Both the position numbers and the translations under genes were made by a program. From contig OX387203.1 of assembly GCA_947561715.1 (NCBI GenBank), forward strand, positions 6,758,001 to 6,822,000: a stretch of 64,000 nucleotides of DNA, in the 5' to 3' direction. Shown piece by piece: positions 1 to 64,000 of the stretch. The stretch is from Ascidia mentula. Its lineage: Eukaryota > Chordata > Ascidiacea > Phlebobranchia > Ascidiidae. The notes under the pieces were generated by a model, which did not search any database, was not told where the DNA came from, and worked only from the letters and a program-made list of their open reading frames with translations. Numbering within the stretch: position 1 is the first letter of the stretch; the number at the start of each line of letters is the position of its first letter.

Positions 1-180
1 TCAAAATAAATTTCGCCGGTGTTGCCATAAAATTGGTTGCATTATACAGAAACAAAACGATCCTCAAAGCACCTCTGACAGTAATAAAGTAAACACTATG
101 GGTCAAGTCTCGTGAACAAGGCTGGTGAACAGGAAAATAGGGCATGATAACTATTGTATGACCTTGTGTGTGTAATGGGA

Positions 181-3100
181 GGGATGCCACTTGGAAAAAT
201 ATTTAATAGTTTTAACAAGAGATTTGCCACCTATTATGCAGATAGTGGGCATACCATATTCGAGTACTTGGTGAACGAGTCGGGACAATGGGAACATTGG
301 TCAAATCGAGTTCCCGCATACGATTACCCGCCAGATTCAACGCCCGAGTACATGTCGATACTCGTTCCAAACGTGGACAACGTGCGTATGGACTACCTCA
401 TGCACACGATCATGAAGCAGGTATAGTCAATATCCAAATTAACAAGTGTTTATTACGCTGAAAATCGGTGATAAGATTGTTCATATTAGATTAGAATAAA
501 ACGTGTCAAAGAATTGATTTCTGTATAAAGTTGTGTTTGTTTAATCTTTTTCGTGTTTCGACTTCATTTTCACCCCGCACCTTTGTTCTTGTATTATATT
601 AACCCAAGTGATGTATAACGGCACGTGACTAAACCAACCAATGAGCTTCCGATGGTCCAAGTATAAATAGTCATGTGCGCCTGTTAATTGGGTTCTTTGC
701 ATTCGGCTCGACTCTACTCTATCGGAATCATTGTCCTATCTTTGATCTTCTGTTCGATGACAAGACACTGATATTATTACTGAGACTCTATAAGCTATTC
801 GCCGGCTTGGGATTTCCTTTCAATTTCTATCGAGGTGGAAAAAATTAGCATGGCATTTTCTTGTCATGTTTAGCAGATGGCGATTAATGACTAAAGGTAT
901 GGAAACTTTACGCTTTTGTTCACAGGAAAAGGCCGTACTGCTCATAGGCGAACAGGGAACGGCAAAGACCGTGATCGTGAAAGGTTACATGAACACACGG
1001 TATAACCCAGAAACGCATGCAACCAAAGCACTCAACTTTTCATCTGCCACTACGCCACTAATGTTTCAGGTAAAATAAAGCTTCATTATTTAAGCAGTGG
1101 TAACCAGTGGTTTTCCGAATTCCACACATTTAAAACGATTCACTGCTCCTGCGATGTACGATGTGTATTAAGAGCCGTTCAAAATTTTTATTTGTCCAAC
1201 GAAGCGAGAAAACGAATAGAAATTATACATGATTGATAAATATGCTACCTTGGTATCTCTCGCTTATCATGTATTGTTGTTGCTTTGGTCAGCGCACCAT
1301 TGAGAGTTATGTGGACAAGCGTGTGGGAAGTACGTACGGACCTCCAGCAGGAAAAAAGATGACGGTGTTTATTGATGACGTCAACATGCCGATTATTAAT
1401 GAGTGGGGAGACCAGATTACAAACGAGATTGTCCGGCAACTAATGGAAAGCAAAGGATTTTACAAGTGATTTAAGGAGAATTGAAACAGCATTTTAGGAA
1501 AACAGAGTGTATTAAAGTTTTCGAACATATCGTGTTTAAATTTCGTCCATACCTTTCAAGAAGTCAAAATATAATATACGGTCGGCCACTTGCCGTTCCC
1601 GCCGTATTTAACGTTTGTAAAAAACTTTGCACATAACAATCACCAAGCGATGACAGATCTGCTCACTTACTGCCTTTTGTTTTCAGCTTGGAAAAGCCGG
1701 GTGATTGTATCTTTATTGTGGATATACAGTTTGTGTGCGCCATGATCCAACCTGGTGGAGGCAGGAATGATATTCCGCAGCGTCTCAAACGACAATTTAC
1801 AATCTTCAACAGTTGCCTGCCATCAAATGCGTCCATCGATAAGATTTTCTCCACTATTGGCTGTGGCCACTTTTGTGAGGTACACGGAATTGCCAAACCA
1901 TATCAGGCGACACCAAATCGAATCTTTCCGCTTTTTGTAGTATCTGTTTCTTTCGTCATTACCATATCACAGCACTGCGGGTTTCTTTTCTCTATTAAAG
2001 TCTGCCTCTACTATAGAGTTTTTTATACTGTTACACTCAATAATGAAAACTCCCTGTTTAACCTTGCATTTATTTTACTGGTATAGCAGCCAGGGCATTG
2101 CAGCCAGCTGAAACAGCTATCTGTACCCACTTATAACAGCTTCCAAACTCATTTACGTGACGGAACTCGTATATTTTAACAGGACAGAGAGTTTTTACCC
2201 GAGATCTGTTCTTTGGTTCCACGTTTGGTGACTGCCACCAGGAGATTGTGGCAAGCTGTTAAAGGCAAACTTCTTCCAACCCCGGCTAAGTTTCATTACG
2301 TTTTTAACCTGAGAGATCTAAGCAGAATATGGCAGGTTTGTTGAGCATCGATTGGAAGTTTTTGTTGTTTGTATTGCATGATCAAATATTTAAGACAATA
2401 CTTGCTCTGAAACAAATCAGCCTGGTATATTTCGGAGAAATATATTTCGCCCTTTACGCATAGCCAGATCCTAATAGTTGTCAACAGCATTAATTTTTTT
2501 CATAATTCCAGTTGCTTTTATTCGCTTTCGCATACAAATACCCTATCTGCATGTAGGGTATGTTGCAAATTTCCGGAGAAGTCGTTCCCGAACTGAAATA
2601 CCTTATGTGGCTGTGGAAGCATGAATGTACGAGAGTGATTGCTGACAGATTTGTGAACAAACAAGACGACAGCTGGTTCCATAAAGCCATGAAGCAGGTT
2701 GGTGACATGTTCAAAACAGACTATTATAGGAGCTGCAGACAGTAGATCACACTGTTTCCACCAGTCTGGCCTCATCAGTGCAGCTGAGTCTTGATGTATC
2801 GCCAAGGTCGAAACATTGTGTACTGTCAGCTCACTGATCACGATGACTTATTTGCTTCTATTAATTTGTTACACGTGGACACAAATCTAGATGCAGTAAA
2901 ACATTTTTATGGTTGAAAATGTCTATGTCTTATGCTTTACATAACCGTTAATAGAATAAGTTATTTGGGCTTACACAGAAAAAAGCAAGTGAAGTTTATT
3001 TTAACAATTTGCTCTTACATATTCATATGTAAAATATTCAAAACAAAGTGTGCCTGTATAGGTGGTTTTGGAGGAGGTAGGAAAAGATGAATGCGAATTT

Positions 3101-6100
3101 ATTGCTGACGAACCATATTTTGTCAACTTTCTGCGCGATGCCCCGGAAGCAACTGGTAAGTTATGTTTAATCTCAAAACAATGTTTTCATCTGGAAATGA
3201 CGTCGTATTTAAATTTAAATTCAATCCCAAAAGCATGCCGATTATTGGTCGAATAGCCAACCTTTTCAGCATAGTTTAGTTATCCCCGCCTACTTCACTA
3301 TTTGCTAGGAGTTTAGTTTGTAAAAAAACAATCTTGGTTTCCAGGAGAAGAAGAGGACGACGCAGCATTTGAGGCTCCAAAAATATATGAAGGGACAACA
3401 TCTCTGGAGCTTCTTCAATCCCGTTTAGTTTTGTTTCAGGGAATGTACAACGAGGCCATACGGGGAGCCAGCATGGACCTCGTCTTTTTCAAAGTAAAAC
3501 TTAAAATATGACATATTCATTAGACATTTATGTTGGACTTTACCAACTTATGGATATTATGCCGCGTTTTATTTTTAGTACTGTGCAGGCAGACCTATAA
3601 AAACATTAGGTTAAACAAATCATTTTGCCATATAGGATGCCATAGTTCACCTGGTTCGCATATCTAGAATACTGAACACAGCACGTGGCAACGCCCTATT
3701 AGTTGGAGTTGGTGGGAGCGGCAAACAATCTCTCACCAGATTGGCTTCATTCATAGCCGGATACAAGACATTCCAGATAACATTGACCAGGTAAAAATCG
3801 TCGAATCAAAACCACAAACTTCCTATTAAACCTTTCAAACCTGCCACCTCGAGCACCAGTGTTTTGATAATCTTCCGTGGCAGCATTGGCGTAGCAACAG
3901 ATTACGGATTTACATGATACTCAAGGCATGGGCTTGGATTGGCCACTTGCCCTATTGCAACCACAATTTCAACGTTCTAGTTTGAGACCTCTGAACAATA
4001 CGCAAGGATTCGTTGCACTTCAGACCATTATCGATGTGCAATGTGTATCACATATGATACATGTTTCTTTACATAAGTTTTTTTGATTTTAATACAGATC
4101 GTATGGTGTGAGCAATCTGATGGAAGACCTGAAAATCCTGTATCGCACTGCTGGCCAAGAAGGCCATGGAATTACTTTCATATTTACGGACAATGAGATC
4201 AAGGACGAGGCTTTCCTGGAGTATCTCAACAACGTTCTGGCATCAGGCGAGGTAACATTGTTTTAAATGCTGTTCTGTTATTAAGTAAAAGTTAAGGTGG
4301 TTAACTATGCGTTTTTGTATGGAAGAAGCGTACATTTTTATAACCTTAGACGGTAATTGCTTATTCAGTGCTAATATGTTGGTAGTTTGGTCAATGGAAT
4401 AGGACTTAACTGTCATTGCTTTTAGTTTAAAAAATGCCGAAGGTTTTGTTTTGGAAAGTGTTTTGCAATCGCGTGTATCATATGCACTATATAATGCGAT
4501 TGGACTGACGTTAGTTATAACTTATTTACTTCTGTAGGACTTCGGCCAGTAAACAGTGTTTTTGCACTATGAAGTCTTGCAGAAGTAAAATGTTGATGTT
4601 CTTTTTTAGGTGTCAAACTTGTTTGCGAGGGACGAGATTGACGAAATCACACAGGAGCTGATAGGAGTTATGAAGAAGGAATATCCAAAACGTCCTCCGA
4701 CCAACGAGAATCTCTACGATTATTTCCTCACCCGTGTGAAGAGCAACTTGCACGTGGTCCTCTGTTTCTCCCCTGTATGTTTTATTGTATAGAAAATAAC
4801 TGTACATATTTATAGATAGATATATAGACTACACAGAGCAGAGATTTTTGCGTCAAACTTGTATATGCATATAAACTGTTATGGTTATTGGAGAATTACG
4901 CACTTTCCAGGTTTTGAAGTGCTAAAAAATATTTTCCTGTAATTTTATGTCATGTAAATTTCCATGCCCAGAAACTGCTGGTTGTTATAAGTTTATGATT
5001 TGAAGTTTATGCCCCTAATTTTATCCCCAACAAAAACAAAATTGCATTGATAAATTGATTAACCTATCTTTAATGTAGCTTCACCTTGTAATAAATACTA
5101 CATTGTTCGATATGTTTTTGTGCGAATTGTTCTCAATTATTCCCAACACCTTGCAGGTCGGTGAGAAATTCCGTTCAAGATCAATGAAATTTCCGGGTCT
5201 CATTTCCGGGTGCACCATTGATTGGTTCTCACGATGGCCACGCGATGCCCTAGTGGCCGTTGCCCGACATTTTATATCCGGATTCGAAATTCAATGCACC
5301 CCTGAAGTCAAAATCAGTCTCTACGCTGTCATGGGAATGTTTCAGGTATATGAGATGTTTGTCCAGTGAAAACAACTTGACAAATCTTAATTTTGATATT
5401 CTCAACTATATAAGTTATAGTGTTTAAAACAGTGTTTCCCAGCCTGTGGTACGCGACGGCATTCCAGGTGGTACGCGAGCACCTTTCCGTTATTAGTGGA
5501 AATAGTTCGATTTAAAAAACCGTGACTGATCCCAAAATGTTCGTTACTTCATCCCCTAGGTTACTTTGTAACACTTAACTAAGTGGTACGCGTCGAAATT
5601 GTTTACCTCCTAGTGGTATGCAACCACAAAAAGGTTGGGAATCACTGGTTTAGAAAATGCCACTTTACAGCGCTGTCACATTAGTAACACCAACGTATTT
5701 TTATCCCTTCTAGGACTTGGTGGCGGAGGCGTGCACGGATTACTTTGAGAGATATAGACGACAGACATATGTGACACCCAAGTCCTACTTATCGTTTTTG
5801 GATGGTTACAAAAAGGTTTACAAAGAAAAGTTAGAGTATATCGGAGGCCTTGCGAAGAGAATGAACACAGGTTAATATGATTTGAATAAGTCGGAATAAT
5901 CATGATTGTATTATCGATAATTGTGAATACCTGTATCTTATAGATACACTCCAGACAGATGTCTTATAAATTGATTTAATTGCATTAAACGTATTTGAAA
6001 TATTTCATGTTTCATGTTTGATCATCTGGTGTTTTTGTCAAAATAACCGACAATAACCCAAAATTTCTTGGTAAAGCTGACAAACCTACAGAAACACCTG

Positions 6101-9100
6101 TTGATCTAATCAACACGATATACACACGTTCAGCCTTAACGTTATTACCTTCCTGCTCTTCGATAGGGTTAGACAAGCTTATTGAAGCGACCCAGTCGGT
6201 TAACGAGTTGTCCAAACAGTTGGTAGAGAAGGAAAAAGAGCTGGTCGTCGCATCGAAAAAAGCTGATGACGTGTTAGCTGAGGTTACAGTTTCAGCTCAA
6301 GCGGCTGAAAGTGTTAAAAGCAAGGTACAACAACCAAATTTTGATAATATTTGTGCAGAAGTAAATTAATAACACTTTGTACTATTGGATGTGGGTCTAT
6401 GCAATAAAGATAATTTATTATGACGTACATGTTTTCTAAACTAGTATAGTGTTGGACCAGAATGAAATCCCATTGGTGAGTTTGTTAATTGAAAGTTATT
6501 TAAATTTTAAGGTGCAAAAAGTAAAAGACAAGGCACAGGGCGTAGCAGATGTGATCCAAGCTGATAAAGCAGTCGCCGAGGAAAAACTTCTTGCCGCCAA
6601 GCCAGCCCTGGCAAAAGCAGAAGCGGCGTTGCAGGTAATTTGTGCTGTACTTATACACAAATTGCATGTGATTTCGCTTATTATAATCTTGAATCATGGA
6701 AATTTAATGTAAAAAGTAAGTTACAGCAGTACTTCCACCATGACGGTGTCTGATTTATGGATTACCACATTTTTATCGTCAAAAAACACTGTTTCCTGTT
6801 TGTTTATCAGAACTATCAGCTATCACAGTTCAATTAAACTTATCAAGACGAACTTCAGACAAATACAGATTATTTGTTATGTTTTTTTTTAACTATTTGC
6901 AGACAATCAAACCTGCCGACATTGCAACAGTTCGAAAGTTGGGGAAGCCCCCGCATCTTATCATGCGCATCATGGATTGTGTCATCTTACTAATGCGGGT
7001 AGGTGGTTTATTTTTTTTAAACCACGATGCTTACTATACATTATAATATTCTTTTTGGTGTCGAAAGTATTGTTAAAATGATGCTATTTTTCCCTCACAC
7101 GCCTTACTGAATCGTCAAAAAATATTGTGAAAAACACAAAACACACAAAATGTATTTTTCATTAGTGTCACAGCTTCATTGCTTTTGCAGCGAAAAATCA
7201 ACAAAGTGGAACAGGATCCCGAGCGTCCCTGTATTAAGCCCTCGTGGAGCGAAGCCTTGAAGTTGATGAATGACACAAAGTTTCTGCAAATGTTGCTCGA
7301 TTTTCAGAAGGTTTGCACCTTTTTAAGCCTTGGCTTTAATGCCTGCTTTTCACCGTAAAAAAAACAAAGAGGAGCCCAAGGAGGCTTTGATACCCTTTTC
7401 GTATGGTTTGGTATGCCAAACATCGATTAAGCAAAATATGAAAACTTTGGTGAGCATTATTTGTATTTTGGAAGTTTTTTTCAGGCTGAAATGTGTCGTA
7501 TTTTTAATAAGCTTGTTTACTTTAAACAACGTAAACAATAAATACAACTTTAAGAGAGCTGTCTGAAAGATTGACTAAAAAAGTTTTACTTAGCAACTAC
7601 AGATACGGTTATTGATCGACAGCCTACCTGGCTTGGTTCACCGATCCGGTGTAGTTTATTATTTTTTCATCAACGTAAACAAATTACGTTGTTTGGAGAA
7701 AACATATTTCTGCATGTGTGATTTGGTGGAATCGTTTCTCGTAAAAACAATCCGGAATGGAAAATGGCCTAATATTCAGTCGAATAAACTTAACAAATTG
7801 CACAGGACTCCATCACAGAGGAAACAGTTGATCTCTTGGAACCGTATTTGTCTCAAGAAGATTATACGCTCGAGTCTGCGAAGAAGGTATGTGGGAATGT
7901 TGCAGGTCTTTTATCATGGACAGAGGCGATGGCAACTTTCTTTGGCATCAATAAAGAGGTTCTTCCCCTGAAGGTAACTTTACTTTGTCTTTTTCTGCTC
8001 GAAATAACAAAATTCTGTCAAATGATTCCGGCAATCATTCCCTGGTTTGACCCCATAACCATTTCCACCTATTGCCATAGACCACAGATTGTGGTTGAAT
8101 AAGACACTGGCGATGCTATGTATTATAGTCTCGTACACAAGCCGACTAATTTTACCTTGGAAGTTAACGTATTCCCAGACAGATAATACAAACATTTCCA
8201 AAAAAAAACTTAAAAAACAAAAATATTGACCGAAAGCACTTGGGGTTTGTCTTTGACAGGCAAATCTCGTTGTACAAGAACGTCGACTCGGTGCTGCCAT
8301 GGCAGACTTGGACGCTGCTCAAGCAGTTCTTGATGAGAAACAAGCAGAATTAGATGCGGTGCAAGCAACCTACGACGCTGCAATGAAATCGAAACAGGCA
8401 ATACTAAATACAGTTTTATCTGAGCAGCGTAAATTTTTTTATTAACTTTCAACATAAACAACAAAGACGTAGCTAAATTCGTTTCATCGTCCTCAATCCG
8501 CCAGCTAAAAATAATAATAACTACGGTTGTGTGACCGTAGTTGTTTGTGCACAAACAACCAAGGGTGTGAAAATTGCTTACTGGCAACTAATTCTTTAAG
8601 ATCGCTTTTGCTTCTTTCGCAAAAAAATACCTATTTGCTGCTGACTTGTATTCTGTACACGAGGATATGTCCAAATCTCTCGGTTGACCGTGCGAAAGTC
8701 TCATCGACATTCCATCCCAATTTCAGGATCTTATCGACGATGCAGAAGCTTGCAAGCAGAAAATGAACAACGCCAAGACTTTGATCGGCGGTCTCAGTGG
8801 AGAAAGAGTGAGATGGACAGAATCAAGCAAACGCTTTCAACAGGTGGTCATTGAAAGCTTGAATTGATAATAAAGATGGACATATAAAGGCGCCAAACAC
8901 TTGTTGTGATTGTGCTTTGTTGCATTTAATCTCTGTGATATGCATTTGTGAAGGAAATAAACCGGTTGGTCGGGGACGTGTTGCTTTCCTGTGGCTTCCT
9001 TTCCTATTCTGGGCCCTTCAAACAAGAGTTTAGAAATCTTCTGATGGAAAACTGGCAGAAGGAGATGAGAAAAAACAAAATCCCATTTACGGAGGTGCTT

Positions 9101-12100
9101 TACTTTCACGTATAAACGTGCGCACGTTACATTAACTGATAACTGAGCCTTTTTCTTCAGAGTCTCGACGTTACTGCCATGTTAGTGGATTCCAATACCA
9201 TCAATGAATGGAACTTGCAGGTAAGTTTGTAATTTCATTTGCAGAAAGTAACCAGCATATTCCAAACAGTGTACATTTCTAACCATGCAGTTTGACTATG
9301 AATCGTATGCATTGGCGTCGGAGGCGCCAACATTCTTCATACACAACAGCATGTAGATTTAAAACCAATAAAAATTATGACTCGTATTCATTGGTTTGGA
9401 CATGACGCGTTTGTTTTACTATGACTCGCTGTGTAAATGTTGTAACACACAAATCCCTGTGTAAGTTTACATTTAATTTATATGCATACGATACTGTAAG
9501 AAGTAAACTCATATTTTAGGGTCTTCCCAGTGACGGGTTGTCAGTTCAGAACGGTATAATTGTCACCAAAGCGAGTCGCTTTCCACTGCTGATTGATCCT
9601 CAAACCCAAGGAAAGATGTGGATCAAAAATAAAGAAAAGGACAACGAGATGCAGGTTCTTGCATTATACAAACAATCTGACTAATCGAAAGTAGTTATAC
9701 GTGCAAAAAACTTGAGTTAATTTATCAGAATATAAATTCCAAAGCTATTATGCTTTTCATTGTGCGTTGATCGTCGCTGCTAAACAACTGCTCAGTTGCC
9801 TGCCTACCTCTGCGCATGCCTTGCTGCAACCCATTCCGAGTTAGCACCGATGATGAACGCAGTAGTGTTCGAAACGTCTGCACAATGAAAACATAGTAGC
9901 TTTGGTATTTATGTTCGAAAGCAGTTACTTTTTCGACAACAATGTTGTACTATAGGCGACCACGTTAAACCACAAGTTTTTCCGTACTCACCTGGAAGAT
10001 TCACTGTCTCTCGGGCGCCCCCTACTGATCGAGGACATCGGCGAGGAAATCGATCCCGTGCTCGACAATGTTCTCGAAAAGAACTTCATTAAATCAGGCT
10101 CTACCTTTAAAGTGATTAAAATATTGAAAAATTGAGATCTAAACCATAGACTGCAGATAATGGGCTAGCGATCACTGTATAACTTCCGTAATGACAATAT
10201 GCACAGAAACCTCTAGCTTTTGACAACAGGATCACCCTGCTGGCTGTTGTTTGGAATATATATTTTACAGGGCAAAATATTATGAAGCTGGTGCTTTGTG
10301 TGCATACTACCTTTATAAAATATTGTTTAACAGCCCTATATTTTGGTTGTGGTGGATCACAGGAGCTTTTTCCACATTACAGGTTAAACTTGGAGACAAG
10401 GAAACGGATGTCATGGATGGATTTACATTATTCCTCAGCTCAAAACTTGCGAACCCGGCTTATACACCTGAAGTCAGCGCTCGCACTTCAATAGTTGATT
10501 TTACTGTGACGATGAAAGGTCTGGAAGACCAGCTTCTTGCACGTGTGATTGTCACCGAGAAACAGGTATTTTCTGTTTCAAAAATTGTGGACACCTTATA
10601 ACTTGACCTTTAGTAAATGGAGCATAGTTGGTTAAAAAAATTGTGAAAAATGTGAACCATTTTATACATGTTGGCAAGCTGCAGACAGGGTGTGTACACG
10701 CACTGTTTCGACCTGTGAGGTCTCATCAGTGCAGCTGTTGCAGTGGCACTGTGCTAGCTTTTACACTAGCAGGCACATTAGATTCCACTTTGTGGTACCT
10801 GTCCGGTCAACGTCGATCTGTTGGGTACCCTATACTGAGTACCAAACAAGCTTGCCAATACCATTATGGCTTTTTTGCACATATTTTATACATGTTGTTT
10901 GTAAACATTATAACCTACAGTTGGTTGCAAACCTTGTACATACATTTCATTCATACATGTGCAAGCAGAGAAGACGCCAATGTATGTAATGGAAATTATC
11001 GTAGCTAAAAGCCTAACAACCGACTTATCGTTAACAATGAAGGAATTGGAAGCGGAGCGAATAGCGTTGCTGGAGGATGTAACTAAGAACAAGAGAAAGA
11101 TGCAGGAATTGGAAGATAACCTCCTTCTACGTCTGACTTCCACTAAAGGCTCTTTGGTTGAGGATCACAGTCTCATACAAGTGCTTCAGGTAAGTGGTTG
11201 ATTTGTTAATACTAAAAAGATTGTCTCTTTGACATTGATTCCTTTGTAACTTACGCTTTTCTGTCGAAGGAAAAGGTGTAAAATTTGTACTGGTATGTTT
11301 TTTAATTTTATTTTTAATATCCGAACAGCATGTAAGCAAAATTATCCTCTGTCTCCAAAAGCGAGCCTTTTTAGCCTTTTTCACACGTTGCTTTTATTGC
11401 GTGGCTTGATGAAGGTCTGTTGTTTGACGACCGAAAAGTCATGCAAACAAGTAGTTTTCTTGCCAGAGGAGCTTTAAATTATTGAAATCTATTTTTCAAG
11501 GTCACTAAAACCACAGCCGAAGAAGTCAGCGAAAAGTTAGAAGTTGCTGAAGAGACTGAGCAGAAAATCAGCACTGCCCGAGAGGAGTACAGACCTGTGG
11601 CCTCCCGTGGATCGATCCTGTATTTCCTTATCACTGAGATGAGTCTGGTGAACGTCATGTACCAAACTTCTCTTGCTCAGTTCTTGGAGGTTTTTGACCA
11701 CAGCATACAAAAGTAATTTCGTGTTTTGTTGGATTACGAATGTTTGTTTTTATGATCTAATTGGCATTGTTGTTGTAAATGTCGTAACTTATTTTTGTTT
11801 GGTGGCATATGTAGTCAATTAGTCGAAAAACAGTAAAATGATTGCAAAAATGTCGATTTTGTCACAGAGTCACGTAATTTCTCACATTTTGCATATTATG
11901 TGTGTATACTTTGTTCAGAATATCAGCGAGAATGAAGGCGAAACTATAATAATTTTTTGATGGCTATTAATTAGAATCGTGTCATGCCACGTTTTCCAGG
12001 TCAGCAAAATCTCCGATTCCCGCCAAGCGAATCTCCAACATTATTGATTACCTCAGCTATGCCATATTCTGTTACACCGCACGTGGTCTTTACGAGGAAC

Positions 12101-15100
12101 ACAAGTACATTTTTACATTGCTGTTGGCCCTTAAAGTGGACTTGCAATCCGGCAAAATATCTTCTTCTGAATTTGACATCTTAATAAAAGGTATATTATG
12201 CTAACAGTGTAGGTATACTATCCAAATACATATAAATTGTGATTGAACAGGTGGCCTCAATATGGTTTTATCCGGCTATATCAAACAACATATGGTTGTC
12301 ATCGTTTATATGTCACTAGGTGGGGCTGCATTGGACCTTAACTCTGCAGATCCGAAACCGAAGAAATGGATTCTTGATATCACGTGGCTTAACCTTGTTC
12401 GATTGACGTCACTTCCGCAGTTTAAACAGATAGTCACACAGGTTACAGGAAACGACAAGTAAGTGCTTAATTTTATGAACTACCCAGCTTACTTTAGATC
12501 CAGTGCATTGGTTTTGAACTTTATATAGTGAAAAGTTTGTTGGCGTTCTTGATGCACAAAACTCTCCTAATGCCTAATTACTTGCTGTAATTGTTTTTAG
12601 AGCGTGGAAGAGTTGGTTTGACCAAGAAGCCCCAGAGGAATGTGACATACCGGAGGGTTATTCAAAGTCATTGGACACTTTCCGAAAGTTTCTTCTCATC
12701 CGAAGCTGGTGTCCCGACCGCACGATGGCGATGGCGAGATACTACATACTTGATTCACTTGGGAAGCGGGTGAGTTCTGTTTTGGATTCATGTGTGTAAC
12801 AATCCAGATAAGTAAATGATTTGGAAGATTGCCGTGTTCGATACAGTCCATTCAGATTGGATGTCCATTTAAAGCTGGCCTAACAGGCTCAAATTGTATG
12901 TTTAGATTCTCCCATCAGCTATATTGCATTAGGAGATCGAGGGTTAAAACCAAACTGAGAGCTTAATTTTTCATGTCTCGTTGCGACTTGTGACTTTGGA
13001 CTATTTTCGCTATATTGCCAGTGAACTTAATATTCCACTATACAATGGGAGATTTGTTCAACTTTCAGCCTCTGTATTTTTATCTTAGTACGCAGAAGGC
13101 GTTACCTTGGATCTCGAGGCAATGCATGAAGAAAGCAACAATTTAACTCCAATGATTTGCCTTCTCTCGATGGGATCTGACCCCACGGATCAGATTGAGA
13201 AGCTGGCAAAGAAAAAGGCAATCAGTGAGTGTTAATATGCATTAGTACAATCTTGCAACCATTGCCATCGCTTTTACACCGGTGCTAACCTTCTTTGAAG
13301 TTGCCATGAATCATATATTCTGATAATTGTGCTTCTTCATTAAGACGGATATGCTTTTTAGGATGTCAAGCAATTTCCATGGGTCAAGGTCAAGAGGTTC
13401 ACGCACGTCGCTTGTTGCAACAGGCAGTGGAGGAAGGAGGTTGGGTTCTCTTCCAAAATTGCCATCTTGGTTTGATGTTTATGGAGGAACTGTTGGAATC
13501 AGTAAGAACCACTTAACTCTCTTCTCAATGTAGTATTCCGTTGACTTGTGCAACTCAAAAATACTTTTTTGCAACTTATTGTTTGTGATAATAGAGATTT
13601 ATGTTTTTCTCTTTGCTCCACTTCATTGTCATCATCAACGTCACCATACTTTTCATCGTCATTACCTTTTCACAACCATCAAGAATTGCACAAGAAAGCA
13701 TCAAAAAACATTTTCATTGACATATCATTGCTATAAAGTGCACTCATTACCTAGGTGAGTTTTGTGCATTCCTCAGTCGGTATAAATCCACCCTTTAGTT
13801 CGATATACCTAGCATACAATGATACGGTTTGTCGAAACATGGCCAAGACACGCTTCATTGTCATTACTTGTATTGGTTAAACTATAATGGAAATAATACC
13901 AGTTGACACTTCTTCGTGTTGTGAAGTTGCACGCTATGAAGGATGCCAACGCATCGATGAGGATTTTCATCACAACAGAAGTAAACCCAAAGTTTCCTAT
14001 TACATTGCTGCAAATGTCAACAAAGTTTACCAACGAGCCTCCGCAAGGCATGAAGGCCGGCTTAAAGCGCACGTACGCAAGCGTAACCCAAGAGCAGGTC
14101 GGAATAAGTTCATGTTATATGAAAAATTGCATTGAAATTGATGAATTCAAGTTTGAAACGTTAAACCTCAAAGCAATACAGTCATTAAGAATTCAAACAA
14201 GAGACTATTGTGCGCAACTACAATATCGCTAATTGTAAATTCGCTTCACTGAATCGTTTTCACGTCTGCCGAGGTCGATTATCTATTTTGCATTGTTCTG
14301 TTACTCGTTTAAACCAAAATCTTACAGGAAAATAGGACCAGCTTTAAACACACGTTATACATTCCACAGCTTGAAATTACCAACATGCCTCAATGGCGAC
14401 CTCTACTGTACACCACTGCGTTTCTCCACTCGGTGGTGCAAGAGCGCCGCAAGTTTGGGCCACTTGGTTGGAATATTCCGTATGAGTTTAATCAGTCCGA
14501 CTTTACAGCAAGTGTGCAATTTATACAAAACCATTTAGATGATATTGATCCCAAAAAGGTGAGATATTGTATTCATATGTAGGTCCCTTTTATTAGGAAA
14601 ATTTCTATTTCTGTGCTTTTAAACCGTAAACGTTTCTTTTCACGAATCTCAAGGACATTGAGGGGATGAGGAAAAATGTTTGAAAGATGGGCCTTAAATA
14701 GCTCGTTGTTTTGTGATAAATACAGTCAGTTTACCACTTGTTCATTGAAGTTTGTGATTTTGTAGGGCGTTTCATTCAAGACGATCAACTACATGATAGG
14801 AGAAGTGAATTACGGAGGAAGAGTGACCGACGATTACGACAAGCGCCTTCTTAACACCTTTTGCAGGGTTTGGTTTGGAGAACACATGTTTGACGCCAAG
14901 TTCGCCTTTTTTGCCAAGGGTAAGACGGTGCCCGCCACGGATCTTTAATAATTGCACAACAATTTTCTTTCCTTTGGGCTGGTGTAGTGTTTCCCAACCG
15001 TTGGTACGAATACCACTAGTGTTACGCAACGGCATTCCAGGTGGTACACGAGCACCCTTCCGTAATTAGCGGATATAGTTCGAATTAAAAAAACCGTAAG

Positions 15101-18052
15101 TGATCCCAAAATGTTTGTGTCTTCATCCCCTAGGTTACTTTGGTGGTACGCACCACGAAATGTTTACCTCCAAGTAGTACGCAACCACAAAAAGGTTGGG
15201 AATCACTGGGCTAGTGGCTGTACATGTAATGCACTGTGAACAATACATTGATATAATGCTTTGGGCAATGTGGTACTCACATAAACTGTATTACCGAAGA
15301 AGTTTTAGCCAACTCTACGTACCTATTCCATGCAGGCGGTTACACTATCCCGAAATGTGCCAACGTAGATGATTACCGTTCTGCCATTGAAAACCTTCCA
15401 GGAGTTGATTCCCCTGAAGTTTTCGGCCTCCATCCGAACGCCGACATATCCTATCAAACCAACACGGCTAATCAGGTAAGCCCCGGCTCTCACAAAAGAG
15501 AAAATATAGTGTCCAGAATGCTTCGACTTAAATCCCGAAAAGAGGAATATCTATTTATTTTGTTGCCTATAAGATTCGTTTTTCGAGATAACATGTAATG
15601 AGTATGCAAGAAAACATTTTGGAAACAGTGCATGTTATATAGGCAATACCTGAGTTTGCCAAAAGCTGCACTGATGACACTTATTAGACCGTAAAAAATA
15701 GTTTGAAAATTACATTGTATAGTACAGTATTTCTTTTCAAATAATAATCTGGGGCCATTTAACCCAACGCCGTTTCAATATCACTTTTACTAAAATTATA
15801 TTCTTTGTGTAGGTCTTCACTACGATCCAGAGCATCCAGCCGAAGGACTCTGGAGGCGGAGGAGGGGAGACAAGAGAAAGTGTGGTCGATCGTCTGGCTG
15901 TCGAGATGTTGGAAAAACTTCCTCCGGATTATCTTCCTCACGAAGTCAAGGATAGGATCATCAAGATGGGGATTACCGACCCCCTAAACATTTTCCTGAG
16001 ACAGGAAGTGGGTTTTGAGAATCAGATCAGATTCTTGTAGTGTCTATAGTACTTGCTGGTGCACTGTTTTGACAAGAGACTGACTGTTAAACATTTGCAC
16101 GAGCTTTCGCGAGCTTAATCTCGCTTCCTCAGGTGCTGTAAAGGAGGCGAGAATAAGCTTGTTGTTGTCGAAATTTGTGTTTTGTATATTTTTCATAACG
16201 ACAAAAACCATCGTGAAATTTATGTTAATTCGGTGGTTTGTGATAAATATTCGATGCTTGTGGAAAAATAACATATAGTGACAGCAAAAATACAATGCAT
16301 GAAAATTTCAAGAAGTTTGTGGGAATTGGATTGCAATTGGGTCGAAATAATGTCGACATTGGTAACCCTATGCATCAAAACATCTTGCTTCTATGTTACA
16401 ACAACCAACAAATACGCAAAAATTAATCACTACGGCATGTTTAACAACAATATTTCAGGTGTTTCTAGCGGTGGAGGTCGTATATTTCCTCGCCTTCTTG
16501 GCAATTTTAACTCGCGTGTACTATAGGTCGACCGAATGCAGAAAGTGATCAGCGCGGTTCGAACAACTTTGACAGATCTCCAGCTTGCTATCGAAGGAAC
16601 TATTATAATGAACGAAGCTTTGCGGGATGCGCTGAACAGCATATTTGACGCTCAAGTACCCGTGGCCTGGACCAAGGTATAGGAGGACATAAACAATTTG
16701 TTGCAAGTTTGTATGTAAACCATACAAAGTTCTCAACGTCCATGAACCGGCGATGTACTCGTCCTTATAAAGACATACACACAGAAAACGTTGACATTTT
16801 GTTTGGAGACGAATTTGCTTGCGTTTGCTTCCTTCTGAACGGCTAGACAGTTTAATATGGAAACAAAATTTGCTCGTCTTTATGCGACGATATTAAAACG
16901 AAAAAAATGCAAAATTGAAACGATATTCCATTTGGGAACTTCTGGAGTAAGCTACGTGTGAGCGAAGTGGAGCCACGTACAATCCTTATATAATTTAGAT
17001 AAATCCTGATTGTTTATTGAGATTTCTTTTACTAATATATTCTTGTAAAGATTTCCTGGGAATCTGCAAGCATTGGGTTTTGGTTCAGCGGTCTGCTGGA
17101 TCGCAACGCTCAATTTCGGACTTGGCTTTTTGAGGGAAAACCCCATCAGTTTTGGATGACCGGATTCTTTAACCCCCAGGTAAATTCTTTCGTCAATTTA
17201 CCGTCAAAAACCTCAAGCTGGTATGCTGTTGTTTTCCTCAATGAAATTACCTAGTGGCAATACCAAAGATATCAAATCACCACTTTAACAACACTTATTT
17301 TTGAAATCGACTTTTTTCCAACGCCACTTATGCGTGACACAGGTGGAAACTTCACATTTAAAATTACAATATAAATATCCTCGTGTTACGGGGTTATTTA
17401 TAATGTAATTTTGTAAACTTCCATTTCTTACAACCTAATTAAATTACAAATCATCTTCCGATTACACTTCCTGTGCAACCTTTGTCCTTGTCTTAACCCA
17501 GGGATTCCTTACTGCCATGCGGCAAGACATTACCCGGCACCATCAGGGTTGGGCACTTGATGGCGTGGTACTGCACAATGACATCACAAGGATGACAAAG
17601 GAAGAGGTGACGTCACAGCCGGATGAGGGGGTGTACGTCTATGGACTATTCTTGGACGGCGCAGGCTGGGATAAAAGGAACATTCGTTTGACTGAACCTG
17701 GAAATAAGGTTCTGACTTAAAGTTATTCGTTGTTTTCAAATCAGCCTTAAACATTGTAAACCTTGCAGATAACAAAACCTATTGCTGTCAGTAAAGAAAT
17801 AGCTTTTTCTTTTTACGACAGGTTCTGTTCGCAAACTTGCCAGTTGCTCACGTCTACGCAATCAACGCCACAAGCAAAGAATGCGCAGTGAAAAGCAGAG
17901 CCGGTCATACCTTCTACGAATGCCCCGTCTATAAAAAGCCAAAGCGTACTGATCTTACCTACATATTTCCCCTGAAACTCAACACCACTTTGTCACACGG
18001 CGCAGACAGATGGGCTCTCCGAGGCGTTGCCCTGCTTTGTGATACAAAGTAG
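181..18052 (+). CDS. DNAH5/DNAH8: Axonemal outer-arm dynein heavy chain, DNAH5/DNAH8 type (5'-truncated by window)
   Basis: ATP-driven motor of the ciliary outer dynein arm. About 41 exons (roughly 2,130 residues) join in frame. The first is about 181-420 with an uncertain acceptor; then 926-1069, 1293-1465, 1687-1879, 2183-2335, 2557-2697, 3062-3155, 3345-3493, 3636-3790, 4098-4251, 4610-4774, 5157-5345 and onwards to 17051-17179, 17502-17708 and 17822-18052. Visible landmarks are the AAA3 P-loop GEQGTAKT (926-1069), Walker [11 protein letters not shown] (1293-1465), [15 protein letters not shown] (1687-1879) and the AAA4 P-loop GVGGSGKQ (3636-3790). The stalk coiled coil spans 6167-8843, with the microtubule-binding segment beginning [13 protein letters not shown] at 6903-6998. 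The C-terminus [10 protein letters not shown] ends in TAG. Family similarity to DNAH5/8 is high throughout and no frame break was seen. The N-terminal tail, AAA1 and most of AAA2 lie left of the window. Confidence 0.95.
2731..2815 (+). repeat. SINE-like dispersed repeat, copy A1
   Basis: Starts AGCTGCAGACAG and carries the block CTCATCAGTGCAGCT. It is a short, diverged copy of the family also seen at 10677-10787 and 32476-32586, and lies in a dynein intron just after the exon ending at 2697. Confidence 0.6.
5430..5647. mobile_element. hAT-type MITE, copy 1 (218 bp)
   Basis: Ends are CAGTGTTTCCCAGCC and GGTTGGGAATCACTG, typical hAT terminal inverted repeats. It is flanked by an 8-bp target duplication, gtttaaaa at 5422-5429 and gtttagaa at 5648-5655 (7 of 8 match). 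No coding capacity. It sits in a dynein intron between the exons ending at 5345 and starting at 5714. A homologous copy lies at 14985-15208. Confidence 0.88.
10677..10787 (+). repeat. SINE-like dispersed repeat, copy A2
   Basis: Shares AGCTGCAGACAG, CACTGTTTC, ACCTGT, TCTCATCAGTGCAGCTG and a GCTAGC...ACTAGC block with the copy at 32476-32586. It is intronic in the dynein gene. No target duplication or poly(A) tail was recognised. Confidence 0.65.
14985..15208. mobile_element. hAT-type MITE, copy 2 (224 bp)
   Basis: Homologous along its whole length to the element at 5430-5647, sharing for example GGCATTCCAGGTGGTAC and TTCATCCCCTAGGTTACTTT. Ends are TAGTGTTTCCCAACC and GGTTGGGAATCACTG. The 8-bp target duplication is ggctggtg at 14977-14984 and ggctagtg at 15209-15216 (7 of 8 match). 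It lies in the intron between dynein exons 14766-14919 and 15336-15475. Confidence 0.88.
16040..16140 (-). repeat. Retroelement-tail-like repeat with hammerhead-like core 1
   Basis: On the minus strand CTGAGGA (16126-16132) is followed by the stem GCGAG/CTCGC and then GAAAG (16104-16108). The adjoining tail, read on plus as ATAGTACTTGCTG...CACT.TTTTGA, recurs at 61143-61210. It lies in a dynein intron. See findings for the ribozyme-like reading. Confidence 0.5.
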
Positions 18053-19469
18053 ATGTTTAGATGTTTATTGTAGGCTATAATGAGTTGTACAGTCGTACGC
18101 TTTAAATGTACTGCCCTTACAATATGTTGTCTTATGTGTTGCGATTAGAGGGCAAGTGAAAGCTTTGAACTTACGTTGTTGGAAAAATGCTCATATTTTC
18201 CACCGCAACTTAATTTAAATTGAACTAGCCCAGAAGTGATGTCAGTTCTAAGAACGCTTTTGAATGTTGGTTGCGTGCAGCTTGCTGTAGATAGATAGAA
18301 TATCTGCATTGATTTAGCTTTACATGTGTACATTTGCCAAACCTGTAAAACGATTTGTGTACATGAATTGAAGCAGCAACATAGGCTGCCTGTGTATTTG
18401 CACTGTGTAAATGGTAGGGGAGTGTATATGTACTTATTTGTATACTTTCAGTAGAATAGCTAAGGCAGTAAACCATGTAGTCTTATACCAACGTGCTGTG
18501 TTTTTCTCGTTAAAGTTGTGCAGAGTTTTTGACAGCCCTGTTGTCACACAGGAAGCCGAAACAGCGTTATTGACAGGAAGTGTATGTAAATGGGTATATC
18601 TTTGTTATCGACTGGTTTTAGCACTTCAGAGGAGGTGGGTGTGCGCCACTGCAAATTGCCCATTTCCTTCGCGTATCAGAAAACCTTATCAAAATATTTG
18701 TTGAACTGCAAAAACGCTTTTATCATCGTGATACTATACAGTTGAATATTTGCATTTGGAAATTATCATGCGCAACATGAGTGGGCAAATATTTGAAAAT
18801 TGTAACATTAATGGCTTGGGGTGTTTGTTCAAATTTTTGCTAATTAATGTTTTAATTCTAAACTTTCAAATTATTAGGTCCCAAAACCTCATTTAATGTC
18901 GTTCAAACATATGCTTCTACATAGAACAGCTAGCGCCCCGCTGTGGAGGCGAGCTGCTTATAATCGAACCGCGCTGTATCGCTATAGAATACAATTGGTT
19001 GCTCGGCGAGGCGTTTCGAGTTTCAGCGAAAGACGCAGGAAAAACGCCAGTCAATGGATCGTTTTCCCTTTGCTAATTCGAAGTTGTTTTGCCTTGCAGG
19101 TTCGTGCTCGAGGCGGCCGTTGCACTGCTAGGTTTCTTCATTGCTCTTGCAGCTTGCCTAGCGCCTGTGTAGTGTGCACGGCAATGTAAGCTTCTCGGCA
19201 GCAAGCAACGCAAATTGTGGATTGATTTGTCAGGGACATATTGCATGCGGACGAAATAGTAGGAAGTAGTTGTTGATTGGCAACTTCAGTGTGCAGAATA
19301 GAGTACTACGAATCAAACAGCATATGACGTTTAACTACGTGCAACTTGTGAAGGGCAGACTTTTGAAAGTTTAATGGTAACTTTGCCCCACGCACAACTA
19401 TTACGTTCATGCTTTATGACTATGTTGTTTATCAACGTTATTTGCAGGTAGTATATTGCACAAAATCTC
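18053..19469. other. Intergenic: dynein 3' region and 5' region of the next gene
   Basis: No convincing coding exon. The first part should hold the dynein 3' UTR. A splice acceptor TTATTTGCAG at about 19437-19446 precedes the next gene's start, so a 5' UTR exon probably lies somewhere upstream in this interval. Confidence 0.5.
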
Positions 19470-19962
19470 ATGAAATTAACTCTTGATATCGGAAACGTCA
19501 CGACGGCTACGTCAGCAGAAACTACCTCGTTTGCCGACGCCAAAAGCCTGTCAGAGCATTGGCTTCCCATTGCGGTGACCGCCGTCGCCTGCCTTGTCTT
19601 TCTCGTCTATATCGTGCTTTCCAAGTAAGTTTGTCCGCAAGCACGTCAGAACCAATGACGCCATATGTTAAGTTTGGTGGCATTTCTCGCAAACAAGTAC
19701 CGAAATGTTATTTGGATGATAGAAAGCATAGAACTCAGCGCTGCTGATTATTCATTAGGGCGTGATCATCACAGCGTGAAAATGACATCACGTGTAACCT
19801 TTGACCTCTTTCCGCAGGCTCGGATACGACTGTCGCAGCAAAGAGCCGCCGGAAAGCAGTAAAAACGACCACGCTGTCATACTGACTAACAAACAAGCTC
19901 CAAAGGGGACAATTCCAATGGAGGACGAAGCGCCTTGCTCTTCAAATACAGTTCGCCTTTGA
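19470..19962 (+). CDS. Small single-pass membrane protein, 99 aa, uncharacterised
   Basis: Two coding exons, 19470-19624 and 19818-19962, join across a phase-2 intron (GTAAGT...CCGCAG) to give 99 codons and TGA. The start is the ATG at 19470: an in-frame TAG lies just upstream and a probable 5' UTR acceptor is at about 19446. Residues 1-30 are Thr/Ser-rich with a possible N-glycosylation site NVT. Residues about 33-50 form one hydrophobic helix (PIAVTAVACLVFLVYIVL), followed by a polar tail of about 48 residues with Lys and Cys near the membrane. There is no cleavable signal peptide, so a type III topology is likely. Two-exon joining and sensible codon use support a real gene. No family was recognised and no function is proposed. 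Confidence 0.6.
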
Positions 19963-22887
19963 AATGTCGAAATTGTATGCGATCTTAAAACCTCTGCGGT
20001 GGTCAAATCTATCCATCAACTTTACCTACTGTTGTACCTAATGTAAATGACAGAAGACTAACACTGTCAAAGATGACTGCGCGTTCTGTGCACACCACCG
20101 TACCTGTTTAAAGGACAATGTTTACGATGATGATGATAGTCTCAAGAAATTAAGAGTGACTTGACAGTGAACTAGTTATATTAGTTGTGTTTTGTTTTAC
20201 GAGCACTTCATCGTTAACTTCATTGATGCTAGAGTTTTTTGTCATACCGTTTAATCCATGCTTGTTTTTGCGCCACGTTGGCTTTGTTGTGTGTGTCACA
20301 TGCCGATGTGCGTAATCCGCTTACTTCGTGTGGTGCAACTCGAGTTTCGCTTTAAGAGACAGAAATGAATAGCTTTATTACATAGCGACAATTTAGCCGG
20401 TGGCCGTTTGTGGTCGGGTTTTCTGTGGTACGAAGTTATAGCACTTTTCTATGGCCAATATCCTGTGGGTTTGTTTGGAAAAAATACAGCCTTTCGGCGA
20501 CGCTTACGTAACAAATGAATTAAAACTGGAATGCCAATGTCACAAACTGTACCTTATCCTAGTGGAACGAAGTCAAGTCACGTTTCTGTGACAAATGTCT
20601 ATTGGGTTATTCCCAAACAAAATTCTGCCCCAAGGCGCGTCAAATAAACTTTTCAGTTTGCCGAATGTGTAGAGAACAAGTGCGTTTCTCATTATCCAAC
20701 TTTCTTGCACACGTTGGATAATTGGGATTCGTGTTATTGTGTCACTATAGTGTGTATCACCTATCACAACGTCATTACGTGTTTGGATACAACTGGAAAA
20801 CTCCCTGCTGTCAATTCATGTAACAACTTTTTTGTAAACAAACTCACTTTTTGTATATTACCATGACATCTAATTTAAAAAAATATCGGCGCTCAACAAA
20901 CAGCTGAATTGTGTTGCTTCTTAAATAGTTGTTGCGCTTTTATCGAGCAAATGAAAATCTTAAGAACCAACGCCATCGTTGCGAGCTGTCAATACAACAC
21001 AGTAATCTCTGAACCGCTGGGCAGTCGAATTAATTGCGACAAGATCAGATAACTCGCCAGTAGAATGAACGCCTACCTTGTTGGAAAAGATCCGTGTCAC
21101 GTTCGGCCAGTTTTAGGTTCACAGTGGTACAAAGCAATAAGTGCAGCATTATATTACGTTGATGTGATGGTAAAAGACATACACGTTGTTGACAATTTGA
21201 ATGACCTGAGTTTAACCAGTTTTGTTTGTGGTTCAAAGCAAGGTAAATACAGCATAGAATCAAGTTTCCGCACACGTGTTGTTTGTGGTTGGAATGCGGT
21301 TACTAAGGCGCTTGAAAGTTCTTATTTATTTTGAAATTAATCAGGCCAGTCGTAGTCATGTCCACTAGTTCTCGCTCCTTGAGCGTCAAAATGTTGCCGG
21401 GTGTATGATTATATTCGGTGTCCGGTCCGGATTAGACAGTGACGCGTTTATAATCTATTTTTGCAACATGATGTTGGAATCGCGTTCACTTGTAACAGGA
21501 AACACCACGACAGGTGTTGACTCATATGTAGAAACTGGCCACGCTGTCAGGTCCGAGGTGCTTTTGCTTTTGCCTAAGATACGATAATCACAGTGGGACT
21601 TTCTGAAAGACAACTTCATGTTGAGACAACGACCGAAACAAGGATTCCATACGCCATCCTTCATTCCATTCCACATTCGGTTATTTTCGTCGCCTCGTGG
21701 CACGTAAACAAATAGGAAATTCCGCCTTAATTTGCTCAATCGATCACGTGATCTACTGTGTATTCTTGTTCTGTATTACTTTGAACTGCAAAGATGTGGG
21801 CGCACGGAGAGAGTAATGCCTGTGAAGCAGCAATATCGTTGTTGATTTGAACCAAGCGTATAATCCATTTGAACTGTAAACTTTTACGTTTTGTAACGCA
21901 TATATTGTATAACATTTTCGAAAAACAGACAAAATCATTTTACGCAGCTGATACTCAACAAATTAACATAAATACTTTATTGGTCAAAAAACAACTATAT
22001 ACACAAAACTTTAAACAAGTTTCTGTCGATATATCGAAAGTTTAAGGGATCTACATTTGGAAACCTCGTAACATCAGGCATTTAAATGTATATCGCTAGT
22101 AAAAAAAGTCTTGCACTTTATTCTGCAAAATAATAACATTTTATATTGTTTATGAAATCCCATACGGAGATTTAAGGCCGTAGTAGCGCAAGAGTGAAAA
22201 TTTTGAAAAGACGTTAAGCTTATTATGTCTCTCGATCGCTGTTTACTTTGCAAACCACATTTCTTTATTTAAACCTGTTATTTATATATCCTTTAAAATT
22301 AATGCCACGTAATACACCGTTTGTTAGGCACAGTTAATTTTCCATTGAATTAGTTGAATTTAATAATTAGTCTTCGCAGTTGTTACTGATAAGCTGCCTT
22401 TGAATAATAATTACCAACGTCGCCTAGTCAACCGTAAATGCTTGGAAGGGTGCACAAAGGAGTGTGATACGCACCGGCATCGCTCAAATAGGCCAGACCT
22501 ATTTTTGGCTGGAGGGGCGAAGAAGGCTTGGAACGCACAAAGCATTGAGTTGAATCCGAAGTCGAGTTCATTAGAAGCGTAGCTCGCAGGAAAGTGATAT
22601 AGCGATCGTTTCGAACAGAAAAAGCTGTAGAATATAGATATAATAGGAAGGAATAAGAAGGTTATATTCTATAATCTATACTAAGGAGGAATGAGTAATA
22701 TTCAAGTATATTTGTGAAAGCACGACATAGGTATGGTAGTAGTCATAGCAAAATGTAATTAAACCTAACTTGACATTGCCGACGCGTATGCATTAACATT
22801 CTCTTTTACTAATTATACTACAGAGTGGGGTCTTACTGCTAAACTTGGATTCCTAAGTAATCTCATTTTAACGACACCGGTACTGCT
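19963..22887. other. Intergenic, no supported gene
   Basis: AT-rich sequence with only short ORFs lacking family resemblance or matched splice sites (for example 21065-21334). It must contain the 3' UTR of the small membrane protein gene and the promoter of the copper transporter. Nothing else was recognised. Confidence 0.5.
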
Positions 22888-23886
22888 ATGGAGGGTATGG
22901 ACATGGGCAAATCTATGGGCGGTGTAATGGAGATGAACGATACAATGCATGGAGGACACGGAATGGATGGATCGATGATGTCGATGATGATGATGTCTAT
23001 GACGTTTCACAACAAACTGCCTTTCCACCTCCTCTTCGAAAACACAGAAATTAAATCCAAAACAGGTATGTTTGAGTGGAAATTGCAAATAGGTGTTGTG
23101 ATTTGATTCGGGCTGTGGCATGAGTTTGTGTAAGTCGGAACGATTTTTACAGGGTCTGGATCGGTTTGTCTGTAGATAATATAACTGTTTAATGTCTTCA
23201 AATCAATAAGCTACAAAAATATATACTTTTACCGTTGGCTTATTTTATTAAGATCTCTTCGTGGCGGGCGTTCTTATGTTTTTTCTTGGCATCGTGTATG
23301 AATACATCAAGTCATTGCGACTCCGAATCCTTGACCCAGAATGCTGCAGTCTAATGTGCTGCACCTGTCCCAAAAAGAGAAGCAAGACCGGAAAAAAGTG
23401 CGTCACAAAGGTATGATTATTGACGTCACAATCTGCTGACCAAACGAAAAATGCGTTATTGACGCGGGTGATGTTTGATAGTTGCAGAAGAAAACGTCAA
23501 CATGCTGCAATTCGGATGACATAAGCGAGTCCTACGTCACGAGTGTAGACGTCAGTGATGACGACGATGAATTTCAAAACGATACAGGGTTAGTTTAATT
23601 TCTTGTTATTTTTTTTAAAGAATATCTGTAATAAGCAATGCCCTTTTGCAGGAAAAACAAAAAACGCGCGATCACAGTGCACTTGCTCGAAACCGCGCTT
23701 CACGGCATTCAGTTGATATTTTCTTACATCATCATGCTGGCGGTGATGACGTACAACGTGTGGATCGTCTTCAGTGTGGTGGTTGGCTCCATCGTGGGAT
23801 ACTTGGCATGCAATTGGCCGACATCTGGAAAGCGTAGAAGGAATTCACGCAGAAAAATGATAGTTCGCAACACTGACTGTCACTAA
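22888..23886 (+). CDS. SLC31A1: High-affinity copper transporter CTR1
   Basis: Trimeric plasma-membrane Cu(I) importer. Four coding exons, 22888-23065, 23253-23410, 23488-23588 and 23652-23886, join with phases 1, 0 and 2 to give 223 residues. The N-terminus (1-40) is Met- and His-rich, with runs such as MDMGKSMGG and SMMSMMMMSM, the copper-capturing ectodomain of this family. TM1 follows the exon 1/2 junction (LFVAGVLMFFLGIVYEYI). The cytosolic loop is Cys- and Lys-rich and then acidic (SDDDDEF). TM2 holds the MxxxM selectivity motif (MLAVM) and TM3 the GxxxG packing motif (GSIVG). The C-terminal tail is basic and ends NTDCH, whereas many CTR1 proteins end HCH. Length and topology fit the family. 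A decayed duplicate lies 2.5-3 kb downstream. Confidence 0.95.
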
Positions 23887-24549
23887 ATGCACTTTTCTGT
23901 CTGCACCTGTAGTTGTAAAAATATAAGGTGGCACACTTGTTGAACAATACTAGTTCTATCTTATTACAATGTATGGTATAAAGAAATACGACCTTGGGAC
24001 GTGATATTACTTGAAAGTTGAAATTGTGAGACATTTAGTTGTCAAATGAAACGTGTACTTTTCACTATGTTCGAGCAATCTATACTTTCTCTAGCATCAA
24101 CATTTTAACATTTGCCTTGTCTACTGTTTGTGCACCATACCCAGAACTTATCCACGCAATCTAATCTGTTTGCTGATGATACAAAACGATCTGTTTTCGT
24201 ATTTTCTTGGTTCTTTTTGTAACTTGGGTTAAGATTTATTTATTTCAACCTTGTACAGTTTGAGTCCTTTTTAGTTTTTCATTGCGATAATTTTATGCTT
24301 GTAGGTGACGTACACTGTTTTTGATTATTCTGTCAATCACCTGTTCCCAATCGAGCATAATGACGTTGGTCTGACCGTATTATGTAGAAGTAAAAGGTCA
24401 CAAAAATAACATCCTGTGCGATGCACTTATTCATCTGTATCGTGAGAAAATCGTCCGCGCGTCACAAAACGACAAAAAGGTGTGACTAATTTTTTCTGAC
24501 GTCACAAGGACTCGCATCAGGGCCCGCGGCGTTTTTGTGCAACATGTTT
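23887..24549. other. Intergenic after the copper transporter
   Basis: Probably includes the CTR1 3' UTR. No coding sequence or recognised repeat. Confidence 0.5.
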
Positions 24550-24739
24550 TTATTTGCTGGCGTTCAAGTACTTTCCTGCGGTCCCCGTGAGGTCAAGCGT
24601 GGTGCTGGTTCCACCGGCTAAACAGCAGGATTGCAAGTTATGGTTGAGTTGAATTTCGTGCTCCGTGGAGAAATTCGAAGCAACAATGGCGCGCAGTGGT
24701 ATATAGAAACCCCCGATGTTAACCAGGTGTAAACATCGA
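24550..24739 (-). CDS. Possible terminal coding exon of an unrecognised minus-strand gene
   Basis: A 190-nt open stretch after a minus-strand acceptor (TCCAG, boundary 24739) ends in TAA at 24550, with an AATAAA overlapping the stop. It encodes a segment that includes GFYIPLRAIVASNF and ends TGTAGKYLNASK. Third positions are rich in C and G (acc, ctc, gcc), unlike the AT-rich surroundings, which suggests past or present coding. No upstream exon was found to the right and no family was recognised. It could be a last exon, a pseudogene piece or chance. Confidence 0.3.
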
Positions 24740-25397
24740 CTGGATTTTAGGTTCCAGTACACAATAAAGTGCGTTGTGCCATAAAATTATGTGGTTTGCA
24801 CGAGAACAAATATGGCTTTTGATTCACTTTCAAACTAATATTTATAAATTTGAATTGTGGTTATATATAGGGCTGCGGTATTCTTAAGTCTTGCATTTAA
24901 AGTTTTGTTTGCACTCTTGGAAAGAATGTTATTAGTGTTCTAATGTAAACTTAACTATTCGCCCGTCGGACAAATAAAGTGGTTTAACCAAGGGGGTTCG
25001 GACAAAAATTGTAGGAAAAACAACTTTTACTGCCAAGTGCGCAGTGAGTACTATTCCTACAGTTTATTGACAAATCGCTGAAAATTACTCTTTGAACGTG
25101 TCGATAAACCTTTACGAAATTAACGAGCTTTGGCCACCACCAAACGCTGTACTTTCCTGAAAACTGATAAAAAAGATGGTTAAACTTTCGAAACAAACTC
25201 TTCGTGATCCGCCTCATTGTAGTTCCGTATTTACTACCATGTAAAAACCTGCCTTGTTATTTACAAAAGAACCACTGGGTTTTTATTGGGGTTTCACGGC
25301 AGTTCAATTGTTCGTTTTTTGCTTCTGGTTTTGAAGGATTTTGCACGTTTAGGGGTGTGGCTGCTGGTTTGCCGTAATCACTGCGGTTTTTAGTTCG

Positions 25398-25577
25398 GTC
25401 GGTTTGTATCATGACTTGTGGGCAATCAACCGTAATCACACGCATTTTACTCAAGCAATGTAAAATGGCACAGGTTTACCACGCGGTTCAATTATCTAAT
25501 TCTTCATTTTGCACGTTTCGGATAATTTGTGTGCCACAACCATTGTAGATTGCCCACAAGTCATGATACAAACCGAC
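25398..25577. repeat. Perfect 30-bp inverted repeat with 120-bp spacer
   Basis: Arm 25398-25427 (begins GTCGGTTTGTATCATGACTT) is the exact reverse complement of 25548-25577. The spacer holds related short direct repeats (CCGTAATCAC, TTTTGCACGTTT). No ORF. It may be a folded MITE or a hairpin-forming transcript. Confidence 0.75.
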
Positions 25578-26062
25578 CTTTGCTAATGATTCTAATTTAT
25601 TGGTGTTTTTTGTGCATTGTTTTAAGTTGGTAAATGGAACCATGCTTTGTCGGTAAAGCGTACAAAAACACAAAAAAACAAACAACGAGCAACAGGTTTT
25701 AGATCGCTACACAACCAAATCCACGTTAAATCGGGGTAGTCCACTAAAGGCGGATTTCCCAAATACCATCAGAGCACAATGATACTGTTCATGAAGATAA
25801 ATCACCTGTGTAACTATAAATTATAACAAAAACATAAAATCTAATGATAGAGGTAAATTAAACGTTTAGTCGCTCCCAGATCCGTTCTACGTTTGCAAAT
25901 TACCATCTGTGAGCCGATAATTGCATGCGTTTTGGTATATGGCGGCACATAAAGATGTAGGTATCACTTGACATTATCAAAGGCATAAATTAATACTGAT
26001 GCTGCCAGGCATGTTTTTTTGCTGCAATATGGGTCTTCTGGCAATAATTTTATTGTATCAAC

Positions 26063-26093
26063 GTTTCGGAAACCATGCAGCAGCCTTCATCAG
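26063..26093 (-). repeat. Hammerhead-like core 2 in a degenerate retroelement tail
   Basis: On the minus strand CTGATGA is followed by about 19 nt and then GAAACG. It is the second of three CTGANGA...GAAA motifs in the window (others at 16104-16132 and 49071-49102). Confidence 0.45.
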
Positions 26094-26329
26094 GACGTAA
26101 AAAAATGTGATGAAGGCATCTCGTAGTATTGCAAGAATGTACGCCGTGTCAAATCCAAGTGATTTGCGAGGTTTTCTTCCAATACTTTTGGAATGTATAC
26201 AAACTTATATACCCGGCACTTAGGTTGTTGCGCGTCAGTAATTTCTCTGTATGTGAACAAAAACTATGAATCCATGACGGGTATGCGCTTGACTGGATAA
26301 GTTGAAATTACAAACGGGTATACATTATG

Positions 26330-27110
26330 GGTGGAATCAATCAGGATCTGTTACGCATGAGTTGGTGAAGTCCGGAACGCTTTTTACATGATCTTGGTTT
26401 GTTTTAGACTGTATGGAGATAAGATCACTTAGTTTTATGGTTTTCGAGTTGAATTTGCGGACGGTTAATCATTGCGGTTGAGGCCTTCGCGGAGATAAAG
26501 CAAGACCAATATGGTGTAAGCCTGGGACGCATGATTAAGATCGCGTATATTTCGGATTGTCTGGAGATTCGATTGCTATGTGATTTTCGCAATTAAGTAT
26601 TATTTTTTGTCGTGTGTAAATACATCAATTCGTTGCGAATCCGAATACTTGACCTGCAGTCTCTTGCTGCACTTGTATCGAAATAAAGCGATGGAAAAAG
26701 TGCGTCACAAACGCATAAAAATTAAACCTGAGAATCTGTCAACATTACAAACTAATGCCGCTGTTGTTTGGTAGCTACAGAAGAAATCACCAACGTGTTA
26801 CTATTCGGGTGATATACAAAACTTCACGTGTGTTGAATGATGGTGATCAGCTTGCTTCGAATTACATCGATAACAAAATATCCCCATCAAGGTGGTCGGG
26901 ATTTTCCATGTAGAATGATCCCTAGCAGGGCGCTTGTTTTTGTTTTGACGTAACAAAAGTTCAAAAACATGTCAATTCTTGGGTTTTAGGCTTCCTGGAA
27001 TGAAAAGGGCTCTTGAAGCATGAACCACCCGCGGAATCGTAAAAAAAGAGCCAAATCCGTTTGGATTTACTTGAAACCACGTATTTGTCAGGCAGTCAAT
27101 CGCTCACACC
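26330..27110 (+). pseudogene. Decayed duplicate of the CTR1 copper transporter gene
   Basis: About 26345-26440 resembles CTR1 intron 1 (shared GCATGAGTT, GGAACG.TTTTTACA, GGTTTGT). About 26590-26720 matches exon 2: AAATACATCAA, TTGCGAATCCGAATACTTGACC and AAAAAGTGCGTCACAAA correspond to the TM1/loop codons, but the reading frame carries a TAA where the Tyr-Glu codons were. About 26775-26850 resembles exon 3 and its acceptor. About 27034-27110 resembles the start of exon 4 (KKRA.SV against KKRA.TV). Because intron sequence is conserved too, this is a duplicated rather than a processed pseudogene. No remnant of exon 1 was recognised. Confidence 0.8.
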
Positions 27111-28430
27111 TTGCAATTCATTTCAGTTGTGTATGTCAACGAGACATATGCGTTTCAGCGTTGCTTTGGACACGGTTGAGGCGGTTTCAAAGTGCAGCCA
27201 TTCAAGCAAACTAAACGTATGAAATTGGCCCTGGCTGCGAACGCGGCTTGTGTTACATTGTTGTTGGTGTTCAGGGGAGAATTGTGGTTTGCGATTTCAA
27301 TTTGCGAAACTTATCTTCGAGGGGGCGAAATTGTCACGCTGGGAACCACAGCTGGAGTGTTTTTGCAGAAATGTTCTAATATTAAATGTCTTTCCTATTG
27401 TATCCATAAAGCTACAAGTTTACACATATTCCACTTCAAGTCCAGACCAAACACCTGCGCAATCATATGGACTTAAGTAATTTACATAGCCAAAAATTAG
27501 TACGAGACAACGGTAAACTTGACAAACATCTCAAAGTGCTTTCAAATGGTGATAAATAACCTAGACCGGATTGGTTTATTTTTGTTCTTCTCTGATGTTA
27601 CATGGGCGGGTTTCCGATGTACGAAACTTAATTCACTTTTGTGAGTCACTTAAATCGAAAAAACTTGAGTGTTCTGAACGAAATCCTGAATTCAGATGAA
27701 AATTTCCAAAAAGGATGCGAACTTGGCTTGTTTTCTTCCTTGTATTCCAGTTGACGGACGTAACTTTACCTTGCATGTAACTCTTGTGCGCCGTCTAGCG
27801 ATCAATGGTACGTAAATCTTACGACGAATAATACCATACCTCTGTTGCTCAAACCCAAAACACGGCGTGCTTTAAATGTGGCATTAGCTTTAATGTAACA
27901 CTTACTGTATTGGAATAATTTTCACCAGGCAACATCTTGAAATGGATCACACCGAAAACTATGACAAAAATCTAACGGTAAGCAGTACATAGCAAAATTC
28001 ACGGTCGTTTTTAAAACGATACACCCAAAAAAAGTGCTTTCCCGTGGGAAGTACGGTGTCACAGTTAGGATTGTTACAAAGACTGCGAAGTGAAAAGTAT
28101 AAAAGACACTCGAAGAAATGCTACTGCTGGTTGCATGGAATTAAACGAGGCAAAGTCTATTTGGGAAAGTAAACTGATGATACCCCAAGGGCGAAATATA
28201 TATATTCTTACAATTAGGTATTGCACGATTCCGCAGTAACCTTGGTTAGTCGCAGTAATCACTTTTCAGAAAACTTAGTGCAACAGACCAAAACCAAATA
28301 CAGTTGCCTGTGGGAGGTTTATACACTTTATATAAATATCTCAAATCTAATACTTAATAAAAATACATAACTGGCACGACAATAGGAATGACAAACTGGT
28401 ACAGGTTTTTCTCGTCTGTTTTGTAACAAT
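27111..28430. other. Intergenic, no supported gene
   Basis: Short ORFs only. No repeat family or RNA gene was recognised. Confidence 0.45.
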
Positions 28431-28760
28431 TTACGAAACTTTCTTAAAAATCATTCCTCCTTGATTGTGAATGGAATCTCCTGACACGAGGGTCCACCCT
28501 AGATTCTCAAACTTCTCCAACAACACGAGCACAACCAACGACTTTTCAGCCACGTTCACCGGCATCTTCTCGTTCTTACAATTCACCGTCAGCCGTTGTG
28601 ACGTCGCTTTTGAGGCAGCTTTTCCGTCGCAAAACTGGTGAAAGATGTCATCGATTGTCGTGATCAGCTGGTCGTCAATTTCCGGCACGCACGTCACAAC
28701 GTATGACGTCGTATCAGGCAAGAAGTGGGATTTCTTGCAGAAGACATGAAGGAAAGGCAT
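28431..28760 (-). CDS. Uncharacterised 109-aa intracellular protein
   Basis: A single uninterrupted coding exon runs from the ATG at 28760 to TGA at 28431. A splice acceptor (CCACGCAG) lies about 25 nt upstream of the ATG on the minus strand, so a 5' UTR exon is likely. Codons are biased towards C and G (gtc, cgc, ttc) against the AT-rich flanks, which supports coding. The protein has no signal peptide or membrane helix. It starts MPFLHVFCKK, has a central DDIFHQFCDGKAASKATS segment, and ends with a helix-strand pattern LLEKFENLGW.LVSGD...NQGGMIFKK. The small size and C-terminal pattern loosely recall GTP cyclohydrolase feedback regulator-like folds, but similarity is too weak for assignment. 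Confidence 0.6.
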   Translation of the reverse strand: MPFLHVFCKKSHFLPDTTSYVVTCVPEIDDQLITTIDDIFHQFCDGKAASKATSQRLTVNCKNEKMPVNVAEKSLVVLVLLEKFENLGWTLVSGDSIHNQGGMIFKKVS

Positions 28761-30892
28761 ATCTGTGTTGTGTTATTGGTCTGCGTGGACAAAACCCTAA
28801 GCATCAGTTTCCTTGAAAAACATACAAATTACATGTAACAGACTTAACAGCTCTTCTGCATTGATGATACATGACAGATTAAATTTCTAATGAACTACTA
28901 CATTTATGACTGATTCGGCATTGATGATGCTGAAATTAAATTTGTAAGGAACAGCAACATTTTTTGTGTCTTTAAACGAAAACGTGCGGTTTTTCGTTTC
29001 GTGTTGGTGATCTATGACGCAAATTGATCCCGCAAACAATAATGTAAAACAGCTCCTATTCATACTGACCTTTAGGTAAATGATTGCAACCTTTATAAAT
29101 TCATGCTAACAGACTATTACGAGTGATTTTTAATGAAGTGTTTATACTATAATACCCCAATGCTTCCGTATCGGTTTCACTTTTGTTAAATTTAACTATA
29201 AGGCTTCGCCCGTAATGACTTCCTTCAGCCTTAGCAGTCAGTAACTCGCATCTTTCTTTGACTGTGGTGGTTTATATATTGCCTTCCCTGACAAATGGTA
29301 ATCAAGGTGCATGATACGACACACGCATGACTACATAACTTATGTCCAATGTAAACACTGTGACTAACCAGCAACCACTGGGCAACGCGACTACTTTAAG
29401 AACAGTAAAACATACAACTGCACTTGTTGTGTCAAAAATCTGCCAACACAGCTGCGTGGTGGATCATCTTTGAGCTAACAACCAAATCATGTTTATGCGG
29501 GTACAAAAACATGCAATATAAGTCACTGCTGAGCTACCAACGAGGATATGACGTAGCGTGCAAGCATGCTGTCACCATTCGTTTGCATGATTCAGTCTTG
29601 CCATGCATATGATAAACCTATCGCGCCTATACTTGGTTCCTTTTTGAACACTTACCGTCGTGTTGTCATTATCTAGGTTTTACACCTAACTTCTGGTTTT
29701 TGCGTCGTTTATACTTAGTTCAAACCATACCACCTTAACACAACGCACACAAACCACTTGCATGACGGCAAAATCATCCTAGTATAGATTTACACGAATA
29801 TTTCTCTTTACGTGCATCGCCAGTTCCTTGTTCAATCAGACTGTTGACGATTTACAGGAATAAGGAACTGGTGATGAATGAAAGTATTCATTGCTACTTA
29901 CTGTAGTAACAAGCGGATCCTGTTTAAAACAAGTGCTTGGTGGGTATTATTACTAAAAGGACAATGACCGCCACGTCATCGTTAGCAGTTTTAGGGTTTA
30001 GATCCAAATTAAGTAGGCCTACGTAAAACCATGTTTCAAAATAATCATCAACAGTGCGCCCTTGGTTTCGATAGTTTACTTGACTTTTCTCTGAGCACTA
30101 CACAGTTTAAATTGAACCTAAACATCAGCTGTGAAAGTTGGACTGCATATTGCTTTGTCTTTTTTAACAGATAACGTACAACGCAATTCGTGCTGGATAT
30201 TTATCGATCGCTCTCGAGTATGTGCATGGTCAAGAAACGTGCAACAAAATCATGAAAATACCCGACAAACTGGCAATCACGAATGTGACAAAATGGTATA
30301 AAAGATTCCAAAAATTTATATTGCATGACACTATATTTGGCTACTATCTTATGCTTTATTTTAAACTGCACTTTTTTGAGTGAGCCACATTGGATTCTTT
30401 ATTCAAAACAGGAACACTTGTGTCCATTTTAATACTGATGTTTGGGTATGGTTTTTATCTTGACTACTTCTTTTGGCACATTTTTGTTGTTCATTTTTTA
30501 CCTTGGATATAACTATTTTTTCTTTGTCTACGTGTTTATTTTTTTGCATATTTTTTTTATATACATTACGCCTATCCTCGTTGTTATCTGATGTTCGCTT
30601 GATCTTTACTGGAATAATTACCAGCCCGACACCAGGCGACGCAAAAATTGATTGCAACACAGGGAATCAGTCACCCGTGACTTTAGGCAGCAGCACGTGA
30701 CCAGTTTGTTGTCAATGAAGTAAACAATAGTAATGACTTTGTAATTTTAAAAAATTGCGTTACCATTTTGTTTTTAAATATTGTGGCATTTCAATAATTT
30801 AATGTTGCTTAAGTTTTTACGTGCTTTTGGAAAACATATTGTGATAGGATGACTCTATTTTTTTTGTCAATACGTAGAAGGTTTCAGACGAT
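28761..30892. other. Intergenic, with one hairpin candidate
   Basis: No supported coding exon. It contains the hairpin at 29811-29880 and presumably the promoters of the flanking divergent genes (109-aa gene on minus, DEF8 on plus). Confidence 0.45.
29811..29880 (+). ncRNA. miRNA-like hairpin candidate
   Basis: Arms 29815-29833 and 29858-29876 form 19 consecutive pairs including two G-U pairs. After one mismatch, three more pairs extend outwards. The loop is 24 nt. Size and shape fit a pre-miRNA, but the mature sequence was not recognised and chance cannot be excluded. Confidence 0.35.
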
Positions 30893-36112
<5,220 letters not shown>

Positions 36113-37409
36113 ATGTCACCTGCCTTTCCCGTGATATCGTGCCGTCCACCTTTCAATCTTGTTCGTTCGTACTTGCCTCGAAACTACAGCAAAGGTTAAG
36201 ACATTGGCTGCGTAAATTAAAATGTGAAGGCTGTGTTGTTGCAAAATTAGTAATGTTTCTAACCGAAATATGTGCGAAGTCAAGATATTTTTCAACTTAT
36301 TTTTCGAAGGTTCTTTCGTTCGTTTACAATATGTTTGTTTTTGAGTTTATCCATTCGTGCAATATATTATAATAGTATTCAAAAATATTATAATTCGCAT
36401 TTTCGCCACTGAGTTTAGTATTCCCATTTTCGTTTGACTTGTGTATGTTTGTTAATTAAATTAAAGTTCATATGGATACCTATAGTTTATGTCACTGCAA
36501 ATGACGGGCGTTGGTGTGCTAAAATGTACAAGCTTAGTTTTAGACATAGCACAGACCATGGCTTAATTATATTCAAAAGATTAAAAGCTATTTTTAAATA
36601 GTGTGAACAGGACCGACCTTTGGAGCCATGCTGAAGCACATACTGCACTGATCCAAGGGGGAACTGTTCTTTGCTGAATTCAAACCATTTTTAACTGATA
36701 CGTTAAACCCGTACAGTGCTTATCAGTTGGACAGAATATTAATTTTTGCAAACTTTCGATCATAAAACCTCCGTTATGATGTATCATGAGCGTTGTGTAG
36801 TGGTAAAGCAGTTTTCTTCAATGACATATACGCACTGCGTCACAACACAACACAAAAACATGCGCAATAACTTATTACTCCGTTCCAACAAAACAGTCAT
36901 GACGAAGCACATGAGTCAAGTGATGCGTGACGTAGTAGGCCAGCAACGCAACTGGTTGGTGAAATTGCGTCACAACGTCCTATTGCGAAATCGCCCTTGA
37001 AGGCGTGAGAATAGCGGCCCGGCGGGTACAAAGTTCTCGCTTCCAACGTGGTGTAAGTGGTGCCGATTGGTTCGCATTGTAGGTCTGGCAAATGTAGTTC
37101 ATTACGAAAGCTATAGCAGTTACAAACTATAGCAGTATAGTCATACCTTCTGCATTTTCGGGGAAAAATTAAGGTATATGCTCGTTGGATTCAAGGCATT
37201 ATGCAGTTTTACCTGACCTCAGTGACCTTCAAGAGTATACACAGCATGGTGTTTAATTTGCTGTACAATTAAGTTTGGTACTTACTAATATAAGCTTTTA
37301 ATAAACTTGCTTTGTGTGTAGATTGGCAATATAAAGAAAGTGGTTTGCGTTTAGACACTTCGAGTGTCATAGGGGATAGGTTAAAAAAAATTGACAAAAA
37401 TACAAAAAA
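36113..37409. other. Intergenic between DEF8 and PRELID3
   Basis: Holds the DEF8 3' UTR, with a possible poly(A) signal in the ATTAAATTAAAG run near 36455-36467. A 24-bp sequence at 36988-37011 recurs exactly at 39773-39796. No coding exon was supported. Confidence 0.5.
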
Positions 37410-39262
37410 ATGGTTTTCTTTTCATTTGATGAATATTTATTCAAGTAAGTATATAAATAATATCATATAAACAGTTTGTATATACATGTGTGATGGAAAT
37501 TGGAATTTTACTTATGTTTTTTTTGGCAGCCATCCATGGGAAAAAGTAGTTGAGGCAGCTTTGAGAAAATATCCTAATCCCGAAACTCCAAATGTTCTGG
37601 GAACTGATGTTTATGAGCGTAAAATAGATAATGATGGCAAACTCCATTCAAAACGACTTATTTCATCAATATGGTCAAATTCTTACACTGAGTTTATGGC
37701 AAAGGTATGCAAATTTTGTTTCACATTGATCTATTACCAGTCATAGGACTACAGTCGTGGGTGTATACTGGCCACAACAAAGTTGTTTTTGGGTAACATG
37801 AATATATTTTGCTGAAAATTTGTATTTTAAAAAAAATATAGTTTATTGGAATTGACATCACCAAAACGGTACATGCCATCGAGTGCTCAGTGCTAGACCC
37901 AAAAGAAAAGACCTTTAAATTGTCTTCAAAAAATGTAAGTAATGTTTGATGTTATCCACTATTGTGTGGTTTTGTTTTGTTGAGGATTATATGATTTGGA
38001 CATTGTGCTGCAATCCACCAGTTACAGTATTTCTTGTAAAAGCATAACTTTTTTGGTTAGAAATTGGTTCTACATTGGTTTCAACATGATGTATATATAT
38101 TGTTTTGCAGTATAACTTTTTGGACTACATTGTTGTCGATGAAACTTTAACATATACGCCTGATGAGAAGGATCCAAACTCGTGAGTAACATTAAAGCTA
38201 CCAGCATCTATGTTAAATGTCATGACTAATCACATGTGTTATGTTGTTTTCAGAACATTACTAAGGCAGCAGTGGAAAATTACAGTCAAAAACCTTTCCT
38301 TTACTGGGTTTCTTGAAAATGCCATGGGAACTACAATGGTATCAACAGCTTTCAAGGTAGAAATTATTTGTTTTGAATTCCAATATGTCTGATACACAGT
38401 ACTAGAAGAATTATATTATGGTTTTAAACAGCAATGCCCTTCATCTGCTTAGTGCTTGTTAATCTTTTAAACCATACTAACCCCATGTACAAGTGTTTGA
38501 GGCTTGACAAGATGTCTTTCATTAGTGATATAGACCATTGTATATGTTTGTATCCTTGTATGTCTGTATATTATGGTTATGATGCCATGTAGATAATATT
38601 TCCCGTCATCAGTAAAATGCAGTCAAAGATGTTGTTGTCAGTTACTATGCAGTATTACCACATATTATCTAATTTACAAAAAAAATATAAAAACAATAAC
38701 AACTTAAACTGGTGCGTGAATGGGTAACAGTTGTGACAGTTATCCAACTATTTTAACCCTTGCAAATGACCCATTTATTACCAGTGAAACATTAGAAGAA
38801 TGTAGTAGACATTTTTAATGTAATAGCCACGGTAGTGGCACAATATTGATTTTTTGTTGGCCTCATCCAAACAGACTTGCTTTTGTGGATTTTCGAGTCT
38901 GTTGTGTTTAAATTTTGATGTGTGTTATTCGAAATTCAGAAAATAATCTTGCTCTTGCCATTTGCTTTTCCTCAAATGCATTCAACTATCTCAGGCCCAC
39001 CTGCAACAACAGATTGAATGTTTTTACTAACACTTTTTTAAACCCACTTTTTATTTCACAGGGCCGGCAGGGAATTGAGTTCGTTATTAACCAAGTTCAC
39101 GAAGAGGTTGAAAGACTTGCAACATCACCAGCCATTGAGGAGATGCAACAAATGGCTTCTTCCACATTTACCAACGTCAAAAAATGGGAAGAAAGTCTGC
39201 ACGAAGAACTGCAAGAATTTATAAATAACCCCAGTTTAATAACTGAAACCTCAGGCAATTGA
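37410..39262 (+). CDS. PRELID3: PRELI domain phospholipid-transfer protein, PRELID3/slowmo type
   Basis: Six coding exons, 37410-37444, 37530-37704, 37842-37934, 38111-38181, 38254-38356 and 39062-39262, give 225 residues. The start is a short exon encoding MVFFSFDEYLF, whose last two bases plus the next exon's first base form Asn before HPWEKVV. The PRELI/MSF1 domain covers residues 1 to about 175, with hallmarks HPWE, KYPNPETPNV, GKLHSKRL and a C-terminal helix GRQGIEFVINQV. Members shuttle phospholipids across the mitochondrial intermembrane space with TRIAP1; the slowmo/PRELID3 branch is associated with phosphatidylserine. The match is best to PRELID3 rather than PRELID1 or PRELID2. The last 40 or so residues form a charged helical tail. 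An AATAAA poly(A) signal lies at about 39729, some 470 bp after the stop. Confidence 0.88.
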
Positions 39263-39696
39263 CGAGAGAAGTATTGTAGCTAGGTTTCAATTATTTTTGT
39301 TATGTTTAGGTTCTTTTTTTTCTTTGTTTTCTTTTCTGGGCGTTTTTGTATACTTTTCTCGGCATTATGCAAAGATTAGGAAATGCACGCCTTTTTAGGC
39401 CATTGAGACTGTCTGAAACTGTGACTTGGCTAAGCTGTATCACTGTGCCATTCCCGCAATGCCACAAGTTGAATGCAAAGCGCTTGTGTTCCAGCAGCCA
39501 AGGTACAGTAAATATTTCAACCATCAGAAAAACAGGTTTGAGTTTTGAAAACTCTGTGCTGTTTCGTTTGTCAGTCCAATGTACTCTCTCTTTTTGACTC
39601 TCACAAAACAAATCTACTATATACCAAGAAGGTGGTTATGGCACCGTTATAGTTACACCGACTTTTCCCTCATATTTATGTGTTTCCCACGAAAAC

Positions 39697-39868
39697 TTCG
39701 TGTGTTGTTTTTTGGGATTTTTCAAGTAATAAACTGGCCTCTTTTTGGAGATTTGTCGAATGCTTGTGTGAAAAATCGCCCTTGAAGGCGTGAGAAAAGG
39801 TCGTGTGTTGTTTTTTTGGATTTTTAAACTGGCCTCTGTTTGGAGATTTGTCGAATGCTTGTGTGAAG
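39697..39868 (+). repeat. Diverged tandem duplication, about 103-bp period
   Basis: TTCGTGTGTTGTTTTTTGG...AAACTGGCCTCT.TTTGGAGA...GAATGCTTGTGTGAA occurs twice, at about 39697-39773 and 39800-39868. Between the copies sits the 24-bp sequence also found at 36988-37011. Confidence 0.75.
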
Positions 39869-40639
39869 CTTGTTTACGACTACTGTATATAGAAGAAACG
39901 TTTACGTGGATTTAAGAAAAATTTCTGGCTGAATTGGAAAATCCTTGCTTGGACATGTTTACTCAATTTGACCCAATGAAGTATAGTTCAAGCTTTGAAA
40001 CAATTGTAAGCGCAGTTCTAAAAATGATTTCGTACGTTCCACGTACTCTAAAGGTTCGCGTTCAGTTTTCTGGTTGATCGCGAGCCGTACGTTCATTTTC
40101 GTAAACCCATCGTTATTGGTTTAATTCCCTTTGTGCAATGTGCAACAAAAAGAATCGTCCATTGTGGTAAAAAGAGCGGTATGTGTACATAATACTGTCT
40201 TTAAATTCTGCGTGCATTTGCTGCGCACCCACTAGCGATAGTTAATCAACCGAAAAAAATGTTCTTAAAATTTCTACCAATATAGTACCCACACAGTAAT
40301 TATAGCCATCAAGGGATTTTTAAGTTTGTTGGTTGGTCATCTGTGAAATTTGTAAGTTGTAATCAATTCCCCAACGCCCACATTCATCAGCGAAGTGTTA
40401 TGAAATAAAAATAGCCCAACGCCTTCTTAGAAACACAACCGCCATATCCACATACTTACAACCCAAGATATCCTTGCCACAAATCCCGGTCATGCGCCTG
40501 GCCTACACTAAACGTCTTTTTTTACTACACCGGGGTTTGAACCGAGGTTGTCCTGGGCCGAAAACCCGATCAAGTTTTGTTGTTGATATGCGGGTCGAGT
40601 GCTTGATGGGCTTCGTTCATCAGATGCGTGTTGAAGGGG

Positions 40640-40915
40640 TAGGTGGTAAGAACCGTCACCAGAATGAGTCGAGGTATGAGATTCACATTTAGGTCTACGT
40701 AACATAGAAATCTATGCGAATGGTAATGGTTCTTGTGTGAGCAAGGCAAATAACTGTTATTTTTGGTAATATATTGAAATTAAAATACTACTTTAAATGG
40801 TAACTCTTTAAATTATAATAACATTCGCCTAGATTTCTATGTTGCATAGACTTTGATGTAAATCGCATATCTCGACTAATTCTGGTGACGGTTCTTATGC
40901 ATCTACCTGTTAAAG
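40640..40915. mobile_element. Non-autonomous inverted-repeat element (MITE-like)
   Basis: About 75-bp imperfect inverted arms, roughly 40646-40722 and 40832-40900, share AAGAACCGTCACCAGAAT, GTCGAG.TATG and ACATAGAAATCTA. The AT-rich centre has no ORF. A clear target-site duplication was not found, so the superfamily is unassigned. Confidence 0.65.
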
Positions 40916-41715
40916 GTGGCTTGTGGCGCCCCCACGTGGTAGTGTTTGGTGGCGTTTATTCGACACTAGACATAATATGGTGTAGATTTGTTTATCGAAT
41001 GTACACATATATAATGTACAAATGTGCAGTGCATACGCGACAGTGTGTATTATGTAGTTTAAGCTGGTGTTAAAGTATGAAATGCGCCATGTCCCAAGGT
41101 TTTTTCTTTGATATACATAACAAAGCTGTAATACGCTGCTATAATCAAAATCGAAAAGAAAGAATTTCAGTTTTGTAACACACATGTTCAGAAGTTGCCT
41201 TGGACATCCTAAGCATTGGGGCGCGACCCTCATGTACAGGATTTTCATAACGTTTTAATGGTTTTATATTTTCAATTGAGGACACAAAGTGTCCAAATTT
41301 GTGTCCGTAGTGTCTGTAAGATACTTAGCATATTATAAGTTTTAATGCAACGAATCAAGTGACGATCGCACGCAATCTTCTGCTATTTAAATTCCATCGC
41401 AATGTTCTCTTATCTCTCCTATATGCCACGTTTTCTACAGATATTGAAGCACCAGCCAGTCGTCTGGGTGCATGGTACGCAACACGAGGAAGACCGAGCG
41501 ATGCGCACGACAGAAGTGACGCAACTTCCTGTGGTTGTGGTGCGATGATGGCTTTTGTGGCGCCTGCAATGTGCTGGAGTTTTAATTGTGCCACTCTGCC
41601 GGTGCGACGTAACGTAGATACTGCGCAGGGAACTTACTGACTGCTGCTAATCGAGTGTAATTAATATTTCGCACAAGTTTCAAGGATCCAGGAGATTTAC
41701 TCAGTATCCGCGAAA

Positions 41716-44700
41716 ATGGTGAGTTTTTTTTAGTTACTCTCACCGAACTTATTGGGAGTCAATTTGCTGGCGCTGCTGTTTCGAATTGCATGAATTACTG
41801 TCTCCAATACGCCAACGTGAGAGAAGTTCGTGGTGTTTTAAAGCATGTGATAGAATTATTGTCGAATCGCTTCAGACTTGTTCGACATGTGTGAGACCTC
41901 TATGGAGCTCGCACCCCGTTGATTAGCTCAAGTCTGTTAAGTATAAGGAAATAGAAGTGTTACTGTCTGTATAATGTCCTCCAGGAAGGTAGGCACTTTG
42001 TGTTTGCAACAGGTTAACGGGATTCGTATGTAAATTGCTGTTATTCCACTGCTAATATATGTTTCTAACTTATACCTAAAATACCAATACATACTTCTGT
42101 AAGTCACTAATGAACAAATTTCAATTCGCAAGCAATATGTAAACGCTACAGCAACGCATGAGGCAACGCCCAGTTCCGAACTGAACAGCACAGTTTTGTC
42201 GCTTGTCAAAACTGACATGCTATACCCCTATCGTTAAAACAGTTAACGCCTGTCTGATGCATCCGCTTTGTGCTTTCACTTCCAGCGCGAATGCATTTCC
42301 ATTCACGTCGGCCAAGCTGGGGTCCAGATCGGCAACGCATGTTGGCAACTTTACTGCCTCGAGCATGGCATTGGGAAGGACGGAAAGCTTGAAGATCATG
42401 CTAATAGCAAGGACGAGTCGTTCAGCACCTTCTTCAATGAATCAGGGTCTGGAAAACTCGTGCCAAGGTCAATTTTTGTTGACCTAGAGCCAACAGTACT
42501 CGGTAAGACAGTCGGGGCATTGTTGCACTTAAACAAGGGTGTCAAGCATATGTCTACATTGAGGAACATTATTTAAAACAGAAACTTGAAGTATATAATA
42601 CCCAATGTCGTTTGTTAGGGTGTGGTATAATGCAAACAATGTGATAACGCCATCATCTTCATAATGTTTCCTAATTTGTTTAAACGTTTGCGACAAACCA
42701 TCTACATAATCCTCTCGCCAGATGAGATACGGACAGGCGAGTACCGTTCTCTCTTCCATCCTGAACAGATGATATCGGGAAAGGAAGATGCGGCTAATAA
42801 CTACGCCAGAGGACACTACACTGTTGGTGAGTACTAAGCCAGCTGTGTTTGCGTTTTCCCCCCGCAAACAGGACGTATTTAAATACCCGCTGCAAACAGT
42901 ATGTGCTGGGCGTTGTAGAAACGGGCCGGGCTGTTAGGAACTCTTGGCTATGCAGCCTGGCCCAAGGTGTTGAAGCACTGTGTAATTTAGTTAAGTTATT
43001 GATGTTGTACAAACAGGAAAGGAGAAGATAGACGAAACACTTGACAAAATTCGCAAGGTTTCCGATCAGTGCAAAAGTTTGCAGGGGTTTCTTCTGTTCC
43101 ATTCGTTTGGTGGAGGTACAGGTTCGGGATTCGCGTCACTTCTTCTTGAACGCCTTTCAATTGACTACGGTCGAAAGTCAAAGCTTGAATTCGCCGTATA
43201 TCCGGCACCCAGGGTAAGCAAAAGTCGTTTGTAATTTTGCAATTTAAAATCATTAATCAACTGCAACAGAGAAGAAGTATAACTATTTGTTGAATGTTTT
43301 CTTTCAGTATCAAATTTGTGTATAGGTTTTGAACATTGTTTTAACTAAATTATTACCGGAGAAACTTTACCAAAGTTATTTTATTTAATAGCATAGATCA
43401 CTAAACAAGGAATTAAACTTTTAGCGAATAATCGATGTTTGCCTTAACTAGTTTCACTATACAGTTTCCAATTCCGCGATTCTTTACAGATATCAACAGC
43501 AGTTGTGGAGCCTTACAATTCGGTATTGACCACGCATACTACATTAGAACACACGGACTGTGCGTTCATGGTCGACAACGAAGCCATCTACGAGATCTGC
43601 AAGAGAAATCTTGGCATAGAACGGCCAAATTACTCAAACCTGAATCACCTGATTGCGCAAATTGTCTCCTCAATTACTGCTTCCCTCCGATTTGAGGGCT
43701 CGCTTAACGTTGACCTAACAGAGTTTCAGACCAACCTTGTCCCTTACCCTCGTATACACTTTCCTCTTACGACGTATTCTCCTATTATATCCGCCGAGAA
43801 GGCCTATCATGAGCAATTCTCCGTTGCCGACATCACCAGTGCTTGCTTCGAGCCCGAAAACACAATGGTAAAGTGCGATCCGCGAGGGGGCAAGTACATG
43901 GCGTGTTGTATGCTTTATCGTGGTGATGTGGTGCCCAAAGACGTAAACTCGGCTATTGCGAACGTCAAGAGCAAACGATCCATCCAGGTTGGTTCTTGTT
44001 TAAACCTAAGTCTGGTAAATTAAGTAAAAAATGTTTTCCAGCATTATATTTCCAAAACTTTTTCTAAATTTACAATATAATTCTTTTTTTCTGAGTGATA
44101 TTATAAATCAACATACTTTTGCAGTTTGTTGATTGGTGCCCTACGGGTTTCAAAGTTGGAATCAATTCCCAGGCCCCAACCGTTGTTCCAGGAAGTGGCA
44201 TGTCTAAGGTGCCACGTGCCCTGTGCATGCTCAGCAACACCACTGCTATAGCGGAAGCTTGGGGAAGGCTGAACCATAAGTTTCAACTGATGTACTCCAA
44301 ACGGGCCTTTGTTCATTGGTAGGAAGATTTTGTTGCAGTAGTTTGCAAAAGATTGACACCATGTCACTGTTTTACTAATTAAAACATAAAACCAACTAGG
44401 ACCATGAGGTTTGCAGGCTTGGCAGCCCAGGCAATGCTTGTGATCGCCAAGCAAGGACCTGCGCAGTGGGGCGATCCTGCCTATCATGCCATTGCATGTA
44501 ATATTACTGCGTAAAACCAATATAGTGGGTTTTTTGGGAGTTTAAAGTTGTCACTACAAAATGCATGGATAAACCGTCTGCATTCTGCACAAGGCACGTA
44601 TATTTTACGACCAAAACTAATTGCCTTTTTTCTCACCGGTTATCAGCAGCCGTACTTTTACCTCGCTGTATCGAAACGTTTACTGATCAAACAATATAGG

Positions 44701-45192
44701 TTTCATGATTCATGCAGTTCGCGCAGGGTAATAGGTTCAACAGGAAGCGATCTATAAATAAATACTCTTCTCAACTCTTTTTATCGTATGACTTACTGTA
44801 TGGGTTCATATATGTGCGTTTTTCAAAGCGGTGTCCTGAAAACATATTTATCGTTTGACCAACGAGCTCTAATAACCCAAATAACGATCCGCCGAAAGAC
44901 AGCAGCCAATGACATTATCGTGGTTATTAAAATGTCGATCGAAACCTACATCTGCTCGCATTGTAGACACAAAACTAACACGTGAGATGTCAAGATATTT
45001 CTGCCTGCCGTCGGAATACATATTATTCATACAACATTTTATTATAAACGAAGGTATGTTGGAGAGGGAATGGAAGAGGGAGAGTTCAGTGAGGCCAAGG
45101 AGGATCTTGACGCCCTGGAGAAAGATTATGAAGAAGTTGGAAGCGATTCTGTAGAAAGTGGAGAGGAAAATGCGAGCGCTGAAGAGTACTGA
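41716..45192 (+). CDS. TUBA: Divergent alpha-tubulin
   Basis: Subunit of the microtubule alpha/beta heterodimer. Seven coding exons, 41716-41718 (ATG only), 42286-42502, 42722-42826, 43017-43213, 43490-43987, 44125-44318 and 45054-45192, give 450 residues. An intron right after the initiator ATG is characteristic of animal alpha-tubulin genes. Hallmarks are [20 protein letters not shown], the GTP-contact loop GGGTGSG, the catalytic Glu in [10 protein letters not shown], and [14 protein letters not shown]. The C-terminus ENASAEEY keeps the terminal Tyr used in the detyrosination cycle but is less acidic than usual. The residue 31-46 loop is shortened and lacks the Lys40 acetylation site. Many otherwise invariant positions differ, for example INSQAP for the usual INYQPP. 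The protein looks functional but specialised, perhaps in germline or a restricted tissue. Confidence 0.95.
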
Positions 45193-46903
45193 TCACTTTG
45201 GCCTGTACATAACTTGATATATAATAGGTCTGACAATTTGTTGCATATAATAGTCCTTCGTATTCGTGACGTCATTCTTCTGAAGAACCTATTGCTGTTT
45301 TTATTCCTACAGGCTTGCATGTCTGCCTGATTTTATTTTCATGAACTTTTCTCAATATGCAAAACAAGCGCTTCCCTTCTTTATTTTTCCCTGTAAGGGA
45401 ATTAAAAGTATATCGAAATTTAAAACAATGTAGCATAATTTTTGCCAAACCGAACAACCATTAAACTGACCATTTGTTCGGGTTCTTTTTGCCCCAATTA
45501 CACTCTGTAAATATTGCACATAATTTATATTCCTATAGCAACCTGCGTGTATCTTTTATTTATCGACTGATGTTTTGTTGCCTGTTCACTTGTTCCACGA
45601 CCGCACAACAAACCTAATATAAACAGACCCATAGTGAAAAGTTGTGATTGAACCACAATCACGGAAACATTTATTTCCAGGGTAAAATCAGTCAGCTTGC
45701 TAGTGTAGAATCATTTCAAAATCAGAAAATCACAATAAAATCATTAAGACACTGAGGATGCTTTATCTTGAAAGCAAAATATATTTGTCCTGGCTGATTT
45801 TAGACACTAAGCTGACTAATATTAACCCGGAAATAACCGTTTACGTGATTGGGGTATATACATTACACATAAGGTGGAAATCGTCTGAGCTTTTGCAACA
45901 GAATGGCGAATACTTCCCAGAATCACCTAACATGGAGTTGTGATTGAGCCATACTTGTAATTGGCATTTCGAAAGAGTTTGATTGGAACTCTAGTTGGAA
46001 GCAAAATGTAAAACTGTTACATAATAACGTCCTCGTAAAATAAAAACCAACAAGCATGAAAAGTATACGACATGTCCAAGATTTGTGCTTCGGCATTAAG
46101 TACAAGCTTTCGGTCACCTAGCCTTAGAATGGTTCATTGCTACAGCTAAAAAAGTGCGTAAACCGTTGGAGTTTCTAAACTTATTTGTACCACGGACTAC
46201 TTAGTGTAGGCATTATTTTCTGGAAATAAATTCAACACGTGATTAAGAAACCTTAATATTTTATTCTAAAGACTCGTTTTTTGTCTAAGAAAGAGTCATG
46301 CATATCAAAGTCAAGTATTAGGTGGCCTATATAGGCGTAAGGCCTGTTTTGATGTACATGAAGCATCCTGACATCAGGAACTTATTTTTTTCTTTGCAGT
46401 TTCACCGCTTGGTGTTTGGAAAACCCTGATATGAGGTGTTCGTTCATGCGTGTAGTTGTTCTTGTTCGCAGGTGCGTTCACTGAAGTGTAACGACCCTAA
46501 AGTGCTTCTAAGTCAGGAATTTCCTTACCGGTACGTGGTCTTGGTCTTGCACTCTATTACAAGTTAGCTTGTTATGAGTGTGCGTGTATGGCAATGAACG
46601 ACCTATTGCCAAAGGTGCCATTTACCGTGCTTGATTTTAGATTTGCGATTATTTTCAATGTTTATGCCTAGGTAACCTCTACAGATAATGGATTTGAGGC
46701 AGTTGTTTGTGGCGAGTGTGTGGGTCTCAGCCAAAGATGTGTTCAATGGAGTGCAATAAGCTGTCTGTTATCGCTTGCTGTGCATTATAGGTTCTCGAGT
46801 TACTGACACATTGACTGCATGGGCGTTGCCTTAGTCCAGAGGAAAAATAAATTTTAACAAGGAATTACGTTTGTCGTGCAGAAATCGTGTTTCAGGAAAC
46901 AAA
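45193..46903. other. Intergenic between tubulin and PTGR1-like
   Basis: No supported coding exon. A splice acceptor (CGTGTTTCAG) at about 46885-46894, just before the ATG at 46904, implies a 5' UTR exon of the reductase gene upstream in this interval. Confidence 0.45.
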
Positions 46904-49503
<2,600 letters not shown>

Positions 49504-50305
49504 ATTAAATTGTACATACAAGTTGCTTGCAAATAGGTTGCGCAGAATAGGTATCGTTGTCATTAATCGTTAATCGGGCATTTCAGTTATGACGTTTAAT
49601 AAGGTTGAAATCGTCGACAAATCCACATTGCTTTGCTGTTTAGGTTTTTTTTTGCCGGCGGACAGAGAATATTCCTATCATTGCTATTTTAAACAACGTT
49701 TATGGAAATTATACGGGCTGTTGGTGTCAAGATTGTTTGTATCACGTGGGCAGGATGTACCTGTTTACGATTGACTATGAGATCTGAAAGTTGTACTTTA
49801 TATCTCAACTATGTGTCAAATGATAATGTGTATGGTTGTAAACCAAACAGGCGTTGATGAGCTTTTGTATTTTTTATTGTGTTAGCTCGACTTAGTGTTG
49901 ATTACTCTTGATAATCAAGCATGTATATCGCGTTGCTTTGCGGATTAAATGGCAAAACTTACAGACCTGTTGCAGCACACACTCCTGCTGATATAGCGTG
50001 GTAGGATTGGTGTCAAACGTTTTTATTCCGTTTGGTTTTATTCCGTTTAGAGAGGTTCCATTGATTTCTCGCGATAAATAAGTCTTTCCTCAAAACTTTT
50101 GAATCAATGTTTATGGTCTAAATCTTAAAGGTTTCTTATTATATTACGATCCAAATTTACGATTTGTCAGATACTTCGAAAAATCTCAAACCTTTCTATT
50201 TGTTCCTTGCGTACACTTGTTTACTGCTTGTTGTACTTTATTCACCTGGTTAGTTTAAACAATTACTGTTGCAAGGCATAGTTGCCAACGATACTAGAAA
50301 ACAAT
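49504..50305. other. Convergent intergenic region
   Basis: Lies between the 3' ends of the plus-strand reductase and the minus-strand array. No coding exon or recognised element. Confidence 0.5.
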
Positions 50306-52755
50306 CTAAGCATGGGCATGCAACACATGGTCACAGGGGTTTTGACAGAAATGCTTTATCATGTCTTCGTAGTGCTTCTGTGTCAGTTCATCGAAACTGC
50401 GATCAAACACGAATAGATGTTCTTCCTCTCCAGTAATCTCCAGGAATTGTTCGCGGTCCAAGACGTATCCGTCCGTTTCGAAAGTTTCAAAGGCAAAAAC
50501 GTACACCTGGATGCAGAATTCATGGTGTGTTATTTTTACCATCTGCGTGCAATTGTGGCTGCAAATTTTTTGCCCCACAAAAGTTTTGGTTCCAAGTACA
50601 GAGTATTTTCACCACAAATCTGATCTCCATATGATTCACTTTCTCCTTTTTTTGAAAGGTTTATGTAACTTACAAGGATGTCACGTCTTCTTGCTTCTGC
50701 TATCGCGTCCTTAAAATCATCGTCTGAGTTCCTGTTTGTCACAACAGAAATAGCTTTCGGTACTCGGCTGTCTCTCATACCAGCTTCAGGCGTCAGAAGG
50801 TTGTCTAATGCGTATTGGATTGCCGCTCCAACGTTCACTGGTCCTGCAACGAATCGAAAGGATAATACTGTAGTTCAGAATTGCCAGTGTGCTATTTAAA
50901 AATCGTACAAGTTTATCACTCAGGTTTCGGTGCTTAATATCGTTAATGTCACTAAAGAAAAATATTTCTTGGGAAGTGTGTACTACTACAAGATCTAGGC
51001 TTATTTGCCACCATTCAACACAATTTTAATTTCCTGTCTAGACTTGACAACGCATTTTTGCTAACCGATAAGAGTCAAATTATCACACAAAATTGTTTGA
51101 ACGCATTTGTGCATACCATTGTTCACCACGCGAATGCGTTCCTTTGACAGTTCCAGAAGTTGGTCGATAGTAGCATTGTACTCGTTAAACTTTATGACGC
51201 CTTCCACATTTTCACTAAAATACGCGATTGACGAAAGAGTCGCATCCTCGGCAATCACGCCACTACAACAAATAAAAAAAATTGCAAAAATTTGCAGGTG
51301 TGGCATCTTAGGGCAGGACGAAGTAAAGCTTACTCGCTACTTTGAGACAGCAAGTTGTCTAAGATCACTTGGCCACCTTCCCCGCCCAAATGGTAAAGAG
51401 AGACGGAGTCGTAGAGAAAGTACGGTGGACAAGGTCCTAAAAAACAAAGCACATTAGTTTACATAGAAATCGTAAAAATATAGATACTTTGTTCTTTTGA
51501 ATTTTACTTTTAACGTCATTTTCACGAAAGAGAATCCAAAAAAAAACAATGTACAAAATAAAAACGTATAGATTTTACGATTCAATATTATCAATTATGT
51601 CCGGTTTCCTGTGTTTTGGGTCCATTAAACTAATGTAGTATTTGGGTTTTACTCACTTGCGCAACACGGTTGCTCATGTGCCCAGGATCCGTTTCTAAGG
51701 CAAACGTTGTTGTTTCGGTTCGCCGGCCACACTGCGTAGTCTTTGGTCGTGCATTTGTATTCGCAAATAGCGCCAGCATTGTTCTCGTTGTAACACTCAA
51801 TTTCGCCGTGTGGAAAGGTTGTCGGTGCTGCAGGGCAGTCGTTTGCCGCTAGAATAATAGTTACACACGTGAGGTTGTGTTATTTTTTCAACAATAAATG
51901 TTTCTTGGCAACCGCTTACTTTGTGTTGAAATTTTTTGTGCTTTTGAATTTATTAACAAATGCAGATGGAAAAGAATTGTTACTACTTCTGTTCGTCATT
52001 TTCCTGATTATTTAGTACAATAAGGTGATAACGCAATGTTACCTGGCCCCGACACTTCGTAATGTGTGACACAAGTGGGCGCTCCGGCGTTGCACAAATT
52101 CGAGTCACAGCAGCATGAACATACTGAGTTGCTCTGATCCGCGTTGCATTGCGTTGATCTCCCCGATGCTTTCGGGTTCTAATCGATTTTCACAATAATT
52201 AACGTTCATACACTTGGTTAATCCACAGCGTGACAAATAAATTGGGCTTTTAGATTTTCGTTTCTTACCTGCATCTCGTTGTTTTTGCAAGCCATGGTGT
52301 CTTTGCATCCCTTGGTCACTTGCAGTTTGTTCTCATATCGTCTTACTGTCGTTTCGCACGAATTCTACAAACGTTGTGCTCAAATTAAATCTTTAATGAC
52401 GTTATTAAGGGTGAATAAAACCGCTGCTACATGCGACAACCTTATACAGCAATTCATGATCGGTGAATAAAACTAAACCAACCAAAGTAGCTTCTTCTCG
52501 ACCATTAATACCAAGTACATTATATGTTTTGTATGAAGTTATCATATACCTGGTTTGGCATGCATTCAGTTATTATTCCAGTCACGTCACATTGTATGAA
52601 CCCGTCAGCTCCATGACACGTCATGCACTTCAAGGCTAAAGTTGAAACGGTCAATGTCAATGCAACTTTTAAGTAAACCCACAAGTATATATCTTACCTT
52701 CAACATAGTTTGCAACACCCAACAGAACCACAGAAAGGAAACCAACGACCTTCAT
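50306..52755 (-). CDS. LU-CCP-vWA secreted protein, array gene 1
   Basis: Nine coding exons, transcribed right to left: 52698-52755, 52550-52635, 52269-52364, 52043-52178, 51657-51848, 51334-51436, 51117-51262, 50674-50843 and 50306-50506; 395 residues. Signal peptide MKVVGFLSVVLLGVA. Ly6/uPAR domain about residues 20-105 (ALKCMTCHG, SCETTVRR, TKGCKD, ending CCDSNLCN). Sushi/CCP about 107-172 (CPAAPTTFPHGEIECY, GSWAHEQPCC). vWA-like region about 173-395, recognised from KFNEYNATIDQL, AIQYALDNLLTPEAGM and KAISVVTNRNSDDDF. The usual DxSxS metal motif is replaced (YHLGGE), and the TD of strand 4 is TN. The C-terminal block CQNPCDHVLHAHA follows the vWA fold. There is no membrane anchor or protease domain, so it is probably secreted. 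It is the most diverged of the four complete copies. Confidence 0.85.
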
Positions 52756-53531
52756 ACTTGTACTTCGCACGGTATTCTTACAATAAGCTACTTGTGTGAA
52801 GACCCACCGAGACTATGAATTCAGTCTTATGTCGACCAACACTAAATCCCCTTAATTTATATATTTTTTAAGGGTCAACCAGTGGCCCGCGGCTAGATAT
52901 AATTTATATCAGACAAGCGTGTTTAGTCCTTGTAAGGTTTGTTATCCTTTTACACGTCGTTAATGACTATTTAATCGTTGCTGGTGTCAAGGGTGATTTG
53001 ATGCGCTGGTGTCAAATAGGTCCGAATCGTAAACAAGGCGTATAAAGTTGTAAAAGCTGCGTGTGTTATTGCAGGTACGGTAAAGTTGTGTTGTTTGTTT
53101 TTGCTTCCTATTTTAACTCTTTCACTTTTCTAAACCTCAAATGGCATGTCGCCATCTTATGCAATGATAAGGTGACTGTATCATATAATATTTTTGTTTA
53201 TTGCATTAGTTGGCTATAGTTTTGCTGTATAAAATCTGGAGCACAAACTTTAGTCTTGCTACAAACTCACTTAACCGAATAACTTTCTGCATTTGTATTC
53301 ACCTACATTTCAATCATGATTATGTAGTTCACAAATTTTTTATTGATACCAAACCATAATATAGAAGGGCAGTATTCAGCAATAAATATGCCTGGCAGCA
53401 TCGGTAACAATTTACACCATAATATAGCCTGCAACATGTTAAATCACCGAAACAAAGCAAAACATACATTCAATCGCATAATCAGCGGGGTCGAATAGAC
53501 AATACTCGTGGTTACTCGTGGTTACTCGTGG
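52756..53531. other. Spacer between array genes 1 and 2
   Basis: Promoter side of gene 1 and 3' side of gene 2. No coding exon. It contains the 10-bp tandem repeat at 53503-53542 that runs into the stop codon of gene 2. Confidence 0.5.
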
Positions 53532-53542
53532 TTACTCGTGGT
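53503..53542 (-). repeat. 10-bp tandem repeat overlapping the stop codon of array gene 2
   Basis: On the minus strand CCACGAGTAA, which contains the last His-Glu codons and TAA, is repeated about four times head to tail. Confidence 0.85.
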
Positions 53543-55710
53543 CATGCATTATATGTACACACGGGTTCTGGCAAAAATGCTCCATCTCGTCAGCTATTTG
53601 GGCTTCCAAGACTGCTTCGTTGTTGCCGTATAAGTCAAATCTAAATATGTGATCTTTCTCGCCAGTGAAATCCAAGAGCTTCTGTTCGTCGAATTGGTAA
53701 CTGTCACGGGTGATTAAATACAGGAACAACTGCAGGGTACAGAAAATATGGTTACACAAGGCTTTGAATATTGAGCGTTGTGATATTGAGCGTAACATCT
53801 ATTTTACCAGAATGCCCCGATCTCTTGCTTCTTGGGCGACGTCTTTTACGTCATCATCCCAGTCCCGGTCTGTTAAAATTGAGATGGCTTTCGGTACTCT
53901 GTTGTCTCTCATTCCTGCCTCAGGGGTAAGAAGGTTGTCCAGTGCGTAGCGTACCGCTCTTGCAGCGTTGGATGGACCGCGAAACGCGCCTATAGGAATA
54001 TAGTGTATATATTTTTGCGTTTGACTAACTGAATAAATTGTTTTTGTCTTACTTAAATTGGCAAAACAGAAAAGCTTCGTTAAATGGCTTGTATTACTGG
54101 AGTTACTCTACTTGCATGTGAGGACACATGTATTCTTGATTGCGCTCTATGATTTTGCTATAGGGTGTAAAACTAAATCCCACTGCATAGTTTGTTTTAC
54201 TTTGAACATTGTTGATTGTTTCATTGCTTCGGTTTGTTAAGTTGGGTTACAGATTTAAGTTTACTTTCGTCAACATTGTTGATTCTTTCCCGTCCCAGCT
54301 GGTTTAGTAGAGTGGCGTTGGTTCCGTACTCGTTAAACTTGATAACGCTCGACTTAACAACATCTTCACCGAAGTACAGGACCGATAACTTCACGCTGTC
54401 ATTCGCTATAACTCCACTACAAACACAAATAGATATTATAAGGTACTGTGAAAGTCGTGACAGAAAGGTGGCGAAAAAAATAAATTGCCTTTAACGCGAT
54501 TTAAGACACTGTATTAAAGTGAAGAAAAAGCAGAAAAGTTGGTCATAAGATTTTCATTCATTCTTTAATTATAGCTGCTCGTACCTTTGATCCAAATATG
54601 TATAACATCTTGTTGTGGAAAAGGTATAGAGCGAGGATGTATGTTAAATTTGTCAACGACAAATACTTTTACAACTTACTAAGCAAGGTCATCAGCCGTA
54701 ACAAATTGGAAAGACTTTTCCGCGTCTTCGCCGGAAAAATGATACAAGAACACATCGTCATACAACATATAAGGCGGACAAGGACCTGGAAATATTTTAA
54801 ACATAATTTTTTTGATATTTTATTTTTAAGAAATCATTGTTCTTAGATTAGCTTTGTGATTATACAGCAGTACTTACGGGCACAGCAAGGTTGTTCGTGG
54901 GCCCACGATCCATTGCCACGACAGACATTGTTGTCACGTGCTGAAGGCCACACTTCGTAATCTTTCCCTGTGCATTGATATTCACACACCGACCCTGCTT
55001 TGTTATCGTTGTAGCATTCAATATTTCCATGGGGGAAGTTTTGTGGCACGGCTGGGCAGTCGTTAACTGCGAAAGCCATTCGCTGATTAAGACTGTTATG
55101 GTTGTAATATGTACAAACCTTTACCTGGGCCTGTGTTTTGGTAATGCGTGACACAAGACGGCGTACCAGAGTTGCACAAATTTTCGTTACAGCAACAAGT
55201 GCAGACAGAGTTGATTTGATCGGAATTACATTGATTTGATTTGCCGGAACGTCCGTAGTTCTTTGTTGATATTCAAAAATAAACTAAAAAATTAGAAGGG
55301 CTTTGTTTTTTCTGGCCGGGCAACATACCTGCATAAAATTGTCTCTGCACGCTCTTGCGTCTTTGCAACCTTTCGTAATGGACAAGCTACCGCCATGTCG
55401 TCTGACAGTGGTTTCACAAGATCTCTGTGACAAATATAAGCTTGTCAAATATTATAAAACATTATTACAACATCCAGGCTTTTTAGTTGAAATTGTCACC
55501 TGATTAATTCTGCATTCCTCCAACTTTCCAGTCACGTCGCATTCTTCAAAGCTGCTTGCCCCGCGACATCTCATGCATTTAAGTCCTTTTTTAATGTATA
55601 GAATTTAGTAAAATCCATTATTATGTATTGTTATTGTAACACATCACATACACACCTTTTCCTAAGGCAAATATTCCAACCAGGACACACACAAATGTCA
55701 GCCTCTTCAT
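53532..55710 (-). CDS. LU-CCP-vWA secreted protein, array gene 2
   Basis: Nine coding exons: 55656-55710, 55500-55585, 55329-55424, 55125-55260, 54878-55066, 54680-54785, 54265-54416, 53808-53989 and 53532-53729; 399 residues. Signal peptide MKRLTFVCVLVGIFALGKG. LU domain about 19-107 with LKCMRCRG, SCETTVRR, TKGCKD and CCNENLCN. CCP about 108-170 (CPAVPQNFPHGNIECY). vWA-like about 171-399 with KFNEYGTNATLLNQL, AVRYALDNLLTPEAGM and SILTDRDWDDDV. The first metal motif is YHFSGE instead of DxSxS, while the TD pair is kept. C-terminal tail CQNPCVHIMHDHE. Exon lengths match genes 3 and 4 except the first and last. The upstream 200 bp resembles that of gene 3, pointing to recent duplication and shared regulation. 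Confidence 0.87.
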
Positions 55711-56724
55711 ATTTTGCAGTCCAACTTGCCAATTTAAAAGAAAGCTGTATCTTGAAGGTAAAACATAAATTTCTTATTTCAAACACTTTCCAGTTATTCC
55801 GATATTAATAACCTTCTTCTCTGTGTTGTGACTGAATGTTCATGGACCTAAGTTGCTATGCTCAACAAACCCTTAACATTATTCCTGGAAAGACTTTTTA
55901 AGTAAAAACTTGCCTTCGGGCGTTGACTGGTTTTGCAGTGTTACCGGCACAATAATAATTCTGCATTGAAGTTGATGTAGTTCGACCGGTTTTGACCAAA
56001 ACAAGACACATGTCATACTTGAGCATTTACCTCGCTGCATATGAATATAGCTTTCGCTATTCTAAATTTGTGTTTATGCTAAGCAATCGAGTTTAGCTCA
56101 TATGTTTGGTTTTTCTTCTCTTTTCGTTTACATAATATTTGGTGTCTTCCTTTTTAACCACCTAAGTGTTTAAAATAAATACTGAAGGTTATATTTATGA
56201 ACATGGGATGGCAAGTCTCAATTCTACTTTCAGCAAAACTCTCAGAAATTGTTGCCTGTTTTTTTAGCTAAACTCTATATATCAACCATGACCTATTAGT
56301 CATCTTTTACGTTTACCGTCTTCTCCTCACAACCCAAAACCAATAGCGATGAACATGTACAGATCAATAATCACGACCCCACACATTTGTAATTAGTAGA
56401 ACCATAATATAATCTTTCATAAACTTTTCAAACCTTGATGATTTTTGAAACATGATTTCTCAGATTTGTATTTTTGTCCAGGCGGAATCGCTTCAATCGT
56501 CGTATTGCTACCTTAGTCAGGTTATAGAGGGAATACTAATGTGCTTTAACTGTTAATTAGGTTACTGTTTAAAATGTACAATCATTTCTAAAGTACAGTC
56601 ACCAGATTAGTAATTTTACAAAAAGTATTCTGAAACATACAACGTGTTTTATCACAATATAAATCAAATGGTAGAATCGAGGTAGGGTCTCAAAGACATA
56701 ATCAAAATCAATGCTGTTGAATAC
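55711..56724. other. Spacer between array genes 2 and 3, with duplicated promoter block
   Basis: About 55808-56005 is similar to 59172-59365 upstream of gene 3, sharing AACCTTCTTCTCTG, AGACTTTTTAAGT, CTTGCCTTCGGGCGTTGAC and GGTTCGACCGGTTT-like blocks. The remainder shows no coding exon. Confidence 0.6.
55808..56005 (-). promoter_or_regulatory. Duplicated upstream block of array gene 2
   Basis: Begins about 100 bp upstream of the gene 2 ATG (minus strand). Conserved with the block at 59172-59365, in non-coding sequence. Conserved islands such as CTTGCCTTCGGGCGTTGAC are candidate regulatory sites, or simply residue of recent duplication. Confidence 0.4.
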
Positions 56725-59083
56725 TTATGGCTGCTGGTGGTCATGTAAAATATGTACACACGGGTCTTGGCAAAAATGCTCGAACAAGTCAGCTATTTGG
56801 GCTTCCAAGACTGCATCGTTGTTTCCGTATATGTCAAATTTGAAGATGTGTTTCTTCTCCCCGGTGAAATCCAAAAGCTTCTGTTCATCGTATTCGTAAT
56901 TGTCGTGGTCGATTAACAGCAGGTACAGCTGTACATTGCAGAAAGTAGAGTTACACTGTGGTCGCTGTTTGTGTCTCAATTGTAATGTGTTTTAGCGACA
57001 GGCCGAATCTTGTTTACAATGTAGGCACTACGACGCGTCGGGAAGTGTTTTAAGCTTGGTATGTGAAAATGTAGTACGGAAATGCGGATTTTAGCATTTT
57101 CGCGTTTTCGATATACTTTGTGCACATATTTTGAACAAACACTTTTTTTTGCTCCAAAGCATTGAAATGAAGCATTGCGAATACTTCATTGCAAAAGTCT
57201 TGTCATATCTGGCATTAAACATAACATCTATTTTACCAGAATGCCTCGATCTCTTGCTTCTTGGGCGACCTCTTTTACGTCATCATCCCAGTCCCGGTCT
57301 GTTATAATAGAGATGCCTTTCGGTACTCTGTTGTCTCTCATTCCTGCCTCAGGGGTAAGTAGATTGTCCAGTGCGTATCGCATTGCTCTTGCAGCATTGG
57401 ACGGACCACCAAATGCGCCTTTAGAAATATAGTTTGTGTGATGTTAAGCTGCTGTTCTCAATTGCTTTTCAATTGTTACCTTATTCTTTTAAGAGATTTG
57501 CTTTTGTCTATACCCTCAATTATTAGAGACGTGAAAGGGTTTGTGTAAAAAGTTTGCACTATTGACACTTTTAAATTTGATAAGGAGGACACCCGGATTG
57601 TTAGTTGGTTTGGAAATAAATCTCCGTAAACTATATTTTTTTAACTGAAGCTTTTGCTCCAACCTATATGTTTGATTTAGAATGTAAGAATTTATTTACT
57701 GCTTCGTTTTGTTAAGGCGCGTCATAAATTTAACTCTTACTTTTGTCGACATTGTTGATTCTTTCCCGTCCCAGATGGTTTAGCAACGTGGCGTTGGTTC
57801 CGTAATCGTTAAACTTGATGACACTTGACTCGATAACATCTTCACCGAAGTACAGGGCCGACATCTTGACACTGTCTTCTGCTATTACTCCACTACAAAC
57901 ACAAATAGATGTTGTCAGTTACTGTGACATTCGTTAGATATACAGAAACAAAAGAGCCGTAATCATTGAGCTATTATGTATGTTAAGAGAACATAAACCA
58001 TCTTACTAAGCAAGGTCATCAGCCGTAGCAAATTTGAAAGAATTTTCCGCGTCTTCGCCGGAATAATGGTACATAAACACATCGTCAAACAACATGTAAG
58101 GTGGACAAGGACCTGAAAATATTTTAAACAAACTATTTCTTGATTTTCACATGATTTTGTCATTGTGCATTAATGAAAAGATAGTATTCTTACATTTACC
58201 CTGTAATTACTCGGGCCATTCTCCAGTAAATAATTTGTTATGATGCATGTATACACATGCGTACTTACGCGTACAACAAGGTTGTTCGTGGGCCCATGAT
58301 CCATTGCCACGGCAAACGTTATTGTCACGTGCTGGAGGCCACACTTCGTAATCTTTCCCTGTGCATTGATATTCACACACCGACCCTGCTTTGTTGTTGT
58401 TGTAGCATTCAATATTGCCATGGGGGAAGTTTTGTGGCACGGCTGGGCAGTCGTTAACTGCAGAAACATTCTTTTGATTGATATTGTTGTTTTGAAGCAT
58501 GCATAGATTATATTTACCTGGGCCGGTGTTCTGGTAATACGTTACACAAGATGGGGCACCGGAGTTGCACAAATTTCCGCCGCAGCAACAAGTGCAGACA
58601 GAGTTGATTTGATCAGAATTACATTGATTTGACTTTCCGGAACGTCCGTAGTTCTTTGTTCATGTGTCAAGGGAAACAACAAAATTAAAGGCTTTTGTTT
58701 TTGTTTACAGTTCGTACCTGCATAAAATTGCTTCTACACGCCCCTGCGTCTTTGCAGCCTTTCGTGATTGTCAAAGTAACGCCACGTCGCCTAACAGTGG
58801 TTTCGCAACTTCCCTGCAACAATTTTTAAACACCATTACTACACCCAAGCTTTTTTCGTTGAAATTGGCACCTGGTTAATTCTGCATTCCTCCAACTTTC
58901 CAGTCACGTCGCATTCTTCAAAGCTGCTTGCCCCATGACATTTCATGCATTTAAGTCCTTTTTCAATGCATAAAATTTAGTAAATGGCCTAATTGTGTGT
59001 TTTCATTATAACACATTACACATCCCACCTTTTCCCAATGTAAATACTCCAACCAGCACGCAAACAAATGCCAGTGTCTTCAT
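56725..59083 (-). CDS. LU-CCP-vWA secreted protein, array gene 3
   Basis: Nine coding exons: 59029-59083, 58872-58957, 58718-58813, 58518-58653, 58269-58457, 58007-58112, 57741-57892, 57237-57418 and 56725-56928; 401 residues. Signal peptide MKTLAFVCVLVGVFTLGKG. LU domain about 19-107 (LKCMKCHG, SCETTVRR, TKGCKD, CCGGNLCN). CCP about 108-170, differing from gene 2 at only a few residues. vWA-like about 171-401 with KFNDYGTNATLLNHL, AMRYALDNLLTPEAGM and SIITDRDWDDDV. The MIDAS-1 position reads YHYSGE. The tail is CQDPCVHILHDHQQP, slightly longer than in gene 2. All splice sites are GT-AG with the same phases as the other copies (1,0,0,1,1,2,1,0). Confidence 0.87.
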
Positions 59084-59171
59084 ATTGCAGTCCCTAGTGT
59101 CAGTGAAACAAGGTGTATCTTTTAGTTAAAACAAATTGTTAAACTCTCATTTTAAATACTCTCTGAATTTT

Positions 59172-59365
59172 TAACCTTCTTCTCTGCATTGTTACTGGAT
59201 GTTCATGCACCTAAGTTGTTGTGTTCAACAAATCCCTATCATTATTCCTGAAAAGACTTTTTAAGTGAAAGCTTGCCTTCGGGCGTTGACCGGTGTTACA
59301 GTGTGGCCATTCAAGTCACTGTAATAGTTCTGTATTTAAGTTTATGTGGTTCGACCGGTTTCGAC
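59172..59365 (-). promoter_or_regulatory. Duplicated upstream block of array gene 3
   Basis: Counterpart of 55808-56005, at a similar distance from the gene 3 ATG. Shares AACCTTCTTCTCTG, ACTTTTTAAGTGAAAGCTTG, CTTCGGGCGTTGACCGGT and GTTCGACCGGTTT-like sequence. Confidence 0.4.
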
Positions 59366-59478
59366 CACAACTATTCTACTTGCGTCTTTTTAAAAAATAA
59401 AAAATAGCTTTTCCTTTTCTAAATCTGCATTGAAACCAAGCAACTAAGTTCTTCTTATTTTGCTTTGAAGCATTGAAC

Positions 59479-59574
59479 CTGTGTAGATTTGATTCTGCAT
59501 GCTCCTGCGTCTTTGAATCCTTTTGCAATGGTCACGCTACTGCCATGTCCCCTAACAGTGGTTTTGCAAGATTT
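59479..59574 (-). pseudogene. Orphan LU-domain exon 3 relic
   Basis: Exactly 96 nt, like exon 3 of every array gene, with acceptor GGCAG and donor GTTCAA still present and an open frame. It encodes SCKTTVRGHG...AKGFKDAGAC, where the family has SCETTVRR...TKGCKD.. AC. One structural Cys is replaced by Phe. No neighbouring exons 1, 2 or 4 of a further copy were found, so it looks like the remnant of a deleted gene. Confidence 0.8.
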
Positions 59575-59767
59575 CTGCCTTCGACTTTCCTATACCTTCC
59601 ATCTTCTCTGCATTGGATAATACGTTTATTTGTATTGACATTTTTAGACATGTTATCATACCCAAACTTACAACGTTATTAATCACCACATGAAACAAAC
59701 ACTTTCCAGAAAATGCTCTTGATGGAATTTTCTGTGGGGCATAAACGAAGCGGTCAAAGGTCAAACG

Positions 59768-62700
59768 TTACTCGTGGTCATGCAAAACATGTTCACATGG
59801 GTTCTGACAGAAATGCTTGATCAAGTCGGCCATCTGGGCCGCAAAAACTGCATCGTTGTTTCCGTTTATGTCAAGTTTGAAAATGTGATCTTCTTCTCCC
59901 GTATAATCAAGGAGCTTCTGTTGGTCGTATTGGTAACTGTCACGATTGGTTAAGAACAGGAACAACTGCAAAGGCAGAAATTTATTTAGATCAAGGAATG
60001 TTCCGAAGACCTTTTTTCGAAATTATTTCAAAATTGGCCTAATTTTGGAAGCCAATAATCGGTGTAATCTGGACCGAAACCGAATATTTCAAGACGTCAT
60101 AAATTTGCACATTGGTTGAAAACCTGTCCTTTTGTCGACTTTCGCCAGAGTTTCATTTATGCAATCCCATACTTATGCATAAATCCTGGCAACAATTAAT
60201 GCACTTTTATTTGCCTGATCACGAATATTCGGAATCAGTCCAGCAAATATTGTTGTTCTTGTGTGAATTTTATGTCTTTTACCCACAAGAAAAATCTGCA
60301 AACATTGCCAAGCGTGGCCACGGTGAAGCGTGCTCGCGTTAAAAAACTATTGTTCAAAAATGTTGATTTTCAATGAATTCGTGTTCTGACCAAAAGTGGA
60401 TTTGTTCAGACGTCTAAAACTTTTATTTTAATCTTCTGGAACTAATTTAGGAAAAAAGATTTTATGTTTATTGCAAAGCTTTAAAATGAGGCGTTGCAAA
60501 TGCTATATCGCACAATTTGTGGTAACCGTGTGGTAATAAAAGGTATCATATGTTTTACCAGAATGCCTCGATCTCTTGCTTCTTGGGCGACCTCTTTTAC
60601 GTCATCATCCCAATCTCGGTCTGTGAATATTGAAAGGCCTTTAGGTACTCTGCTATCTCTCATTCCTGCCTCAGGGGTAAGAAGGTTGTCCAGTGCGTAG
60701 CGTACCGCTCTTGCAGCGTTGGATGGACCACGAAATGTGTCTTTAGAAATGTAGTGTATGTTATGTTAGATAGTCACAGTTTTTCAAACGTTTTTTGCGT
60801 TTTTGTCCTACTGTATAAATGTTTTGAATTCAAAGCTTGTATCACGTTGAAAGCATTTTTTTGTTTGTAGAAAAGATGAAACAATTTCTTTTGTGATTCA
60901 GAATTTACCCACTGGATCTATTCCGATTGAAAAAAGTTTAAAATCAATATTCCCAACACCCAGGCTTTCCAGATATGAAAATGGTTCAGCTGAGCTATTT
61001 CGTACTGATGTACACATGATATGTTTGCAGTTTCGACATAATATTGGCCAATCACTAATAACGTTTTTTTATTTTTAAATACTGTTTCATAGTTACATCA
61101 TTGTTTAAATCTGTCATAGATTTTCAAAACAAACAGTAAAGGCCATAGTACTTGCTGCACTATTTTGAACAGACGGACTGATGAACTACTCTTTAACATT
61201 GAGAATGACTGTAGTTACAATCGAAATGTTTAAAAATCAATTTATTTCCCAGTTACATGGGCTTTACTGTTTGTTTTGAAGATTTATAAAACCGTGAGTT
61301 ATGTTTCTAACGTCATAGATTTAACTTTTACTTTCGTTAATATTCTCTAATCTTTCCCGTCCCAGCTGGTTTAGCAGAGTGGCGTTGGTTCCGTACTCGT
61401 TAAACTTGACAACACTCGACTCAACAACATCTTCACCGAAGTACAGGGCCGAGATCTTCATGCTGTCTTCTTCTATTACACCACTGCAACCACCAACGAA
61501 TGATGACTGTTACCGTGGAAGGTATGCCAATATATGTTAGTTTTTAAATAACATTTGCAGTCTCGACTGTGGTTGTGAGATTATGTAGCAACCGAAAAAA
61601 CGAACAGAGACTTGGTTTTATGATTTCTATGCATTTCTTTATGATTTCTATTTATTTTTTATGGTTTCTACATCTTTTATGTGATTTAACACTGGTTCAG
61701 TTTTTCTGATCATAGAAATCCTGCTTAAATAAGTATGTTAAAAGCACAAACTTTTTTGGGATCTTACAAAGCAAGATCATTATCAGTAATCCAGTAATCA
61801 AATGATTTCTCCGCGTCTTCGCCGGAAAAATGATACAATAACACATCGTCATACAACATGTAAGGCGGACAAGGACCTAAAAATAGCACAGACACAAAGT
61901 TTTTCTTGTTTTTATCGAAAAAAGATAAAATTTGTTTTCAAAAATAATTAAACATGTGAATTCTCTGGTTACACATTAAAGAAATATATTTATTATAGGC
62001 CCAGCTCTATTTAATGTCATTAACACTTACGAGCACAGCAAGGTTGTTCATGCGCCCACGATCCATTGCCACGACAGACATTGTTGTCACGTGCTGGAGG
62101 CCACACTTCGTAATCTTTTCCTGTGCATTGATATTCACACACCGACCCTGCTTTGTTATCGTTGTAGCATTCAATATTGCCATGGGGGAAGTTTTGTGGC
62201 ACGGCTGGGCAATCGTTAACTGCAAAAATCTGCTGTGCCAGTCTGTTATAGTTGTAATATGTATAAACCTTTACCTGGACGCGTGTTCTGGTAATATGTG
62301 ACACAAGACGGCGTACCAGAGTTGCACAAATTTTCGTTGCAGCAACAAGTGCAGACAGAGGCAATTTGATCGGAATTGCACTGGTTTGACTTTCCCGCAC
62401 GTGCGTTGTTCTGGAGGATCAAAGCACTTAAAAACGCCCCTTTAGGATTTTAGAATACAAATTTTACCTGTAGTTGGTTGCTTTGACATGCTGTGGCGTC
62501 TTTGCATCCTTTGGAGATCACTAAACGGTCGTTATGCCGTCTCACAATTGTTTCACACGTTTTCTGTTATGAGACAGTTCAATGTGTTGAAAGCATGATT
62601 AGTAACTCAAGAATTTAGAAAAAAAATCGGTCTTAGGCCTACTATTGTCTGTTTAATGTTGGTTAGTTGCATGCCTTCCATAAGGTGCACACATCTATTA

Positions 62701-62992
62701 CACAAAGCTTGCATTAAAGTGATGTATTGTTTTTGTTACACAGAGCATCAATTTAAGAAATTTAGGAGCGCACTTGGTTTATTCGGCATTCTTCTATCCT
62801 TCCATTAACATCGCACTCCTCAAAGCTAGTTGCACCATAGCAAGTCATGCATTTCAACCCTAAAAAGATTCCATGAGGCTCCCAGATTACCGTTCGGTCT
62901 CTTTTTATGATCTTACCTGTAGCAACTGTGATTAAGCTCACCAAAATGCAGAAGTCAAAAAGATGCATCATCCTTACTTTCGCCGCGTGCAT
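59768..62992 (-). CDS. LU-CCP-vWA secreted protein, array gene 4
   Basis: Nine coding exons: 62917-62992, 62774-62859, 62468-62563, 62275-62410, 62031-62219, 61768-61876, 61332-61483, 60559-60740 and 59768-59965; 407 residues from the first ATG. Internal Met-Met codons (62971-62966) may be the true start, giving the signal peptide MMHLFDFCILVSLITVATG. LU domain about 26-113 (LKCMTCYG, TCETIVRR, SKGCKD, CCNENLCN). CCP about 115-177, nearly identical to genes 2 and 3. vWA-like about 178-407 with KFNEYGTNATLLNQL, AVRYALDNLLTPEAGM and SIFTDRDWDDDV. The MIDAS-1 position reads YHFSGE. Tail CQNPCEHVLHDHE. The introns are the longest of the complete copies. It differs from genes 2 and 3 mainly in the LU exons. 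Confidence 0.87.
61143..61210 (+). repeat. Partial copy of the 16040-16140 repeat tail
   Basis: CATAGTACTTGCTG.CACTATTTTGA...GACTGATGA matches the outer part of the element at 16040-16095. It lies in an intron of array gene 4. Confidence 0.5.
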
Positions 62993-63374
62993 CTTTATCT
63001 GACGTAACCGTTTGAACTTAGTTTACAAATTAAGCAAAGTTAGTGATGTTTAAACGTGCCCCCAAGGCTAGACTGACCAAAACTGACCGGGGCAGACCTT
63101 TTCTCATAGTGCAAAATCATAATTATACATGTAGAGATACGATATGAACAAGGCTGCAGAAATCCCCAAGCCTACATTGCATTGGTCTATAAGCCGCTAC
63201 CCTCTTCACGGGATTCAAATCAAATCAAATGCACATGTACTTAGAACACCCACTGAGTTTTGAATTTTATTGAGAGGTTAACAATCACACTCCTGACAAA
63301 ATCTATGTTACGAACATTAAATTAGGGTATTGGAAATTTTGGTGTTGATCATGTAAGGTTGACCAATTTTGTCT
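62993..63374. other. Spacer between array genes 4 and 5
   Basis: Short non-coding spacer, the promoter side of gene 4. It lacks the block duplicated upstream of genes 2 and 3. No other feature seen. Confidence 0.5.
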
Positions 63375-64000
63375 TTATGCCAAGCGATCGAGCATCACGT
63401 AATCGCACGGGTTGCTACAAAAATGCTTCATCCATCCGGCGAACTCCTCTGGAGTGATGGCACTTAGAGGATGATCATAAACAAACACCTGCTCTGGCGA
63501 GCCTGTGATTTCCAGCGTCTGATTTCTGTCCAACGTGTGACCCTCCACTTCCATTCCCCAAAAGTACATCTGAAAGGAATATATAAGAGCATAAATACCC
63601 GCCATTCTGTAGGTATGACGGCCAACATTCGCAGAAGTTTTTGATACGCGACAAAGCAATCCGCAAAGAATTTTACACTCATAAAAAGTTATTGCTGTTT
63701 TTCACTGAAAACTCAATGCCTTACTCATTTGCAAGATTGATAAAAACTATTTATTGCTTATTTAGGAACATATTCCCCGGGGTTTAAAAAAATTCAACAC
63801 GATCATCTGTGCAGATACATCAATAAATATTAACTATGTTGGCCATTTCACACATTCTTAATGTCGTATACTACCTTGACACCTTCCCTTCTTGCTTCCG
63901 CAGCTGCGGATACGACGTCGTCGTCAGAATCTCGGTCCGTTACGACGGTGATACTTTTTGGTACGTGGTAACCTCTCATTCCGCTTTCACGAACGAAAAA
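63375..64000 (-). CDS. LU-CCP-vWA family member, array gene 5 (3' end only)
   Basis: Two exons are visible: 63875-64000 (continuing beyond the window) and 63375-63569, joined in phase 0 as in the other copies. They encode the second half of the vWA-like domain (ESGMRGYHVPKSITVVTDRD, SDDDVVSAAAEARREGVK) and the family C-terminus, with DRNQTLEITGSPEQVFVYD and CSNPCDYVMLDRLA before TAA. The final exon resembles gene 1 (LEITGEEEHLFVFD) more than genes 2-4, and the TD pair is retained. The signal peptide, LU and CCP exons should lie to the right of the window; their presence is inferred only from the array. Confidence 0.8.

Follow-up and report, generated by a model that had tools for sequence, protein, structure and literature searches.

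We describe a family of ascidian proteins, about 400 aa long and predicted to be secreted, in which a signal peptide is followed by an LU domain, one CCP (sushi) domain and a vWA domain. The existence of the family and its architecture are, in our judgement, highly probable. The modules are known ones, combined here in a new order; the statement of the initial annotation that it knew of no family described with such an order stands only within the open-access literature, in which no such description was found.

The window, i.e. the whole analysed stretch of 64,000 nucleotides, contains four complete nine-exon genes (g1-g4) and a part of the fifth (g5), all on the minus strand. The ascidian identity of the genome is borne out by its COX1, which is readable with the ascidian mitochondrial code. 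The features are given below in window coordinates, with protein lengths as in the window models.

50306..52755, minus strand: gene g1, 395 aa, nine exons (exons 1-5: 52755-52698, 52635-52550, 52364-52269, 52178-52043, 51848-51657; exons 6-9: 51436-51334, 51262-51117, 50843-50674, 50506-50306)
52043..52635, minus strand: LU domain of g1, exons 2-4
51657..51848, minus strand: CCP domain of g1, exon 5, phase 1-1
50306..51436, minus strand: vWA domain of g1, exons 6-9 (Pfam VWA 58.6 bits, cut-off 23.8)
53532..55710, minus strand: gene g2, 399 aa, nine exons (VWA 49.6 bits; PDB matches)
55125-55585, 54878-55066 and 53532-54785, minus strand: LU, CCP and vWA domains of g2
56725..59083, minus strand: gene g3, 401 aa, nine exons
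58518-58957, 58269-58457 and 56725-58112, minus strand: LU, CCP and vWA domains of g3
59494..59577, minus strand: relic of LU exon 3 between g3 and g4 (E 1.5e-6 to g2 residues 47-74)
59768..62971, minus strand: gene g4, 400 aa, nine exons (VWA 43.9 bits)
62275-62859, 62031-62219 and 59768-61876, minus strand: LU, CCP and vWA domains of g4
63375..64000, minus strand: window part of gene g5, exon 9 (63375-63569) and most of exon 8

Introns of the g1-g4 models are GT-AG and their exon ends have the phases 1,0,0,1,1,2,1,0 in common. For exon 8 of g1 the acceptor was placed at 50867 in the automatic model, and 50843 was retained because it fits the family length. It should be added that g4 has an additional in-frame ATG farther upstream, at 62992. 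Exon 8 of g5 spans 63875-64044, and the gene continues to 66269 outside the window, where its other seven exons are located; exons 8 and 9 match the family pattern. The array itself extends beyond the window and consists of nine copies between window coordinates 50306 and ~77993. A search over C71:6658001-6948000 returned these nine copies and no additional match at E ≤ 1e-3. Eight of the nine fit the nine-exon pattern, the exception being g8, in which the frame is lost in exon 2.

The spliced family profile was built from g1-g6 and scored 633-1584 on 19 modelled copies (633-1053 on the 13 copies outside the building set), against maxima of -171 on 40 random 3-kb pieces from the surrounding 290 kb and of -208 when the nine array copies were scored in reverse orientation, on the other strand. 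The initially annotated tandem of four complete genes and one partial gene was thereby rebuilt as models scoring far above random or reversed DNA. The shared nine-exon architecture and phases were confirmed for the complete copies, with the visible exons of g5 consistent with them; the count of five is correct for the window and falls short of the nine copies of the array.

Genome-wide, at least 42 family CCP exons were found; CCP loci also lie at C72:6.00-6.09 Mb, on C73 and on C70. The array is real, as annotated, and is one among several clusters in the genome instead of a single tandem family. The full order, in which LU exons precede the CCP exon and vWA exons follow it, was recorded for 23 of the 42 listed CCP exons, on three chromosomes, and part of the family may therefore be built otherwise. 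The clean set comprised 16 copies; g8 was left out for its lost frame, c2a for a vWA out of frame, and b5, for which no LU was found within 1.2 kb upstream. A vWA-only relic is located at about C71:7378412-7379102. Order, phases and spacing are the same in 16 models on three chromosomes. In the vWA tree (seven of 13 inner branches supported), C2 copies join g2-g4 and C52 copies join g5, and hence the clusters are not separate clades; the tree built on LU and CCP had little resolution, with three of 13 inner branches supported. Spread of this ascidian gene family by both tandem and dispersed duplication is shown.

The HMM check suggested together with the initial annotation was conducted on 12 proteins and gave different outcomes for the three domains. 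Pfam VWA matched all 12, with scores of 35.9-61.9 bits in eight members (cut-off 23.8). Sushi exceeded its cut-off of 20.7 in two, g9 (28.3 bits) and b1 (21.4 bits); for the other ten the CCP call rests on alignment, exon and phase. An N-glycosylation site is present in the CCP of all 16 copies. The predicted fold of this single-exon domain, built from four sequences, was poor, with a mean pLDDT of 62.7, and its best Foldseek PDB match had E 0.99. The Pfam UPAR_LY6 model matched none of the 12 proteins at E ≤ 1; a six-frame genome search with PF00021 gave no match with the controls likewise silent, and is not evidence of absence.

A profile of the LU region found LYPD1 as the best PDB match (E 3.1e-5), followed by LYPD6B and LYPD6 (E 0.18-0.28). 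All 12 aligned copies share 14 invariant cysteines, and in each of them the LU-closing Cys is followed by Asn. The disulfide pairing characteristic of LU domains in general is 1-5, 2-3, 4-6, 7-8 and 9-10. The LU cysteine pattern with closing CN is common to the family and to LYPD1 and LYPD6; the latter are single-LU proteins, whereas in the family CCP and vWA are attached to the LU, which has the 14 invariant cysteines. In the cited part of PMC6600238, LU is defined by ten plesiotypic cysteines, the last of them followed by Asn; both features are present here. Classical LU, as characterised in the same part (PMC6600238), has its coding sequence in two exons, split by a single intron at the loop 2 tip, with phase-1 flanks; the family LU departs from this in having three exons and two phase-0 introns, between phase-1 flanks. 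Together, the LYPD1 profile match and the cysteine pattern support the predicted LU assignment.

In the PDB, the vWA profile had 16 matches at E ≤ 0.1. Collagen VI alpha 3 came first (E 1.2e-40, a sum across several of its vWA copies); integrin alpha M, collagen VII and vWF were also among the matches, and chains of factor B or C2 were absent from them. Apart from this best match, the family differs from collagen VI alpha 3 and from matrix vWA proteins in having no collagen helix, a single vWA and a lost metal site. The MIDAS (DxSxS, Thr and Asp) is disrupted in all 16 copies: the motif Asp has given way to His in 15 and to Tyr in one, and the Thr that comes first in the GGTNTG stretch is lost in each; the later metal-site Asp is kept in six copies and is Asn in ten. 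DxSxS is retained in four further vWA sequences from this genome.

The N-terminus is hydrophobic in 16 of 16 copies; model b4 has no ATG start. By hydropathy, no 19-residue stretch past residue 22 averaged above 1.25 in the 16 copies except in c2b (1.57), and no hydrophobic C-terminus, as expected for a CD59-type GPI or other anchor, was seen in any of them. No enzyme domain was found in the family proteins, including a C-terminal serine protease after the vWA, as in factor B/C2. The vWA exon is closed by an in-frame stop in 13 of 16 models (no stop was placed in g9, c52a and c52b). After residue 19 there are 24 cysteines in 13 copies and 25 in the remaining three. Pfam, profile and hydropathy evidence thus bears out the annotated order of signal peptide, LU, CCP and vWA with neither anchor nor enzyme. 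Every intron at a domain border is of phase 1, the pattern that exon shuffling would leave.

Our best guess at the function is a metal-independent secreted adhesion adaptor of the matrix or body fluid. The proteins would be adaptors stiffened by disulfides, in which the LU loops and the top face of the vWA may each hold one protein partner with no metal ion, with the CCP as a putative spacer. Tandem duplication and exon exchange between copies would yield a set of related adaptors, acting by adhesion, not catalysis, most likely in the extracellular matrix or in a body fluid (tunic, egg coat, haemolymph). We give about an even chance to the whole statement, i.e. a secreted LU-CCP family with metal-site-less vWA serving as adhesion adaptors of matrix or fluid; the adaptor mechanism as such is more tentative. 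Loss of the metal residues could also signal a purely structural vWA.

The proteins might instead be soluble complement regulators or decoys, whose CCP and LU would bind complement proteins on microbes or on the surfaces of the animal itself and restrict or steer their deposition. Both domains occur in complement regulators, the genes are amplified, and the CCP is weakly like those of C1s and DAF (E 0.01-0.09; at least 0.16 in another search). This reading is nevertheless unlikely, given the single CCP, the missing anchor, an LU nearest to LYPD1 and not to CD59, and a vWA, with collagen VI as its best relative, devoid of the metal site through which factor B binds C3b; a complement-related role is accordingly weaker than initially proposed.

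We rate lower the possibility of gamete-surface or allorecognition ligands, with self/nonself differences encoded by many copies and alleles. In its favour are the size of the family and the mosaic make-up of its copies, with synonymous divergence unequal among exons (P < 0.01) in four of six pairs and not significantly so in the other two. Mean identity between copies is 45% for the vWA, the most variable domain, 57% for LU and 60% for CCP, and sushi domains are present in the ascidian recognition candidates fester and vCRL1, in the descriptions consulted. However, selection was compared among paralogues, in which four of 120 pairs had dS up to 0.6, and dN/dS was 0.19-0.42 in these close pairs and 0.04-0.49 across their 12 domain comparisons, below 0.5 in every case. 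There is purifying selection between close copies. Positive selection, sought per domain and per window among paralogue pairs, was not found; pN exceeded pS in only seven of 441 sliding windows (six pairs), two of which lacked synonymous changes altogether. This purifying selection, seen in a comparison of paralogues and not of alleles, does not favour fast diversification, as in a role in allorecognition or at the gamete surface. Botryllus fester and its co-receptors are similarly an ascidian tandem family with one sushi domain; the descriptions consulted give them Ig domains and transmembrane segments and name no LU or vWA, whereas the present family has LU and vWA, Pfam Ig was found in none of 12 proteins at E ≤ 1, and neither a transmembrane stretch nor a membrane anchor was seen.

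Slightly more remote is an unrecognised soluble ascidian recognition system, in which LU loops and metal-free vWA would read surface partners, and copy number together with inter-cluster exon exchange would produce individual-specific repertoires. If true, these would be the humoral counterpart of membrane-bound fester-type receptors.

Descent from a factor B/C2-like ancestor, through loss of the protease and acquisition of LU, would explain the CCP followed directly by vWA, which is the factor B/C2 order. It is very improbable: the metal site is deprived of Asp and Thr, factor B and C2 are absent from the 16 PDB matches of the vWA profile, and another gene of the same genome (L005, C71:6576953-6580210) has the same LU type with a MIDAS-intact vWA and EGF, and no visible CCP. 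The family also differs from factor B/C2 in having no serine protease and a single CCP where those have three. A decayed factor B was dropped as a candidate on the vWA profile PDB matches and the lost metal site. SVEP1-type proteins are much larger, with other domains and no LU; as sushi/vWA/EGF/pentraxin proteins, they likewise have CCP and vWA in one secreted protein. Least probable of all, although the gene structures are known here from genomic DNA alone, is an erroneous joining of neighbouring LU, CCP and vWA genes, which was dropped on the random and reversed-DNA profile control and is opposed by the identical order, phases and spacing of the 16 models.

The cited part of a 2019 review considered LU as probably not a bona fide mobile module, on the basis that for the most part it occurs singly or in the company of LU domains alone, with few other contexts (GPIHBP1, SP-10, TGF-beta receptors). 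Here, LU stands between phase-1 introns ahead of CCP and vWA in 23 of the 42 listed loci. In L005, it stands ahead of vWA and EGF, and one internal LU intron position, the phase-0 intron after Gln, is common with the family, from which this gene differs in its intact metal-site motif, the EGF domains after the vWA and the CCP not seen. With LU in these two domain contexts, its mobility is directly testable in one lineage.

What emerges is a large ascidian protein family, predicted to be secreted and hitherto uncharacterised. The Asp to His replacement in the metal site raises the question of how such a vWA binds, and the family is relevant to the question of true LU mobility.

The window corresponds to positions 6758001-6822000 of contig C71 in a genome of 195.8 Mb and 79 contigs. 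This genome is ascidian, because COX1 on the mitochondrial contig C79 reads open under the ascidian mitochondrial code, with five internal TGA codons; an AGG codon stands at the conserved Gly preceding Trp in its GTGW stretch. The following tandem copies were modelled in the window:

50306-52755, minus strand: g1, complete gene with nine exons
53532-55710, minus strand: g2, complete gene with nine exons
56725-59083, minus strand: g3, complete gene with nine exons
59768-62971, minus strand: g4, complete gene with nine exons
63375-64000, minus strand: g5, partial in the window and continuing into the DNA past it

Exon-end phases of all complete genes (g1-g4, nine exons each) were 1,0,0,1,1,2,1,0. 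A spliced family profile, built with g1-g6, scored 633-1584 against 19 copies (633-1053 for the 13 copies outside the profile), whereas none of 40 random pieces exceeded -171 and the reversed array did not exceed -208. Models, phases and this control thus confirm that the tandem genes and their common nine-exon layout, as proposed in the initial annotation, are real. Its count of four complete genes and part of a fifth holds for the window; the array itself is larger and comprises nine copies, g5-g9 being seen in the DNA past the window and the array ending at about window coordinate 77993. No further family matches at E<=1e-3 were found beyond the array within C71:6658001-6948000. Other genes in the window were represented by a portion of a tubulin gene, an ORF with tubulin domains (43448-44020, plus strand; Tubulin_C, E 2.2e-31), and by a dynein heavy chain exon (15257-15595; AAA_lid_11, E 2.8e-9).

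The domain assignment fared unevenly in HMM searches of 12 aligned members: Pfam VWA matched 12/12, two members, g9 and a further copy, b1, scored above the Sushi cut-off, and UPAR_LY6 matched none, with one sub-threshold match to a snake-toxin-like Pfam model (E 0.0087). The 12-member profile matched PDB sequences of collagen VI alpha 3 (E 1.2e-40), LYPD1 (E 9.5e-5), integrin alpha M, collagen VII and vWF, and also DAF (E 0.01) and C1s (E 0.06-0.09); the LU part alone matched LYPD1 at E 3.1e-5. All ten LU cysteine positions, the closing CN and four additional cysteines were invariant in the 12 members. The CCP is a single exon of phase 1 at both ends; four sequences yielded a weak fold prediction for it (pLDDT 62.7), for which Foldseek returned nothing significant. 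The best-ranked structure was a CCP protein (E 0.99).

To characterise the vWA metal site, 16 clean copies were aligned with four other vWA sequences of this genome in which DxSxS is intact. In place of the motif Asp, 15 copies have His and one has Tyr, and the first Thr of GGTNTG was gone from all 16, with Ser there in g2-g4. Six copies (g2, g3, g4, g5 and the C52 copies c52a and c52b) keep the later Asp, and ten have Asn instead; single Ser positions persist in some copies. Given the losses of Asp and Thr from the MIDAS, a classical magnesium site is unlikely.

Scripted hydropathy showed a hydrophobic N-terminus in 16/16 clean copies (the model of one copy, b4, has no placed start codon) and a hydrophobic C-terminus in none. 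The strongest later 19-residue stretch averaged at most 1.25, but 1.57 in c2b, a copy on contig C2. Past residue 19, 13 of the 16 copies have 24 cysteines, and g9, c2b and c2c have 25; every copy carries an NxS/T site inside the CCP.

Tblastn-type genome searches with g2 and with an LU domain revealed many more exons; as 104 of 304 candidates of the g2 search were scored, genome-wide counts are lower bounds. At least 42 family CCP exons were listed; for 24 of them, the same strand carries a match to LU no more than 3 kb upstream and one to vWA no more than 4 kb downstream. The 24 include b5 (C71:7.389 Mb), which was counted via the LU of its neighbour, so that 23 full-order loci remain among the matches listed: 18 on C71, three on C2 and two on C52. 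The vWA match listed closest to g8 belongs to g7, but the g8 model has its own vWA; one listed CCP exon has a vWA on the opposite strand within 4 kb. CCP exons on C72 have vWA, with nearby LU matches of only 7.74e-4 and weaker, none counted; those on C70 have vWA and no counted LU, and most on C73 have neither, among the matches listed. In the interval C72:6007744-6080027, several CCP exons in succession have vWA exons after them and no counted LU match; they may form a family branch that lacks LU or has diverged further.

Clusters with the same LU type, among the matches listed, lie mostly at C71:4.08-7.67 Mb (about 3.6 Mb), a range that includes LU-only matches at C71:7666930-7667688. Weak LU matches with a downstream vWA match on the same strand, and without a listed family CCP, were found at C1:19278711-19280580 and C70:18045869-18051287. 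Locus L005 (C71:6576953-6580210, minus strand) shares the LU type and the phase-0 intron after a Gln with the family, whereas its vWA has an intact metal site (DSSSS) and is followed by at least three EGF-type domains. Near C71:6585452-6587852, the matches suggest a further pairing of LU with vWA.

Several copies are decayed: g8 lost its frame in exon 2, the vWA of c2a (C2) is out of frame, and no LU was found in the 1.2 kb upstream of b5. Two relics were located:

59494-59577: exon 3 relic
about C71:7378412-7379102: vWA-only remains

Such decay and turnover is what a tandem family evolving by birth and death should show. Among 120 pairs from 16 copies, four had dS <=0.6, with dN/dS of 0.21, 0.22, 0.42 and 0.19 (0.04-0.49 by domain, all 12 comparisons); pN exceeded pS in 7 of 441 sliding windows over six pairs, two of the seven lacking any synonymous difference. 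Four of six pairs showed uneven synonymous change among their exons (P 1.2e-10, 2e-5, 7.7e-4 and 0.0046), and the other two did not (P 0.29 and 0.095); between c2b and c2c, 9/107 synonymous sites changed in the LU-CCP half versus 45.5/145 in the vWA half (P 6.2e-6). Exon exchange or conversion between copies would be the simplest reading. In the vWA tree, C2 copies group with g2-g4 and C52 copies with g5.

The product would be a small secreted glycoprotein of three rigid, disulfide-bonded modules, in which the LU loops and the vWA face, with the CCP placed between them, could each hold one partner free of metal. Such holding would point to adhesion in matrix or fluid, which we consider the most likely working. 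The roles raised initially, complement control and recognition, are both possible, with evidence against each. In a Ciona metamorphosis proteome study, VWFA and Sushi are listed with the domains that occur most often in the proteins that change (PMC13225635). No description of the LU-CCP-vWA order was found in the open-access literature searched, and within that literature the claim of an undescribed order was borne out. The family is real, and it combines known modules in a new way. Of the general points, the strongest is that LU acts in it as a mobile module.
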